Part shown: piece by piece, positions 1 through 64,000 of the stretch | Numbering within the stretch: the first letter of the stretch is position 1 | Layout of the letters: each line of letters opens with the position of its first letter | Origin: Streptomyces stelliscabiei | Lineage (GTDB): Bacteria; Actinomycetota; Actinomycetes; Streptomycetales; Streptomycetaceae | Direction: 5' to 3' | NCBI RefSeq assembly: GCF_014873495.1 | Contig: NZ_JADBGF010000001.1 | Span: forward strand, 2,790,001-2,854,000 | Length of the DNA stretch: 64,000 bases | Translations under genes and position numbers: made by a program | The notes under the pieces: generated by a model | The model's input: only the letters and a program-made list of their open reading frames with translations | What the model was told of the DNA's origin: nothing | Databases searched by the model: none

Positions 1-36
1 GACATCGAGACCCTCCGCAAGGAGGGCGCCCTGTGA
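1..36 (+). CDS. C-terminal end of an upstream gene (partial)
   Basis: The first 36 bases read in frame as the last 11 codons of a gene that begins outside the window, ending DIETLRKEGAL and a TGA stop. The stop overlaps the GTG start of the next gene in a GTGA arrangement, so the two are translationally coupled. In Streptomyces the gene before a CitE-like lyase is often a CaiB/BaiF-type CoA transferase. That identity is inferred from context only; eleven residues are too few to name the family. Confidence 0.6.
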   Translation, partial: DIETLRKEGAL

Positions 37-872
37 CCCCCATCCCCCTGACCTGGCTGTACGTCCCCGGTGACCGTCCGGAGGTGGTCACCAAGGCCCT
101 GGCCTCCGGCGCGGACGTGGTGATCGTGGACCTGGAGGACGCGGTGGCCCCGGACCGCAAGGCCTACGCCCGCGCGGCCACGGCCGACCTCCTCTCGGCC
201 CCGCCGCCCGTGCCCGTCCACGTACGGGTGAACGCTCTGCACACCCCGGACGCCGAACAGGACCTCAAGGCCCTCTCGCTCCTGCCCGGCCTGTCGGCGC
301 TCCGCCTCCCGAAGGTCACCTCCCCCGCCGAGGTCGCCGCCGTCGCGGAGGGGACCGCTCACGCGGAAGGGGGCGCGATCCCTCTGTACGCCCTCCTCGA
401 ATCGGCCCTGGGCGTCGAACGTGCCTACGACATCGCCACCGCGCATCCCGCGCTGCGCGGCATCGCGCTGGGCGAGGCGGACCTCCGTGCCGACCTGGCC
501 GTCCACCACGACCGGGCCCTCGACTGGCCCCGCTCCCGAGTGGTCCTCGCCGCGCGCGCGGCCGGCCTCCCCTCGCCGGCCCAGTCGATCCACCCGGACA
601 TCAAGGACCTCGAAGGCCTGGCCGTCTCCTGCGCGCACGGCCGCGCCCTCGGCTTTTTGGGCCGCGCCGCCATCCACCCCCGCCAGCTCCCGGTCATCGA
701 GCGCGCCTACGCGCCCACCCCGCAGGAGGTGGAATCGGCCGAGGAGACCCTCAGAGCCGCGACCACCACCCCCGGCGCCCAGGCCCTCCCCGACGGCCGC
801 TTCGTCGACCCGGCCGTGGTGGCCGCCGCCCAGAGAACCCTGACCTTGGCCAACCGCCCCGTCGGACACTGA
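33..872 (+). CDS. CitE/HpcH-type CoA ester lyase
   Basis: A 279-residue protein of the HpcH/HpaI aldolase and citrate lyase beta-subunit superfamily, a TIM-barrel fold. It probably cleaves or condenses acyl-CoA esters such as malyl-CoA or citramalyl-CoA. The N-terminal segment YVPGDRPEVVTKAL, followed by DVVIVDLEDAV, carries the Arg and acidic residues typical of the substrate and Mg2+ site. ALLESALGVE and GEADLRADL match later family motifs. The GTG start overlaps the preceding stop, implying an operon with an upstream acyl-CoA gene. The length suits stand-alone CitE-like enzymes. The substrate cannot be told from sequence. Confidence 0.85.
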   Translation: MTPIPLTWLYVPGDRPEVVTKALASGADVVIVDLEDAVAPDRKAYARAATADLLSAPPPVPVHVRVNALHTPDAEQDLKALSLLPGLSALRLPKVTSPAEVAAVAEGTAHAEGGAIPLYALLESALGVERAYDIATAHPALRGIALGEADLRADLAVHHDRALDWPRSRVVLAARAAGLPSPAQSIHPDIKDLEGLAVSCAHGRALGFLGRAAIHPRQLPVIERAYAPTPQEVESAEETLRAATTTPGAQALPDGRFVDPAVVAAAQRTLTLANRPVGH

Positions 873-879
873 AGCCTGC

Positions 880-905
880 GCCCCTCGCCGACGCCTCCGA
901 GGGGC
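880..905 (+). terminator. Hairpin terminator after the CitE-like gene
   Basis: An 8-bp perfect stem (880-887 with 898-905, GCCCCTCG with CGAGGGGC) and a 10-base loop lie 8 bases after the stop. There is no long T tract, but many Streptomyces terminators lack one. Confidence 0.55.
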
Positions 906-933
906 ACGGTCTTTCAGGCCCGCAGGGCCTGGT

Positions 934-975
934 TCTTCAGGGGCGCGGGGAACTGCGCGAGAAAGCCCCACCGGA
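934..975. repeat. Copy of a dispersed intergenic repeat
   Basis: The block contains the core GGGGAACTGCGCGAGAA followed by GCCCCACCGG. Near-identical blocks recur in this window at 21542-21568 and, inverted, at 21450-21476. From general experience, the GGGGAACTGCGCGA core is common between genes in Streptomyces genomes. It contains self-complementary stretches (GGGG with CCCC, CGCG with CGCG) and could form a hairpin. Confidence 0.7.
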
Positions 976-1008
976 CCCGCACCAGCCCCGAACCCAAAAC
1001 ACCCACCC

Positions 1009-1023
1009 GCCCCCTAAGGGGGC
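1009..1023 (-). terminator. Short hairpin downstream of lgt
   Basis: GCCCCC and GGGGGC flank a 3-base loop, 26 bases past the lgt stop on the minus strand. A TTTT run follows some ten bases further on. It is a modest candidate for the lgt terminator. Confidence 0.4.
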
Positions 1024-1048
1024 AGATGGGTGCTCGAACACCTACGGG

Positions 1049-2089
1049 TCAGCTCTTCTCCGCGGACTCGGCCTTCTTCCCGACCACGGAGTCGGAGACT
1101 TCCGCATCCTTCTTTTCCTCGACGCCCTCGGCGCTCTTGTCCTTGGCGCTCTTGGCGTCCTCGACGTCGTCGACATCCTTCGCGTCGGCCTTCCCCGAGG
1201 CCTCCGCCGACTCCGAGTCCCCGTCGTCCTTCCGGTCCACCGCGGCGGCGCCCTCGTCCCCGTTCCCGTCGGAGACGCCCGGCTCGACGACCTCTTCCCG
1301 TCCCGGCCGCTTCCGCGCCGACAGGACCAGATAGATCACCGCGAGGACGAAGACGAGCAGCGCGGTCCAGTTGTTCAGGCGCAGCCCGAGGATGTGGTGG
1401 GCCTCGTCGACCCGCATGTACTCGATCCAGAACCGCCCGACGCAGTACGAGGCCACGTACAGCGCGAACGCCCGCCCGTGCCCGAGGGTGAAGCGACGGT
1501 CCGCCCAGATGACGAGGAGCGCGACGCCGATGCACCACAGCGACTCGTAGAGGAAGGTCGGGTGGTACGTGCCCGGCAGCCGTCCGTCCGTGGAGGACGT
1601 GATCTCCACGGCCCACGGGAGATCGGTCGGCTTGCCGTACAGCTCCTGGTTGAACCAGTTGCCCCACCGCCCGATCGCCTGTGCGAGGGCGATGCCGGGC
1701 GCGACGGCGTCGGCGTACGCGGGCAGCGGGATCCCACGCCGGCGGCAGCCGATCCACGCGCCCACCGCGCCGAGCGCGATCGCGCCCCAGATGCCGAGCC
1801 CGCCCTCCCAGACCTTGAAGGCGTCGACCCAGTCACGACCCTCGCTGAAGTACAGCTCGTAGTCCGTGATCACGTGGTAGAGCCGCCCGCCGACCAGGCC
1901 GAAGGGCACGGCCCAGACGGCGATGTCGGCGATCGTGCCGGCCTGTCCGCCCCGCGCGACCCAGCGTTTGTTGCCGAGCCAGACGGCTACGAAGACACCG
2001 ATGATGATGCAGAAGGCGTAGCCGCGCAGCGGGACGGGACCGAGGTAGAGCACCCCGCGCGACGGGCTGGGAATGTAGGCAAGTTCCAT
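1049..2089 (-). CDS. lgt: Prolipoprotein diacylglyceryl transferase
   Basis: A 346-residue polytopic membrane enzyme. It transfers diacylglycerol from phosphatidylglycerol to the lipobox Cys of prolipoproteins, the first step of lipoprotein maturation. The family signature GRWGNWFNQELYG is present, as are WEGGLGIWG and YHPTFLYE. About seven membrane segments precede a hydrophilic tail of roughly 70 residues rich in Asp, Glu, Lys and Ala, a C-terminal extension common in actinomycete Lgt. I chose the ATG at 2089 (MELAYIPSPSRG). A longer frame adds 25 low-complexity residues, and a -10-like TAGCGT at 2100-2105 sits just before this ATG. LspA, the next enzyme of the pathway, is encoded at 44481-45092. 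Confidence 0.95.
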   Translation of the reverse strand: MELAYIPSPSRGVLYLGPVPLRGYAFCIIIGVFVAVWLGNKRWVARGGQAGTIADIAVWAVPFGLVGGRLYHVITDYELYFSEGRDWVDAFKVWEGGLGIWGAIALGAVGAWIGCRRRGIPLPAYADAVAPGIALAQAIGRWGNWFNQELYGKPTDLPWAVEITSSTDGRLPGTYHPTFLYESLWCIGVALLVIWADRRFTLGHGRAFALYVASYCVGRFWIEYMRVDEAHHILGLRLNNWTALLVFVLAVIYLVLSARKRPGREEVVEPGVSDGNGDEGAAAVDRKDDGDSESAEASGKADAKDVDDVEDAKSAKDKSAEGVEEKKDAEVSDSVVGKKAESAEKS

Positions 2090-2215
2090 GGCAGGGTCGA
2101 CGCTACCCTGCCGGGCCCGGCCGACGGCGGGCGGCCCGGCAACGGGTCCATAACGCCGTGTCACCTCTGCCTCGACGCCTCACCACCCCCGCCAGCCCCA
2201 AGGCTCACACACCGC

Positions 2216-2989
2216 TCACCCCTTTGCCCTCGCCTCCACCATCTGCTTCAGCTTGGCGGGGGTCATGGACTGGTCCGCGTAGATGTTGGTGCCGTTGAGG
2301 AAGACGCTCGGCGTGCCGGAGAAGCCGCCCTTCTGGAACGCCTCGTTCGACTTGGCGACCCAACTGGTGTGCTTGCCGTCCTCGACGCAGGTGCGGAAGG
2401 GCGCGGTATCCAGTCCGTCCACCTTCTTCGCCAGGTCGAGGAGCTTGGTCTCGTCGGCGAAGTCGTCGTTCGTCTCGGGCGGCTGGTTCTCGTAGAGCAC
2501 GTCGTGGTAGGCCGGGAAGCCGCCCTCGTTCTGTGCGCAGGCGGCGGCGTTGGCGGCCTTGCGGGAGCCGCTGCCGCCCATGTTCCCGTCGATCAGGGTG
2601 GCGAGGTGGTACTCGACCTTCAGCTTCCCGGCCTCGGTCAGCTCGTGGATCGTGGAGCGGTAGGCGTCCTCGAAGGACTTGCAGGCCGGGCAGCGGAAGT
2701 CCTCCCACACCGAGAGGGTCGACTTCGCGCCGGGGTCCCCGACGGGGATCGCGAGGCTGTCCTCGCCGTTGGCCCCCGAGGGTGCCACGACCGGGCCCGC
2801 GCTGTCGGCGTCGTCCTTGCCCGCGTTCGCCGCCACGACGCCGATCACGGCGGCCAGTCCCAGCACGCCCAGCACCGAGGCACCCACGATCAGGACCTTG
2901 CGGCGCTTCTCGGCGGTCTTCTGCTTCTCGCGCTCCTCCGCCAGCCGTTCCCGGGCGGTGCGCTTTCCCTCATGGTTCTTCTCGCTCAC
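2216..2989 (-). CDS. Membrane-anchored DsbA-like thioredoxin-fold protein
   Basis: About 257 residues. A basic, charged N-terminus (EGKRTARERLAEEREKQ) is followed by one membrane segment (about residues 33-53) and an extracytoplasmic thioredoxin-fold domain of the DSBA-like family. The redox motif is C-P-A-C (FRCPACKSFE), and the cis-Pro region reads SGTPSVFLNG. It probably acts as a thiol-disulphide oxidoreductase outside the membrane. The GTG at 2989 (VSEKNHEGK) was chosen because an upstream alternative would translate through the strong hairpin at 3004-3032. It lies between trpA and lgt. A paralogue of the same build is encoded at 32093-32893. Confidence 0.85.
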   Translation of the reverse strand: MSEKNHEGKRTARERLAEEREKQKTAEKRRKVLIVGASVLGVLGLAAVIGVVAANAGKDDADSAGPVVAPSGANGEDSLAIPVGDPGAKSTLSVWEDFRCPACKSFEDAYRSTIHELTEAGKLKVEYHLATLIDGNMGGSGSRKAANAAACAQNEGGFPAYHDVLYENQPPETNDDFADETKLLDLAKKVDGLDTAPFRTCVEDGKHTSWVAKSNEAFQKGGFSGTPSVFLNGTNIYADQSMTPAKLKQMVEARAKG

Positions 2990-3003
2990 ATCCCGCAGAA
3001 CGA

Positions 3004-3032
3004 ACCGGGGAGGCGCACCGCGCCTCCCCGGT
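3004..3032 (-). terminator. Strong hairpin terminator after trpA
   Basis: A perfect 13-bp stem (ACCGGGGAGGCGC with its complement) has a 3-base loop. It lies between the trpA stop (3106) and the start of the DsbA-like gene, so it probably ends the trp transcript and separates the two units. Confidence 0.8.
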
Positions 3033-3105
3033 CCCACTTCCACCCGTTCGAGTGAGCGTTCTGCCCGTTACGTCCGGTCAGCCCCGTACGACAAACGGGT
3101 GAACG

Positions 3106-3924
3106 TCACGCGCCCCGGCGTACGCCCTTCGCGAGGTCGCCCGCCAGCTCGCGCACGGCGACCAGACCGGCCGCCTCGTCGGGGGCGTCCAGCATCCGCT
3201 TCACGAACGCGGAGCCGACGATCACGCCGTCGGCGAACCCGGCGACCTCGGCGGCCTGCTCGGCGTCGGAGACGCCGAGCCCGACGCAGACCGGCAGGCC
3301 GGAGCCCGTGGCCCGGGTGCGTTCCACCAGGTCCTGGGCCTGCGCGCCGACCGACGCCCGGGTGCCTGTGACCCCCATGAGCGAGGCGGCGTAGACGAAG
3401 CCGCTGCCCGCCGCGGTGATCTCGGCGAGCCGCGCGTCCCTGCTGCTGGGCGCGACGACGAAGACCGTGCTGAGCCCGTGCTTCTCGGCGTGCTCCCTCC
3501 ACAGCGCCGACTCCTGGACGGGCAGGTCGGGCAGGATGCAGCCCGCGCCGCCCGCCTCCGCCAGCTCGGCCGTGAAGCGCTCGACGCCGTAGCGGTCGAT
3601 GGGGTTCCAGTACGTCATGACCAGGACGGGCTTCCCGGTGGCCTCGAAGGCCTCCCGGACCGTACGCATCACGTCCGCGATCTTGACGCCGCCGCGCAGG
3701 GCGATGTCGTCGGCGGTCTGGATGACGGGTCCGTCGAGAACCGGGTCGCTGTGCGGCAGCCCGACCTCGACGACGTCGGCGCCGCCCTCGAAGACGGCCT
3801 TGATCGCGGCGATGCCGCCGTCGACGGTCGGGAACCCGGCCGGCAGATAGGCGATGAGCGCGGACCGGCCCTCCGCCTTGGCGGCGGCGAGGGTGTCGCT
3901 CAACAGCTGGATGTTCCCGCTCAC
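3106..3924 (-). CDS. trpA: Tryptophan synthase alpha subunit
   Basis: A 272-residue TIM-barrel subunit. It cleaves indole-3-glycerol phosphate to indole and glyceraldehyde 3-phosphate, and channels indole to TrpB. The catalytic Glu lies in [10 protein letters not shown] (E53) and the catalytic Asp in VLDGPVIQT (D64); the late glycine-rich phosphate-binding region ([20 protein letters not shown]) is also present. The ATG overlaps the trpB stop by four bases (ATGA), giving coupled, stoichiometric expression with trpB. A strong hairpin follows the gene. Confidence 0.97.
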
Positions 3925-5204
3925 TTGGCGTCCCCCTCGATCTCGGCGAGATCGGCCGCGTCGGCCGCGACCTCGGCGTCGGTGTCGTACAGGCCGAAGT
4001 AGCGCGCGGCCGTGTCCATGTCCTTGTCGCCGCGCCCGGACAGGTTGACGACGATCAGCCCGTCCTTGCCCAGCTCCCTGCCGACCTCCAGGGCGCCGGC
4101 GAGCGCGTGGGCGCTCTCGATCGCCGGGATGATGCCCTCGGTGCGCGACAGCAGGCGCAGCGCCTGCATGGCGGCGTCGTCGGTGACCGCGCGGTACTCG
4201 CCCCGGCCGCTGTCCTTGAGGTACGCGTGCTCGGGGCCGATGCCCGGGTAGTCGAGGCCGGCCGAGATCGAGTACGGCTCGGTGATCTGGCCCTCCTCGT
4301 CCTGGAGGACGTACGAGCGCGAGCCGTGCAGGATGCCCGGTTCACCGGCGGTGAGCGTCGCCGCGTGCTCACCGGTCTCGATGCCGTGGCCGGCGGGCTC
4401 GCAGCCGACGAGGCGTACGCCGGTGTCGGGGATGAAGGCGTGGAAGAGTCCGATGGCGTTGGACCCGCCGCCGACGCAGGCCACGGCGGCATCCGGCAGC
4501 CGTCCGGCGCGTTCGAGGATCTGACGCCGTGCCTCGACCCCGATGACACGGTGGAAGTCGCGGACCATGGCGGGGAAGGGGTGGGGGCCGGCGACCGTTC
4601 CGAACAGGTAGTGGGTGCGGTCGACGTTGGCGACCCAGTCCCGGAACGCCTCGTTGATGGCGTCCTTGAGGGTCCGCGAGCCGGATTTCACGGCGATGAC
4701 CTCGGCGCCCAGCATGCGCATGCGGGCGACGTTGAGGGCCTGCCGCTGGGTGTCGATCTCGCCCATGTAGATCGTGCAGTCGAGCCCGAAGAGCGCGCAG
4801 GCCGTGGCGGTGGCGACGCCGTGCTGGCCCGCTCCCGTCTCGGCGATGACCCGCGTCTTGCCCATGCGCCGGGTGAGCAGGGCCTGCCCGAGCACGTTGT
4901 TGATCTTGTGCGACCCGGTGTGGTTCAGGTCCTCACGCTTGAGGAACACCCGCGCCCCGCCGGCGTGCTCGGCGAACCTCGGCACCTCGGTGAGCGAGCT
5001 GGGCCGCCCGGTGTAGTGCACGAGCAGGTCGTCGAGCTCGCGCGCGAACTCGGGGTCGTGCTTGGCCTTGTCGTACTCCACGGCGACCTCGTCCACGGCG
5101 GCGACCAGCGCCTCCGGGATGAACTTGCCGCCGAACGCGCCGAAATACCCCTCGGCGCTGGGAACCTGACCCTCGGGGTCGGGAATGAAGAACTCACTGG
5201 ACAT
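3921..5204 (-). CDS. trpB: Tryptophan synthase beta subunit
   Basis: A 427-residue PLP enzyme that condenses indole with serine to make tryptophan. The PLP lysine is in [10 protein letters not shown] (K100). The phosphate-binding glycines are in [10 protein letters not shown], and [11 protein letters not shown] is also conserved. The N-terminal [13 protein letters not shown] is the usual TrpB1 signature. The stop overlaps the trpA start. About 235 bases separate its start from the small trpM gene. The order trpC-trpM-trpB-trpA is the known Streptomyces arrangement. Confidence 0.97.
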
Positions 5205-5439
5205 GCGGATACCTCGCAGGGGCAGGGCCCCGAAGTTGGCCGGACTATGACTCGCGGTGACTCGCGGTGATCACGTACGCGCGCCGCCCTTGATGCCGTC
5301 GACCCGCCACCGCGGGTTTCACCCGCCACGAAGGCGAGCGATCACGGCGGTGTCGGTCGGCGGTGCCGAACCGACCGGAAGCGCCCTCGGTGACCGTCGA
5401 GGCGAAGAACACCCGGCGGTCAGGGAAGGCGGACGCGGC

Positions 5440-5634
5440 TCAGCTGCCCGCAGGGCATCGGCGCGCACGTGACCGGGGCCATCGCATGCCGTTCACCTGA
5501 CCCGGCTCGTCACCGATGACGTACCGGACCCGGCGCCCGTGGACCCGGCGGGCGGGTGCGCGGCAGCCACGGGGACGGCACCCGCGCGCGAGGCGGGCGT
5601 AGGGGTCCCTGGTCGTCATGGAGATCGAGAACAT
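5440..5634 (-). CDS. trpM: TrpM, small basic modulator of tryptophan synthesis
   Basis: A 64-residue, Arg-rich protein (RLARGCRPRGCRAPARRVHG, then VRYVIGDEPGQVNGMRW). It sits between trpC and trpB, where S. coelicolor has trpM, a roughly 63-residue product reported to modulate tryptophan biosynthesis and differentiation. Two ATG starts are possible, at 5634 (MFSISMTTRD) and 5619 (MTTRDPYA). Neither has a good Shine-Dalgarno sequence. I chose the longer because it fits the known length. Paired Cys and many Arg residues would suit nucleic-acid or protein contacts, but the mechanism is unknown. Confidence 0.75.
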   Translation of the reverse strand: MFSISMTTRDPYARLARGCRPRGCRAPARRVHGRRVRYVIGDEPGQVNGMRWPRSRARRCPAGS

Positions 5635-5770
5635 CGGAGCACAGCCTACCGGCCCCGGCTCACCCGTGTGGGTGACCTCGGCCGATACGGAGGCTCCCCC
5701 GCACCCCGGCGCCCCGGCCGGGACGGATCCCGGCCGGTCGGCGGCGAAGGCGCGGTCGGTCATGGCGGGG

Positions 5771-6580
5771 TCAGCCCCGCCCGTGCCGCAGCGCCGGGTG
5801 CTCGCCCGCGGCGACGAGGTCGGCGACGGCGGTCTTGGGGTCCTTGCCGGTGACGAGGGACTCGCCCACGAGGACGGCGTCGGCGCCGGCGTTGGCGTAG
5901 GCGATGAGGTCGTGCGGGCCCCGGACGCCGGACTCGGCGATCTTGATGAGGGAGTCGGGGATCTCGGGGGCGACCCGCTCGAAGGTGGTGCGGTCCACCT
6001 CCAGGGTCTTGAGGTTGCGGGCGTTGACCCCGATCACCCGGGCACCGGCGTCGACCGCGCGTTCGACCTCGTCCTCGTCGTGGACCTCGACGAGCGGGGT
6101 GAGCCCGATGGACTCGGCCCGCTCGATCAGCGACTCCAGCGCCGGCTGGTCGAGGGCGGCGACGATCAGCAGCACGACATCGGCGCCGTACGCCCGCGCC
6201 TCCCACAGCTGGTACGAGGTGACGATGAAGTCCTTGCGCAGGACGGGGATGTCCACGCGCGCGCGGACGGCCTCCAGGTCGGCCAGCGAGCCGCCGAAGC
6301 GGCGCTGTTCGGTGAGGACGGAGATGATCGCCGCGCCACCCGCCTCGTAGTCGGCCGCGAGACCGGCCGGGTCGGCGATGGCGGCGAGCGCGCCCTTGGA
6401 GGGGCTGGACCGCTTGACCTCGCAGATCACCTTGACGCCGTCGCCGCGGAGCGCGGCCGCGCCGTCCTTGGCCGCAGGAGCCTTCGCCACGCGCTCCTTG
6501 AGCTCGTCGAGGCTGACGCGCGCCTGCCGTTCCGCGAGGTCGGCACGGACTCCGTCGATGATCTCGTCGAGCACACTCAC
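5771..6580 (-). CDS. trpC: Indole-3-glycerol phosphate synthase
   Basis: A 269-residue TIM barrel that closes the ring of CdRP to form indole-3-glycerol phosphate. The motif [11 protein letters not shown] holds the catalytic Lys, VLRKDFIV the second Lys, and [17 protein letters not shown] and SESGVRGP-type segments follow in the standard order. The GTG at 6580 ([10 protein letters not shown]) has an upstream GGGGGG-rich Shine-Dalgarno; a longer frame from 6634 adds unrelated residues. About 170 bases separate it from the next upstream gene, enough for a promoter, though I see no clear -35/-10 pair. Confidence 0.96.
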
Positions 6581-6753
6581 GCGAGCGGCCCCCCTTTCAG
6601 ACGGTGGAAATCGGTGACAACGTTTGACCGTCACGCATTGACAGTCGAGCGGTTCTCATGGTTCGGGCAGTTCACTGTGATGGTATCCGCAGGAGGGCGT
6701 AGGCCTCGCATCCGGTTGACGGCGGTCCCACCACCTGGACGTTCACCGTTTGA

Positions 6754-7260
6754 TCAAGGATGGAGCCAGCCACCGAACGGCAGGTTCCGGACAACCGTGA
6801 AGACCAGCGCCGACGCGCCGAGCGACCACAGCTGCACGGGTCCGAGGCGCAGGCGCAGGGATCGTCCGCGCGCGGTACGGACCACCCATACGGTCCACAG
6901 CACGGCGAAGCCCAGGAAACCCACCACGGCCAGCGCGTTGTCGGTGAGGGCGGTCGCGAGGTCGCCGTGCGCGAAGGCGTGCGCGCTGCGCAGACCGCCG
7001 CAGCCGGGGCAGTACAGGCCGGTCAAGCGCCACAGCGGACACACCGGGTAGTGGCCGGGTTCGTTGGGGTCCACGGCCGCCACGTACGCGAAGGCCCCGC
7101 CGACGGCCGCGAGCACCCCGGCGGGCACCGCGAGCGCGCGGAGCGTGCGCCCGGTGGTCCGCGGGGGGCCGCCGGTCGCGACGGTCGCATCGACCGGCTC
7201 GGCGCCGTGGAGGCGCGGCGGCGGCGCGGTCGGCTGGGTGTCGGCGTTCACACACCGCAT
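6754..7260 (-). CDS. DUF2752 family membrane protein in the trp cluster
   Basis: A 168-residue membrane protein of the DUF2752 family, recognised by the Cys-rich segment CPLWRLTGLYCPGCGGLRSA between two membrane stretches. Three membrane segments follow a short Pro/Thr-rich cytoplasmic N-terminus. The CPxCG-type pattern could bind metal or form a disulphide, but no function is established. It is the first of three small membrane-protein genes lying between trpC and trpE. Start at the ATG 7260; a GTG at 7251 is also possible. Confidence 0.75.
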   Translation of the reverse strand: MRCVNADTQPTAPPPRLHGAEPVDATVATGGPPRTTGRTLRALAVPAGVLAAVGGAFAYVAAVDPNEPGHYPVCPLWRLTGLYCPGCGGLRSAHAFAHGDLATALTDNALAVVGFLGFAVLWTVWVVRTARGRSLRLRLGPVQLWSLGASALVFTVVRNLPFGGWLHP

Positions 7261-7333
7261 TGTGCCCCGCGCGGGCCGTACGCGCGCCGGAGGGACGGCC
7301 CGCGGTGACACGGGACCGTCCCTCGGGCGGGGG

Positions 7334-7606
7334 TCAGCCCTGGGCGCCGGCCGGCTCGGGAGTGGTCGCGCTCTGCGCGCGGACCGCCGCGGTCTCGTAC
7401 GCGGCGTGCGCGTCCTTCGGCTGGCCCATGCCCATGGCACGCATGACCATGCCGACGACGCCGCCGAGGACGACGATGACCATGCCGGCCCAGAATCCCA
7501 GCGGCTGGGCCATCACCATGTAGGCGCCCGAGACGCAGAAACCGATGAAGGCGATGGTGACGCCGGTCCAGGCGGCCGGGGTGTGACCGTGGCTGCTGCC
7601 CGCCAT
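7334..7606 (-). CDS. HGxxPAAW-motif small membrane protein
   Basis: A 90-residue protein with the motif SHGHTPAAWTG at its N-terminus and two membrane helices (VTIAFIGFCVSGAYMVMA and FWAGMVIVVLGGVVGMVM), then a polar tail. It belongs to the actinobacterial HGxxPAAW family of unknown role. The ATG at 7606 has a clear GAGGAG Shine-Dalgarno seven bases upstream. Its place between trpE and trpC is conserved in the genus as far as I know, which suggests a trp-linked function but does not prove one. Confidence 0.8.
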   Translation of the reverse strand: MAGSSHGHTPAAWTGVTIAFIGFCVSGAYMVMAQPLGFWAGMVIVVLGGVVGMVMRAMGMGQPKDAHAAYETAAVRAQSATTPEPAGAQG

Positions 7607-7761
7607 GACTTGCTCCTCGTTGTTCATTGCGTCGTGCTCGATGCGTGACGCTCGATGCCTGTGCTGAGTCGGACGCTCGTCGTCCATTGTTCCGTACGGG
7701 TACGGGTGCCATGAGCGGGGGTGTCCACTCTCACGTTCCCGGCTCCGTGCGGCTCGGCGCC

Positions 7762-8409
7762 TCAGGCCGGGCCGGGCCCCGTGGGATCCTCGCCCCGGTC
7801 CAGGGCCTTCCACATGTCCTCGGGCCGGTCGGGGTCGACCGGCCGGACCTTGCGCGGCCGGGGTGTGCCGTCGCGTTCGTAACGGCCGGACATCGCGGGC
7901 CACTGCCGTCCGTAGCGCAGCGCGAGCAGCCCGGCGAGCAGGATGAGCGCGCCACCGGCGGCCGCGACGTACGGCCAGCCGGTGTGGCTGAGCGCGTCGA
8001 CGGTCGCGGCGGTGTCACCGGAGGCCTCGGCCGCCTTGCCGTCGAGCGCGGTGCTGTCCCGGGCGCCGAGCAGCGCGGCGGCGATGATGCCCGCCCCGGA
8101 GAGGGCGAGCAGCGCGGCGACCAGGACGCGCCCGGACCGGCGTACGGCGAAGACGGCGACGAGCGCGGCGAGCCCCACCACGGCGAGCGCCGCCGGCACG
8201 CCCGTGACGTCGCTGCCCTGGGCGGTCAGCGGGAAGTCGCCGCCCGCCAGCGAGATGGTGCCCTCCGACCAGCGCTGTCGGCTGGCGAGCAGCGTGACGG
8301 CCGCGCCGAGGGCACCGCTGAGCAGCGCCAGGGCGAGACTGCGCCGGCCGGCACGGACGGACGCGGGTTCGGAACGGGGGTGGTCTGGTGCTGCGGTCAC
8401 GTACTCCAC
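7762..8409 (-). CDS. Trp-operon-associated membrane protein (TIGR02234 type)
   Basis: A 215-residue protein with four predicted membrane helices and a hydrophilic, Arg/Asp-rich C-terminus (YERDGTPRPRKVRPVDPDRP, EDMWKALDRGEDPT). This build and its position beside trpE match the TIGR02234 family, a conserved membrane protein of actinobacterial trp regions with no assigned activity. The extracytoplasmic loop has RQRWSEGTI. Two GTG starts (8409, 8400) are possible. It follows trpE by about 50 bases on the same strand. Confidence 0.8.
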   Translation of the reverse strand: MEYVTAAPDHPRSEPASVRAGRRSLALALLSGALGAAVTLLASRQRWSEGTISLAGGDFPLTAQGSDVTGVPAALAVVGLAALVAVFAVRRSGRVLVAALLALSGAGIIAAALLGARDSTALDGKAAEASGDTAATVDALSHTGWPYVAAAGGALILLAGLLALRYGRQWPAMSGRYERDGTPRPRKVRPVDPDRPEDMWKALDRGEDPTGPGPA

Positions 8410-8461
8410 TATCGCCTGCCCCCCGGGTGGATCGTCACCCGGGGCGCACGTGAGAAGCGCC

Positions 8462-9940
8462 CTACTCTCCCAGCCGGTTGGCCGTGTGCACCGCGCGCAG
8501 GACCGCCGCCGCCTTGTTGCGGCACTCGGTGTCCTCCGCGAGGGGGTCGGAGTCGGCGACGATGCCGGCGCCGGCCTGGACGTAGGCCGTGCCGTCGCGC
8601 AGCAGTGCCGTGCGGATGGCGATGGCGGTGTCGGAGTCGCCCGCGAAGTCGAGATAGCCGACGCAGCCGCCGTACAGGCCCCGGCGGGAGGGTTCCAGCT
8701 CGTCGATGATCTGCATCGCGCGCGGCTTGGGGGCGCCGGAGAGGGTGCCGGCGGGGAAGCATGCGGTCAGGACGTCGAAGGCGGTACGGCCCGCCGCGAC
8801 CCGGCCGGTGACGGTGGACACGATGTGCATGACGTGGGAGTACCGCTCGACGGACATGAAGTCGACGACCTCGACCGAGCCCGGCTCGCAGACCCGGCCC
8901 AGGTCGTTGCGGCCCAGGTCGACGAGCATCAGGTGCTCGGCGCGCTCCTTGGGGTCGGCGAGCAGTTCGTCGGCGAGGGCCTGGTCCTCCTGCGGGGTCG
9001 CCCCGCGGTGCCGGGTGCCGGCGATGGGGTGGACCATGGCCTGCCCGTCCTCGACCTTGACCAGGGCCTCGGGGGAGGAGCCGACGACGTCGAAGCCGTC
9101 GAAGCGGAACAGGTACATGTACGGGGACGGGTTGGTCGCCCGCAGGACGCGGTAGACGTCCAACGCGCTTGCCGTGCAGGGGGTTTCGAAGCGCTGGGAG
9201 GGGACGACCTGGAAGGCCTCGCCGGCCCGGATGCGCTCCTTGATGTCCTCCACGGCCGTCTGGAAGTCGGGGCCGCCCCACAGCGCGGTGTACTCGGGCA
9301 GCTCCGAGGGCGGCAGGGCCGCCGGGGGCTGGGCGACGGGCCGCGAGAGGTCGGCCTCCATGGCGTCGAGGCGGGCGACGGCGTCGGCGTGGGCCTCGTC
9401 GACGCCCGTGTCCAGGTCGTTGTGGTTGATGGCGTTGGCGATCAGCAGGACCGAGCCCTCCCAGTGGTCCATGACCGCCAGGTCGCTCGTCAGCAGCATG
9501 GTCAGCTCGGGCAGCTTCAGGTCGTCCCGTCCGCCGGGGCCGATCTTCTCCAGGCGGCGCACGATGTCGTAGCCCAGGTAGCCGACCATGCCGCCGGTGA
9601 AGGGCGGCATGCCCTCCTCGTGGGGCGTGTGGAGGGCCTCGATGGTGGCGCGCAGCGCGGCGAGGGGGTCGCCGTCCACGGGGACGCCGACGGGCGGGGT
9701 GCCGAGCCAGTGGGCCTCGCCGTCGCGGGCGGTGAGGGTGGCGTGGCTGCGGACGCCCACGAAGGAGTAGCGGGACCACGAACGGCCGTTCTCCGCGGAC
9801 TCCAGCAGGAAGGTGCCGGGGCGCTCGGCGGCGAGCTTGCGGTAGAGCCCGACCGGGGTGTCGCCGTCGGCGAGGAGCTTGCGGCTGACGGGGATGACCC
9901 GGCGGTCGCCGGCCAGTTTGCGGAACGTCTCGAGGTCCAT
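8462..9940 (-). CDS. trpE: Anthranilate synthase component I
   Basis: A 492-residue chorismate-binding enzyme. With a glutaminase partner (TrpG, not in this window) it makes anthranilate from chorismate, the committed step to tryptophan. The N-terminal LLESAENG matches the LLES tryptophan feedback site, and the catalytic core carries GTLSGAPKPRAMQIIDELEP and AGAGIVADSDP. Feedback inhibition by tryptophan is therefore expected. The ATG at 9940 has an AAGG Shine-Dalgarno that overlaps the hisI stop region, 11 bases downstream of hisI. I see no leader peptide or attenuator upstream of it. Confidence 0.96.
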   Translation of the reverse strand: MDLETFRKLAGDRRVIPVSRKLLADGDTPVGLYRKLAAERPGTFLLESAENGRSWSRYSFVGVRSHATLTARDGEAHWLGTPPVGVPVDGDPLAALRATIEALHTPHEEGMPPFTGGMVGYLGYDIVRRLEKIGPGGRDDLKLPELTMLLTSDLAVMDHWEGSVLLIANAINHNDLDTGVDEAHADAVARLDAMEADLSRPVAQPPAALPPSELPEYTALWGGPDFQTAVEDIKERIRAGEAFQVVPSQRFETPCTASALDVYRVLRATNPSPYMYLFRFDGFDVVGSSPEALVKVEDGQAMVHPIAGTRHRGATPQEDQALADELLADPKERAEHLMLVDLGRNDLGRVCEPGSVEVVDFMSVERYSHVMHIVSTVTGRVAAGRTAFDVLTACFPAGTLSGAPKPRAMQIIDELEPSRRGLYGGCVGYLDFAGDSDTAIAIRTALLRDGTAYVQAGAGIVADSDPLAEDTECRNKAAAVLRAVHTANRLGE

Positions 9941-9951
9941 GGCGGCTGACC

Positions 9952-10407
9952 TTACTGATCCAGTGACGGTACGTCGGAACCGGCGCCGCTCCCGACGCCT
10001 TCCACGGCCTTGAGGACGTCCTCGTCGAAGCAGGTGCGGGCGCCGGTGTGGCAGGCGGCGCCGACCTGGTCGACCTTGACGAGGACGGTGTCGGCGTCGC
10101 AGTCCAGGCTGACGGACTTCACCCACTGGAAGTGACCGGAGGTGTCGCCCTTCACCCAGTACTCACGGCGGCTGCGCGACCAGTACGTGCAGCGGCCGGT
10201 GGTGAGCGTGCGGTGCAGGGCCTCGTCGTCCATCCAGCCGAGCATGAGCACCTCACCGGTGTCGTACTGCTGGGCGATGGCGGGCAGGAGCCCGTCGACG
10301 CCGCGCTTGAGGCGGGCGGCGATCTCGGGGTCCAGCACGCTGGGCGTGCCGGGACCGGCGGGGGCTCCGGGACCGTGGGGGCTGCTGGAGGACGGCGTGC
10401 TGGTCAT
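9952..10407 (-). CDS. hisI: Phosphoribosyl-AMP cyclohydrolase
   Basis: About 151 residues. It hydrolyses PR-AMP to ProFAR in histidine synthesis and is Zn/Mg dependent. The core motifs [33 protein letters not shown] and [14 protein letters not shown] are present, as are the metal Cys residues in [12 protein letters not shown]. The N-terminus (about 25 residues) is a Ser/Pro/Gly-rich extension. ATG 10407 is chosen; ATG 10416 would add three residues. It is cotranscribed with trpE just downstream, joining his and trp genes in one unit. Confidence 0.95.
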
Positions 10408-10564
10408 GCGTGCCATTGTGCCGCGCCGGGCCGGGCGGCCTCGCCCGTTGTCCACAGGCCGGACCCTCTTGTCGTACGAATGACCGGTCCGCCGGGCGAC
10501 CGTCCGGGTATCCGTGGCCACGCATCGGCCGGACCTGCGCTGGGCGCGGGGGTGGCCCGGCCGT

Positions 10565-10570
10565 AGGCTG
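10565..10570 (+). promoter_or_regulatory. -10-like TAGGCT just before 10577 (leaderless start)
   Basis: TAGGCT fits the Streptomyces vegetative -10 (TANNNT) and ends six bases before the ATG. Transcription would then start at or next to the ATG. No Shine-Dalgarno is visible. The -35 is unclear. Confidence 0.45.
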
Positions 10571-10576
10571 GCTGTC

Positions 10577-11212
10577 ATGTCTACCCATGCCAAGCGTGAA
10601 CGGCTTCTCTTCGCCGACCTGTTGGAGACCGCGGGCCCCGAGGCCCCCACCCTGTGCGAGGGCTGGACGACCCGTGATCTGGCCGCGCACGTGGTCGTGC
10701 GCGAGCGCCGCCCGGACGCCGCCGGAGGCATACTCATCAAGCAGCTCGCGTCGCGCCTCGACCGGGTGATGGAGGAGTTCGCCGCCAAGCCGTACGAGGA
10801 GCTGATCCAGCTCGTGCGTACCGGTCCGCCGCGTTTCTCGCCCTTCAACCTCAAGCAGATCGACGAGGCGTCGAACACGATCGAGTTCTACGTCCACACC
10901 GAGGACATCCGCCGCGCCCGTCCCGAGTGGACCCCGCGCGAGCTGGACCACGTCTTCCAGGACGCCCTGTGGTCCCGTCTGGAGCGCACGGCCCGCCTCA
11001 TGGGCCGCCGCTCCCCCACCGGCCTGGTCCTGCGCCGCCCCGACGGGCGGACCGCGGTGGCCCACCGCGGCGCCCCGGTCGTCACCGTCACCGGCGAGCC
11101 CGCCGAGCTGCTGCTGTTCCTCTACGGCCGTCAGCAGGTCGCCGATGTCGAACTGGAGGGCGAGAAGGAGGCGATCGCCAAGCTGCACGAGACGAAGCAG
11201 CTGGGCATCTGA
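10577..11212 (+). CDS. TIGR03085 family metal-binding protein
   Basis: A 211-residue protein of the DinB-like, mycothiol-linked superfamily that includes maleylpyruvate isomerases. The sub-family TIGR03085 is indicated by [19 protein letters not shown] and [13 protein letters not shown]. The conserved His residues in these motifs would bind a divalent metal. Members are actinobacterial and mostly uncharacterised; a mycothiol-dependent transferase or isomerase is plausible but unproven. The gene stands alone on the plus strand between two minus-strand his/trp units. Its mRNA may be leaderless. Confidence 0.8.
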
Positions 11213-11235
11213 CGCCCGACCGCCTGATCCCGAAC

Positions 11236-11273
11236 GCCGGATCCCGGCCCCCCTCGGGCGGCCGGGATCCGGC
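11236..11273. terminator. Bidirectional hairpin between 11212 and hisF
   Basis: A perfect 14-bp stem (GCCGGATCCCGGCC with its complement) has a 10-base loop. It lies in the 72-base gap between the convergent TIGR03085 gene and hisF and can serve both strands. Confidence 0.8.
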
Positions 11274-11284
11274 GGGGCGCGAGG

Positions 11285-12040
11285 TCACCGCACCGGGTGA
11301 CCCGCCCCCCGCAGCGCGTTCTTGACCTCGCCGATGCGCAGGTCGCCGAAGTGGAAGACGGAGGCGGCGAGGACGGCGTCGGCGCCCGCTTCGACGGCCG
11401 GGGCGAAGTCGGCGAGCCGGCCGGCGCCGCCGGAGGCGATGACGGGGACGGTGACGTGCTTGCGGACGGCCGTGATCATCTCCAGGTCGTAGCCGTCCTT
11501 GGTGCCGTCCGCGTCCATGGAGTTGAGCAGGATCTCGCCGGCGCCCAGTTCGGCGGCGCGGTGGGCCCACTCCACGGCGTCGATGCCGGTGCCCTTGCGG
11601 CCGCCGTGGGTGGTGACCTCGAAGGATCCGGCCTCGGTGCGGCGGGCGTCCACCGACAGGACCAGCACCTGGCGGCCGAAGCGCTCGGCGATCTCACGGA
11701 TGAGGTCGGGGCGGGCGATCGCCGCCGTGTTGACGCCGACCTTGTCGGCGCCCGCCCGCAGCAGCTTGTCCACGTCCTCGGCGGTACGGACGCCGCCGCC
11801 GACCGTCAGCGGGATGAAGACCTGCTCGGCGGTGCGGCGCACCACGTCGTACGTCGTCTCGCGGTTGCCCGACGAGGCGGTGATGTCCAGGAACGTCAGC
11901 TCGTCGGCGCCCTCGGCGTCGTACACCTTCGCCATCTCGACGGGGTCGCCCGCGTCGCGCAGGTTCTGGAAGTTGACGCCCTTGACGACCCGGCCGTTGT
12001 CCACGTCCAGGCAGGGGATGACTCGGACCGCCAGGGTCAT
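11285..12040 (-). CDS. hisF: Imidazole glycerol phosphate synthase, cyclase subunit
   Basis: A 251-residue TIM barrel. With HisH it converts PRFAR and ammonia to imidazole glycerol phosphate and AICAR. The first catalytic Asp is in [18 protein letters not shown], the second in [22 protein letters not shown] closes the phosphate site. The partner gene hisH is four genes upstream in the same cluster. The ATG at 12040 follows the RidA-type gene by 34 bases. The bidirectional hairpin at 11236-11273 ends the unit. Confidence 0.97.
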
Positions 12041-12074
12041 GAATCCACGGCTCCTAACAAGAGTTCTGGAGGGC

Positions 12075-12467
12075 CTAGCCTCTGAATGCTTCGATCTCTA
12101 CTTCGACGAGGATGCGCGGGTCGACGAAACCCTCGACGACCAGCAGGGTCGCGGCCGGACGCACCGGGTCGAAGATCTCCTTGTGGGCCCGCCCCACGGC
12201 CTCCACGTCCCGCATGTGGGTCAGGTACATCCGCGTACGGATCACGGCCTCGGCGCCGAGGCCGAACTCGCCGAGCGCCTGGACCGCGCTGGTGAAGGCG
12301 ACCTTGGCCTGTTCGTACGGGTCGCCCTCCCCGTGCAGTACCTCGCCCCTGAAGGCCGTGGTGCCCGCCACCAGGACGCGGTCGCCCGCCGCGACGGCGC
12401 GCGCGAAACCGATGGACTCCTCCCAGGGACTCCCGCTCTGCACCCGCCGCACGCCTTCGGACGTCAT
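12075..12467 (-). CDS. RidA family protein
   Basis: A 130-residue YjgF/YER057c/UK114 (RidA) protein. RidA enzymes hydrolyse reactive enamine/imine intermediates released by PLP enzymes. The key Arg lies in [17 protein letters not shown] and the terminal Glu in [11 protein letters not shown]. It lies between priA and hisF in the his operon, 16 bases after priA, so it may protect amino-acid synthesis from 2-aminoacrylate or a related by-product. RidA sub-families differ in substrate and I cannot assign this one with certainty. Start ATG 12467 is chosen from conserved length. Confidence 0.85.
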
Positions 12468-12483
12468 GACGCTGTGCCCGGTT

Positions 12484-13206
12484 TCACGACGTGGCCTCCA
12501 GTGCTTCTTCCAGGGTGAACGCCTTCGCGTACAGGGCCTTGCCGACGATGGAACCCTCGACACCGAGGGGCACCAGTTCGGCGATGGCCCGCAGGTCGTC
12601 GAGCGACGACACGCCGCCGGACGCCACGACCGGGCGGTCCGTCGCGGCGCACACGTTGCGCAGCAGCTCCAGGTTGGGGCCCTGCAGGGTGCCGTCCTTC
12701 GCGATGTCCGTGACGACGTACCGCGCGCAGCCCTCCTTGTCGAGGCGCTCCAGCGTCTCGTAGAGGTCGCCGCCGTCGCGGGTCCAGCCGCGGCCGCGCA
12801 GGGTGGTGCCCTTCACGTCGAGGCCGACCGCGATCCTGTCGCCGTGCTCGGCGATGACCTTGGCGACCCACTCGGGGGTCTCCAGGGCGGCCGTGCCCAG
12901 GTTGACCCGGGTGCAGCCGGTGGCCAGGGCCTTCGCCAGGGAGGCGTCGTCCCGGATGCCGCCGGACAGCTCGACCTTGATGTCCATCGCCCGGGTGACC
13001 TCGGCGACCAGGTCCCGGTTGTCGCCGGTGCCGAACGCGGCGTCCAGATCGACCAGGTGCAGCCACTCGGCGCCCGCGCCCTGCCAGGCGAGGGCGGCCT
13101 GGAGCGGGGAGCCGTAGGAGGTCTCCGTGCCGGACTCGCCGTGGACGAGCCGGACCGCCTGGCCGTCACGGACGTCGACGGCGGGAAGGAGTTCGAGCTT
13201 GGCCAT
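12484..13206 (-). CDS. priA: Bifunctional HisA/TrpF isomerase
   Basis: A 240-residue beta-alpha barrel. In Actinobacteria this enzyme isomerises both ProFAR (HisA) and phosphoribosyl anthranilate (TrpF). Catalytic aspartates are visible at D11 ([10 protein letters not shown]), D130 (AVGLDVKG) and D171 ([10 protein letters not shown]); the mobile-loop residues GWTRDGGD around 140-147 match the PriA type. No separate trpF is seen among the trp genes here, which supports the dual role. The start follows the hisH stop by two bases. Confidence 0.95.
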
Positions 13207-13208
13207 GG

Positions 13209-13850
13209 CTACAGGGTTCCGATCCAGTTGGACAGCAGCTGCGCTCCGGCGTCGCCGGACTTCTCGGGGTGGAACTGGGTGGCCCACAGGGCGCCGTTCT
13301 CCACGGCGGCCACGAAGGGCTTGCCGTGCGTCGACCAGGTGACCCTGGGGGCGGTGAGCGCGGGGTTGTGCGTCTCCAGGGACCAGTCGTGGACGGCGTA
13401 GGAGTGCACGAAGTAGAAGCGGGCGTCGGCGTCGAGGCCGGCGAACAGCCGGCTGTCGGCCGGGGCCTCGACGGTGTTCCAGCCCATGTGCGGCACGATC
13501 TCGGCCTGGAGCGGCTCGACGGCGCCGGGCCACTCGTCGAGGCCCTCGGTCTCCACGCCGTGCTCGATGCCGCGTGCGAAGAGGATCTGCATGCCGACGC
13601 AGATGCCCATCACCGGGCGGCCGCCGGAGAGCCGGCGGTCGATGATCCAGTCGCCGCGCGCCTCCTTCAGCCCCTTCATGCAGGCGGCGAAGGCGCCGAC
13701 GCCGGGCACGAGCAGCCCGTCGGCGTTCATGGCGCGGTCGAAGTCACGCGTTATCTCGACCTCGGCACCGGTGCGTGCGAGGGCGCGCTCGGCGGAGCGC
13801 ACGTTGCCGAAGCCGTAGTCGAAGACGACGACCTTCTTGGGGGCGCTCAA
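13209..13850 (-). CDS. hisH: Imidazole glycerol phosphate synthase, glutaminase subunit
   Basis: About 213 residues. It releases ammonia from glutamine for HisF. The triad is visible: Cys in [10 protein letters not shown], and His and Glu in [10 protein letters not shown] prefer a TTG start at 13850 (then [12 protein letters not shown]). It sits seven bases after GGAGG and overlaps the stop of the upstream small gene as TTGA. A GTG at 13856 would lie only one base after that Shine-Dalgarno. The rare TTG start would lower initiation and tie it to the upstream gene. Confidence 0.93.
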
Positions 13851-14011
13851 TTCCACACCTCCAGTCTCATGACACCGGCGACCAGACACATCGCGGCGCC
13901 GACGGAGAGCAGCACGACGAGCTGCTTCGGCATCCCCTGCTTGACGAAGGAGATGATCCCGCCGACCAGGAAGAGGCCGACGACGATCAGGACGGTCGAC
14001 AGGCCGTTCAC
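13847..14011 (-). CDS. 54-residue membrane protein inside the his operon
   Basis: A small hydrophobic protein starting [18 protein letters not shown], with two membrane helices joined by the short basic loop VKQGMPKQ; it ends RLEVWN. Its GTG overlaps the hisB stop (GTGA) and its stop overlaps the hisH start, so it is embedded in a chain of translational coupling. No known domain is recognisable. It is too well placed and too clearly membrane-like to be chance, and genes in this position are annotated as hypothetical membrane proteins in other streptomycetes. Function unknown. Confidence 0.75.
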
Positions 14012-14610
14012 AGCGCGCCCTTCGTGGAGGGCAGGATGCCGGCCGCGCGCGGGTCTCGCTCGGAGGCGTAGCGCAGGGCCCGCGCCAGCGCCTTGAACTG
14101 GCACTCGACGATGTGGTGCGCGTTGCGCCCGTACGGCACGTGCACGTGCAGCGCGATCTGGGCCTGGGCGACGAAGGACTCCAGGATGTGCCGGGTCATC
14201 GTGGTGTCGTACTCGCCGATCATCGGCGCCATCTTCTCGGGCTCGGTGTGCACGAGGTACGGGCGGCCGGAGAGGTCGACGGTGACCTGGGCGAGGGACT
14301 CGTCCAGCGGGACCGTGCAGTTGCCGAAGCGGTAGATGCCGACCTTGTCGCCGAGGGCCTGCTTGAAGGCGGCGCCCAGCGCGAGGGCGGTGTCCTCGAT
14401 GGTGTGGTGGGAGTCGATGTGCAGGTCGCCGTCGGTCTTCACCGTCAGGTCGAACAGACCGTGGCGGCCGAGCTGGTCGAGCATGTGGTCGTAGAAGCCG
14501 ACCCCGGTGGAGATCTCCGTGCGGCCCGTGCCGTCGAGGTCTATCTCGACGAGGACCGAGGTCTCCTTGGTCGTCCGTTCGATTCTGCCGACGCGGCCTT
14601 GGCGAGTCAT
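14008..14610 (-). CDS. hisB: Imidazoleglycerol-phosphate dehydratase
   Basis: A 200-residue monofunctional dehydratase that converts imidazole glycerol phosphate to imidazole acetol phosphate. The manganese-binding His motifs are present: [28 protein letters not shown] and [19 protein letters not shown]. It is the short actinobacterial form, without the phosphatase domain of the E. coli protein. Its ATG overlaps the hisC stop and its stop overlaps the small membrane gene. Confidence 0.97.
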
Positions 14611-15716
14611 GCGTGCTGCTCCTTCTTCAGTTCACGTACCGCGTCGAGGAACGCGTCGTTCTCGGCGGGAGTTCCGGCGGTGACCCGCAGCCATCCCGGT
14701 ACGCCGTTGTCCCGGACCAGGACGCCCCGGTCGAGGATGCTCCGCCAGACCTCGTGCGCGTCCTCGAACCTGCCGAACTGCACGAAGTTCGCGTCGGACT
14801 CGGTCACCTCGTAGCCGAGGGCGCGCAGTTCGGCGACGAGCCGGTCCCGCTCCGTCTTCAGCTGTTCGACGTAGCCGAGGAGGGTGTCGGTGTGCTCCAG
14901 GGCGGCCAGCGCGGTCGCCTGGGTGACGGCGGAGAGGTGGTACGGCAGCCGGACGAGCTGGACGGCGTCGACGACCGCCGGGTGCGCGGCGAGGTAGCCG
15001 AGGCGCAGACCGGCCGCGCCGAAGGCCTTGGACATCGTCCGCGAGACGACCAGGTGGGGCCGGCCGTCGAGCAGGGGCAGCAGCGAGTCGCCGTGGCTGA
15101 ACTCGACGTAGGCCTCGTCGACCACCACCATCGACGGCTTGGCCGCCTGCGCGGCGTCGTGGAGGGCGAGGACGGTCTCGCGCGAGACCGCGTTGCCGGT
15201 GGGGTTGTTGGGGGTGGTGATGAAGACGACGTCCGGCCGGTGCTCGGCGATCGCCTTCTCGGCGGCGGCGAGGTCGATCGTGAAGTCCTCGCGGCGGGGG
15301 CCGGAGATCCAGCCGGTGCCCGTGCCGCGCGCGATCAGGCCGTGCATCGAGTACGAGGGCTCGAAGCCGATGGCTTTGCGGCCGGGTCCGCCGAAGGTCT
15401 GCAGAAGCTGCTGGATGACCTCGTTGGAGCCGTTGGCCGCCCAGACGTCCGCCGCCTCGACCCCGTACCCGGACGTCTTCGTCAGGTACTCGGCGAGCCG
15501 CGTCCGCAGCTCCACCGCGTCCCGGTCCGGGTAGCGGTTGAGCCGGCGGGCCGCCTCCCGCACCCGCTCGGCGATCCGCTCGACCAGCGCCTCGGGCAGC
15601 GGGTAGGGGTTCTCGTTGGTGTTCAGCCGTACGGGGACGTCGAGCTGCGGCGCGCCGTAGGGGCTCTTGCCGCGCAGTTCGTCCCGTACGGGAAGATCGT
15701 CGATTCCGAAGCTCAC
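14607..15716 (-). CDS. hisC: Histidinol-phosphate aminotransferase
   Basis: A 369-residue PLP aminotransferase of fold type I that converts imidazole acetol phosphate to histidinol phosphate. The N-terminal [16 protein letters not shown] binds substrate; TTPNNPTGN and VVDEAYVEF are in the cofactor region. The PLP Lys is in [17 protein letters not shown]. The GTG at 15716 overlaps the hisD stop as GTGA. A longer open frame runs upstream through hisD in another frame and is not real. Confidence 0.96.
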
Positions 15717-17035
15717 TTGCCGGGCACCTTCCAGCCGAACCTTGCCTTGATCGCCGCGCCGTGCGCGGGCAGGTCCTCCGCCTCGGCCAGCGTCACCACG
15801 TGGTGCGCGACCTCGGCCAGCGCGTCCTTGGTGTAGTCGACGACGTGGATGCCGCGCAGGAAGGACTGGACGGACAGACCGGAGGAGTGGCAGGCGCAGC
15901 CCCCGGTGGGGAGCACGTGGTTGGAGCCGGCCGCGTAGTCGCCCAGGGAGACCGGCGCCCAGGGGCCGATGAAGATCGCGCCGGCGTTGACCACCCGCTC
16001 GGCGACCGCCGCGGCGTCGGCCGTCTGGATCTCCAGGTGCTCGGCGCCGTAGGCGTTGACGACCCGCAGGCCCTCGTCGACGCCGTCGACCAGGACGATC
16101 GCGGACTGCCGGCCGGCCAGCGAGGGACGGATCCGGTCCTCGACGTGCTTGGTGGCCTCGACCTGCGGCTGAAGTTCCTTCTCCACGGCGTCGGCGAGGG
16201 AGACGGAGTCGGTGACGAGCACGGCGGCCGCGAGCGGGTCGTGCTCGGCCTGGCTGATCAGGTCGGCGGCGACGTGCACCGGGTCGGCGGTGTCGTCCGC
16301 GAGGACCGCGATCTCGGTCGGACCGGCCTCGGAGTCGATGCCGATGACACCGGTGAAGTACCGCTTGGCGGCGGCCACCCAGATGTTGCCCGGCCCGGTG
16401 ACCATCGGGGCCGGCGGGCAGGACTCGGTGCCGTACGCGAACATCGCGACGGCGGTGGCGCCACCGGCCGCGTACACCTCGTCGACGCCGAGCAGCGCGC
16501 AGGCCGCGAGGATCGTGGGGTGCGGGAGCCCGTCGAACTCGGCCTGCGCCGGGGAGGCGAGGGCGATCGAGGGGACACCGGCCTCCTGCGCCGGGACCAC
16601 GTTCATGATCACGGAGGAGGGGTACACCGAGCGGCCGCCGGGGGCGTACAGGCCGACGCGCTCGACGGGCACCCATTTCTCGGTCACGGTGCCGCCGGGG
16701 ACGACCTGGGTGGTGTGGGTGGTGCGGCGCTGCTCGCGGTGGACGATGCGGGCGCGGCGGATCGACTCCTCCAGGGCCGCGCGGACGGCCGGGTCGAGCT
16801 GCTCCAGCGCCTGCGCGAGGGCCTCGGCCGGGACCCGGACGGACGTCAGCCGGACGCCGTCGAATTTCTCCGCGAAGTCGATCAGCGCCGCGTCGCCCCG
16901 ATGATGCACGGCCTCGCAGATCGGACGCACCTTCTCCAGGGCGGCCGAGACGTCGAAGTCGGCTCGGGGCAGCAGGTCGCGCAGGGCGGGTCCCTCCGGG
17001 AGGGCGTCGCCGCGCAGGTCGATTCGGGAGATCAC
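15713..17035 (-). CDS. hisD: Histidinol dehydrogenase
   Basis: A 440-residue Zn- and NAD-dependent enzyme for the last two oxidations to histidine. The signature [20 protein letters not shown] is present, as are [28 protein letters not shown] and a zinc/active-site region [15 protein letters not shown]. It is the first gene of the his cluster on this strand. The GTG at 17035 ([10 protein letters not shown]) is chosen; the longer frame adds a non-conserved stretch. About 200 bases lie between it and the divergent gene at 17240, where promoters for both should be. Confidence 0.96.
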
Positions 17036-17239
17036 GTTCCCAATTCTCTCAGACCCGCGTCGGCCGTCATCCGCGCGTTCCACTGGGTGATACGGGGCGG
17101 TCGGGGAACCTGGAAGATCACCTTCACGTCTTGCGTTCAGGACGTCACCCAGCGGGCATCACCAGCGTAAACAGTTGCGCGATACACGTGGATGCGCGTG
17201 AGTGCACGCGAGGGGCGCAGGACGGGGAAGGGAACAGGC

Positions 17240-18823
17240 GTGAGCGAGGGGCCCGGCATCCGGGACGAGGGAGATCTGCCGGACGACCTGACCGCCGCCG
17301 AAGCGGGCATGTGGCAGGCCTTCCGCAACGGCAGCGTGTACGACCTGCGCAACGGGGACATCGCCGTGGACGACCCGCACGGCGGCCACCCCTGGGGGCC
17401 CGAGCGGAGCGTGCGGGCACGGATCGTGGCCTGGCTGCTGCTGGACGGGCCGCCCGCGCTGGCCGGGCGGGTCTCGGCGCTGAAGCTGGTCGGCGTCCAG
17501 ATCAAGGGCGTCCTGGAGCTGGCGGGCGGCCAGGTGGTGCCGTACGTGGAGATGAAGGGCTGCCGGTTCGAGAAGGAGATCCTGGTGCCGGAGGCGCGGT
17601 TCACGACCGTGCGGCTGGTGGACTGCTCGGTGCCCCGGCTGGAGGCGGCCCGGCTGCACACGGAGGGCGATCTGCATCTGCCGCGCTGCCGGTTCCACAA
17701 CGGGGTGCGGCTCGCGGACGCCCACATCGGCACCGATCTGCTGCTCAACCAGGCGGTCGTCTACCGCGACCGGCACGGCCGCTCGCTCTCCGCCGACGGG
17801 CTGACCGTCGCCCAGGACGTCCAGGCCGAGATGCTGGAGTCGCACGGCGAGCTGAGCCTGCGCGGCGCGACCGTCGGCGCCTCGCTCAGCCTGCGCGGCA
17901 GCCGTCTCGCCAACCCCTACGGCCGCCTCGCGCTGAACGCGCCCCAGCTGACCGTCGAGCGCACCCTGTACCTGACCCCGGCCGGCATCGGCAATCCGCT
18001 GCACACCAGCGGCAGCACGCCCGCGCGCGGCACCCGCGTGCAGCGGTTCGAGTGCGCGGGCGGGGTGCGGCTGGACGACGGGCGGTTCGGTGACTCGGTC
18101 GACCTGGAGCGGGCCCGCTTCACCTTCACGGATGAACAGGAGCTGTCGCTGCGCCGCGTGCAGGTGCCCGAGCTGCGGTTCCTCGGCGACCGGCCGGAGC
18201 GCGGCAAGGTCGTCCTGTCCGGGGCGCGCGTCGGCGTCCTGATCGACAGTTCGGGGAGCTGGCCCGGCCCCGGCAATCTCCACATGGGCGGCTTCCAGTA
18301 CGAGTCGCTGGTGCCGCGCGACCGGTTCCCGCTGGCCAGACGGCTGGAGTGGGTGGCTGCGGCGACCGCCGAGTACAGCCCGGAGCCGTACGAGCGGCTG
18401 GCGAGCGTACTGCGGGCCGGCGGGGACGACGAGGGCGCCCGCGAGGTGCTCCTCGCCAAGCAGCGCCACCGGCGGGAGAACCTGCCGCTGGCGGCCAAGC
18501 TCTGGGGGTACGCACAGGACTGGACCGTCGCCTACGGGTACCGGCCCGGCCGGGCGGCGGTGTGGATGGCGGTGCTGTGGGCGCTGACCTCGCTGGCGTT
18601 CTCGCAGTCGGACCATCCGCCGATGAAGAGCGGCGAGCACCCGCACTGGAGCCCTTCCCTGTTCGCGCTGGACCTGCTGCTGCCGATCGTCGACCTCGGC
18701 CAGGTCGGCTACTGGCAGCTGCGCGGGGGCTGGCAGTGGCTGGCCGCGGTGGTGATCATCCTGGGCTGGATCCTCGCGACGACGGTGGCGGCGGGCGCCA
18801 CCCGCCTCCTGAGCAGGAACTGA
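17240..18823 (+). CDS. Beta-helix-like membrane protein of unknown function
   Basis: A 527-residue protein. Residues about 60-330 are built of short repeated hydrophobic/polar units (for example LELAGGQVVPYVEMKGCRF, LHTEGDLHLPRCRFHNGVRL, LSLRGATVGASLSLRGSRL), the look of a right-handed beta-helix like pentapeptide or bactofilin folds. The C-terminus has two membrane helices (AAVWMAVLWALTSLAF and LAAVVIILGWILATTVAAG). Related proteins are sometimes labelled membrane oxidoreductases, but I see no nucleotide-binding or redox motif. The GTG at 17240 has a GAAGGGA Shine-Dalgarno eight bases upstream. Possibly a membrane-anchored scaffold. Confidence 0.7.
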   Translation: MSEGPGIRDEGDLPDDLTAAEAGMWQAFRNGSVYDLRNGDIAVDDPHGGHPWGPERSVRARIVAWLLLDGPPALAGRVSALKLVGVQIKGVLELAGGQVVPYVEMKGCRFEKEILVPEARFTTVRLVDCSVPRLEAARLHTEGDLHLPRCRFHNGVRLADAHIGTDLLLNQAVVYRDRHGRSLSADGLTVAQDVQAEMLESHGELSLRGATVGASLSLRGSRLANPYGRLALNAPQLTVERTLYLTPAGIGNPLHTSGSTPARGTRVQRFECAGGVRLDDGRFGDSVDLERARFTFTDEQELSLRRVQVPELRFLGDRPERGKVVLSGARVGVLIDSSGSWPGPGNLHMGGFQYESLVPRDRFPLARRLEWVAAATAEYSPEPYERLASVLRAGGDDEGAREVLLAKQRHRRENLPLAAKLWGYAQDWTVAYGYRPGRAAVWMAVLWALTSLAFSQSDHPPMKSGEHPHWSPSLFALDLLLPIVDLGQVGYWQLRGGWQWLAAVVIILGWILATTVAAGATRLLSRN

Positions 18824-18831
18824 CCGGTTCC

Positions 18832-18882
18832 CACCGGTTGTCAACCGTTCTCACCCGCTCTCACCCGTTGGCACCGGTTGTC
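18832..18882. repeat. Nested direct repeats between two plus-strand genes
   Basis: CACCGGTTGTC occurs at 18832-18842 and 18872-18882. Between them TCTCACCCG occurs twice with a ten-base period (18849-18857 and 18859-18867). The ten-base spacing would put both copies on one face of the helix, as in a protein-binding site. No regulator is identified. Confidence 0.45.
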
Positions 18883-19053
18883 TCCGGAGGCCCCTCGATG
18901 CCCCGGACCTTAATCTGGGCAGCACACAACCGGACTCGCCCTCCCGTCGTCTTGCCAGCAGAACCACCGGTCGCGATCTTCCCGATCGCGAAACCACGAC
19001 GGCGAGGACCCCGGCCCGCGGAAGCGGCGCCGGTTCAAGCGCAAGGGGGTGTC

Positions 19054-20064
19054 ATGGGGCCGCTGCGCGCGCTCGTGCGTACCGTCCGGATGGCACGTCA
19101 CACCTCCCGGCTCGCCGTCGGCCTGGTCGCCGACGACGAGGTACTGCTCGACGCCCCCGACGAACGGCTCGGACCCGCGCTGGTGGCGGCGGGCCGCGGT
19201 GAGTACGCGCCGGCGGCGAAGCTGCTGGCGACCACCCGGGAGGCCGCCGAGTGGGAGAACCGCGACCGGTACGCGTTACGCCTCGCCACCTTCGCCCACG
19301 CGCGCGACGCGTGGCTGCGGGCCTGGCACGCGGCCGCCCCGCACGACCCGGACGTCCTGCTGATCAGGGCCGAGCTGGCGGTGGCCCGCGGCTGGGACTC
19401 CCCCGCCCGGGTCGAACTGCTGCGCGAGGTCGGCCCGTTGGTCGCCGCGGCCGCGGAGGGCGAGCCGCGCGACCCGGTGCCCTGGCGGATCGCGCTCGAC
19501 CACGCCCGGGGCACGGGCCTCGGCCACACCGGGTTCGAGCGGCTGTGGGCGGAGGCGGTCCGTCGCTCCCCGCACCACTACGGATGTCATGTATCGGCCC
19601 TGAAGTACCTCTCGGCCGCCTGGTACGGCTCGCACCGCGAGTGCTTCGACTTCGCCGAGCGGGCCGCCGAGGACGCGCTGCCCGGCTCCCTCGTCCGGGC
19701 CCTGCCGGTCCGGGCGGCGCTGGCGTACCTCACCGAGGACGGCGGTGCCGTGATCCCGCGCGCGCGGCTGGACGAGGCGGCGGACGGCGCGATCGCTCTC
19801 TCCGCCGAGTACGCGCCGGGCGATCCCTGGCCCGCGGAGGTCCGCAACCTGCTGACCTACGTCCTGGTCCGCCTGGAACGCTGGCCGGACGCGCTGGCCC
19901 AGCTGCGCATGATCGGCCCGTACGCCACGTCCTTCCCGTGGGACCGGATGTCCGACGATCCGCTGGGCCAGTTCCTGCAGCTGCGGGACGGCGTGCGGCT
20001 CGAAGTGGCGTGCTCGATCCCGCTGCGCGCACGGCCCGAGCGGCCGGGACGGGCCGCAGGATAG
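19054..20064 (+). CDS. Helical-repeat (TPR-like) protein with a TTA codon
   Basis: About 336 residues, mostly alpha-helical with Ala/Arg/Leu-rich helices resembling tetratricopeptide units (RAELAVARGWDSPARVELL, WRIALDHARGTGLGHTGFE, YLSAAWYGSHRECFDFAERA). No catalytic motif is seen; function unknown. The ATG at 19054 has AAGGGGG upstream. An in-frame ATG at 18898 has GGAGG seven bases upstream, but the extra 52 codons use A/T-ending codons unlike the rest. Codon 75 (19276-19278) is TTA, the rare Leu codon read by the bldA tRNA, so expression may depend on bldA and thus on development. Confidence 0.7.
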   Translation: MGPLRALVRTVRMARHTSRLAVGLVADDEVLLDAPDERLGPALVAAGRGEYAPAAKLLATTREAAEWENRDRYALRLATFAHARDAWLRAWHAAAPHDPDVLLIRAELAVARGWDSPARVELLREVGPLVAAAAEGEPRDPVPWRIALDHARGTGLGHTGFERLWAEAVRRSPHHYGCHVSALKYLSAAWYGSHRECFDFAERAAEDALPGSLVRALPVRAALAYLTEDGGAVIPRARLDEAADGAIALSAEYAPGDPWPAEVRNLLTYVLVRLERWPDALAQLRMIGPYATSFPWDRMSDDPLGQFLQLRDGVRLEVACSIPLRARPERPGRAAG

Positions 20065-20120
20065 CGTCCGCCGGAGGTCACCAAACGAGTACGGACGAAC
20101 GCGCGCGCCCCGACGACCAT

Positions 20121-20126
20121 TAGGCT
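20121..20126 (+). promoter_or_regulatory. -10-like TAGGCT before the LON-domain gene
   Basis: TAGGCT ends eight bases before the GTG at 20135. No Shine-Dalgarno lies between. It resembles the sites at 10565 and 24288 and suggests a leaderless mRNA. Confidence 0.45.
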
Positions 20127-20134
20127 CTGGCCTC

Positions 20135-20875
20135 GTGACCACCGTCCGGCTGCCGCTCTTCCCCCTGAACTCGGTGTTGTACCCGGGGCTCGTGCTACCT
20201 CTGAACATCTTCGAGGAGCGCTATCGCGCCATGATGCGCGAGTTGCTGAAGACCCCCGAGGACCAACCCCGCCGCTTCGCCGTCGTCGCCATCCGCGACG
20301 GCCACGAGGTCGCGCCGAGCGCCCCCGGCATGCCGGATCCGACGGCCCAGCCCGACCGGGGCCCGACCGCGGGCTTCGGCGACGAGCCGACCAAGGCGTT
20401 CCACTCCGTGGGCTGCATCGCGGACGCGGCCACCATCCGGGAGCGCGACAACGGCACGTACGAGGTCCTCGCGACCGGGACCACCCGGGTGCGGATCCTC
20501 TCGGTGGACGCCTCGGGCCCGTTCCTCATGGCGGACCTGGAGGAGCTGCCGGAGGACGCGGGCGACGAGGCGGGCGCGCTCGCGGAGGGCGTCCTGCGGG
20601 CGTTCCGCCAGTACCAGAAGCGGCTCGCGGGCGCCCGGGAGCGCTCGCTGTCCACGGGTGCGGACCTGCCGGACGAGCCGGCCGTCGTCTCGTACCTGGT
20701 CGCCGCCGCGATGATGCTCGACACGCCCGCCAAGCAGCGGCTGCTGCAGGCTCCGGACACGGCGTCCCGGCTGCGCGACGAGCTGAAACTCCTGCGCGCC
20801 GAGTCCGCCATCATCCGTAGTCTGCCGTCGTTGCCCGCGTCGGAGCTGACGCGGAGCCCGACGAGTCTCAACTGA
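20135..20875 (+). CDS. LON substrate-binding domain protein
   Basis: A 246-residue stand-alone LON N-terminal domain. It starts VRLPLFPLNSVLYPGLVLPL followed by NIFEERYRAMMRELL, the family hallmark. There is no AAA ATPase or Ser-Lys protease domain. The second half is helical, ending with a LeuArg-rich segment (ASRLRDELKLLRAESAIIRS). Such proteins may bind unfolded substrates or partners, but the role in Streptomyces is unknown. The next gene follows after 17 bases. Confidence 0.88.
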   Translation: MTTVRLPLFPLNSVLYPGLVLPLNIFEERYRAMMRELLKTPEDQPRRFAVVAIRDGHEVAPSAPGMPDPTAQPDRGPTAGFGDEPTKAFHSVGCIADAATIRERDNGTYEVLATGTTRVRILSVDASGPFLMADLEELPEDAGDEAGALAEGVLRAFRQYQKRLAGARERSLSTGADLPDEPAVVSYLVAAAMMLDTPAKQRLLQAPDTASRLRDELKLLRAESAIIRSLPSLPASELTRSPTSLN

Positions 20876-20892
20876 CGCACACGGACAGGCCG

Positions 20893-21393
20893 ATGGCGAA
20901 GAAGTCGAAGAAGCAGCAGGCGGGCGGCACGCCCGCGACGGTGGCCCTGAGCGCGGCGGGCGTGGAGTTCACCGTGCACGCCTACGAGCACGATCCGGCG
21001 CATCCGTCCTACGGCGAGGAGGCGGCCGAGGCGATGGGTGTGTCCCCCGAGCGGGTGTTCAAGACCCTGGTGGCGGACGTCGACGGCGCGCTCGTGGTCG
21101 CGGTCGTGCCGGTGGCGGGTTCGCTGGACCTGAAGTCGCTGGCGACGGCGGTCGGCGGCAAGCGGGCGGCGATGGCGGATCCGGCTCTGGCGGAGCGCAC
21201 GACGGGGTATGTCCGGGGCGGCATCTCCCCGCTCGGCCAGCGCAAGAAGCTCCGTACGGTGCTGGACGCGTCCGCGGAGGGTCACGCCACGATCTGTGTC
21301 TCCGCGGGGCGGCGGGGGCTGGAGGTCGAGCTGTGCCCCCAGGACCTGCTGAAGCTGACGGACGCGCTTGCCGCGCCGATCGGCCGCGGGTGA
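20893..21393 (+). CDS. ybaK: YbaK-type aminoacyl-tRNA deacylase
   Basis: A 166-residue YbaK/EbsC protein. The family hydrolyses misacylated Cys-tRNA(Pro). VFKTLVADVDGALVVAVVPV carries the catalytic Lys region, and GYVRGGISPLGQRKKLRTVLD is the substrate loop with the conserved GGxSP motif. The N-terminus has a short Lys-rich tail (AKKSKKQQAGG). It is probably cotranscribed with the LON-domain gene. Downstream lies a repeat-rich gap. Confidence 0.9.
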   Translation: MAKKSKKQQAGGTPATVALSAAGVEFTVHAYEHDPAHPSYGEEAAEAMGVSPERVFKTLVADVDGALVVAVVPVAGSLDLKSLATAVGGKRAAMADPALAERTTGYVRGGISPLGQRKKLRTVLDASAEGHATICVSAGRRGLEVELCPQDLLKLTDALAAPIGRG

Positions 21394-21449
21394 CCCTCCG
21401 GGGGTGCGGGTGGGGTGCGTCGTCGGGTGCGGGTGAGCGGGGGCTGGTC

Positions 21450-21568
21450 GCGCAGTTCCCCGCGCCCCTGAAAAGCAGGGGCTGCGCCCCATTGCCTTTC
21501 GGGCCCCCAGGGCCGTCGCCTTCCAGGCCTCCGGGGCCTGGGCTTTTCAGGGGTGCGGGGAACTGCGC
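21450..21568. repeat. Large inverted pair of the dispersed repeat
   Basis: Arms at 21450-21476 and 21542-21568 are 27 bases each and complementary with one mismatch (core GCGCAGTTCCCCGC). The 65-base centre holds further GC-rich hairpins. The right arm continues with the same bases as the copy at 934-975. It lies between the convergent ybaK and membrane-protein genes and may act as a bidirectional terminator. Confidence 0.75.
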
Positions 21569-21622
21569 GAGAAGCCCCACCGGGCCCCACTCGACCACGC
21601 ACCCCGACCGCCCCGAGTTCCC

Positions 21623-22288
21623 TCACGCACCCGGCGAAGACGTACCGTACCCGTCCTCGAACGGCGGCTCCGGATCCCGCGGCCCGAACAGCGCGGTCAG
21701 GCACAGGTGCACCAGCAGCGCCGCCATCGGCCACGCCAGCAACGCCCCCTTCGCGGCCAGCTTCAGCGGCGCGGAGAACGTCACCCCCTGCCCGACCTCC
21801 TTCGCCCGCGCCGCGACATCGGTCTCGGGCCCGAGCCAGACCCCGAGCCGCCACGCCAGCACCCCCGCCAGCAGCCCGCCGACCGTGAGCGCCGCGACGA
21901 GCGGCACCCCGCCGCGCCGGCGCAGCAGGAAGACGACGAGCGCGCACAGCGCGCCGGCGCCCAGGGCCAGCAGCACGAACGTCCCGTCGACCCCGACGGC
22001 CTGTTCGCCCTCGGTGTCCTCGAAGTAGACCGCCGACCCGTCGGAGACGAGCGGCACGTGCGGCGCGAGCCACCACCACAGCAGACCGAGCACCGCACCG
22101 CCGAGCACCGCCGTGACCACGGTGACGACGGCGGCCTCGATCAGTTCGGTCCGCAGTCCGGGACCGGCCGGCTTCTGCGGCTCGTACCAGAGTTCCGCCT
22201 CGCCCCCGCCGCTGGTGGGCGGCGGACCCCAGGGGTCGTTCGGGGGCTGGTTGTGCGGCGGCGGAGGGGGAGTCAACGGTGCGGTCAC
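21623..22288 (-). CDS. Four-helix membrane protein with Pro-rich N-terminus
   Basis: A 221-residue protein. The first 45 residues are cytoplasmic and Pro-rich (PLTPPPPPHNQPPNDPWGPP). Four membrane helices follow, at about 49-72, 100-122, 126-146 and 180-200, with an extracytoplasmic segment VSDGSAVYFEDTEGEQ after the first. No catalytic motif is seen. It lies 34 bases downstream of an ABC permease gene on the same strand and may belong with that exporter. Function unknown. Confidence 0.7.
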   Translation of the reverse strand: MTAPLTPPPPPHNQPPNDPWGPPPTSGGGEAELWYEPQKPAGPGLRTELIEAAVVTVVTAVLGGAVLGLLWWWLAPHVPLVSDGSAVYFEDTEGEQAVGVDGTFVLLALGAGALCALVVFLLRRRGGVPLVAALTVGGLLAGVLAWRLGVWLGPETDVAARAKEVGQGVTFSAPLKLAAKGALLAWPMAALLVHLCLTALFGPRDPEPPFEDGYGTSSPGA

Positions 22289-22322
22289 CCTGCCATCGTG
22301 CCAGGCCCGGCCGGGCGCCGCG

Positions 22323-23183
22323 TCACCGGACGGCGGCCCGCCGGTACGCCCAGGTGGCGACGGCGAGCGAGACGACCCCGACCCCCGCGCACACGGCGAG
22401 GTCCCCGAGCACGAACGCCCAGTCCGGGTTCGGCCCGAACGTCCGCGCGAGGGCCTCGACCCCGTACGTCGAGGGCAGCAGATCCCGGGCGAACTGGATG
22501 AAGCCCGGCATCCGGCCCGCCGGCAGCACGCCGAGCAGCAGCGCGGCCGACATGCCGAGCTGCCCGAGGACGGTGGCGAGTTCCGGGCGCGGGGCGAGCA
22601 GACCCAGCGCGGCGCCCAGTCCGGCGAGCGCGGCCCCGGCGAGCGGGATCACGGCGGCGAGCACCCAGAGGTGGGTCAGCGGCAGCCCGAACAGCACACA
22701 GCCGAAGACGGCGGTCACGACGGTCCCCGGCACGGTGAAGGAGGCGTACGCCCCCGCCGCGCCCAGCACCACCGCCGCCGGCGGCACCGGCAGCGTCGCG
22801 TAGTGGTCGAGACCGCCGCTGGAGCGCAGCTGCCCGAAGTACTGGGCCAGCAGGTTCAGGGCGACGAACGCGACGACCAGGACCGCCGAACCGGCGACCA
22901 CGGCGTGCGCCTCGGCTCCGCCGTCCACCACTCCGCGCATCAGGACCATGATCCCGATCGACTGGAAGGTGGCCACGAACAGCAGGGGGATCCGCGCGAC
23001 CCGCGCCCGGGAGAGCTGCGCCCGGTACACGGCGCACAGCGAGGGCCACAGGCGCGCGCGAGGCCCCAGCTCGGCGGCTTCGCGCTCCACACGCCCCTCT
23101 GCGGCCAGGGCCTGGCCCGGCAGGATCTCGGCGGGTACGACACTCACGTCGAGCTGCTCCTCTGCGCTTCTGCTGTCGCCCAT
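22323..23183 (-). CDS. ABC-2 type transporter permease
   Basis: A 286-residue membrane protein with about six helices in an ABC-2 type layout. A cytoplasmic N-terminus (VEREAAELGPRARLWPSL) precedes the first helix, and the last helix is near WAFVLGDLAVCAGVGVVSLAVATW. The ATPase gene is immediately upstream, 70 bases away, so the pair forms an exporter. The substrate is unknown; such pairs often export small hydrophobic compounds or confer drug tolerance. Confidence 0.85.
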   Translation of the reverse strand: MGDSRSAEEQLDVSVVPAEILPGQALAAEGRVEREAAELGPRARLWPSLCAVYRAQLSRARVARIPLLFVATFQSIGIMVLMRGVVDGGAEAHAVVAGSAVLVVAFVALNLLAQYFGQLRSSGGLDHYATLPVPPAAVVLGAAGAYASFTVPGTVVTAVFGCVLFGLPLTHLWVLAAVIPLAGAALAGLGAALGLLAPRPELATVLGQLGMSAALLLGVLPAGRMPGFIQFARDLLPSTYGVEALARTFGPNPDWAFVLGDLAVCAGVGVVSLAVATWAYRRAAVR

Positions 23184-23253
23184 TGTCGTACGGCCGCGGC
23201 GGCCCGGCCGTTCACGCCCGCGCCGGCCGTTCTCCGGTTCACACCCGTGTCCC

Positions 23254-24279
23254 TCACCCCTTGACCAGTCCCTGTGCGCTGCCCGCGCTGCCGCCGAGCG
23301 CCAGGTAGACGTCCTCCAGGCTGGGCGTGGCGAGGGTGAAGTCGTCGAGCGCCACGAAGGCGGCGCCCCCGGTCACCGTGGCCACCACCGCGCGCGCCTC
23401 CTCGGGGGCGAGCCGGAGGGTCCAGCGGCGCCCGGACTCCACGGCGCGCGGGCGCAGCACGGCGACCTCGGGCACGTCCAGCGGGGCCTTCTCCCGCCAC
23501 ACCAGCTCGACGCGCACCTCGCCGGCGACCCGCTCCTTCAGTCCGGCCGGGGTGTCGCAGGCGATGACCCGCCCCTGGTCGAGGACGGCGACCCGGTCGA
23601 GGACGGTCTCCGCCTCGATGACGTTGTGGGTGACCAGCAGGACGGTGGTGCCGGACTGGGCCCGCCGCCGGTCCACGGCGGCCCACACGGCCCGCCGGGC
23701 CACCGGGTCCATGCCGCTGGTCGGCTCGTCGAGCACCAGCAGGGGCCGCTCCCCGACGAGCGCGGTGGCGAAGCAGGCGAGCCGCCGCTGCCCGCCGGAC
23801 AGCTTCTTCAGCGGGCGCGCGGCGAGCCCGGTCAGCCCCAGCTCCTCCAGCACGGCGTCCCGCTCGGCCCGCGCCCGTCGTACCTCCAGCCCGCGCAGCC
23901 GCCCCGTGGTCTCCGCGGCGAGCGCCACGGTCAGCTCGTCCAGAGCTGTCGACTCCTGCCCCAGATAGGCGAGGATCCGCGCGGCCCGCTCGGGGTGGCG
24001 CACGATGTCGTGGCCCAGGATGTCGACGGTGCCGTCGTCGGGCCGCATCAGCCCGGTCAGCTGCCGTACGAGCGTGGTCTTGCCCGCCCCGTTGGGCCCG
24101 AGCAGACCGAAGATCTCCCCGCGCCGGACCTCCAGCGCCACCGCGTCGTTCGCCCGCACCTCGGGCGTGCCCGGCGTGCCCCGCCGCCCCCGGGTCGCCG
24201 GATACGTCTTGGTGAGCCCCCGCACAGCGCACACGACATCCCCGCCATGCCGGACCGCCTGTGCCGTACGCGTACTCAC
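23254..24279 (-). CDS. ABC transporter ATP-binding protein
   Basis: A 341-residue ATPase. Walker A is LLGPNGAGKTTLVRQLTG, the signature is KKLSGGQRRLACF, Walker B is LLVLDEPTSGMDPV, and the switch His is in LLVTHNVIEAE. A C-terminal domain of about 100 residues follows, typical of DrrA-like exporters. The GTG at 24279 is chosen; a much longer frame runs into the next gene antisense and is spurious. A -10-like TAGGCT eight bases before the GTG suggests a leaderless message. It drives the permease encoded downstream. Confidence 0.92.
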   Translation of the reverse strand: MSTRTAQAVRHGGDVVCAVRGLTKTYPATRGRRGTPGTPEVRANDAVALEVRRGEIFGLLGPNGAGKTTLVRQLTGLMRPDDGTVDILGHDIVRHPERAARILAYLGQESTALDELTVALAAETTGRLRGLEVRRARAERDAVLEELGLTGLAARPLKKLSGGQRRLACFATALVGERPLLVLDEPTSGMDPVARRAVWAAVDRRRAQSGTTVLLVTHNVIEAETVLDRVAVLDQGRVIACDTPAGLKERVAGEVRVELVWREKAPLDVPEVAVLRPRAVESGRRWTLRLAPEEARAVVATVTGGAAFVALDDFTLATPSLEDVYLALGGSAGSAQGLVKG

Positions 24280-24287
24280 GAGGGACG

Positions 24288-24293
24288 AGCCTA
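24288..24293 (-). promoter_or_regulatory. -10-like TAGGCT before the ABC ATPase gene
   Basis: On the minus strand TAGGCT lies eight bases upstream of the GTG at 24279, with no Shine-Dalgarno between. The spacing matches a leaderless start. Confidence 0.45.
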
Positions 24294-24389
24294 CGGGGTC
24301 CGGGGCGCCCTTTTCCCTCCGGGTCGCCCGAGCCGCGCTCCCCGGCCCCCCGGCGCCCGGCCGCTGACGCCGGCGCACGCGACCCCGGG

Positions 24390-25610
24390 TCAGGAGGTGC
24401 TCGCGCCACCGCCGGAGGTGGTCCGCACATCGATCTCCCGCCAGAAGCCGGCCCGGATCGCGTACCGGTCGTGCTCGTCGATCTGGTCGTCCTTGTGGGC
24501 CAGCAGTCCGAACCGGGCCGCGTACCGCAGCAGCTCCCCGTCGACGCGGTGCGGCACCCGCGGATACATCCCCGACAGCTTCTGCAGATGCGTCTGGTCG
24601 GGCAGCCGGGCCATCCACCGCCGGGCGAACACCTGTCCGACCTCGAAGGGATCGCCGCCGACCGTGGTGATGTCCTCCTCCCGGTCGGCCCACCGCTGCT
24701 CCGCGCTCGTCAGCTGCGCCAGCGTCGGCATGGCCGCCGCCTCGGGCGGCTCCGCCGCGCCGCCGGGCCGGTCCACCCAGCCCTTGTCGGAGGACCACCG
24801 CAGGGTGGCCGTCGCCGGGTGCTGCGCGGGGTGCGCCCCCGGTGCCCGCATGGCGGCCAGGTCCTTCGGTGTCGGTACGCCCTTGTGCGTGGCCGTCCGT
24901 TCCTCGGTCCCGTTGCGCACGGCACCGGCCGCCGAGGTGTGTTCGGGCTCTCCCGTCGGCCGTTCGGTGGCGGCCGCGAGGGCGGACTCGGGCAGCGGCG
25001 CCGACAGGATCGCGGCGATCTCCGGGCGCGGCACCGGCTGCGGCGCGCAGACCCCGCCGAGGTCCTTGGCCCGTACGGCCTTGGTGATCCACATCCGGTC
25101 GAGGACCCGCCGCTCGTCGGCCTCGGCGACCAGGTCCTCGGACTGGTTGTAGTCGCCGTCGGCGGCCTGCACGGCCCACAGATGCACGGCGACACCGTGC
25201 TCCTTGGCGGCCATCATGCCCGGCAGCAGATCCCCGTCGCCGGTCACGAGGACCACGTCGGAGCAGGCGCGGTTGCGGGCCAGCTCGGTCAGTTCGGCGT
25301 GCATGGCGGCGTCCACGCCCTTCTGCGCCCACCGCCCGTCGCTGCGGGTCAGCGCGCCGAGCCGCACGGTCACCCGGGGCATCACGCGCAGCCTGCGGTG
25401 CTCGGGCTGCGGGACGCGGTCGGGGGCGCCGTCGAACCAGTAGATGCGCAGCAACGGCCGCTCGGTGTCGGCCTCGGCGCGCTCGCGCAGCCCCTGGATG
25501 AGGGCGGCGTGATCGACGGTGATGCGGGAGCGGGAGGGTTCCCCGGCGAGGAGGCTGGCGGCCGCGCCGAGCAGATACCCGGCGTCCACCAGGACGATGC
25601 AGCGGTCCAC
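24390..25610 (-). CDS. NYN-domain (PIN-like) putative RNase
   Basis: A 406-residue protein. The N-terminal NYN domain (about 1-170) has the acidic residues of PIN-like nucleases: CIVLVDAGYLLG, KGVDAAMHAEL and LVTGDGDLLPGM. A long middle linker (about 190-300) is Pro/Ala/Thr-rich. The C-terminal 80 residues (RWMARLPDQTHLQKLSGMYP onward) form a conserved helical domain. It probably binds or cuts RNA; the target is unknown. GTG 25610 is chosen because it lies nine bases after a GGAAAGAGG Shine-Dalgarno; a GTG at 25619 abuts it. Confidence 0.82.
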   Translation of the reverse strand: MDRCIVLVDAGYLLGAAASLLAGEPSRSRITVDHAALIQGLRERAEADTERPLLRIYWFDGAPDRVPQPEHRRLRVMPRVTVRLGALTRSDGRWAQKGVDAAMHAELTELARNRACSDVVLVTGDGDLLPGMMAAKEHGVAVHLWAVQAADGDYNQSEDLVAEADERRVLDRMWITKAVRAKDLGGVCAPQPVPRPEIAAILSAPLPESALAAATERPTGEPEHTSAAGAVRNGTEERTATHKGVPTPKDLAAMRAPGAHPAQHPATATLRWSSDKGWVDRPGGAAEPPEAAAMPTLAQLTSAEQRWADREEDITTVGGDPFEVGQVFARRWMARLPDQTHLQKLSGMYPRVPHRVDGELLRYAARFGLLAHKDDQIDEHDRYAIRAGFWREIDVRTTSGGGASTS

Positions 25611-25865
25611 GCGATCCACCCTCTTTCCGGGAGGTTTGCTTCGGGCTTCCTTCGAGTCTGCCCGACCACGCGGAGGTTAACGGCCGGAACTCGATCTTCG
25701 GCGTGGCGTCTTCACGTGTGCCACGCCGTGCGCCCTTCCGCGACACGGCACGTCGGCCGACAACTCTCGTCACGGACGGTGATTTTCCGAAATGCGCGCC
25801 TTGTCATGCTATGTGAATCTGGTCGCGGCCCTGGCCCCTAGACCCCCTTCAGGAGGCAGATCACC

Positions 25866-26030
25866 ATGGCCAAGAACAAGAAGCAGGACCGCAAGCAGCC
25901 GCAGTCCGAGCGTGGTCGGCAGGAGACCCAGCAGCCCTCACTGGAGTCGCAGACCGAGACGCGCATGCCGCAGGTGACACCCGGCGACATGGCCCGCAAG
26001 GGCCGGCAGAAGCGCTTCGGTCACAACTGA
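25866..26030 (+). CDS. 54-residue basic hydrophilic protein
   Basis: The frame reads MAKNKKQDRKQPQSERGR, then a Gln/Glu/Thr-rich middle, and ends PGDMARKGRQKRFGHN. AGGAGG sits ten bases before the ATG and a perfect terminator hairpin follows, so it is a true small gene. It is rich in Lys, Arg and Gln and likely disordered, with no membrane segment. Similar small basic proteins occur in streptomycetes without known function. It may bind RNA or ribosomes, but that is speculation. Confidence 0.75.
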   Translation: MAKNKKQDRKQPQSERGRQETQQPSLESQTETRMPQVTPGDMARKGRQKRFGHN

Positions 26031-26064
26031 CATCGCGGGCCGGGCCGTTGCAGCCCGGACACAC

Positions 26065-26100
26065 CGAGGGGCGCGTCCGTGACACCGGACGCGCCCCTCG
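26065..26100. terminator. Bidirectional hairpin between 26030 and dnaE
   Basis: A perfect 15-bp stem (CGAGGGGCGCGTCCG with its complement) has the six-base loop TGACAC. It lies between the convergent small gene and dnaE and can end both transcripts. Confidence 0.85.
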
Positions 26101-26136
26101 CGAAGTTCACGCCTGTCGCGCTCCGCCGGGCCTCGC

Positions 26137-29100
26137 TCAGCCGGCCAGGCAGGACGGACCGAGCAGCACCTTCAGATCGCCGAACAGGGCCGGGTCGGGC
26201 TTCACCCGGTGCCGGTCCAGGCGCAGCACGGTCGTCTTGGTGGGGCCCTGGAGCCGGATCCGGACCTCGCTGTCGCCCTTGTGGTGGGTCAGGATCTCGC
26301 CGAGCCGGCTGACCATGGGCGGGGTGACACGGGTGGCCGGGATGGTGAGGATCACCGGCGCGTTGGTGCCCGCGTTCGACAGGTCGGGGACCTGCATCTC
26401 CATGGCGACCAGCCGCGGCACCTCCTCGCGCTTGTCGAGGCGGCCCTTCACGAAGACGACCGCGTCCTCGACGAGTTGGGTCGAGACGAGCTGGTAGGAC
26501 GCCGGGAAGAACATGCACTCGATGGAACCGGCGAGGTCCTCCACGGTGGCGATGGCCCAGGCGTTGCCCTGCTTGGTCATCTTGCGCTGGAGGCCGGAGA
26601 TGATGCCGCCGATGGTGACGACCGCGCCGTCCGCGTGCTCGCCGCCGGTGAGCTGGGCGATACCCGCGTCGGCCTTGTCGGAGAGCACGTGCTCCAGACC
26701 GAAGAGGGGGTGGTCGGAGACGTAGAGGCCGAGCATCTCCCGCTCCTGGGCGAGGAGATAGGTCTTCTCCCACTCGTCGGTGGTGAACTCGACGTCGAGT
26801 CCGAAGCCCGGCTCGCTGCTCTCCTCCTCGCCCATGCCGCCGAAGAGGTCGAACTGGCCCTCGGCCTCCTTGCGCTTGACCGCGACCACGTTGTCGATCA
26901 TCGAGTCGAAGTGCGCGGTGAGGCCCTTGCGGGTGTGCCCCATCGTGTCGAAGGCGCCCGCCTTGATCAGCGACTCGGTGGTGCGCTTGTTGCAGGCGAC
27001 GGCCTCGACCTTGTCGAGGTAGTCGGGGAAGGAGGCGTACTTCCCCTTGGCCTTGCGGCTGCGGATGATCGACTCGACCACGTTCGTACCGACGTTGCGC
27101 ACGGCTTCGAGGCCGAAGAGGATCACGTCGTCGCCCTGGGCGGCGAAGTTGTGCTCGGACTCGTTGACGTTCGGCGGGAGCACCTTGATGCGCATGCGGC
27201 GGCACTCGTTGAGGTAGACCGCCGACTTGTCCTTGTCGTCCTTGACCGAGGTGAGCAGCGCGGCCATGTACTCGGCCGGGTAGTTCGCCTTGAGGTACGC
27301 GGTCCAGTAGGAGACCAGTCCGTACGCGGCGGAGTGGGCCTTGTTGAAGGCGTAGCCGGCGAAGGGGACCAGGACGTCCCACAGGGCCTGGATGGCCTCG
27401 TCGCTGTAGCCGTTCTTCTGGGCGCCGGCCTGGAAGATGGTGAAGTTCTTCGCCAGCTCGTCGGGCTTCTTCTTGCCCATCACGCGGCGCAGGATGTCGG
27501 CCTCGCCGAGCGAGTACCCGGCGATGATCTGGGCGGCCTTCTGCACCTGCTCCTGGTAGACGATCAGGCCGTAGGTGACCGCGAGGACCTCCTGGAGCGG
27601 CTCCTCCAGCTCCTTGTGGATCGGGGTGATCTCCTGGCGGCCGTTCTTGCGCTCGGCGTAGTTGATGTGCGAGTTCATGCCCATCGGGCCCGGTCGGTAC
27701 AGGGCCGAGACGGCGGAGATGTCCTCGAAGTTGTCGGGCTGCATCTGGCGGAGCAGGGAGCGCATCGGGCCGCCGTCGAACTGGAAGACGCCGAGGGTGT
27801 CACCGCGGCAGAGCAGTTCGAAGGTCTTGGGGTCGTCCAGCGGGAGGGCGAGCATCTCCAGGTCGATGCCCTTGTTGGCCTTCACCATCTTGATGGCGTC
27901 GTCCATGATCGTGAGGTTGCGCAGGCCCAGGAAGTCCATCTTCAGCAGGCCGAGCGACTCGCACTGCGGGTAGTCCCACTGGGTGATCGTCACGCCGTCG
28001 GTGTGCCGCACCCAGATCGGGGCGTGGTCGACGATGGGCTCGCTGGACATGATCACGCCGGCCGCGTGCACACCCATCTGCCGGACCAGGCCCTCGACGC
28101 CCTTGGCGGTGTCGATGACCTTCTTCACGTCCGGTTCGTTCTCGTACATCGACCGGATCTCGCCCGCCTCGCTGTAGCGCGGGTGGGAGGGGTCGGTGAT
28201 GCCGTTGAGGTCGATGCCCTTGCCGAGGACGTCGGCGGGCATCGCCTTGGTGAGCCGGTCGCCCATCGCGTACGGGTAGCCCAGCACGCGCGCGGAGTCC
28301 TTGATGGCGTTCTTCGCCTTGATCTTGCCGTAGGTGCCGATCATGGCGACCTTGTCGGCGCCGTACTTCTCGGTGACGTACCGGATCACCTCGACGCGCC
28401 TGCGCTCGTCGAAGTCGATGTCGACATCGGGCATGGAGACGCGCTCGGGGTTGAGGAACCGCTCGAAGATCAGGCCGTGCGGGATCGGGTCGAGGTCGGT
28501 GATGCCCATGGCGTACGCGACGATCGAGCCGGCGGCGGAACCGCGGCCGGGGCCGACCGCGATGCCCTGGCTCTTGGCCCACATGATGAAGTCCGCGACG
28601 ACGAGGAAGTACCCCGGGAACCCCATCTGGATGATGACGTCCATCTCGTACTCGGCCTGCTTCTGCCGGTCGTCGGGGATGCCGCCGGGGAAGCGGCGCT
28701 CCATCCCCCGGCGGACCTCCTCCTGGAACCAGGTGACCTCGGTGAAGCCGTCGGGGATGTCGAACTTCGGCATGAGGTTCTTGGCCTCGAACATGCCGGA
28801 GGTGTCGATCTGCTCGGCGACCAGCAGGGTGTTGGCACAGCCCTCCTGCCAGGCGTCCGAGGAGTCGACGGCGTACATCTCCTCGGTGGACTTCAGGTAG
28901 TAGCCGGTGCCGTCGAACTTGAAGCGGTCCGGGTCGGAGAGGTTCTTGCCGGTCTGGATGCACAGCAGCGCGTCGTGCGCGGTCGCCTCGTGCGCGTACG
29001 TGTAGTGCGAGTCGTTCGTGACCAGCGGCGGGATGCCGAGCTTCTTGCCGACGCGGAGCAGGTCCTCGCGGACCCGGTGCTCGATGTCGATGCCGTGGTC

Positions 29101-29676
29101 CATCAGCTCCAGGAAGTAGCGGTCCTTGCCGAAGATGTCCTGGTACTCCGAGGCCGCCTTCACCGCCTCGTCGAACTGGCCGAGGCGCAGCCGGGTCTGC
29201 AACTCGCCGGAGGGGCAGCCGGTGGAGGCGATGAGCCCCTCGGACCACTGGGAGATGGTCTCCTTGTCCATGCGGGGCCACTTCTGCAGCCAGCCCTCGG
29301 CGTACGCGTCGGAGGAGAGCTTGAAGAGGTTGTGCAGGCCCGTCCTGTTCGCCGCCCAGATCGTCTTGTGCGTGTAACCACCCGAACCGGACACGTCGTC
29401 GCGCTTCTGGTGCGGCTGGCCCCACTGGATCTTGCGCTTGTTGCGCCGGGACTCGGGGGCGACGTACGCCTCGATGCCGATGATCGGGGTGACGCCGGCC
29501 TTCTTGGCGGTGTGGAAGAAGTCGTAGGCCCCGTGGAGGTTGCCGTGGTCGGACATCGCGATGTGGGTCATGCCCATCTCGTTGCACGCGTTGAACATGT
29601 CCTTGAGCCGCGCGGCACCGTCCAGCAGCGAGTACTGGGTGTGGACGTGCAGGTGCGTGAACGGCGGCTTTGACAC
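26137..29676 (-). CDS. dnaE: DNA polymerase III alpha subunit (replicative)
   Basis: 1179 residues. The N-terminal PHP domain starts FTHLHVHTQYSLLDGAA with intact His residues; in actinobacterial DnaE1 this domain provides 3'-5' proofreading. The palm has GPGRGSAAGSIVAYAMGI and PDVDIDFDERRR near residue 415, which hold catalytic Asp residues. The C-terminal OB fold (VTIGGIISGLQRKMTKQGNAWAIA) binds DNA. The GTG at 29676 (VSKPPFTHL) has GGAGG eight bases upstream. A -10-like TAGACT lies at 29763-29768. This is the essential replicative enzyme rather than the DnaE2 mutator type. Confidence 0.97.
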   Translation of the reverse strand: MSKPPFTHLHVHTQYSLLDGAARLKDMFNACNEMGMTHIAMSDHGNLHGAYDFFHTAKKAGVTPIIGIEAYVAPESRRNKRKIQWGQPHQKRDDVSGSGGYTHKTIWAANRTGLHNLFKLSSDAYAEGWLQKWPRMDKETISQWSEGLIASTGCPSGELQTRLRLGQFDEAVKAASEYQDIFGKDRYFLELMDHGIDIEHRVREDLLRVGKKLGIPPLVTNDSHYTYAHEATAHDALLCIQTGKNLSDPDRFKFDGTGYYLKSTEEMYAVDSSDAWQEGCANTLLVAEQIDTSGMFEAKNLMPKFDIPDGFTEVTWFQEEVRRGMERRFPGGIPDDRQKQAEYEMDVIIQMGFPGYFLVVADFIMWAKSQGIAVGPGRGSAAGSIVAYAMGITDLDPIPHGLIFERFLNPERVSMPDVDIDFDERRRVEVIRYVTEKYGADKVAMIGTYGKIKAKNAIKDSARVLGYPYAMGDRLTKAMPADVLGKGIDLNGITDPSHPRYSEAGEIRSMYENEPDVKKVIDTAKGVEGLVRQMGVHAAGVIMSSEPIVDHAPIWVRHTDGVTITQWDYPQCESLGLLKMDFLGLRNLTIMDDAIKMVKANKGIDLEMLALPLDDPKTFELLCRGDTLGVFQFDGGPMRSLLRQMQPDNFEDISAVSALYRPGPMGMNSHINYAERKNGRQEITPIHKELEEPLQEVLAVTYGLIVYQEQVQKAAQIIAGYSLGEADILRRVMGKKKPDELAKNFTIFQAGAQKNGYSDEAIQALWDVLVPFAGYAFNKAHSAAYGLVSYWTAYLKANYPAEYMAALLTSVKDDKDKSAVYLNECRRMRIKVLPPNVNESEHNFAAQGDDVILFGLEAVRNVGTNVVESIIRSRKAKGKYASFPDYLDKVEAVACNKRTTESLIKAGAFDTMGHTRKGLTAHFDSMIDNVVAVKRKEAEGQFDLFGGMGEEESSEPGFGLDVEFTTDEWEKTYLLAQEREMLGLYVSDHPLFGLEHVLSDKADAGIAQLTGGEHADGAVVTIGGIISGLQRKMTKQGNAWAIATVEDLAGSIECMFFPASYQLVSTQLVEDAVVFVKGRLDKREEVPRLVAMEMQVPDLSNAGTNAPVILTIPATRVTPPMVSRLGEILTHHKGDSEVRIRLQGPTKTTVLRLDRHRVKPDPALFGDLKVLLGPSCLAG

Positions 29677-29762
29677 GGCTTCGGCCTCCAAGGGACACAA
29701 CAGGGGAAACAGGCGTGAACGGCATCCCCACGGGCTACGGACAGTCTGGGGGACAGCGTCGA

Positions 29763-29768
29763 AGTCTA
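29763..29768 (-). promoter_or_regulatory. -10-like TAGACT upstream of dnaE
   Basis: On the minus strand TAGACT is a close match to the Streptomyces -10 consensus. It would give a leader of about 80 bases before the dnaE GTG. A -35 at the proper distance is not obvious. Confidence 0.4.
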
Positions 29769-29892
29769 TGCCTCGGGACTGACACCGCGAGGGGTGTCCC
29801 CCGTACCTTTCGACAGAGAGTCGCGGGCACTCGCGCGCGGCTTCGCACGTTGAGAGTTCGACCCACCCGTGATCATCAGGAGGCACCCCGCG

Positions 29893-31227
29893 ATGTCGGT
29901 TCCACAGCTCGACGACGAGCGACGCGGCGAGGAGATCCTCGCCGTCTTCGACACCGCCTTCGGCCAGCTCCTGGCCGCCGATCCGGCCGCGTTCCGCGTG
30001 AAGTTCCGGAAGATGGCGGCCTCGGCCTTCGCGTTCTACCGGGGCACGGCGTGCCTGTTCTACAAGGATCTGGACGACGAGAAGGCCGCCGGTCCGTTCC
30101 TGGACGAGCGCACCTCCCGCGTGTGGATCCACGGCGACCTGCACGCGGAGAACTTCGGCACGTACATGGACTCCACGGGCCGTCTGATCTTCAATGTGAA
30201 CGACTTCGACGAGGCGTACGTCGCCCCCTTCACCTGGGACCTGAAGCGCTTCGCCGCCTCCGTGGCGCTCATCGGATACGCGAAGGCGCTCGGCGACGAG
30301 CAGATCACGGAGCTGGTGGAGACCTACGCGGCCGCCTACCGCGAGCGGATCCACGCGGTGGCGACCGGCGCCAAGCGGGACGAGGTGCCTCCGTTCACGC
30401 TCGACACCGCCCAGGGCCCGCTGCTGGACGCGCTGCGCGACGCCCGCTCGTTGACCCGCTTCGGCCTGCTGGACTCGATGACGGAGATCCGCGACTTCGA
30501 GCGCCGCTTCGCGCCGGGGGGTGGTTCCATCGAGCTGGACGCGGCCACGCGCTACAAGGTGCTGGCCGCCTTCGACGGCTATCTGGAGACGCTCCCGGAG
30601 TCCTCGCTGACCCGCCCGGACTCCTACCGGGTGAAGGACGTCGTCGGCCGCCGGGGCATCGGCATCGGCTCGGCGGGCCTGCCGTCGTACAACATCCTGC
30701 TGGAGGGGCAGAGCGACGCCCTGGAGAACGATGTGGTGATCTACATCAAGCAGGCCCAGACCCCGGCCGTCTCCCGGCACATCACCGACCAGCGGATCCG
30801 TGACTACTTCCAGCACGAGGGTCACCGCACGGTGATCTCGCAGCGGGCCCTGCAGGCCCACGCCGACCCGTGGCTGGGCTGGACCGAGCTGGACGGTGCC
30901 GGGCAGCTGGTCGCCGAGGTGTCGCCGTACGCGGTGGACCTGGACTGGAGCGACATCGACGACCTGGAGGAGATCGCGACGGTCGTCGCCGACCTCGGCC
31001 GGGCCACGGCCACGATGCACGCGGCGGCCGACGACCTGACGGGGCAGTCCCTGGTGCCGTTCTCCACGGAGCGGGCCATCGACGCGGCGATCGCCGCAGA
31101 CGAGGAGGGCTTCGCACCGCTCCTGGTGGACTTCGCGCACGCCTACGGGGCTCGCGCGCGCAAGGACCACCAGATCTTCGTCGACCTCTTCCGCAACGGC
31201 CGGATCCCCGGCCTGCGCAACCACTGA
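29893..31227 (+). CDS. DUF2252 family kinase-like protein
   Basis: A 444-residue cytoplasmic protein of the DUF2252 family. The segment WIHGDLHAENFG followed by LIFNVNDFDEAYVAPFTWDL resembles the catalytic HxDxxxxN loop and the metal-binding DFD of aminoglycoside phosphotransferase and protein-kinase folds. A later GIGIGSAGLPSYNILLEG and YIKQAQTPAVS would place the Gly-rich and Lys elements out of the usual order. Substrate and activity are unknown. The ATG at 29893 has AGGAGG upstream. It diverges from dnaE. Confidence 0.82.
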   Translation: MSVPQLDDERRGEEILAVFDTAFGQLLAADPAAFRVKFRKMAASAFAFYRGTACLFYKDLDDEKAAGPFLDERTSRVWIHGDLHAENFGTYMDSTGRLIFNVNDFDEAYVAPFTWDLKRFAASVALIGYAKALGDEQITELVETYAAAYRERIHAVATGAKRDEVPPFTLDTAQGPLLDALRDARSLTRFGLLDSMTEIRDFERRFAPGGGSIELDAATRYKVLAAFDGYLETLPESSLTRPDSYRVKDVVGRRGIGIGSAGLPSYNILLEGQSDALENDVVIYIKQAQTPAVSRHITDQRIRDYFQHEGHRTVISQRALQAHADPWLGWTELDGAGQLVAEVSPYAVDLDWSDIDDLEEIATVVADLGRATATMHAAADDLTGQSLVPFSTERAIDAAIAADEEGFAPLLVDFAHAYGARARKDHQIFVDLFRNGRIPGLRNH

Positions 31228-31326
31228 GCACACGCGGAAGGGACACCGACGCGGACGAGACGTCGGGCACTCACAGGGACCTTTTAGCGGTCCCTTACGT
31301 GCCCGCGTGGGACACTCTCAGTCGCC

Positions 31327-32013
31327 ATGGACATATCCGGGACCCACTTCAGAGCCGTGCGCGCGGCGCTGTTCACGGCTGTCGTCGTGACGCTCGGCAC
31401 CGCGTCGCACGTGCTGCTGTCCGGGGTCCCGCTCCCGCTCACCGTCGTCGGCGCGATCACCGCCGCCGTCTTCCTCGTCGCCTACGCGCTGGCCGGCCGC
31501 GAGCGCGGCTTCGGGCGGATCGCCGGCGTGTTGATCCCGCTGGAGCTGACCGCCGACACGGTCTTCACCGCGGGTCAGCACGCCTGTTACGGCGAGGCGG
31601 GCGGCCCCGTCACGGGTCCGCTGCGCCAGGTCGGGCTGGACGTGCTGTGCGGCGGCGGCAGTGTGGGCGCGCCGCTGGCGCGGGTCGCCGGCGGTTCCGA
31701 GCGGGCGGCGGCGCTGCTCGCGGGCGCCGGTCCGGGGGTCGCCTGGCTGCTGCTCGCCGCGCACATCGGCGTCGGCCTGCTGGCCGCCGCCTGGCTGCGG
31801 CGCGGCGAGCGGGCGCTGGCCCAGCTGCTGGACGCGGCGGTCGCCGCGGGTTTCCGGCCGCTGCTGATCGCGGTCGCCGCGGTCCTGGTGCGGCCCCCGC
31901 GGGCCCAGCACCGGCCGACGCGCACCGCGCACCGTACGACCAGTGCCCGCACCCTTCTCCACACGCACTCCCTGGGGCGGCGTGGACCGCCGTGCTCGGT
32001 CACCTTCGCGTGA
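31327..32013 (+). CDS. Hypothetical polytopic membrane protein
   Basis: A 228-residue protein with about five membrane helices in the first 200 residues (LFTAVVVTLGTASHVLL, LTVVGAITAAVFLVAYAL, VAWLLLAAHIGVGLLAAAWL and others). Conserved-looking His and Cys residues (TASHVLL, GQHACYGE) near membrane borders could bind metal. The C-terminal tail is Arg/His/Thr-rich. It lies 80 bases before a DsbA-like gene on the same strand, so the two may work together. The family is not recognised. Confidence 0.65.
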   Translation: MDISGTHFRAVRAALFTAVVVTLGTASHVLLSGVPLPLTVVGAITAAVFLVAYALAGRERGFGRIAGVLIPLELTADTVFTAGQHACYGEAGGPVTGPLRQVGLDVLCGGGSVGAPLARVAGGSERAAALLAGAGPGVAWLLLAAHIGVGLLAAAWLRRGERALAQLLDAAVAAGFRPLLIAVAAVLVRPPRAQHRPTRTAHRTTSARTLLHTHSLGRRGPPCSVTFA

Positions 32014-32092
32014 CCACCTCCTGAGCACGAACAGGTCCCCCTCACATCTCTGCGCGCACCACGTGTGCGCGTCTCCCAGGGAGTTCATCCAC

Positions 32093-32893
32093 ATGAGCAA
32101 GCGGAACAGCAGCGCGGCGAAGTCGGCGGCCCGTGAGCGGCTGCGTCTGGAGCGCGAGCGTCAGGCCAAGCGCGCGAAGGTCAGGCGGCAGGCGATCGTG
32201 GCGTCCTCGATCGTCGCGGTCCTCGCGATAGCCGGCGGCATCGGCTACGCCGTCGTCCAGAACAACCAGCCCACCAAGTGGGAGGAGGCCGCCAAGGCCA
32301 CGGTGGTGGCCCCGGCGAACACCTCGGGCAAGAACGGCACCACCGTGCTGATCGGCGACTCCACGACCAAGAACGTGGTCCACCTGTACGAGGACCCGCG
32401 CTGCCCGGCCTGCGCCGCCTTCGAGCAGACCGTCGGCGAGACGGTGAACAAGGGCATGAAGGACGGCGACTACAAGCTCTCCTTCACGCTGGGCACCTTC
32501 CTGGACGGCAACCTCACCGGCGAGGGCTCGAAGAACGCGCTGAGCGCCCTCGGCGCCGCCCTGGACGTCAGCCCCGACGCGTTCCTCGCCTACAAGACCG
32601 CGCTGTACTCGACGAAGTACCACCCGGAGGAGACCACCGACGAGTTCGCCAAGGACGGCTATCTGATCAAGGTGGCGAACACGGTCGACGCGCTGAAGAA
32701 CGACAAGAAGTTCCAGGACGCCGTGAGGAAGGGCACCTACGACGCCTGGGCGATGAGGATGAGCAAGTCCTTCGACGACGCCGACGGGGTCAAGTCGACT
32801 CCGACCATCAAGATCAACGACAAGGTGATCGCCAATCCGTCGACGGTCGCGGACTGGGAGAAGGCGCTCAAGGACGCGGGCGTCACCAAGTAG
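32093..32893 (+). CDS. Second membrane-anchored DsbA-like protein
   Basis: 266 residues, with the same plan as 2216-2989: a basic N-terminus (KSAARERLRLERERQAKRAK), one membrane segment (about 33-55), then a thioredoxin-fold domain with C-P-A-C (DPRCPACAAFEQ) and a cis-Pro region KSTPTIKIND. It probably exchanges disulphides in extracytoplasmic proteins. The ATG at 32093 has AGGGAG eleven bases upstream. It is paired with the membrane protein gene before it and followed by a very strong terminator. Confidence 0.85.
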   Translation: MSKRNSSAAKSAARERLRLERERQAKRAKVRRQAIVASSIVAVLAIAGGIGYAVVQNNQPTKWEEAAKATVVAPANTSGKNGTTVLIGDSTTKNVVHLYEDPRCPACAAFEQTVGETVNKGMKDGDYKLSFTLGTFLDGNLTGEGSKNALSALGAALDVSPDAFLAYKTALYSTKYHPEETTDEFAKDGYLIKVANTVDALKNDKKFQDAVRKGTYDAWAMRMSKSFDDADGVKSTPTIKINDKVIANPSTVADWEKALKDAGVTK

Positions 32894-32938
32894 CGGGCCG
32901 CAGGCGGCGGCAGGCGGCCGCCGCAGGGCGCGCGTGAA

Positions 32939-32979
32939 CGGGCGGGCGCCCCGGAGAACGGCTCCGGGGCGCCCGCCCG
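32939..32979. terminator. Very strong bidirectional hairpin
   Basis: A perfect 18-bp stem (starts CGGGCGGGCGCCCCGGAG) has a 5-base loop AACGG. It lies between the convergent DsbA-like and lipoprotein genes and is among the strongest hairpins in the window. Confidence 0.88.
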
Positions 32980-33021
32980 ACGGCGGCTGCGGCGGCTGCG
33001 GGGGCTACGACGGCTCGGCGG

Positions 33022-33654
33022 CTACGGCGCGATGTACGGCTTCACGCGCTTGCGGTAGTCCTCGGCACGGACCTCGTTGTAGTACTTGTCGGCGTCCTCG
33101 TCGTCCGAGGTGAAGATGTAGACCGGGCACTCGTCGGACTCGGCCTTGCCCTTGTACGCGTACTGCTCCTTGCCGGTGCGCGCCTCGACGACCCGCACCC
33201 GGTACGAGGTGTTGTACGTCCGGATCTTCAGCGGCTTGCCGTCGGCCTCCATGTCGCAGACCTTGCCGGTCGCGGTGGCCTTCGTGCGCTCGACGCAGAC
33301 GACCAGCTCCGCCTCCTCCGGCTTGTCCTCGTAGCCGAGGAACCAGCCCTTGGGGAAGTCGCCGTCGACGGGCACGCTGCTCGTCCAGCCGTCGCCGGTG
33401 CTGTTCATGAGCTGCGCCGGGTGCACGGTCTTCTTCGCCCGGTCGTAGGCCGGCAGCCCTTCGAAGCCGAGCCCGTCCGAGCAGACCCGCTCCAGGTCCT
33501 GGGTCGTCACCGGGACCTCCGGTTCGTCCGCGGCGGCCCCGCCCGACGACGATCCGCCGCCGCTCCCGGCCCCCGTGGTCGCGGCGGGTGACGAACACCC
33601 GCACAGGACCGCGCCCAGCACTCCTGCGGCGACCCAGATCCGGGCACGCTGCAT
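33022..33654 (-). CDS. Secreted lipoprotein of unknown function
   Basis: A 210-residue protein. The signal peptide MQRARIWVAAGVLGAVLCGC ends with a lipobox-type Cys (C20), followed by a Gly/Ser linker (GAGSGGGSSSGG). The mature domain has four Cys residues (VCSDGLG, LVVCVER, KVCDMEAD, ECPVYIF) that may form two disulphides. No enzyme motif is seen. It would be processed by Lgt and LspA, both encoded in this window, and could be a client of the nearby DsbA-like protein. The ATG at 33654 has GGGAGG five bases upstream. Confidence 0.8.
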   Translation of the reverse strand: MQRARIWVAAGVLGAVLCGCSSPAATTGAGSGGGSSSGGAAADEPEVPVTTQDLERVCSDGLGFEGLPAYDRAKKTVHPAQLMNSTGDGWTSSVPVDGDFPKGWFLGYEDKPEEAELVVCVERTKATATGKVCDMEADGKPLKIRTYNTSYRVRVVEARTGKEQYAYKGKAESDECPVYIFTSDDEDADKYYNEVRAEDYRKRVKPYIAP

Positions 33655-33687
33655 GACGACCTCCCTGCCGAAAGAAAAAGAGGCAGG

Positions 33688-33716
33688 CAGGGCATGTCCC
33701 CCCGGGTCATGCCCTG
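33688..33716. promoter_or_regulatory. Perfect inverted repeat before the lipoprotein gene
   Basis: CAGGGCATG (33688-33696) and CATGCCCTG (33708-33716) flank an 11-base spacer. The site is about 35 bases upstream of the lipoprotein start, between it and the divergent regulator gene. It could be an operator or an RNA hairpin in the leader. Confidence 0.4.
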
Positions 33717-33816
33717 TCCCCCCTGCCCTGCCGAACAGAAGCCTGCCGGACGCCGGGCCCCCGGATATCGGGGAAGATCCCCCATGTAGTGGTGCGACCC
33801 CCGGGGAAGTGGGGGC

Positions 33817-33822
33817 TACCCT
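33817..33822 (+). promoter_or_regulatory. -10-like TACCCT upstream of the LuxR-type regulator
   Basis: TACCCT in the setting GGGGGCTACCCTG is a common Streptomyces -10 form. Transcription would start near 33829, which argues against a translation start at 33789 and for one at 33927 or 33945. Confidence 0.4.
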
Positions 33823-33944
33823 GTACGCGCCTCGAAGGCGCATTCGAGGGGTGCCCGGCGGGGGTTGCGTACGGGGGCGTACGCGGGTTGCCACGACCAT
33901 CCCGACAGGGCGCAGGGGGCCTGCAGTTGTCGTCGTTCTCTTCG

Positions 33945-36900
33945 ATGCCGTCGTCGTTCTCCTCGACGCGGTCCTCGGCGTACTCGTCGGTTCCGGCGTT
34001 CTCGCCCTTCTCGTCCCTCACGTCCTTCTCGTCGTTGTCGTCGCCCGCTCCGGTGGGCAGACAGGCGGAGCGGGACCTGCTGACGGCTGCCGTCGGGGCG
34101 GCCCGGGACGGTCGGGGTTCGTCGGTGTTCGTGCTGGGCGAGCCCGGTATCGGCAAGTCCCGGCTCGTCGAGGACGCCGCGGCGGCCGCCGCCGCTGCCG
34201 GGGCACGGGTCCTGCGCGGGCGCGCCGCGTCCGCCGGGCGGGCCGTGCCCCTGCGTCCGCTGGCGGAGGCGGTGTTCTCGGGGTTACGGGGCGAGGGGGC
34301 GCCCTCGGGCGGGGATCTGGGCTTCTACGAACCGCTGTTGTCCCGGCTGTGCGGGCTGGCACCGCAGGACGGCGCCCCGCTCGTCGGGTACGCCGAGGCG
34401 GTGCTCCGGCTCCTGCACGTCCTCGGCCGGGAGGGCGGCTGCGTCCTGGTGCTGGAGGATCTGCACGACGCGGACGCCGACACGCTCGCCATCGTCGACT
34501 ATCTGACGGACAACCTCTCCGGCCAGCGTGCCGTGCTGCTGGCCACCCTGCGCGGCGAGCCCGGCCCGGCGCTCGCCCTCGCCGAGGGCGCCACGTCCCG
34601 TCGTACGGCCCGCACGGTCCGCCTCGCCCGCCTCGGGCCGGGCGGCACCGCCGAGCTGGCCGCCCGGTGTCTGGGCCACGACACCGCCGAGGACGTCCCG
34701 GCGGCGGTGCTGGACCGGCTGCACACCGTGTCCGAGGGCGTTCCCTTCGTGGTGGAGGAACTGCTGCGGGCCATGGTCGACGGCGGCGGTCTCGTCCGGG
34801 ACGACTCCCGCTGGGCGGTGACCGGCTCGCTGGACGCCGGCGTGCCCGACACCGTCGCCGCCGCCGTCCTGCAGCGCGTGGACCAGCTGCCGGCGGCCGG
34901 CATCGCCCTGCTGGAGGCGGCGGCGGTCCTCGGCAGACGCTTTCCCGTGGACATCGCCGCCCGCGCGGCGGGCCTGGACCACGCCACCGCCCTCACCCAG
35001 CTCCGCCACGCGGCCCACGCCCACCTGGTCTCCGACGCCACCACCGCGTCGGATCCCGGCTGGCACACCTTCCGCCACGCCCTCACCGCCGACGCCATCA
35101 CCCGCCGCCTCCTCCCGCCGGAGCGCACGGCCCTGTGTCTGGCGGCGGCGGACGCGATCGAGGCGGCGAAGGGGGTGGGGCGTCAGGAGGCGAGCGCCGG
35201 CGGTCCGGGCTTCGACCGGGCAGGCCTCGACGCGGCGGACCTTGCCGAGGCGGACCTTGCCGAGGCGGGCCTCGAAGGGACGACCGCCGACGGGACCGAT
35301 CCGACACGCCCGAGCAGCTGGGACGGACGCGGCGAACACGAGGGCGGCGGGAGCCACCGTGTCGGCCTCTCCTCCGGGTCGGACCACCCCCGCCGGCGCC
35401 TGGGCGGAGACGCCGACGACGACCTGTACCGGCTCGCCGCGGAGCTGTGCGTGGCCGGAGGGCGGTCGGCGCGGGCGGCCGTGCTGCTCGTCCGGGCCGG
35501 GCGCCAGGCGGTCGCGCGGGGTGCGTTGCTGACGGCCGTGGAACTCCTCGACCGGGGTCTGGAGCTGACCGCCGACACACCGGACGCACCGCCCGAGGCC
35601 GTGGCCCGGCTGCTGGAGGAACTGCTCGACACGCTGGTCCTCACCGGAGACGTACGGCGCGTGCCCGAGCTGGGAGACCGGCTGGACCGGGTCCTGACGG
35701 TCTCGGGCGCGCCGGCCACGCGCCGGGCGGCGGGCTTCCTGGCCCGCGCGCGGGCCGCCGCGACCGCCCAGCAGTGGGAGGGCGGCCTGACCGCCGTACG
35801 TCGGGCGAGGGAGCTGCTCGGCGACACGCCCGACCCGGCGGCCCGCGCGGCCCTGGACGCGGTCGCCGCCCACCTGGTGCTCAACTCGCAGCGCCCGGAC
35901 CGGCTGGAGGGCGCCCGTGCGCTCGCCGAGGGCGCCGTCGCGACCGCCGAGGAGGTGGGGCTGCCGGAGGTGGCGTGCAAGGCGCTGAACATGCTCGGCT
36001 ACTGCCTGCGGCCCCGGGACCTCGGCGAGGCGGAGGACGCGTTCGCCCGGCTGGTCGCCACCGCCGAGGCCCACGCGCTGCCGGTGTGGCGGATCCGCGG
36101 CCTGCTGGAACTGGGCGTGCTCGACCGTGTCCGGTTCACCGGCACGGACCGGCTGCTCGCCGCCCGCGCGGCCGCCGAGGACACCGGCGCGGTGCTCCTG
36201 ACGGCCTGGGCCGACATGCACCTGACCCTGGCCCACATCCTGCGCGACGAACACGACCGGGCGACGGAGTCCGCGCGCCGGCTCCGGGCGACGGCCCGCA
36301 GACTGCGGCTGCGCGAGGTGGAGCTGATCGGCGTCGGCGTGGACGGCATCATCGCCGCCTCGCTCGGGGAGCGGGAGAAGCTCGACGCCACCCTGCGCAC
36401 CCTGGAGCGCGCACTCGCCGGGCGGAGCGCCGGGGCCCTGTGGGGCTACGCCGACACCTCCGTGTGGGGCTGGGCCCAGGGCATCTGCTCCCTGCTGCGG
36501 GAGGAACCCGACCGCGCGCTGGCCGAGTTCACGGAGGCGGACGGGGTCATGCGGGCACTGCCCAGCACCGGTGGCGTGACCGGCTTCCTCGGCCCGTACC
36601 TCCTCCTGCGCACCCTGCGCGGCACGGCCGACTGGGGCGACCTGGACGGCCCCGGCACCGAACGGCTCGCCCAGGTCCAGTGGGACCGCCCCTTCGCCGG
36701 CTGGTCCCGAGCCGTCCTGCTGGGCCGCGAGGGCCGCGCCGCCGAGGCCGCCAAGGCGGCGGAGGAGGCGCTGACCGGCACCGCCGGGATCCCCCTGGCC
36801 GCGCATCTCTGTCTGCGCCTGGGTGCCGAGGCCGCGCTCGCCGACGGCTGGGGCCGGCCCGTCGAATGGCTGCGTGCCGCCGAGCAGTTCTTCCACGAGC

Positions 36901-37205
36901 GGGGCACGACCCGCGTGTCGGCCGCGTGCCGGGCGCTGTTGCGCGACGCGGGCTCCCCCGTGCCCCGCCGCCGCCGGGGCCACGACACCATCCCGGCAGA
37001 GCTGCGGCGCGCGGGGGTGACCGCACGGGAGTACGAGGTCCTGCGGCTGCTCGGTGCCCGGCTGGGCAACCAGGAGATCGCCGAGCACCTGTTCCTCTCC
37101 CCCCGCACCGTCGAGAAGCACCTCGCCAGCCTCCGTGACCGCACCGGCCGCCCCGACCGCGCCGCCCTGATCGCACTGGCCAGGAAATACGCCGACGAGC
37201 GGTGA
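33945..37205 (+). CDS. Large ATP-binding LuxR family regulator (LAL type) with a TTA codon
   Basis: About 1086 residues. A Ser/Phe-rich N-terminal stretch is followed by an AAA-type ATPase with Walker A GEPGIGKS (residues 65-72) and Walker [15 protein letters not shown] long helical, TPR-like middle comes next, and a C-terminal LuxR helix-turn-helix (LTAREYEVL type, [20 protein letters not shown]). LAL regulators often activate secondary metabolism or sugar genes. Codon 114 (34284-34286) is TTA, so translation may need the bldA tRNA. The start is uncertain: ATG 33945 has no clear Shine-Dalgarno, while a TTG at 33927 follows AGGGGG. The target genes are unknown. Confidence 0.88.
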
Positions 37206-37210
37206 CCGGC

Positions 37211-37239
37211 GGGCCGGCTCGTGGGTCGGCCGCCGGCCC
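37211..37239 (+). terminator. Hairpin after the LAL regulator gene
   Basis: GGGCCGGC (37211-37218) pairs perfectly with GCCGGCCC (37232-37239) across a 13-base loop, six bases past the stop. Confidence 0.55.
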
Positions 37240-37387
37240 AGACGGCGGGACAGCGGACGGTGTTTCCTCGGCGCCCGGCCCGCCGTGGCACGGCCGCTGA
37301 CGACTCCTCAGCCCGCCCCGGCCCGCGCTCGCCACCCGACGTACAGCGCACAACCGTCTGAACTCTGCGCGGATTTCAGGCTTCTGT

Positions 37388-37417
37388 CTTACCCCCGGCC
37401 CTACCGATCAGTAATCT
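37388..37417 (+). promoter_or_regulatory. Putative phoD promoter
   Basis: CTTACC (37388-37393) and TAATCT (37412-37417) are spaced by 18 bases and resemble a weak -35 and a fair -10. The -10 ends eight bases before the GTG of phoD and there is no Shine-Dalgarno, suggesting a leaderless mRNA. I could not identify a convincing PhoP-binding repeat. Confidence 0.4.
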
Positions 37418-37425
37418 CATCGGCC

Positions 37426-39102
37426 GTGACCAGTCGCAGATCTCACTCCCGCCCCGACTCCCCCGCCCAGCCCACGGGTTCGGCCGCCCCGAGTCGCCGT
37501 ACGGTCGTCAAGGCGGCCGCCGCCGGGGCCGTTCTCGCCGCGCCGCTCGCCGCCGTGATCCCGGCACACGCGGCGCAGTCCCCCGCCTTCCTGCACGGGG
37601 TCGCCTCCGGCGACCCGCTGCCCGACGGTGTCCTGCTGTGGACCCGGGTGACGCCCACCGCCGCCGCGATACCCGGTTCCGGTCTCGGCCCGGACATCGA
37701 GGTCGGCTGGACCGTCGCCCTGGACAAGGCGTTCACGAACATCGTCGCCAAGGGCTCGACGACCGCGACCGCCGCCTCCGACCACACCGTCAAGGCCGAC
37801 GTCCGCGGCCTGCTGCCCGCCACGAACTACTGGTTCCGCTTCTCGGCCGGCGGCACCGACTCGCCCGCCGCCCGCACCCGCACCGCCCCGGCCGCCGACG
37901 CCACCACCGCCAACCTGCGCTTCGGCGTGGTCTCCTGCGCCAACTGGGAGGGCGGCCACTTCTCCGCCTACCGCCATCTGGCCGCGCGCGGCGACCTGGA
38001 CGCCTGGCTGCACCTCGGCGACTACATCTACGAGTACGGCACCGGCGAGTACGCCACCCGCGGCAAGGTCGTACGCCCGCACGCGCCGACCCACGAGATC
38101 GTCTCCCTCGCGGACTACCGCGTCCGGCACGCCCGCTACAAGACCGACCCGGATCTGCAGGCCCTGCACGCGGTCGCGCCGGTCGTGGCCATCTGGGACG
38201 ACCACGAGATCGCCAACGACGCGTGGTCGGGCGGCGCCGAGAACCACACCGAGGGCGCGGAAGGCACCTGGGCGGCCCGGAAGGCGGCGGCCAAGCAGGC
38301 GTACTTCGAGTGGATGCCGGTGCGCCCGGCGCTCGCGGGCACCACCTACCGCCGTCTGCGCTTCGGCAAGCTCGTCGACCTCTCCCTGCTGGACCTGCGC
38401 TCGTTCCGCTCGCAGCAGGTGGGCGTGGGCGACGGCGAGGTCGACGACCCGGACCGTACGCTGACGGGCCGGGCCCAGCTCGACTGGCTGAAGGCCGGGC
38501 TGAAGTCGTCCGACACGACGTGGCGGCTGGTCGGCAACTCGGTGATGATGGCGCCGTTCGCCCTCGGCAACCTCACGGCCGACCTCTTCGAGCCCCTCGC
38601 GGAGCTGCTCGGTCTGCCGAAGGAGGGCCTCGCCCTCAACCCCGACCAGTGGGACGGCTACACCGACGACCGCCGCGAACTCCTCGCCCATCTACGGCAG
38701 AACGCGATCGGCAACACGGTCTTCCTCACCGGCGACATCCACATGGCCTGGGCCAACGACGTACCGGTCAACGCCGGGACGTACCCGCTGTCGGCCTCCG
38801 CCGCCACCGAGTTCGTGGTCACCTCGGTCACCTCCGACAACCTCGACGACCTCGTCAAGGTCCCCGAGGGCACCGTCTCCGCGCTGGCCTCCCCGCTCAT
38901 CCGCGCCGCCAACCGGCATGTGCACTGGGTCGACACCGACCGCCACGGCTACGGCGTGCTGGACATCACCGCCGCGCGGGCCCAGATGGACTTCTACGTC
39001 CTCTCCGACCGTACGAAGCCCGACGCGACGTCCTCCTGGGCACGCTCGTACCGGACCCGGAGCGGAACCCAGAAGGTGGAGCGGACGTACGACCCCGTGT
39101 AG
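37426..39102 (+). CDS. phoD: PhoD-type alkaline phosphatase/phosphodiesterase, Tat-secreted
   Basis: 558 residues. A twin-arginine signal peptide has SRRTVVK at residues 23-29, then a hydrophobic Ala-rich core and an AHA cleavage site near residue 48. A PhoD N-terminal Fn3-like domain follows ([20 protein letters not shown]). The metallophosphatase core has [29 protein letters not shown] and LTGDIHMAW, with the Asp, His and Asn ligands for Fe/Ca. It releases phosphate from extracellular phosphoesters. The S. coelicolor counterpart is in the PhoP regulon. The downstream gene is convergent only 23 bases away. Confidence 0.93.
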
Positions 39103-39125
39103 GGCGCGATGAACCAGCCGCGGGA

Positions 39126-39695
39126 CTAGAGGGTTTCGAGGAAGCCGAGCGCCACCCGCCAGGTGGCCTCGGCGGCCTCCTCGTCGTAGTCCGGCAGCTC
39201 GGGGTCGGTGTAGAGGTGGCCGGCTCCGGCGTATCTGTAGACCTCGACGTCGGCCCCGACCCTGCGCATCTGGAGGTACCAGGCGCTCAGCCAGTCGTCC
39301 GGCTCGAAGGGGTCGGGCTCGGCGACGTGCAGTTGGACGGGCAGGTCGTCCACGGACGCGGTGGCGGCGATGTCCGAGGTGCCGTGCAGAAGCAGCAGCC
39401 CGCGCGCGTTCTTGTCGCCCAGGGCCAACGTCTGGGCGGTCGCGGCTCCCAGGGAGAACCCGGCGTAGACGAGGCCCCGCTCCGAGTACGGCGCGGCGGC
39501 CAGGACCGCCCGCTTGAGAAGCTCCTCCCTGCCCAGCTCCTCGTTGAAGGCCATGCCGTCCTCGACCGTGTCGAACGTCCGTCCGGCGAAGAGGTCGGGG
39601 GTCCACACCTCGTGTCCGGCGGCGCGCAGCCGGTCCGCCGCGTCGCGCACGGCGGGCCGCAGACCGTAGGTCGAGTGGAAGAGCACGATGTTCAT
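39126..39695 (-). CDS. Dienelactone hydrolase family alpha/beta hydrolase
   Basis: A 189-residue alpha/beta hydrolase starting MNIVLFHSTYGLRPAVRDAA. The nucleophile elbow is GFSLGA, with Ser where classical dienelactone hydrolases have Cys. The acid is probably in LHVAEPDPFEPDDW and the His in YAGAGHLYTDPELPDYDEEA, a typical DLH C-terminal pattern. The substrate is unknown; it may be a general esterase. It ends against phoD with no visible terminator between them. Confidence 0.85.
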   Translation of the reverse strand: MNIVLFHSTYGLRPAVRDAADRLRAAGHEVWTPDLFAGRTFDTVEDGMAFNEELGREELLKRAVLAAAPYSERGLVYAGFSLGAATAQTLALGDKNARGLLLLHGTSDIAATASVDDLPVQLHVAEPDPFEPDDWLSAWYLQMRRVGADVEVYRYAGAGHLYTDPELPDYDEEAAEATWRVALGFLETL

Positions 39696-39849
39696 GAGTC
39701 CATCGTGCCAGCCGGGTCCGACAGCCGGCCCGCCGACCGGTTCCCCGAGCAGCCCGCCGGCCGGTTCGGCGGCCGGTTCGCCGTACGGCCGCGACGCCCG
39801 TACCCAGAGCGCGTCGGAAGTCACATGTTCATGACCCCGCGCGGCCGGT

Positions 39850-39855
39850 TACGTT
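39850..39855 (+). promoter_or_regulatory. -10-like TACGTT before the MscS gene
   Basis: TACGTT ends seven bases before the ATG at 39863. GAAGG abuts the ATG too closely to act as a Shine-Dalgarno, so a leaderless start is likely. Confidence 0.4.
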
Positions 39856-39862
39856 CGAAGGC

Positions 39863-40987
39863 ATGGAGAATCTACTCCGCCCATTGATCGTCGTCGGCGG
39901 TTCGGTCGTCCTCACGCTGCTCATCGGCTGGACGACCGACCTGCTGCTGCGCAAAGCGGACCAGCGGCACCACGAGACACCTCTGTGGGGCCTGCTGCGC
40001 CGCGGCCGCATCCCCTACCAGCTGGTCCTGTGCGCGGCCTTGCTCAGAGCGACGTACGACGAGGCGCAACTGCTGGAGCAGCACCGGACCGCCGTCGGCC
40101 GCACCCTGACGCTGGTGCTGATCGGCTCGACGGCCTGGCTGGTGATCCGCATCGCGGCGGCGATAGTGGAGACGACGTACAGCCGTTACGCCCGCGTCCA
40201 CCGCGACGCCGCCCGGGTACGCCGGGTGCGCACCCAGGTGACGCTGATCATGCGGGTGGTCTCGGCGATCGTCGGTGTGGTCGCCGCGGCCACGATGCTG
40301 CTGACCTTCCCGGCGATGCGCGCGGCCGGCGCCTCGCTGCTGGCCTCGGCCGGACTGCTCGGCATCGTCGCCGGTATCGCCGCGCAGTCCACGCTGAGCA
40401 ACCTCTTCGCCGGGCTGCAGATCGCCTTCGGCGACATGGTCCGCCTCGGTGACGTGGTCGTGGTGGAGGGCGAGTGGGGCACGGTCGACGAGATCACCCT
40501 CACCTTCCTGACGGTCCGCACCTGGGACGAGCGCCGCATCACGATGCCGGTCTCGTACTTCACCTCGAAGCCCTTCGAGAACTGGTCCCGCGGCGGCGCC
40601 CAGATGACCGGCACGGTCTTCCTCCACGTCGACCACGCCGCGCCGTTGCCCGCGATGCGCGACAAGCTCCGCGACATCCTGCGGTCCTGCTCCGCGTGGG
40701 ACGGCCGTCACTACGACCTGACCGTCACCGACACGACCCCCTCCACCATGGAGGTACGCGCCCTCGTCACCGCCAAGGACCCGGACGACCTGTGGACCGT
40801 CCGCGTCACCGTCCGCGAACAGCTCGTCCACTGGCTCACCGAGACCCACCCGTACGCCCTCCCCCGCGTCAACACCGCCGACGCGGTCCTCTCCCCGACC
40901 CACCCCAACGGCCACGTCGACGGCCGCGTCCCCCGCCTCACGCGCAGCCGAGTCCACGAACCCCCGAGGTCGACGGGCAGAGGCTGA
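39863..40987 (+). CDS. MscS-type mechanosensitive ion channel
   Basis: A 374-residue channel. Helices at about 5-25, 82-105, 125-150 and 155-175 precede the pore-lining and beta-domain segment (GIVAGIAAQSTLSNLFAGLQ, then IAFGDMVRLGDVVVVEGEWG and TFLTVRTWDERRITMPVSYF), the MscS signature. It releases osmolytes under hypo-osmotic shock. The C-terminal 40 residues are polar and variable. The length lies between short MscS and long MscM types. Confidence 0.9.
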   Translation: MENLLRPLIVVGGSVVLTLLIGWTTDLLLRKADQRHHETPLWGLLRRGRIPYQLVLCAALLRATYDEAQLLEQHRTAVGRTLTLVLIGSTAWLVIRIAAAIVETTYSRYARVHRDAARVRRVRTQVTLIMRVVSAIVGVVAAATMLLTFPAMRAAGASLLASAGLLGIVAGIAAQSTLSNLFAGLQIAFGDMVRLGDVVVVEGEWGTVDEITLTFLTVRTWDERRITMPVSYFTSKPFENWSRGGAQMTGTVFLHVDHAAPLPAMRDKLRDILRSCSAWDGRHYDLTVTDTTPSTMEVRALVTAKDPDDLWTVRVTVREQLVHWLTETHPYALPRVNTADAVLSPTHPNGHVDGRVPRLTRSRVHEPPRSTGRG

Positions 40988-41329
40988 CAGACCGCGGGTG
41001 CGGACTCAGCGGCCGTTCACGCCCCCTGAGCCCGCACCCGCGCCTGCGCCCCGCGCTCCCGTCGCCCCGGACCACGTCAGCCGAGCGACCAGGGAGGCAG
41101 GGGCGGCCCGTCCGGCGAGCGGCCAGGGAGGCAGGGGCGGCTCGCCGCCGAGCGACCAGCACGCGCACCCGCCGACGGCGCTCGACCCCACAGGAGACCC
41201 GCGCGTCTCCACCTGGGAGTCACAGGCGGTGCGCGGGTGGGAGACCCGACGGCGAGACCTCCCACCCACCCGCAGACGCACCCGCACCCGCATTCACACC
41301 CACCGACTCACCGCAGCCGGCCCGCCAAC
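40988..41329. other. Gene-free gap between convergent MscS and antiporter genes
   Basis: I see no gene here. The left part holds a 25-base direct repeat (see 41083-41141). The right part is rich in CACCCG-type runs (for example CCCACCCGCAGACGCACCCG). The coding-like frames in it lack Shine-Dalgarno sites and conserved content. Confidence 0.6.
41083..41141. repeat. 25-base direct repeat with one mismatch
   Basis: Copies at 41083-41107 and 41117-41141 share the core CCAGGGAGGCAGGGGCGGC. A third, partial match (GAGCGACCAG) follows at about 41150. They may be a decayed duplication or a transcript-end structure. Confidence 0.6.
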
Positions 41330-42916
41330 TCACCGCAGACTGCGCACATCCAGATGCCGCAGCACCCGGTCCACCACCTCGGGATTCGCCCCCGGCTCAC
41401 TGCGCGCGGCCAGCACCTCGTGCCGAGCCGCGCTCAGCATCTCCCCCTGGATCCGCCGCATCCGGCGAAGCCTGTGCACCCGCTGCTCGTGCCCCTCCCG
41501 GCGCTCGTCCTCCCCCACCTCCGGGCTGATCCGCACCCCGATCTCGAAGGCCCGCCGCAGCAGCCGCTCGGACATCTCCTCCGGCAGCTCCTCCGTCTCC
41601 TCGATCTCCTTCAGCCGCCGCTTCGCCGCCTTCGCCGCCCGCACGGCCAACACCTTCTCGAAATCCTTCTCGGCCCCTTCATCCGCCCGTACCCCCAACC
41701 ACCGCACCAGCCGCGGCAGGGTCAGCCCCTGCAGCACCAGCGTCGCCATGATCACGCCGAACGCGATGAACACGATCTCGTCCCGGTCGGGGAACGGCGC
41801 CCCGCTCTCGGTCTCCAGCGGAATCGCGAGCGCCAGCGCCACGGACGCCACCCCCCGCATCCCCGACCACCACATCACCACGGTCTCACGCCACGACACG
41901 GGAATCTCCTCGTCGTAGTCCCGCTTGGCGTGCAGCCGCCGGGCCAGCCAGGTGGCCGGCAGCAGCCATGCCAGCCGGACGAGCACCACGACGACCACGA
42001 CGGCCGCCGCCCAGCCGAGCATCTCCTGCCACCGCCCGGACGCCGTACGGATCGCGTTGTGCAGCTCCAGCCCGATCAGCCCGAAGGCGACGCCGGTGAC
42101 GAGCGTGTCCACGACGTCCCAGACGGTGTGCCCGGCGAGCCGTGTCAGGACGTCGTCCGCCCCGAGCGCGTACTCCGCGAGGAACAACGCGGTCGTGAGC
42201 ACCGCGAGCACCCCGGACCCGTGCAACTCCTCGGCCATCACGTACGACGCGTACGGCACGAGCAGGGTCAGCCCGATCTGCAGCGTCGCGTCCTCCAGGA
42301 AGTCCATCAGCTTGTTGGCGGCCCAGCCGAGCACGATCCCCACGACGACGGCGACGACCCCCGACAGCACGAGCTGGAGCGCGGCCTGGGGCCAGGAGAA
42401 GGATCCGCTGACGGCCGCGGCGATGGCCACGTGGTAGAGCACGATGGCCGTGACGTCGTTGAAGAGACCCTCGCCCTCCAGGATCGACACCAGTCGGCGC
42501 GGCAGCCCGAGTTGGCCCGCCACGGCCGTCGCCGCCACCGGGTCGGGCGGCGCGACCAGAGCGCCGAGCGCGAGGGCCGCCGCGATCGGCAGACCGGGCA
42601 CGATCGCGTGTGCCACGGCGGCCACGGCGGCGGTGGTCACGAACACCAGCGCCACGGCCAGCAGGAGGATCGGCCGCAGGTTCGCCGTGAACTGCCGCCA
42701 GGAGGTCCGCCGCACCGCCGCGTAGAGCAACGGCGGCAACAGCAGCGGCAGGATCAGCTCGGGCGGGATCTGCACGTTGGGCACGAAGCCGGGTACGGCG
42801 AGGGCGATGCCCAGCAGCGTCATCAGCACCGGCGCCGGCAGTTTCAGCCGCTCCCCCACCGGCACACTGACCACGGCCCCGACCAGCAACACGAAGAACA
42901 GGGCCAACTGATCCAT
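41330..42916 (-). CDS. Na+/H+ antiporter, CPA1 family
   Basis: A 528-residue antiporter with about 12 membrane helices (starts MDQLALFFVLLVGAVVSVPV). LVAPPDPVAATAVAGQLGLP and EGLFNDVTAIVLYH carry the acidic transport residues of the NhaP/CPA1 family; VMWWSGMRGVASVALALAIP is the next hallmark. A cytoplasmic tail of about 120 residues is rich in Arg, Glu and Leu and probably regulatory. It exports Na+ in exchange for protons. Confidence 0.92.
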   Translation of the reverse strand: MDQLALFFVLLVGAVVSVPVGERLKLPAPVLMTLLGIALAVPGFVPNVQIPPELILPLLLPPLLYAAVRRTSWRQFTANLRPILLLAVALVFVTTAAVAAVAHAIVPGLPIAAALALGALVAPPDPVAATAVAGQLGLPRRLVSILEGEGLFNDVTAIVLYHVAIAAAVSGSFSWPQAALQLVLSGVVAVVVGIVLGWAANKLMDFLEDATLQIGLTLLVPYASYVMAEELHGSGVLAVLTTALFLAEYALGADDVLTRLAGHTVWDVVDTLVTGVAFGLIGLELHNAIRTASGRWQEMLGWAAAVVVVVVLVRLAWLLPATWLARRLHAKRDYDEEIPVSWRETVVMWWSGMRGVASVALALAIPLETESGAPFPDRDEIVFIAFGVIMATLVLQGLTLPRLVRWLGVRADEGAEKDFEKVLAVRAAKAAKRRLKEIEETEELPEEMSERLLRRAFEIGVRISPEVGEDERREGHEQRVHRLRRMRRIQGEMLSAARHEVLAARSEPGANPEVVDRVLRHLDVRSLR

Positions 42917-42987
42917 GGGGCGCTCCGCTGGTGCTAGACGATCAAGACCGGCCAGTCTTCAGGGTGCCCCACCCGCACCGTCGAACG

Positions 42988-43464
42988 CTAAATCGACCGC
43001 CGCATCGCCCGATGAGGTATCCCCGCGTCCAGGAACTCCGCCCCGTACGCCGCGTACCCCAGCCGTTCGTAGAACCCGAGCGCGTGCGTCTGCGCCCCCA
43101 GGTCCACCGCGGTCAGCCCGCGCTCCCGCGCCGCCTCCTCGACGGCCCGCACCAGCGCGACCCCGACACCCAGCCCGCGGGCTTCCGCCAGGACCGCGAG
43201 CCGCCCGAGAGACCCGACGCCCGGAGCTCCACCGGTCTTGCCGGCGGCGGCCTCCCCGTACAGCAGCCGCCCGGCCCCGAGGGGCGTCCCGTCGTCCCGG
43301 ACGGCGAGGACGTGCACGGCCCCGGCGTCGTACGCGTCGTACTCCAGGTCCTGCGGCACGCCCTGCTCGACGACGAAGACCTCCTTGCGCACCGCGAAGC
43401 ACGCCTCGCGGTCGGCGGGACCGTCGGCGACGCGCACCTCGTAGGACACCGGCACGGGACTCAC
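42988..43464 (-). CDS. GNAT family N-acetyltransferase
   Basis: A 158-residue acetyltransferase. The acetyl-CoA loop (motif A) is [20 protein letters not shown], and [19 protein letters not shown] is the C-terminal motif. It starts with a GTG that overlaps the rluD stop (GTGA), so it is translationally coupled to a tRNA/rRNA modification gene. The ElaA-like segment [20 protein letters not shown] is seen at the N-terminus. The substrate is unknown. Confidence 0.9.
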
Positions 43465-44405
43465 GCGTACGTCTCCTCGCGCACCTTGTCGAGGGCCTTC
43501 TGCAGATCGGCCGGGTATTCGCTCTCGAACTCGACCCAGCTGCCGTCCCCGGGGTGCTCGAAGCCGAGCCGCACGGCGTGCAGCCACTGGCGGGTGATGC
43601 CGAGCCGCTTGGCAAGCGTCGGGTCGGCGCCGTACGTCAGGTCGCCGACGCAGGGGTGCCGGTGGGCGGACATGTGGACGCGGATCTGGTGGGTGCGCCC
43701 GGTCTCCAGCTTGATGTCGAGCAGCGAGGCGGCCCGGAACGCCTCGACCAGGTCGTAGTGCGTGACCGACGGCTTGCCCTCCGCGGTGACGGCCCATTTG
43801 TAGTCGTGGTTCGGGTGCCGTCCGATGGGCGCGTCGATGGTGCCGCTCGTGGGGTCGGGGTGGCCCTGGACCAGCGCGTGGTACCGCTTGTCGACGGTCC
43901 GCTCCTTGAACTGGCGCTTCAGGGAGGTGTAGGCCCGCTCCGACTTGGCGACCGTCATCAGTCCCGAGGTGCCCACGTCGAGCCGGTGCACGATGCCCTG
44001 GCGCTCGGCGGCGCCCGACGTCGAGATCCGGTACCCGGCGGCGGCGAGCCCGCCGATGACGGTCGTCCCGGACCAGCCGGGGCTGGGGTGCGCGGCCACG
44101 CCGACCGGCTTGACGATCACCAGCACGTCGTCGTCGTCGTGCACGATCTCCATGCCCTCGACCGGCTCGGCGACGATCTGCACCGGCGCGGGCGCCTGCG
44201 GCATCTCGACCTCCATCCAGGCCCCGCCGTGCACCCGCTCCGACTTGCCGACCACCGACCCGTCGACCGTGACCTTCCCCGCGGCGGCGAGCTCGGCCGC
44301 CTTGGTACGGGAGAAGCCGAACATGCGGGAGATGGCGGCGTCGACACGCTCGCCCTCCAGGCCGTCGGGCACGGGCAGGGTACGGATCTCGGGAATCGTG
44401 CTCAC
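43461..44405 (-). CDS. rluD: RluA/RluD family pseudouridine synthase
   Basis: A 314-residue enzyme. The N-terminal S4 RNA-binding domain is at about 10-75 ([20 protein letters not shown]), then the catalytic domain with the Asp in [35 protein letters not shown] is the third family motif. It makes pseudouridine in 23S rRNA; the RluD sub-group is likely from length and from its place next to lspA, but the exact sites are not certain. Confidence 0.92.
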
Positions 44406-44480
44406 CCGTCGAGTATGCCGGACGGGTGAGAGCCGCCCGACCGTGCCTGTGGACGACCTCCTCGACGCGGTGCCCCGCTC

Positions 44481-45092
44481 TCAGCCCTTGTGGACGGTCC
44501 CGTCCGGGTCGAGCCCCCGGAACGACAGCAGCACGATCAGGATGCCGCCGCACACGATGGCCGAGTCGGCGAGATTGAAGACCGCGAAGCCCTTGGGCGC
44601 GATGAAGTCGACGACCGCGCCCTCGAAGACCCCCGGCGCACGGAAGATCCGGTCCGTGAGGTTGCCGAGCGCGCCCCCGAGCAGCAGACCGAGCGCGATC
44701 GCCCAGGGCAGGCTGTAGAGCTTGCGGGCGAGCCGGGCGATGACCACGATCACGATCGTCGCGATCACCGTGAAGATGATCGTGAAGGCCTCGCCGAAGC
44801 CGAAGGCCGCACCCGCGTTGCGGATCGCCTCGAACTTCAGCCAGTCCCCGATGATCTCGATCGGTTCGTGGTGCTCCAGCTTGGCGACCACGATCATCTT
44901 GCTGACGAGGTCGAGCGCGTACGCCAGCGCGGCGACCCCGAACAGCACGGCGACACGGCGCTTGCCGCGCGGGCGCGCGGGCGCGTCGGCCTGCTCCGCC
45001 ACGGCCCCGTTCCCGCCGTCGGACTGCTCCGGGTCGGTTCCCGCCGCGTCTGGGATGTCCGGCGTACCGATGATGCGCTCCGCCTCTGCCAC
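44481..45092 (-). CDS. lspA: Lipoprotein signal peptidase (signal peptidase II)
   Basis: A 203-residue membrane aspartic protease that cuts the signal peptide from diacylated prolipoproteins. Four membrane helices follow a 45-residue polar N-terminal extension. The catalytic Asp pair is in [12 protein letters not shown] and [26 protein letters not shown] is the conserved N/G loop. It acts after Lgt (1049-2089). The extension is longer than in E. coli and typical of actinomycetes. Confidence 0.95.
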
Positions 45093-45144
45093 GTGAGTCC
45101 CTCAACCTAGGTTCCTGACTGAGGACAAAGGTACGACACGACCC

Positions 45145-45170
45145 TCGCGGACCAGGGGCTCAGTCCGCGA
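45145..45170 (-). terminator. Hairpin after the TraR/DksA gene
   Basis: TCGCGGAC (45145-45152) and GTCCGCGA (45163-45170) form an 8-bp perfect stem with a 10-base loop, three bases past the gene's stop on the minus strand. Confidence 0.55.
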
Positions 45171-45173
45171 TCA

Positions 45174-45962
45174 CTAGCGGCGTTCCTGCTTCTGCTTGCA
45201 CTCCACACAGAGAGTGGCCCGGGGAAACGCCTGCATCCGTGCCTTTCCGATCGGATTGCCGCAGTTCTCGCAGAGGCCGTACGTGCCCGAGGCCAGCCGG
45301 TCCAGGGCGCGCTCGGTCTGGTCGAGCATCTCGCGCGCGTTGTGGGCCAGCGACAGCTCGTGCTCGCGCGTGATGTTCTTCGCCCCGGTGTCGGCCTGGT
45401 CGTCGCCGGCGCCGTCCCCCGAGTCCCGCATCAGGCCCGTGAGCGACCGCTCGGAGGCCTCCAGCTCGGCCCTCAGCCGCACGGCCTCGGACTGCAGCTC
45501 CGTGCGGGCCTCGGCGACCTCCTCCGGGCTCCAGGGGTCCTCGCCGGGCCGTACGGCCAGCTCGCCGGGCTCCACCGCGGCGGGCCGCGCCTTGGGGACG
45601 GCGGAGGGCTTCCGCTTCGCCGCCGTAGCCGTACCAGGAGTGTTCTTCGCAACCACCGTCGTGGCTCCCGTCGTCTCGGCGGCCTTGGCCGCGTCCGCCT
45701 TCTTGACCGTGCTCTTCTTCGCAGAGGGGCTCTTTGCCGCGCTCTTCGCCGTGCTCTTCCTGCCCGCGCTCTTCCTCGCGGCGGGCTTGTGCGCGTCGGC
45801 CTTCCCGACCGCCGCGGCCTCCTCGGCCGCCACCGTCGTCCCGGTCACCGTCGGCTTCCCGGTCGCCGTCGCCTTCTTGGCCGCGGTCTTCCTCACGGCC
45901 GTCCTCGCGGCGACCGTCCCTTCGGCCGCGGTCTTCTTCGCCACCGCCTTCTTCGCCACCAT
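45174..45962 (-). CDS. TraR/DksA zinc-finger protein with a histone-like N-terminus
   Basis: 262 residues. The first 130 are an Ala/Lys/Thr-rich repeat (AKKAVAKKTAAEGTVAARTA and so on) like histone H1 tails. The C-terminal domain is TraR/DksA-like, with a helical hairpin (ELQSEAVRLRAELEASERSL) and a four-Cys zinc finger (LCENCGNP and LCVECKQ). DksA proteins bind RNA polymerase with ppGpp; the basic tail may add DNA binding. The ATG at 45962 has GAAGGGG nine bases upstream and a good promoter at 46012-46040. Confidence 0.88.
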   Translation of the reverse strand: MVAKKAVAKKTAAEGTVAARTAVRKTAAKKATATGKPTVTGTTVAAEEAAAVGKADAHKPAARKSAGRKSTAKSAAKSPSAKKSTVKKADAAKAAETTGATTVVAKNTPGTATAAKRKPSAVPKARPAAVEPGELAVRPGEDPWSPEEVAEARTELQSEAVRLRAELEASERSLTGLMRDSGDGAGDDQADTGAKNITREHELSLAHNAREMLDQTERALDRLASGTYGLCENCGNPIGKARMQAFPRATLCVECKQKQERR

Positions 45963-46011
45963 GGCCGCGGCCCCTTCACATATGGTGATCTTGCACGCGA
46001 ATCGTGCTGGG

Positions 46012-46040
46012 ACGATAAATCGACCTGAGTCCCTCGGCAA
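46012..46040 (-). promoter_or_regulatory. Vegetative-type promoter of the TraR/DksA gene
   Basis: Read on the minus strand: TTGCCG as -35 (46035-46040), a 17-base spacer and TATCGT as -10 (46012-46017). This is a good match in sequence and spacing. The leader would be about 40 bases. Confidence 0.6.
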
Positions 46041-46282
46041 CGGGGCAGACCACCCGATTCTCCCACCTCACGGCCGTCACGCGACGAGCCTGCAAGCGTT
46101 GTGCCCAGCTCCCCGCCGGGTATTCCGCCCCGCCGGACGTCCCAGGATCCGGACGCCCCGCCCGCTCCATTCGGGTCACCCCGCAGGTCACCGCCCGCCC
46201 GGCCGCGAGGCCTGCCGAAGGCCCCGCCCCGCCCCTCCCGCGCGCCCTCGAAAACCGGTCGGCCGCCGTCCGCGCGGCGCCG

Positions 46283-46288
46283 TACACT
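46283..46288 (+). promoter_or_regulatory. -10-like TACACT upstream of the ileS T-box
   Basis: TACACT is a fair -10 and would start the mRNA near 46295, just where the T-box Stem I begins. The -35 is not clear. Confidence 0.45.
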
Positions 46289-46294
46289 GGGCGC

Positions 46295-46612
46295 AGCGAG
46301 AAGCGTGGATGGGGACGAGTAGCGTCGTACGCAGCCCAGAGCGACCCGGGGACGGTGGAAGCCCGGGGGCCAGCGCGATGTGAAGATCACCCCGGAGCCG
46401 CCGGAAGAAAGCCGCAGCCCATGGCGCCGTCCCTGGGGCGCGGCGAGTAGACCCGGTATCGCGACCTCAATGAGGGGGCTCACCGGCGCGTACGGCGCAC
46501 AGGGGGGCCAAGGAGGGTGGTACCGCGGGAGCGCGCCGCACACGGCGTACGAAGGATCGAAGCTCTCGTCCCTCCGACGGAAGGCAGCAAGTCCGTTGGA
46601 GGAAGCCCGCTC
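46295..46612 (+). promoter_or_regulatory. T-box leader of ileS (translational control)
   Basis: The T-box sequence AGGGTGGTACCGCGG lies at 46514-46528; UGGU would pair with the 3' end of tRNA-Ile (discriminator A). Stem I starts near 46300, and its distal part has CAGAGCGACC and GGTGGAAGCC. The likely specifier codon is ATC (46386-46388, in GAAGATCACC), an Ile codon. CCTCCGACGGA (46571-46581) pairs with TCCGTTGGAGG (46592-46602) and hides the Shine-Dalgarno GGAGG. CGTCCCT just before it can pair with the T-box. Uncharged tRNA-Ile should free the ribosome site. Confidence 0.88.
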
Positions 46613-49600
46613 ATGACAGAGCCGACGTACCGCCAGGTGCCCGCCCAGGTCGATCTGCCCGCGCTCGAGCACGCGGTGCTCGACTTCTGGCGCGACCAGA
46701 AGATCTTCGCCAAGAGCCTGGAGCAGTCCGAGGGCCGCCCCGAGTGGGTGTTCTACGAAGGACCGCCCACCGCCAACGGCATGCCGGGCGCCCACCACAT
46801 CGAGGCCCGCGTCTTCAAGGACGTCTTCCCGCGCTTCCGCACGATGCGCGGCTACCACGTGGCCCGCAAGGCCGGCTGGGACTGCCACGGCCTCCCGGTG
46901 GAGCTGGCGGTCGAGAAGGAACTCGGCTTCAACGGCAAGAAGGACATCGAGGCGTACGGCATCGCCGAGTTCAACGCCAGGTGCCGCGACTCGGTGACCC
47001 GGCACACCGACGCCTTCACCGAGCTGACGACCCGCATGGGCTACTGGGTCGACCTCGACGACGCCTACCGGACCATGGACCCCGAGTACGTGGAGTCCGT
47101 CTGGTGGTCGCTCAAGGAGATCTTCGGCAAGGGTCTGCTGGTCCAGGACCACCGCGTCGCCCCCTGGTGCCCCCGCTGCGGCACCGGCCTGTCGGACCAC
47201 GAGCTGGCGCAGGGCTACGAGACGGTCGTCGACCCCTCGGTGTACGTCCGTTTCCCGCTCACCTCCGGTCCGCTCGCCGACGAGGCAGCGCTCCTGGTGT
47301 GGACGACCACGCCGTGGACGCTGGTGTCCAACACCGCGGTCGCCGCCCACCCCGAGGTCACCTACGTGGTCGCCACGGACGGCACGGAGAAGCTCGTCGT
47401 CGCCGAGCCGCTCGTCGCCAAGGCGCTCGGCGAGGGCTGGGAGACCACCGGCCAGACCTTCACCGGCGCCGAAATGGAGCGCTGGACCTATCAACGTCCG
47501 TTCGACCTCGTGGAGTTCCCGGAAACGGCGCATTTCGTCGTCAACGCCGAATACGTCACCACCGAGGACGGTACGGGCCTGGTCCACCAGTCCCCCGCCT
47601 TCGGCGAGGACGACCTCAAGGTCTGCCGCGCGTACGGCCTGCCCGTAGTGAACCCCGTCCGTCCCGACGGCACCTTCGAGGAGGAGGTCCCCCTCGTCGG
47701 CGGCGTCTTCTTCAAGAAGGCGGACGAAAAGCTCACCGAGGACCTCCAGCAGCGCGGCCTGCTCTTCAGGCACATCCCGTACGAGCACAGCTACCCGCAC
47801 TGCTGGCGCTGCCACACCGCGCTCCTGTACTACGCGCAGCCGTCCTGGTACATCCGCACCACCGCCGTCAAGGACCGTCTCCTCCAGGAGAACGAGAAGA
47901 CCAACTGGTTCCCGGACTCGGTCAAGCACGGCCGCTTCGGCGACTGGCTGAACAACAACATCGACTGGGCCCTCTCCCGCAGCCGCTACTGGGGCACCCC
48001 GCTGCCGATCTGGCGCTGCGAGGAGAACCACCTCACCTGCGTGGGCTCCCGCGAGGAGCTGAGCCGCCTCTCCGGCACCGACCAGTCCGAGCTGGACCCG
48101 CACCGCCCGTTCATCGACGCGGTCACCTTCCCGTGCCCCGAGGACGGCTGCGGCGCCACCGCCACGCGCGTCCCGGAGGTGATCGACGCCTGGTACGACT
48201 CGGGTTCGATGCCGTTCGCGCAGTGGGGCTACCCGTACAAGAACAAGGAACTCTTCGAGTCCCGCTACCCGGCGCAGTTCATCAGCGAGGCCATCGACCA
48301 GACCCGCGGCTGGTTCTACACGCTGATGGCCGTCGGCACCCTGGTCTTCGACAGGTCGTCGTACGAGAACGTCGTCTGCCTCGGCCACATCCTCGCCGAG
48401 GACGGCCGCAAGATGTCCAAGCACCTGGGCAACATCCTGCAGCCGATCCCGCTCATGGACCAGCACGGCGCCGACGCCGTCCGCTGGTTCATGGCGGCAG
48501 GCGGCTCCCCCTGGGCGGCCCGCCGCGTGGGCCACGGCACCATCCAGGAGGTCGTCCGCAAGACCCTCCTCACCTACTGGAACACGGTCGCCTTCCAGGC
48601 CCTGTACGCCCGCACGTCGAACTGGGCGCCCAGCGCGGCGGACCCGGCCCCGGCCGACCGCCCGGTCCTGGACCGCTGGCTGCTGTCGGAACTCCACGCC
48701 CTCACCGACCAGGTGACCGGGGCCCTGGAGGCCTACGACACCCAGCGCGCCGGCAAGCTCCTCTCGGCGTTCGTCGACGATCTGTCGAACTGGTACGTAC
48801 GCCGGTCGCGCCGTCGTTTCTGGCAGGGCGACAAGGCGGCGCTGCGCACCCTGCACGAGGTCGTCGAGACGGTCACCAAGCTGATGGCCCCGCTGACCCC
48901 GTTCATCACCGAGCGGGTCTGGCAGGACCTGATCGTGCCGGTCTCCCCGCAGGCCCCCGAGTCCGTGCACCTGGCCTCCTGGCCGGAGGTCGACCTCTCC
49001 GCGATCGACCCCGAGCTGTCCAGGCAGATGGTCCTGGTCCGCCGCCTGGTGGAGCTGGGCCGCGCCACACGCGCGGAGTCGGGCGTCAAGACCCGCCAGC
49101 CCCTCTCGCGCGCCCTGGTGGCCGCCACGGGCTTCGACTCCCTCGACCCCGAACTGCACGCGCAGATCACGGAGGAGCTGAACGTCAGCTCGCTCGCCTC
49201 GCTCTCCGAGGTCGGCGGCTCCCTGGTGGACACCACCGCCAAGGCCAACTTCCGCGCGCTGGGCAAGCGCTTCGGCAAGCGGGTCCAGGACGTGGCCAAG
49301 GCCGTGGCGGGCGCCGACGCGGCCGCCCTGTCCCTCGCCCTGCGCGAGGGCACCGCCTCGGTCGAGGTCGACGGTGAGACCGTCACCCTGGCCCCCGACG
49401 AGGTCATCATCACGGAGACCCCGCGCGAGGGCTGGTCGGTGGCCTCCGACTCGGGCGCCACGGTCGCCCTCGACCTGGAGATCACGGAGGAGCTGCGGCA
49501 GGCGGGCCTGGCCCGTGACGCGATCCGCCTGATCCAGGAGGCCCGCAAGAACAGCGGCCTCGACGTCGCCGACCGTATCGCCCTGCGCTGGACGGCCACG

Positions 49601-49756
49601 GACCCGGCGGTCACGGCCGCCCTGACCGAACATTCGCCGCTGATCGCCGACGAGGTCCTCGCCACGGACTTCGCCACCGGCGAGGGCGACGAGACCTTCG
49701 GCACGCCCTTCACGGACGAGGGCCTGACCCTGGCGTTCCGCCTCCGCAAGGCGTAG
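46613..49756 (+). CDS. ileS: Isoleucyl-tRNA synthetase, type 2, with a GAHH signature
   Basis: A 1047-residue class I synthetase that charges tRNA-Ile. The catalytic HIGH region reads PPTANGMPGAHHIEARVF, so the canonical HxGH is replaced by GAHH (residues 59-62). The other signature, KMSKH, is normal (600-604). An editing CP1 domain is present (LLVWTTTPWTLVSNTAVA). The length and C-terminal domain suit the eukaryote-like IleRS2. The GXHH form is known to keep activity and to be linked to very high mupirocin resistance. The ATG at 46613 has a Shine-Dalgarno held in the T-box hairpin. Confidence 0.96.
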   Translation: MTEPTYRQVPAQVDLPALEHAVLDFWRDQKIFAKSLEQSEGRPEWVFYEGPPTANGMPGAHHIEARVFKDVFPRFRTMRGYHVARKAGWDCHGLPVELAVEKELGFNGKKDIEAYGIAEFNARCRDSVTRHTDAFTELTTRMGYWVDLDDAYRTMDPEYVESVWWSLKEIFGKGLLVQDHRVAPWCPRCGTGLSDHELAQGYETVVDPSVYVRFPLTSGPLADEAALLVWTTTPWTLVSNTAVAAHPEVTYVVATDGTEKLVVAEPLVAKALGEGWETTGQTFTGAEMERWTYQRPFDLVEFPETAHFVVNAEYVTTEDGTGLVHQSPAFGEDDLKVCRAYGLPVVNPVRPDGTFEEEVPLVGGVFFKKADEKLTEDLQQRGLLFRHIPYEHSYPHCWRCHTALLYYAQPSWYIRTTAVKDRLLQENEKTNWFPDSVKHGRFGDWLNNNIDWALSRSRYWGTPLPIWRCEENHLTCVGSREELSRLSGTDQSELDPHRPFIDAVTFPCPEDGCGATATRVPEVIDAWYDSGSMPFAQWGYPYKNKELFESRYPAQFISEAIDQTRGWFYTLMAVGTLVFDRSSYENVVCLGHILAEDGRKMSKHLGNILQPIPLMDQHGADAVRWFMAAGGSPWAARRVGHGTIQEVVRKTLLTYWNTVAFQALYARTSNWAPSAADPAPADRPVLDRWLLSELHALTDQVTGALEAYDTQRAGKLLSAFVDDLSNWYVRRSRRRFWQGDKAALRTLHEVVETVTKLMAPLTPFITERVWQDLIVPVSPQAPESVHLASWPEVDLSAIDPELSRQMVLVRRLVELGRATRAESGVKTRQPLSRALVAATGFDSLDPELHAQITEELNVSSLASLSEVGGSLVDTTAKANFRALGKRFGKRVQDVAKAVAGADAAALSLALREGTASVEVDGETVTLAPDEVIITETPREGWSVASDSGATVALDLEITEELRQAGLARDAIRLIQEARKNSGLDVADRIALRWTATDPAVTAALTEHSPLIADEVLATDFATGEGDETFGTPFTDEGLTLAFRLRKA

Positions 49757-49763
49757 CGCCATC

Positions 49764-49793
49764 GCCCTGCTCGCCCGGGTCGGCGAGCAGGGC
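49764..49793 (+). terminator. First hairpin after ileS
   Basis: A perfect 12-bp stem (GCCCTGCTCGCC with its complement) and six-base loop, seven bases past the stop. Confidence 0.75.
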
Positions 49794-49824
49794 CCCGCTC
49801 CGCACCACCCCGGGCGACCAAGAA

Positions 49825-49862
49825 GGCCTGGGGCGCCGTGAGAGATCTCGGCGCCCCGGGCC
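49825..49862. terminator. Second hairpin between ileS and divIVA
   Basis: GGCCTGGGGCGCCG and CGGCGCCCCGGGCC form a 14-bp stem with one G-T pair and a 10-base loop. It lies in the centre of the convergent gap. Confidence 0.65.
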
Positions 49863-49936
49863 TTCGGCGTTGTGTCCGCCGCACATCCGCGCGCATCCCC
49901 GCGCTACCGCCCCGCCCCGGGGCCCGCACGGCAAAA

Positions 49937-49972
49937 GGGCGGGGCCCCGGAAAGAAATCCGGGGCCCCGCCC
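49937..49972 (-). terminator. Terminator of divIVA with a T run
   Basis: A perfect 15-bp stem (GGGCGGGGCCCCGGA with its complement) and six-base loop. Read on the minus strand it is followed by TTTT, the classical intrinsic terminator layout, 36 bases past the divIVA stop. Confidence 0.88.
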
Positions 49973-50008
49973 TGAACGCTGCCGACGCCTACGGCGTACC
50001 AGTAATCG

Positions 50009-51304
50009 TCAGTTGTCGTCCTCGTCGATCAGGAACCCGCGCATCGGCGAGGGAGCCTGTCCCATCGGAGAGGGACCCTGCGGCCGGACCGGAGCCATCG
50101 GCTGGGTCATGGCGGGCGACATCTGCTGCTGACCGCCGTAGGAGGGCCCGGCCGGAGACGGGGCGCCGCCCATGCCTCCACCCATGCCTCCGCCCATACC
50201 GCCCGGGTTGCCGCCGTACGACGGGGCGCTCGCGCCGGCCGGAGCCATGGAGGGCGCCGGGGACGGCGGCAGCGACGCGGTCGCCGGGGTGCGCGGCGGG
50301 GCCAGCGAGTCGTCCGCCTGGGTCTCCAGCTGACGCAGCTGCGACTCCAGGTACGACTTCAGACGCGTGCGGTACTCGCGCTCGAAGCCGCGCAGGTCCT
50401 CGACCTTGCGCTCCAGCGTGGCGCGGGCGGACTCCAGGGAGCCCATCGCGACGCGGTGCTTCTCCTGCGCGTCCCGCTCCAGCGCGTCGGCCTTGGCACG
50501 GGCGTCCCGCTCCAGACCCTCGGCGCGGCTACGGGCCTCACCGACGATCTTGTTGGCCTCGGAACGGGCCTCGGCGATCGCCTGGTCGGCGGTCTGCTGG
50601 GCCAGCGAGAGCACACGCGCGGCGCTGTCGCCGCCGGGACCCTGGCCGGGGCCGCCCATCGGACCGCCCATGGGGCCGCCCATCGGACCGCCCATCTGCT
50701 GCATGGGAGGCTGGCCGCCCATGGGACCCTGGCCCATCTGACCCTGGCCCATCTGCTGCTGCATCTGGCCCTGACCCATGGGGCCCTGGCCCATCGGTCC
50801 CTGCCCCATCGGGCCGGGACCCTGCTGCCCACCCTGGCCACCGGGGCCGGCGGGCAGCTGCGGAGCACCGCTCGGCAGCTGGGGCGGGCCACCCATGGGG
50901 CCCCCCATCTGCTGCGGCGGGCCCGATATCCCAGCGGGTACGGGTCCACCGGGACCGCGCATACCCTGCTGCTGCATGCCGCCTTGCTGCATACCGCCTT
51001 GCTGCATGCCACCCTGCTGCATGCCGCCCTGCTGCATACCCTGCTGCTGCATGCCACCCTGCTGCATGCCGCCCTGCTGCTGGTCCTGAGGCTCCGGGGG
51101 CTTGCGCATGTTCTGCTGGTTCTGGGCAGCAGCACGCGTGGCCGCGGCCAGTTTGGCGCGCAGGTCCTCGTTCTCGCGTAGCAGGCGCGTCAGTTCGGCT
51201 TCGACCTCGTCGAGGAAGGCATCGACCTCGTCCTCGTCATAGCCTTCTCGGAGGCGGACGGTCGTGAACTGCTTGTTCCGCACGTCCTCGGGGGTCAACG
51301 GCAT
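50009..51304 (-). CDS. divIVA: DivIVA/Wag31 polar growth protein
   Basis: 431 residues. The conserved N-terminal membrane-curvature domain starts [20 protein letters not shown] and leads into the first coiled coil ([20 protein letters not shown]). A Gln/Met/Gly/Pro-rich linker (about 70-210) follows, then a second long coiled coil ([20 protein letters not shown] onward) and a Gly/Pro-rich tail ending FLIDEDDN. In Streptomyces DivIVA marks hyphal tips and directs apical growth and branching. GAGG lies seven bases before the ATG. It is cotranscribed-like with yggT and sepF upstream. Confidence 0.97.
50960..51082. repeat. Imperfect 15-base tandem repeats in divIVA
   Basis: Units such as TGCTGCATGCCGCCC recur about eight times, encoding MQQGG and MQQQG blocks. 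The array is a coding low-complexity tract that may expand or shrink by slippage. Confidence 0.75.
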
Positions 51305-51356
51305 CTCTTCACCTCAACGTAGTCATCGGCAGTCGGCAAGACCGGATCGTCCACAG

Positions 51357-51647
51357 TCACCTCGCGAGTCCACCCACGATGTTGATCAGGATGTAGACGA
51401 TGATCATCAGTACGAAGAAGGACAGGTCGAGCGCCACGCCCCCGAGACGCAGCGGCGGGATGACCCGCCGCAGAAGCTTCAACGGTGGATCGGTGACAGT
51501 GTAGGTGGCCTCCAGAACGACCACCATCGCCTTGCCGGGTTGCCACGAGCGGGCGAACTGGAACACATAGTCCATGACCAACCGGAAGATCAGCACGATG
51601 AGGAAACACATCAGAGCGATCCAGAGCACTTGCCAAACCACGCTCAT
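51357..51647 (-). CDS. YggT family membrane protein
   Basis: A 96-residue protein with two membrane helices (VLWIALMCFLIVLIFRLVMD and SFFVLMIIVYILINIVGGLA) and a conserved linker TYTVTDPPLKLLRRVIPPLR, the YggT hallmark. It always lies beside sepF and divIVA in actinobacteria and Gram-positive dcw regions. A role in division or osmotic tolerance has been suggested, with no mechanism known. It is separated from sepF by 50 bases. Confidence 0.9.
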   Translation of the reverse strand: MSVVWQVLWIALMCFLIVLIFRLVMDYVFQFARSWQPGKAMVVVLEATYTVTDPPLKLLRRVIPPLRLGGVALDLSFFVLMIIVYILINIVGGLAR

Positions 51648-51697
51648 GATCCGTGCTTCCCTCTCCCCTGTCCCGCATCTTGTTCCGGTCCTGCGTC

Positions 51698-52339
51698 TCA
51701 GCTCTGGTTGAAGAACCCGCCCTCTGCGATACGGGCCTTGTCCTCCGCCGTGACATCGACGTTAGCAGGCGACAACAGGAACACCTTCTGCGTCACCCGC
51801 TCGATGCTGCCGTGAAGACCAAACACCAAACCGGCCGCAAAGTCGACAAGTCGCTTCGCGTCTGTGTCGTCCATCTCAGTCAGATTCATGATCACCGGGG
51901 TGCCCTCACGGAAGTGTTCCCCGATGGTACGGGCCTCGTTGTAGGTCCGCGGGTGCAACGTGGTGATCCGGTAAGGCTCTCGCTCGGACACGACCTTGGG
52001 CATGATCACCGGTGCGTTCTTCTCCAGACTCGAACGTTCTTGTGTGATGGACGCCACGGGCGCGATCCGGGCGGGTCGCGCCGATTCCGCGGGGAGCGAA
52101 GTGGCGTGCGACACCGGTTCGCGCTGCACGGGAGGCTGTACCACTCGCACCGATTCATCCCTTTGGGACTGGTGTGACTGGTGTGCCTGATGCGCCGGCT
52201 CGTGCCGGCGGTGGTCCCGCTCGGGCTCCGGGTCGAGCTCGGGCTCGAAGTCGTCATCGGGGTCGAAGCCCCTGCCGTCGTACCCATCGTCCTCCACGAG
52301 GCCGAGGTAGACCGCCATCTTGCGCATCGCGCCGGCCAT
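51698..52339 (-). CDS. sepF: Cell division protein SepF
   Basis: A 213-residue protein. The N-terminal amphipathic helix [18 protein letters not shown] binds membrane, an acidic and His/Gln-rich linker follows, and the C-terminal SepF domain ([20 protein letters not shown], then [20 protein letters not shown]) binds and bundles FtsZ. In organisms without FtsA, like Streptomyces, SepF is the membrane anchor of the Z ring. The ATG at 52339 has GGAGG nine bases upstream; longer frames are spurious. Confidence 0.95.
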
Positions 52340-52467
52340 GCTCTGAGTCCTCCGCTCTGTGGTGGATCCACTGACGACTTCCAAGTGCCCGCGATCCACG
52401 AGGTCGTTGCGCCCGCCTCTCGACGGAATGACCATATTTTCTGCTGTGGTCCGACTTCTTGGCGACG

Positions 52468-53193
52468 TTACCCGAGCCCGGGACGGACTCCGAGTACCGC
52501 AGTGCCGACGCGCACATGTGTCGCTCCGGCCGCGACGGCCTCCTCGAGGTCCGCACTCATCCCGGCGGAGACCATGTTCGCAGCCGGATGGGCTCGGCGC
52601 AGGTCGGTCGACAAATCCATCAACCGCTCGAAAGCGGCCCGTTGCCGTCCGGCGTACTCCCCGGTGAGCGGCGCGACGGTCATCAGACCATCGACCCGCA
52701 GCCCCGGCGCCCCCGCGAGGAGGTCGGCCAACTCTTCGATTCCGTCCGGCCCGACACCTCCTCGCTCCCCCCGGCCGCTCGCGTCGGCGTCGAGCGCGAC
52801 CTGGATGAGACATCCCACCTCGCGCCCGGCCCGGACGGCCTCCTTCGACAGAGTCGTGACAAGCCTGGAACGATCGACGGACTGCACGAGATCCGCATAA
52901 CGCACCACAGAGCGGACTTTGTTGGTCTGCAATTGCCCCACGAAGTGCCACACAAGGGGCAGATCCGAGCATTCGGCAGCCTTGGGCGCCGCGTCCTGGT
53001 CCTTGTTCTCGGCGACCTGACGCACACCGAGTTCCGACAGGATCCGCACATCGTCCGCCGGGTAGGTCTTGGTCACCACGACCAGGGTGACCTCGTCCCG
53101 CCCGCGCCCCGCGGCCGCGCACGCCGCCGCGATGCGACCCTCCACCTTCGCCAGGTTCGCGGCGAGTTGTGCCTTACGGTCCGTCATGCCCAT
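52468..53193 (-). CDS. YggS family PLP-homeostasis protein
   Basis: A 241-residue PLP-binding barrel of the YggS/PROSC family, involved in vitamin B6 and amino-acid balance. The PLP Lys is in [38 protein letters not shown] and [20 protein letters not shown] are the usual motifs. It is coupled to pgeF by a one-base overlap (TGATG). The order yggS-sepF near ftsZ is widespread in Gram-positive bacteria. Confidence 0.93.
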
Positions 53194-53963
53194 CAGTCCA
53201 GCCAGACATATCCCGCGAGTCGCCCTGTGGCGCCGTCGCGGCGGTACGAGAAGTGATCGCGCGACTCCAGCGTGCACACCGGTGACTGCTCCCGGTCGTG
53301 CACCCCGAGGCGCTCCAGCTGTGCGTGCACTCCGGCGCACACATCCACGGACGGCGTGCCCCAACTGGTCTCGGCGTACGCGGCCGGCTCGACGGTGGCC
53401 ACCTCGGCGCGCATCGCTTCGGGCACTTCGTAGCACCGGCCGCAGACGGCGGGTCCGGTCCGGGCGACGATCCGGGCGGGCTCGGCGCCGAGTTCGGTCA
53501 TGGCCCGAACGGCGGCGGGGACGACCCCGGCGACCATGCCGGGCCGGCCCGCGTGGGCTGCGGCCGCGACCCCGGCGACGGGGTCGGTCAGCAGGACGGG
53601 TACGCAGTCGGCGGTGAGGACGGCGAGGGCGAGACCGCGCCGGGTGGTGACGATCGCGTCGACGGACGGGATGTCGCCGGAACCGGATCCTGAGCCCGGG
53701 CCCGGGCCCGGGCCGGAGCCGGAACCCCAGGGTCCGTCGACCACGGCCACGTCCGCGCCGTGCACCTGGTTCATCCAGACGACCCGGTCCGGTTCCAGAC
53801 CCAGCGACTTGGCCGCCAGCTCCCGGTTCGTCGTCACGGCGCCGGCGTCGTCCCCGACCGCCCCGCCGAGATTGAGCTGCTCATACGGAGCGGCGCTCAC
53901 CCCGCCCCACCTGTCGGTGAAGGCGAAGTGCGCGCCGCCCACGTGCTCGTGCCGTCCTATCAC
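53193..53963 (-). CDS. pgeF: PgeF/YfiH peptidoglycan editing factor (laccase domain)
   Basis: A 256-residue laccase-domain protein. The metal site residues are seen in [28 protein letters not shown] and [11 protein letters not shown]. In E. coli, YfiH removes misplaced amino acids from UDP-MurNAc peptides. Unusually, residues about 78-96 form a Gly/Ser/Pro repeat ([17 protein letters not shown]) within the usual loop before [10 protein letters not shown]. The ATG overlaps the ftsZ stop (ATGA). Confidence 0.9.
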
Positions 53964-55150
53964 TTGAGGAAGTCCGGCACGTCCAGCTCCTCCGCCGCAC
54001 TGTCCGAGTAGGACCGGGACGGCGGGACCGGCGGGGCGACGGGCACCTCGGTCACCGGCTCCGGGGCGGGCGCCGGCTCCTCCTTCGGCTTGACGCTGCC
54101 GAGCGAGCCGAAGGACGGCCGGCTCTCGGCGGGCCGGACCGGCGCCGGCTCCTCGCGCTTGGCCGCGGCCGAGCCGAGGATGTTGTCCCGCTTGGCCGGG
54201 GGCTGGCCGCCGTCGAACCCGGCCGCGATGACCGTGACCCGAACCTCGTCGCCGAGCGCGTCGTCGATGACCGCGCCGAAGATGATGTTGGCCTCGGGGT
54301 GGGCGGCCTCGCTGACCAGCTGCGCGGCCTCGTTGATCTCGAACAGACCGAGGTCGGAGCCACCGGAGATGGAGAGCAGCACGCCCCGGGCGCCGTCGAT
54401 GGACGCCTCCAGCAGCGGCGAGGAGATCGCCATCTCGGCGGCGGCCACCGCGCGGTCGTCGCCGCGGGCCGAGCCGATGCCCATGAGGGCCGAACCGGCC
54501 TCGGACATCACGGACTTGACGTCGGCGAAGTCGAGGTTGATCAGGCCGGGCGTGGTGATGAGGTCGGTGATGCCCTGGACACCGGAGAGCAGGACCTGGT
54601 CGGCCGACTTGAAGGCGTCCAGCACCGAGACCTGGCGGTCCGAGATGGACAGCAGCCGGTCGTTCGGGATGACGATGAGGGTGTCGACCTCTTCGCGGAG
54701 TTCCGCGATGCCGTCCTCGGCCTGGTTGGCGCGGCGGCGGCCCTCGAAGGTGAAGGGGCGGGTGACCACGCCGATGGTGAGGGCGCCCAGCGAGCGGGCG
54801 ATGTTGGCCACGACGGGCGCGCCGCCGGTGCCGGTGCCGCCGCCCTCGCCGGCCGTCACGAAGACCATGTCGGCCCCCTTGAGGACCTCCTCGATCTCCT
54901 CGCGGTGGTCCTCGGCCGCCTTGCGGCCGACGGCCGGGTTGGCACCGGCGCCGAGTCCGCGGGTGAGTTCGCGGCCGACGTCGAGCTTGACGTCGGCGTC
55001 GCTCATCAACAGAGCTTGCGCGTCGGTGTTGATGGCGATGAACTCGACGCCCTTGAGACCGACCTCGATCATCCGGTTGATGGCATTGACACCACCGCCG
55101 CCGACACCGATGACTTTGATGACTGCGAGGTAGTTCTGCGGTGCTGCCAC
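53960..55150 (-). CDS. ftsZ: Cell division GTPase FtsZ
   Basis: A 396-residue tubulin homologue forming the Z ring for vegetative crosswalls and sporulation septa. The GTP-binding loop [10 protein letters not shown] is at residues 101-110, with the catalytic T7-loop at [21 protein letters not shown] variable Pro/Ala/Glu linker ends in the peptide DVPDFLK, which binds SepF and FtsW. The GTG at 55150 has GAGAGG upstream. A promoter candidate at 55310-55339 and an inverted repeat at 55249-55273 lie in the leader; in S. coelicolor one ftsZ promoter is sporulation-controlled. Confidence 0.98.
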
Positions 55151-55248
55151 GTCGAAGGCCTCTCGCCTCGAGTTACGTGTCGCCGCTTCGCGGGGTACCC
55201 GTGATGCGACGACTGATGCCGAAGTGGGACGGTCCGAACGCCGACCCG

Positions 55249-55273
55249 AACCCTAACGCTGAAGTTTAGGGTT
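55249..55273. promoter_or_regulatory. Inverted repeat upstream of ftsZ
   Basis: AACCCTAA (55249-55256) and TTAGGGTT (55266-55273) are perfect 8-base arms around nine bases. It is AT-richer than its surroundings and lies between the candidate promoter and ftsZ, so it is a candidate operator or RNA hairpin. Confidence 0.5.
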
Positions 55274-55309
55274 ACCAGTGTGACTGTTCCTTGGACTCTT
55301 CCGAACAGG

Positions 55310-55339
55310 ACACTAAGTCGACAAGTGGCGCACGTTCAA
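55310..55339 (-). promoter_or_regulatory. Candidate ftsZ promoter
   Basis: Minus strand: TTGAAC (-35, 55334-55339), an 18-base spacer and TAGTGT (-10, 55310-55315). The leader to ftsZ would be about 150 bases. Confidence 0.55.
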
Positions 55340-55429
55340 CGAACACGCCGAACCTCCCGTTTTTCTTTTCACCCTATGTGATCAGGCATAGCGATGCCCA
55401 ACCAGGGTGCTGGCCTGCACGGATGCGCG

Positions 55430-56233
55430 TCAACTCCCTGATGACGCGGGCGCGGTGGGGGCGCTCACGTCGAAGTGCCCGGCGTCCGGGGCGGCTTTGA
55501 TCAGGGCGGCGAGCGCGCGGGCCTTCGCGCGCCCCTTCTCCGCACTTCCCCACGCGACGGTGCGGTCCCCGGTCAACTCCAGCGTGATGGAGTCGTAGGA
55601 ACGGACCTTGACGACCCTGGTCTCGTGCGCGATCACGGCCGGAATGTCACCGGCGACCCGTACGGCCCCCCGTACGAGCCGGTCCTCGCCGAATCGCCGC
55701 GGACCGGCGGCGGACGTACCCGACCGGGTCACCGCCAATTCCAGTACGGGAACCCCTTCCGGGGCGCGCGAAACCGTGGCAAAACGCACCCCTTTCGCGT
55801 CCACTTCGACGTACTTGCCCGCATTTCCGGCCGCTTCGACAATCAGGACCGGAGTACGTTCGCGCACTTTCAGCCCGATTCCGTGGGGCCAGGAACGGGT
55901 GACCGCGACCGAGTCGATTCGCGGCAATTTCCGCAGCAGACGTGACTCGATCCCGTCGAGGTCGACGGAAATCAGCGGATCGCCGAGCGGTACGGCGGCG
56001 GCCCGGCGCACCTCCCCCACGGTGAGCACGCGGGTACCCGACACGGACACCCGCTCCGCCCGCAGCCACGAGGAGCCGTACAGGGCCCAGACCGAGGCGC
56101 CGCCGATCAGCGCGAGAGCGACCGCGACGGCGATCAGCACCCGGGGGCCGGGGAGCCGCCGCCGGGGCGGCGGGCCGGGGTCCAGATCCTCGTCTGCGCC
56201 GCGTTCGGCGGTGGTCGGTCCGGCCACGCCCAC
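55430..56233 (-). CDS. ftsQ: Cell division protein FtsQ
   Basis: A 267-residue bitopic protein. A cytoplasmic Pro/Arg-rich stretch, one helix (RVLIAVAVALALIGGASVWAL), then the POTRA domain (LRAERVSVSGTRVLTVGEVR) and FtsQ domain (WPHGIGLKVRERTPVLIVEA) outside. It links FtsL/DivIC to the septal synthase. Two close GTG starts (56233, 56227) share the AGGAGAGGGA Shine-Dalgarno. In Streptomyces FtsQ is needed for sporulation septa but not for growth. murC, often next to it elsewhere, is missing. Confidence 0.92.
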   Translation of the reverse strand: MGVAGPTTAERGADEDLDPGPPPRRRLPGPRVLIAVAVALALIGGASVWALYGSSWLRAERVSVSGTRVLTVGEVRRAAAVPLGDPLISVDLDGIESRLLRKLPRIDSVAVTRSWPHGIGLKVRERTPVLIVEAAGNAGKYVEVDAKGVRFATVSRAPEGVPVLELAVTRSGTSAAGPRRFGEDRLVRGAVRVAGDIPAVIAHETRVVKVRSYDSITLELTGDRTVAWGSAEKGRAKARALAALIKAAPDAGHFDVSAPTAPASSGS

Positions 56234-56285
56234 TCCCTCTCCTGGCCCGGTTCGCCTCCGGGCGCCTCAGCCGGCGAACCGCTCC

Positions 56286-57383
56286 CTAGCGGTGTCCACG
56301 CCTGGCGGCGATCGCCTCGTACACCATCCCGACGAGCAGGTCGTCGGCGTCCCTGCGGCCGAACTCGCTGGCCGCGCGGGACATCTCGTAGAGCCGGTGC
56401 GGGTCGGCGAGGACGGGCAGGACGTTCTGCTGCACCCACTGGGGCGTCAGCTCCGCGTCGTCGACCAGCAGTCCGCCGCCGGCCTTGACCACCGGCTGGG
56501 CGTTCAGTCGCTGTTCGCCGTTGCCGATGGGCAGCGGGACGTAGGCGGCCGGGAGCCCGACGGCGGAGAGTTCGGCGACGGTCATCGCGCCCGCGCGGCA
56601 GAGCATCATGTCGGCCGCGGCGTACGCGAGGTCCATCCGGTCCACGTACGGTACCGGGATGTACGGGGGCATCCCCGGCATCTGGTGCACCTGCGGCAGT
56701 TCGTTCTTCGGGCCGACCGCGTGCAGGATCTGGATCCCGGCCTGCTGGAGGTAGGGCGCGACCTGCTGGACGACCTCGTTGAGGCGGCGGGCGCCCTGGG
56801 AGCCGCCGGAGACCAGCAGGGTCGGCAGGTTCGGGTCGAGGCCGAACATCGCGCGGGCCTCGGGGCGGGCGGCGGCCCGGTCGAGGGTGGCGATGGCGCG
56901 GCGCAGCGGGATGCCGATGTAGCGGGCGTCACGGAGCTTGCTGTCCGGGGTGGAGACGGCGACCTGGGCCGCGTACCGGGAGCCGATCTTGTTGGCGAGG
57001 CCGGGGCGGGCGTTGGCCTCGTGGACGATGATCGGCACGCCGAGGCGCTTGGCGGCCAGATAGCCGGGCAGGGCGACGTAGCCGCCGAAGCCGACGACGG
57101 CGTCGGCCTTGGTGCGCTCCAGGATCTGCTCGGTCGCCTTGATCGTGCCGCGCAGCCGGCCGGGCACGGTGATCAGCTCGGGGGTGGGCTTGCGCGGCAG
57201 CGGCACGGCGGGGATCAGCGCGAGTTCGTAGCCGCGCTCGGGGACGAGGCGTGTTTCGAGGCCGCGCTCCGTGCCCAGGGCCGTGATGCCCACGGTCGGG
57301 TCCTGCCTGCGCAGGGCGTCCGCGAGCGCGAGCGCGGGCTCGATGTGACCGGCGGTTCCGCCACCGGCGAGTACGACATGCAC
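56286..57383 (-). CDS. murG: MurG, lipid II synthase
   Basis: A 365-residue GT-B glycosyltransferase that adds GlcNAc to lipid I to make lipid II. The N-terminal Gly loop is LAGGGTAGHIEPALALADAL; the UDP-GlcNAc site has LVSGGSQGARRLNE and CRAGAMTVAELSAVGLPAAY. It starts with GTG at 57383, six bases after the ftsW stop, in the order ftsW-murG-ftsQ. Confidence 0.96.
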   Translation of the reverse strand: MHVVLAGGGTAGHIEPALALADALRRQDPTVGITALGTERGLETRLVPERGYELALIPAVPLPRKPTPELITVPGRLRGTIKATEQILERTKADAVVGFGGYVALPGYLAAKRLGVPIIVHEANARPGLANKIGSRYAAQVAVSTPDSKLRDARYIGIPLRRAIATLDRAAARPEARAMFGLDPNLPTLLVSGGSQGARRLNEVVQQVAPYLQQAGIQILHAVGPKNELPQVHQMPGMPPYIPVPYVDRMDLAYAAADMMLCRAGAMTVAELSAVGLPAAYVPLPIGNGEQRLNAQPVVKAGGGLLVDDAELTPQWVQQNVLPVLADPHRLYEMSRAASEFGRRDADDLLVGMVYEAIAARRGHR

Positions 57384-57389
57384 CGAAAT

Positions 57390-58739
57390 TCACCGCTCTC
57401 CGGACGAACGTGCCGAGACACGCCGTCGCATCGTGTTCCATCTCCCTGGCCCCGAAGGGCCGCCGCCACGCTTTCTACCAAAGCGGGGTTGCCGCATGGC
57501 CAGCGCCGCCCGCGCCGCGGGTTCGTCGCGCGCGAAGGCGATCAGCAACCCGATGGCGAACATGGTCGGCAGCAGGGCGGACCCTCCGTAGGAGAACAGC
57601 GGGAGCGGGACTCCGGCGATCGGCAGCAGACCGAGCACCGCACCGATGTTGATCACTGCCTGAGCGGTGATCCAGGTGGTCACGCCTCCCGCGGCATACC
57701 TGACGAAGGGGTCCTCCGTGCGTCCGGCCACGCGGATACCCGCATAGCCTAGAGCCGCGAAGAGGGCGAGCACCGACAGCGTCCCCGCGAGGCCCAGTTC
57801 CTCGCCGGTGACGGCGAAGATGAAGTCGGTGTGCGCTTCCGGGAGTTGGCCCCATTTTTCCACACTGGCGCCCAGTCCCGAGCCGAAGATACCGCCCGAG
57901 GCCAGCGCGTAGATGCCGTGCACGGCCTGCCAGCAGTCGGCGCCGTCGGTACGGGGTTCGGTGGCTCCGATGCAGGCCAGGCGGGCCATACGGTTCTCGC
58001 TGGTCCTGATCAGGACGAACCCGATGAGCCCGGCCACGGACAGCACGCCCACGAACAGCCGCGTCGGCGCCCCGGCCAGCCACAGCAGGCCGAACAGGAT
58101 CGCCGTGAGAATGATCGCGGTGCCCATGTCACCGCCGAGCATGATCAGCCCGAGCAGCATGAACGCCACCGGCACGAGCGGCACGAGCATGTGCTTCCAC
58201 TGGGTCAGCAGCCGCTTGTCCTCCTTGCGGGCCATCAGGTCGGCGCCCCAGAGCACCAGCGCCAGCTTGCCGAACTCGCTGGGCTGGATCTGGAAGGAGC
58301 CGCCGATGGCGATCCAGTTCTGGTTGCCGTTGATCGACTGCCCTATTCCGGGCACCTGAACCAGGGCCATCAGGAACACACAGCCGGCCAGCAGCGGGTA
58401 GGCCAGCGCCCGGTGCAGCTTGACCGGCATCCGCGAGGCCGCGAGCAGCAGCGCGGTGCCGATCGCGGCCGCGAGGAACTGCTTGCGGAAGAAGAAGGTC
58501 CCCGGCAGCGACTTCTGCAGCGCCGTGATCTGCGAGGCCGAGTAGACCATCACCAGGCCCAGCACGGTGATCAGCAGGCTGCCGCCGAGGATCAGGTAGT
58601 AGGCGGTCAGCGGCCGGTCCCAGGCCTTGCGTGCCCGGGTGAGCAGCCGCCGCACGGGGTTCTCGCGCGGCGGCCGGGAGACGGGCGGCCGTCGTGTGAC
58701 GCGCTGGAGGGGCGCACGGCTCGTACGGCTACCGGGCAT
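57390..58739 (-). CDS. ftsW: FtsW, SEDS septal peptidoglycan polymerase
   Basis: A 449-residue SEDS protein with ten membrane helices. The N-terminal 40 residues are basic and disordered. WIAIGGSFQIQPSEFGKLAL is the SEDS core with the key catalytic region, then LLPIAGVPLPLFSYGGSALL. It polymerises septal glycan together with a class B PBP (FtsI). The C-terminal tail is Arg/Gly-rich. It lies 88 bases downstream of murD and is coupled to murG by a 6-base gap. Confidence 0.95.
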   Translation of the reverse strand: MPGSRTSRAPLQRVTRRPPVSRPPRENPVRRLLTRARKAWDRPLTAYYLILGGSLLITVLGLVMVYSASQITALQKSLPGTFFFRKQFLAAAIGTALLLAASRMPVKLHRALAYPLLAGCVFLMALVQVPGIGQSINGNQNWIAIGGSFQIQPSEFGKLALVLWGADLMARKEDKRLLTQWKHMLVPLVPVAFMLLGLIMLGGDMGTAIILTAILFGLLWLAGAPTRLFVGVLSVAGLIGFVLIRTSENRMARLACIGATEPRTDGADCWQAVHGIYALASGGIFGSGLGASVEKWGQLPEAHTDFIFAVTGEELGLAGTLSVLALFAALGYAGIRVAGRTEDPFVRYAAGGVTTWITAQAVINIGAVLGLLPIAGVPLPLFSYGGSALLPTMFAIGLLIAFARDEPAARAALAMRQPRFGRKRGGGPSGPGRWNTMRRRVSARSSGER

Positions 58740-58827
58740 CGGGGGCGCCCTCGCCGCCGACCGAACGGATCCGTGTCACGCGTCCCTCCCAGGGTCACCC
58801 GGCGCCGCCAGGATAGGCCGGGCCGGG

Positions 58828-60240
58828 TCAGCCGTCCGCGGGGGAGAGTTCGCGCACAGCCTCCGCGAACGCCTCCCCACGCTTGTTGTAGTTGACGAAC
58901 ATGTCCATCGACGCACAGGCCGGCGCCAGGAGCACGGTGTCGCCCGCCCGCGCCAGCGTCCGCGCCTCGCGGACGGCGGCGAGCATCGCCCCAGTGTCGG
59001 TCCGGTCGAGGTCGACCACCGGCACTTCGGGCGCGTGTCGCGCGAGCGCTTCCCGGATCAGCGCGCGGTCCGCGCCGATCAGCACGGCGCCCCGCAGCCG
59101 CCCGGCCGCACCGGCGACGAGTTCGTCGAAGGTCGCGCCCTTGGCGAGTCCGCCCGCGATCCACACGATCGACTCGTAGGCGGCCAACGAGGCCTGCGCC
59201 GCGTGCGTGTTGGTGGCCTTGGAGTCGTCGATGTACGCGACGCCGTCCACGTCGGCCACGTGCGCGATGCGGTGCGCGTCCGGCGTGAAGGCCCGCAGGC
59301 CGTCCCGTACGGCCGCGGCGGGCACCCCGTAGGCGCGGGCGAGGGCGGCCGCGGCGAGGGCGTTGGCGATGTTGTGGGGGGCCGGCGGGTTCACGTCCGA
59401 GACCTCGGCGAGTTCCTGGGCGTTCTTCTGCCGGTTCTCGACGAAGGCGCGGTCGACCAGGATGCCGTCGACGACGCCCAGTTGGGACGGCCCCGGGGTG
59501 CCGAGCGTGAACCCGACGGCCCGGCAGCCCTCCTCGACGTCCGCCTCGCGCACCAGATCCTCGGTCGCCTTGTCGGCCAGGTTGTAGACGCAGGCGACCC
59601 GGTTGCCCTCGTAGACGCGGCCCTTGTCGGCGGCGTACGCCTCCATGGAGCCGTGCCAGTCGAGGTGGTCGGGGGCGAGGTTGAGGACGGCGGCGGAGTG
59701 GGCGCGCAGCGAGGGCGCCCAGTGGAGCTGGTAGCTGGACAGCTCGACGGCCAGGACGTCGTAGGGCTCGTCGCCGAGGACCACGTCCAGCAGCGAGACC
59801 CCGATGTTCCCGACGGCGGCCGTGCGCAGGCCCGCGGCCTCCAGGATGGAGGCGAGCATCTGGACGGTGGTGGTCTTGCCGTTGGTGCCCGTGACGGCCA
59901 GCCAGGGGGCTGCGTCGGGCCCCCGGAGCCGCCAGGCCAGCTCGACGTCGCCCCAGATCTCCAGGCCGGCCGCGCGGGCCGCGTCGAACAGCGGCTTGTC
60001 GGGCTTCCAGCCGGGGGCGGTGACGACGAGTTCGGTGCCCTCGGGCAGGGTGGCGCCGTCGCCGAGGCGCACGGTGATGCCGAGCGCCTCCAGGTCGGCC
60101 GCCTGGGCACGGGCGCGTTCGTCGTCGCCGTCGTTGACGACGGTGACGGCCGCGCCGAGGCCGTGCAGGACCTTGGCCGCCGGGATGCCCGAGACGCCGA
60201 GCCCGGCGACGGTGACGCGCTTGCCCTGCCAGTCGGTCAC
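58828..60240 (-). CDS. murD: UDP-MurNAc-L-Ala:D-Glu ligase
   Basis: A 470-residue Mur ligase that adds D-Glu to UDP-MurNAc-L-Ala. The Rossmann N-terminus [17 protein letters not shown] is followed by the ATP site [20 protein letters not shown], then [20 protein letters not shown] and [19 protein letters not shown]. The GTG overlaps the mraY stop (GTGA); an upstream long frame is spurious. Confidence 0.96.
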
Positions 60241-61310
60241 TTGTCGGCCGCCCATCCCGCGTAGAAGAGGCCCAGTCCGACGATCACACAGATGCCCTGG
60301 ATGATCCAGAAACGGACCACGACAAGGACCTCGGACCAGCCCTTGAGCTCGAAGTGGTGCTGGAGCGGGGCCATGCGGAAGACCCGCTTGCCGGTCAGCT
60401 TGAAGGAGCCGACCTGGATGACGACCGACATCGTGATGAGGACGAACAGACCGCCGAGGAGCGCGAGCAGCAGCTCGGTGCGCGAGCAGATCGCGAGACC
60501 GGCGAGCGCGCCGCCGAGGGCCAGCGAACCGGTGTCGCCCATGAAGATCTTCGCGGGCGAGGTGTTCCACCACAGGAAGCCCAGGCAGGCGCCCATCAGC
60601 GCGGAGGCCACGATCGCCAGGTCGAGCGGATCTCGTACCTCGTAGCAGGCGGAGGGGTTGGTCAGGGTCTGCGTGTTGGCGCAGGACTCCTGGAACTGCC
60701 AGACGCCGATGAAGGTGTACGCGCCGAAGACGAGGACGGAGGCGCCGGTGGCGAGGCCGTCCAGACCGTCGGTCAGGTTCACGCCGTTCGACATGGCGAG
60801 GATCATGAACAGTGCCCAGATGACGAACAGCACCGGGCCGATGGTCCAGCCGAAGTCCTGGACGAAGGAGATCTTCGTGGAGGCCGGCGTCTGGTCGCGG
60901 GCGTCCGGGAACTGCAGCGCCAGGACCGCGAAGCCGATGCCGACGATCAGCTGGCCGGCCATCTTCGCCTTGGCCCGCAGACCGAGCGAACGGCGCTTGA
61001 CGATCTTGATGTAGTCGTCGAGGAAGCCGACGAGACCCATGCCCGCCATCAGGCCGAGCACCAGCAGACCGGAGAAGGTCGGCGGCTGTCCCGAGATCAC
61101 CTTGGCGAGGAAGTACGCGACGACCGTCGCCAGGATGAAGGCGATACCACCCATGGTCGGCGTACCGCGCTTGCTGGCGTGCTCGCGCGGGCCGTCGTCG
61201 CGGATGTACTGGCCGTAGCCCTTGCGGGCCAGCAGCTTGATCAGCAGCGGCGTGCCGACCAGGGTCAGGAAGAGGCCAATGACTCCTGCGAACAGGATCT
61301 GATTCATCAT
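60237..61310 (-). CDS. mraY: Phospho-MurNAc-pentapeptide transferase
   Basis: A 357-residue integral enzyme with ten helices that moves phospho-MurNAc-pentapeptide onto undecaprenyl phosphate to make lipid I. Catalytic Asp residues lie in [19 protein letters not shown] and [16 protein letters not shown]; the C-terminal [15 protein letters not shown] carries the HHFE motif. The ATG overlaps the murF stop (ATGA), with a second ATG three bases on. Confidence 0.97.
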
Positions 61311-62722
61311 CGGGCGGCGACCTCACCCTCGTTGCCGCTGTCGAGCAGCGCCTGCGCCACGCTCTCGAGCCCGACCGACCGGGACGCCTTCACGAGCACG
61401 ACGTCCCCCGGGCGCAACTGACTGCGCAACAGGTCGATCGCCGCCTGTGCGTCGGACACGTGCACCGACTCCTCACCCCACGAACCCTCGTTATATGCGC
61501 CCAGTTGCAGCCAGGACGCTTCCCTGCCCCCGACCGCGACGAGCTTGCCGACATTGAGCCGGACGGCGAGCCGTCCGACCGCGTCGTGCTCGGCGAGCGA
61601 TTCGTCCCCGAGCTCGGCCATCTTGCCGAGCACCGCCCAGGTCCGCCGCCCCTTGCCCATGGCTGCGAGGGCGCGCAGAGCGGCCCTCATGGACTCGGGG
61701 TTCGCGTTGTAGGCGTCGTTGACGACCGTCACGCCGTCCGGGCGCTCGGTGACCTCCATGCGCCAGCGGGAGAGGGAGCCCGCCTCGGAGAGCGCGGTGG
61801 CGATCTCGTCTGCGGACATGCCCAGCTCATGGGCGACGGCGGCCGCGGCGAGCGCGTTCGACACGTGGTGCTCACCGTACAGGCGCATGGTCACATCGCT
61901 TGCACCGGAGGGTGTGTGAAGCCTGAAGGCGGGCTGTCCGGCGTCCGTGAGCGTCACGTTCTCGGCGCGTACGTCCGCTTCGCCGGACTCTCCGAAGAGG
62001 ATCACCCGGGCCTTCGTACGGGACGCCATGGCCCGCACGAGGGGGTCGTCGGCGTTGAGGATCGCCACGCCGCCCTCCTGCGCGGACGGCAGGGCCTCCA
62101 CCAGCTCGCCCTTGGCCTGCGCGATCTGTTCGCGGCCGCCGAACTCGCCGATGTGGGCGGTGCCGACGTTCAGGACGAGGCCGATCCTCGGCGGGGTCAG
62201 GTCGGTGAGGTACCGGATGTGGCCGATGCCCCGGGCGCCCATCTCCAGCACCAGGAAACGGGTCTCCTCGGTGGCGCTGAGCGCGGTGAGGGGCAGCCCG
62301 ATCTCGTTGTTGAGGGAGCCGGGCGTGAACACGGTCGGCGCCTTGCGCTGGAGCACCTGGGCGACGAGGTCCTTGGTGCTGGTCTTGCCCGCGGAGCCGG
62401 TGAGGGCCACGAGGGTCGTGCCGAGCTTGCGGACGACGTGCCGGGCGAGGGCGCCGAGCGACGCCTGGACGTCGGGCACCACGATCGCGGGCACGCCGAC
62501 GGGACGGGACGCCAGCACCGCTGCCGCACCCGCCTCGACGACCGCGGCCGCGAAGTCGTGTCCGTCCACGCGCTCGCCCGCGAAGGCGACGAAGAGGCTG
62601 CCGGGAACCACCTCACGGGAGTCCCGGACGACCGGTCCGGTGACCAGCGCCGACGGATCCGGTATGTCGTGCGTCTGCCCGCCGACGACTTCTGCGATCT
62701 CGGCGAGAGAGAGGGCGATCAC
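61307..62722 (-). CDS. murF: UDP-MurNAc-tripeptide:D-Ala-D-Ala ligase
   Basis: A 471-residue Mur ligase that adds D-Ala-D-Ala. The ATP loop is [40 protein letters not shown] is the late DAYNANP motif specific to MurF. The GTG at 62722 follows murE by four bases. Standard length. Confidence 0.96.
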
Positions 62723-62726
62723 AAGT

Positions 62727-64000
62727 TCATCCCTGGGTCTGCTGGATAGCTTCGCGAAGCACCTGGCGGTCGTCGAAGGGACGTACCACGCCGGCGATGT
62801 CCTGGCCCTGCTCGTGACCCTTGCCCGCGACCAGCACGGTGTCGCCCGGCCGCGCGCGGGCCACCGCCGCGGCGATCGCGGCGGCCCGGTCCTCGAACAG
62901 GAGGACCTCGCCGCGCTCGTGCGCCGGCACGGACGCCGCGCCCTGGAGCATGGTCGCGAGGATCGCGAGGGGGTCCTCGGAGCGGGGGTTGTCGGAGGTC
63001 AGTACGGCCGTGTCGGAGAGCCGGGCCATGGCGGCGCCCATCGGCGCGCGCTTGGTCGTGTCCCGGTCGCCGCCGCAGCCGAGCACGATGTGCAGGCTGC
63101 CCTCGGTGACCTTGCGCAGCGCCTTGAGGACCGACTCGACCGCGTCCGTCTTGTGGGCGTAGTCGACGACCGCGAGGTAGGGCTGCCCGGCGTCCACGCG
63201 CTCCAGCCGGCCCGGCACGCCCGGTACGGCGGCGACACCGTCCGCGGCGGTCTGCGGGTCGATCCCGGCGACGGCCAGCGCGGCGACGGCCGCCAGGGTG
63301 TTGGCGACGTTGAAGGAGCCCGGCAGCGGGGACCTGGCGGTGATCCGCTCGCCCTTGGGCCCGACCACCGTGAACGTCGAGTCCATGGGGCCGATCCGGA
63401 CGCCCTCGGCGCGCCAGTCGGCGTCCGGGTGCCCCTCGGCGGAGAAGGTGACGACGGGGACCGTGGCCTCGTCGACGAGCCGGCGGCCGTACTCGTCGTC
63501 GAGGTTGACGACGCCGAGCCGGCTGCGTTCCGGGGTGAACAGCTGTGCCTTGGCCCGGAAGTAGTCCTCCATGTCGGAGTGGAACTCCATGTGCTCCGGG
63601 CTGAGGTTGTTGAAGACCGCCACGTCGAAGACGCAGCCGTCGACCCGGCCGAGGACCAGGGCGTGGCTGGACACCTCCATGACGACCGAGTCGACGCCGC
63701 GTTCGCGCATGACCGCGAACAGGGCCTGGAGGTCGGTGGCCTCGGGGGTGGTCCGCTCGGACTTGATGCGCTCGTCGCCGATGCGCGTCTCGACCGTGCC
63801 GATGAGCCCCGTGGAGCGCACGGCCTGCAGACCGCCCTCGACGAGGTACGCGGTGGTGGTCTTGCCGGACGTGCCGGTGATGCCGATCTGGAGCAGGTCG
63901 CGGCCCGGCCGGCCGTAGATCGTGGCCGCCAGCTCGCCCATCCGCGCGCGCGGGTTCTCCACGACGAGCGCGGGGAGTCCGGCGGCGGCGGCGCGCTCGG
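62727..64000 (-). CDS. murE: UDP-MurNAc-dipeptide:diaminopimelate ligase (partial)
   Basis: The last 424 or so residues of MurE; the start lies beyond the window edge. The ATP loop is GITGTSGKTTTAYLVEGGLQ, and SDNPRSEDPLAIL is the DNPR motif that selects diaminopimelate. It adds DAP (LL-DAP in Streptomyces walls) to UDP-MurNAc-L-Ala-D-Glu. The reading frame stays open to position 64000 (residues ERAAAAGLPALVVEN), confirming truncation by the window and not by mutation. Confidence 0.96.
   Translation of the reverse strand, partial: ERAAAAGLPALVVENPRARMGELAATIYGRPGRDLLQIGITGTSGKTTTAYLVEGGLQAVRSTGLIGTVETRIGDERIKSERTTPEATDLQALFAVMRERGVDSVVMEVSSHALVLGRVDGCVFDVAVFNNLSPEHMEFHSDMEDYFRAKAQLFTPERSRLGVVNLDDEYGRRLVDEATVPVVTFSAEGHPDADWRAEGVRIGPMDSTFTVVGPKGERITARSPLPGSFNVANTLAAVAALAVAGIDPQTAADGVAAVPGVPGRLERVDAGQPYLAVVDYAHKTDAVESVLKALRKVTEGSLHIVLGCGGDRDTTKRAPMGAAMARLSDTAVLTSDNPRSEDPLAILATMLQGAASVPAHERGEVLLFEDRAAAIAAAVARARPGDTVLVAGKGHEQGQDIAGVVRPFDDRQVLREAIQQTQG

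Follow-up and report, generated by a model that had tools for sequence, protein, structure and literature searches.

The isoleucyl-tRNA synthetase (IleRS) of Streptomyces stelliscabiei is a type 2 enzyme that carries GAHH at the place of the HXGH signature, as if residues 1 and 3 of the signature had been swapped to give GXHH. It is almost certainly an ordinary housekeeping GXHH IleRS2 for which a millimolar inhibition constant (Ki) for mupirocin is to be expected, and its gene, ileS, is preceded by a probable translational T-box. A catalytic signature common to the whole enzyme class is here rearranged in an essential enzyme of an antibiotic-producing genus, and uniformly so in the members examined. 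The preliminary description of this feature was correct and well interpreted, yet the feature is already known and is normal for Streptomyces, so that the GAHH observation itself adds one more strain to it.

In the window, i.e. the whole stretch of 64,000 nucleotides that was analysed, ileS occupies positions 46613-49756 of the forward strand, starting from the ATG at 46613. Its product of 1047 amino acids is an IleRS according to the NCBIfam model TIGR00392 (902.4 bits; cut-off 621.4) and contains the Pfam domains PF00133, PF08264, and PF19302. The gene spells PPTANGMPGAHH around GAHH, and the context of the motif is EGPPTANGMPGAHHIEARVFKD. Residues 59-62 are encoded by the codons GGC GCC CAC CAC at 46787-46798 (forward strand), which give G59, A60, H61, and H62; with Gly59 and His61 the protein shows the G/AXHH sequence pattern, in which position 1 is Gly or Ala and position 3 is His. 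Among the structures used for comparison, 1ile is presumably the IleRS2 of Thermus (T. thermophilus) and 1ffy presumably the Staphylococcus enzyme. The entry 8c8v is the wild-type IleRS2 of Priestia megaterium, and 8c8w is its swapped GVHH mutant (PMC10485003). In gapless phmmer alignments, residues 59-62 face HVGH of 1ile and 8c8v, as well as GVHH of 8c8w. The assignment to type 2 is based on phmmer scores: 1ile and the IleRS2 chains of Priestia reach 888-910 bits, whereas 1ffy and the IleRS1 chains of Priestia reach 350-358 bits, so the protein is far closer to IleRS2. Both the codons and this alignment with IleRS1 and IleRS2 structures, which had been proposed as a check, bear out the original reading of residues 59-62. 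An AlphaFold model built from a 10-row Streptomyces alignment had a mean pLDDT of 37.8.

The S. stelliscabiei genome, which comprises 10,497,710 bases on 3 contigs and is scored as 100% complete, passes the TIGR00392 cut-off once only. No second IleRS was found in this genome; with the protein as query, the only other matches, the best of them at 113.9 bits, are fragments of two ValRS-type genes with 27-29% identity. Judged by eye, one flank of ileS presumably holds RluD-, LspA-, and TraR/DksA-like genes and the other flank DivIVA-, YggT-, PgeF-, FtsZ-, FtsQ-, MurG-, FtsW-, and MraY-like genes, and no antibiotic cluster was recognised by eye in this list of neighbours. That ileS is an extra, acquired resistance IleRS beside a sensitive copy, in the manner of MupA on staphylococcal plasmids, would agree with the presence of two IleRS in some bacteria and with two relatives (G033 and G035) in which a GTHH gene is accompanied by a HYGH gene. 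It is nevertheless extremely improbable here and was rejected, since only one IleRS was found in the genome; moreover, the neighbours look by eye like cell division and cell wall genes, a T-box-like leader precedes the gene, and the NCBIfam exception models for MupA and MupB give 760.3 and 746 bits, below their cut-off of 1900.

Two ValRS-like genes of this genome lie outside the window, at G000:C1:6757562-6760009 and 3832754-3835015 (L246 and L247). They are 81% identical across 887 aligned positions and both have HLGH and KMSKS; one of them adjoins housekeeping-looking genes, and the other lies in a stretch with few high-GC3 genes called. Within the window, the central part of the DivIVA-like gene (50009-51304, reverse strand) contains long low-complexity stretches of Gly, Met, and Gln.

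The motif is the same throughout the Streptomyces examined. Among orthologous loci, all of the best 80 of 582 encode GPPTANGMPGAHH (79 are titled Streptomyces and one 'Actinobacteria bacterium OV320'), and they do so with eight synonymous nucleotide forms of the four codons, all of which read GAHH. GAHH was likewise present in 24 of 24 same-genus genomes in a search of relatives, and the pattern [GA]XHH matched in 40 of 40 same-genus genomes, S. stelliscabiei included, in a survey of the class; these three sets may overlap in species. Since GAHH deviates from a class I signature that is nearly universal, one might suspect a decayed gene or an error of sequencing or assembly, but the probability of this is close to nil: identical residues occur at all 80 orthologous loci together with synonymous variation, the frame runs for 1047 codons without a stop, and no other IleRS was found although the genome is scored as 100% complete. 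The sequencing error at 46787-46798 that the preliminary description had considered is therefore ruled out. Its suggestion that this strain may have a tolerant IleRS is supported; the motif is not special to the strain, being present in every Streptomyces examined and common in the class. In a draft genome of Streptomyces jumonjinensis (L111), ileS has an in-frame stop at codon 251 and still encodes GAHH; this stop is probably a sequence error because ileS should be essential.

Enzymes of this kind were described by Brkic et al. (2023) as G/AXHH IleRS2, with S. griseus named as a carrier (PMC10485003), and the mupirocin Ki of S. griseus IleRS is reported as 10 mM (PMC4861432). The IleRS2 of S. 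griseus subsp. griseus NRRL WC-3645 (L094) is a 92% identical ortholog of the S. stelliscabiei protein, and both have GAHH at residues 59-62, KMSKH at 600-604, and AFGEDD from 329; the two are different species, and the strain assayed in the paper is possibly not the one compared here. Therefore, the S. stelliscabiei gene is a further ortholog of an enzyme kind already described. In Deinococcus radiodurans, whose IleRS2 is set beside that of S. stelliscabiei on the basis of its published description, the motif is also naturally non-canonical and differs in the Ala at position 1 (ALHH), and the mupirocin Ki is 6.6 mM (PMC10485003). In Deinococcus IleRS2, motif exchange shifts the Ki 823-fold; the shift is around 200-fold for the Thermus and Priestia enzymes, with about 430-fold stated for the latter where that paper discusses its results, and an IleRS1 given the swapped motif is inactive (PMC10485003). 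The Thermus and Priestia enzymes (1ile, 8c8v) lie on the same side of the IleRS2 tree as that of S. stelliscabiei and share its PPTANG flank but differ from it in their canonical HVGH and KMSKS.

By analogy with these enzymes, His61 of S. stelliscabiei IleRS would take over the catalytic work of the absent first His, as published for the position-3 His of a P. megaterium IleRS2 mutant (PMC10485003). IleRS2 tolerates the swap because the helix that carries its motif lies at a greater distance from the adenine. When mupirocin is bound, the motif would shift back and the extra His would clash with the drug, so that the Ki should be millimolar. The structural basis for this scheme comes from P. 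megaterium IleRS2, which was studied by crystallography and modelling (PMC10485003). Activity combined with mupirocin resistance in type 2 IleRS with a swapped GXHH, which the preliminary description had cited as known, is indeed published (PMC10485003, PMC4861432). Since the enzyme is a swapped type 2 GXHH form and the only IleRS found, a mupirocin-tolerant housekeeping IleRS, as first proposed, is the best reading; it is based on the 92% identical S. griseus ortholog, which has GAHH, KMSKH, and Asp333 at identical residue numbers, on the Ki of 10 mM published for S. griseus IleRS, and on the published motif exchanges in three other IleRS2.

To place the motif in a wider context, 394 genomes of the class were surveyed. 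The general pattern matched in 381 genomes, HXGH in 104, and [GA]XHH in 276, and neither of the latter two in fifteen. An HMM search added three GXHH genomes with altered flanks (PPTGNG in G270 and G368, PPTTNG in G369), and one HXGH match, GPPAATGAHHDGH in G281, was discarded as a chance match, being unlike the IleRS rows and coming from a genome that also has a GXHH match, which leaves 103 rather than 104. The final tally is 279 GXHH genomes, with the count taken from the per-genome table, 103 HXGH genomes (102 HYGH and one HFGH), and 12 unreadable ones; the last comprise six in which the match starts only beyond the motif, where a contig ends or is broken, five with nothing but matches of less than 240 bits, and G121. 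The latter was rejected as an in-between case: the first ~90 bases of its contig are presumably IleRS1-like and join the body of an IleRS2 at GWDCHGLPVE, close to where the contig ends, so that it is probably an assembly chimera. No intermediate, half-way motif was seen in the 382 readable genomes of the class. Phe follows GPP in all 103 HXGH rows; among the matches listed, Thr follows it in all GXHH rows and none has Ala at position 1 of the motif.

A survey of the phylum (149 genomes, 12 of them shared with the class survey) used a narrower pattern that required Pro before the motif, so that IleRS1 genes would escape it; it matched in 92 genomes, hand-counted as 75 GXHH and 17 HXGH, and left 57 of the 149 unclassified. 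Again, no intermediate motif was seen in the 92 matched genomes. The sample as a whole consists of Actinomycetota plus a few single sequences. In f27, a family with small genomes, every genome sampled had GXHH. Both forms occur in genus g30 of family f28, with HYGH in three genomes (G064, G153, and G388) and GXHH in nine (G142, G266, G284, G293, G309, G317, G364, G372, and G396). A second, eukaryote-like HYGH IleRS gene is present beside the GTHH one in two relatives from the same taxonomic order, G033 (C1:9559416-9561953, L137) and G035 (C53:11221-13788, L136). Two other assemblies contain more than one IleRS match: two separate GVHH matches in G090 (C65:15329-15367 and C94:69904-69942), which may stand for two genes or for two strains, and a full GTHH IleRS together with a partial second IleRS with KMSKH in G369 (C307 and C296; L121 and L138).

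A tree of IleRS sequences was constructed from 110 rows by a quick method without bootstrap; the motif columns were kept (a few of 1089), the fragments L160 and L162 were dropped, and no IleRS1 row was included. S. stelliscabiei IleRS belongs to a group of 71 GXHH rows (support 97), where its neighbours are G014 and S. griseus; the 35 HYGH rows of Actinomycetota lie on one side of a branch with support 100. The HYGH IleRS2 of other Actinomycetota and the eukaryotic cytosolic IleRS are of type 2, as is the S. stelliscabiei enzyme, but these eukaryote-like enzymes differ from it in having PPFANGLPHYGH and, in most cases, KMSKS, and in forming a separate deep clade. The two remaining GXHH sequences, from Parabacteroides, which forms a long branch, and from G434, are placed close to P. 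megaterium IleRS2, although the branch that does so is uncertain. As drawn, the tree requires two motif changes or more, whereas its supported branches alone are compatible with one. The Parabacteroides sequence (L211, P. distasonis, a plasmid-collection record) has GIHH, KMSKR, and PPSANG, and its gene adjoins genes for TraR/DksA and lipoprotein signal peptidase; therefore, the swap is not confined to Actinomycetota, and some of the gene order is likewise shared with Bacteroidota.

Columns were then filtered for a single residue that at least 93% of the GXHH rows share, that neither 1ile nor 8c8v has, and that occurs in at most 10% of the HYGH rows. Five columns passed (59, 61, 68, 449, and 560). 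Of these, 59 and 61 alone show no exception among the 73 GXHH rows when compared with the 35 HYGH rows, Thermus, and Priestia. Therefore, no fixed second change accompanying GXHH was seen across these rows by this filter, which is blind to changes shared by several residue types.

Since the HXGH genes of the class form a separate deep IleRS2 lineage, lineages within the class seem to have swapped whole genes. The g30 rows in the tree (three HYGH and five GXHH) are split between the two separate groups, and both kinds of gene are found in G033 and G035; motif changes within the class therefore look like gene replacement rather than point mutation, as judged from one quick tree and a sample of one phylum. 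The absence of intermediates together with these apparent whole-gene exchanges is the part that is possibly worth following up. Both forms occur in one genus as separate gene lineages, so that closely related strains can be used to study the route from one to the other, and the wider question is now testable.

The swap may also have been kept for a reason other than mupirocin, either another IleRS inhibitor that streptomycetes encounter or produce, or deep inheritance with single-step returns blocked; this is a possibility to be considered, though not the probable one. The uniformity of GXHH in whole lineages, f27 included, and the lack of any intermediate in the 382 readable class genomes are in keeping with it. 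As to an inhibitor, the Streptomyces compound reveromycin A inhibits eukaryotic IleRS, contacting the motif residue His54 via its hemisuccinate through water, and an F48Y variant binds it weakly (PMC7955072). Thr53 and Gly59 of S. stelliscabiei IleRS stand at these contact positions when yeast positions 48 and 54 are matched by hand from residue ranges, which suggests that the GXHH/PPT form may also be safe from reveromycin-type compounds. However, bacterial IleRS are insensitive to reveromycin A, which is put down to other residues as well (PMC7955072), and the authors of the mupirocin work favour that drug as the pressure (PMC10485003, PMC4861432). One possible evolutionary scheme, more speculative and rather doubtful as a whole, is a one-way street: GXHH would be inherited in much of Actinomycetota, single-change intermediates would be unfit, and return would occur only via a whole HYGH gene, while the pressure may come from IleRS inhibitors made by actinomycetes or their neighbours and not from mupirocin. 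The incoming eukaryote-like HYGH gene is sometimes still found beside the old GXHH gene, as in G033 and G035.

The loop at residues 600-604 (48410-48424, forward strand) reads KMSKH, a variant of KMSKS. Its earlier description as normal is inexact, for residue 604 is His where 1ile and 8c8v carry the canonical Ser. Across the 73 GXHH rows this residue is His in 48, Ser in 21, and Arg in 4, compared with Ser in 34 of 35 HYGH rows. A fixed link between GXHH and KMSKH was rejected: it looks total within the class, where the GXHH rows that were read have His604, but most GXHH genes of other classes carry KMSKS or KMSKR, although that of G434, from another class, has KMSKH. Because a test of the association on the tree has one or two independent pairs only, and given KMSKS and KMSKR in other classes, KMSKH is best read as a trait of the lineage and not as a requirement for GXHH. 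Among the literature matches listed, no paper contains KMSKH.

Three further residues can be compared with known sites. Thr53 of PPTANG (46769-46771, forward strand) corresponds in the column comparison to Phe in the HYGH lineage; residue 53 is Thr in 72 of the 73 GXHH rows, Ser in one, and Phe in 35 of 35 HYGH rows. His592 (48386-48388, forward strand) aligns with His582 of P. megaterium IleRS2, which is Phe586 in the IleRS1 of that organism, with the offset of 10 worked out by hand; the roles of the Priestia residues are described in PMC10485003. Asp333 (47609-47611, forward strand) shares its number with the editing-site Asp333 of S. griseus IleRS, tested there as D333A (PMC4861432), and AFGEDD starts at 329 in both proteins.

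Upstream of ileS, on the same strand, the Rfam T-box model RF00230 matches in two pieces, a stem I part at 46303-46398 (46.9 bits, E 2.2e-9) and a 3' part at 46469-46573 (17.2 bits, E 0.098), both below its gathering score of 93; at gathering score, no Rfam family matches in 45900-50100. An ATC (Ile) triplet at 46386-46388 probably serves as the specifier, as it stands at the position expected for one. The T-box core AGGGTGGTACCGCGG lies in the 3' part at 46514-46528, and it is followed by a hairpin at 46571-46602 that buries a Shine-Dalgarno-like GGAGG (46598-46602). The fold of 46566-46616 has -19.4 kcal/mol with a modest z of -1.99, and 5 of 200 shuffles are at least as stable. Because the core, the triplet, and the hairpin are all present, the leader looks like a translational T-box, albeit under the Rfam threshold.

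A strict core pattern is found upstream of ileS in all of the best 80 of 582 orthologous loci. It occurs in 119 of 125 GXHH rows versus 1 of 9 HXGH rows, counting loci with at least 450 bases upstream of the motif and including duplicate genes (L001 and L038; L136 with L245; L137 with L244); it was not found upstream of the second, HYGH IleRS gene of G033 and G035. Translational T-boxes upstream of actinobacterial ileS are published (PMC1262725), and the S. stelliscabiei leader resembles them in its core and in the hairpin over the Shine-Dalgarno sequence, but differs in scoring under the Rfam gathering score and in being known here from sequence alone. If the leader acts in this strain as those do, accumulation of uncharged tRNA-Ile would probably lead the T-box to open the ribosome site and thereby allow expression of IleRS.
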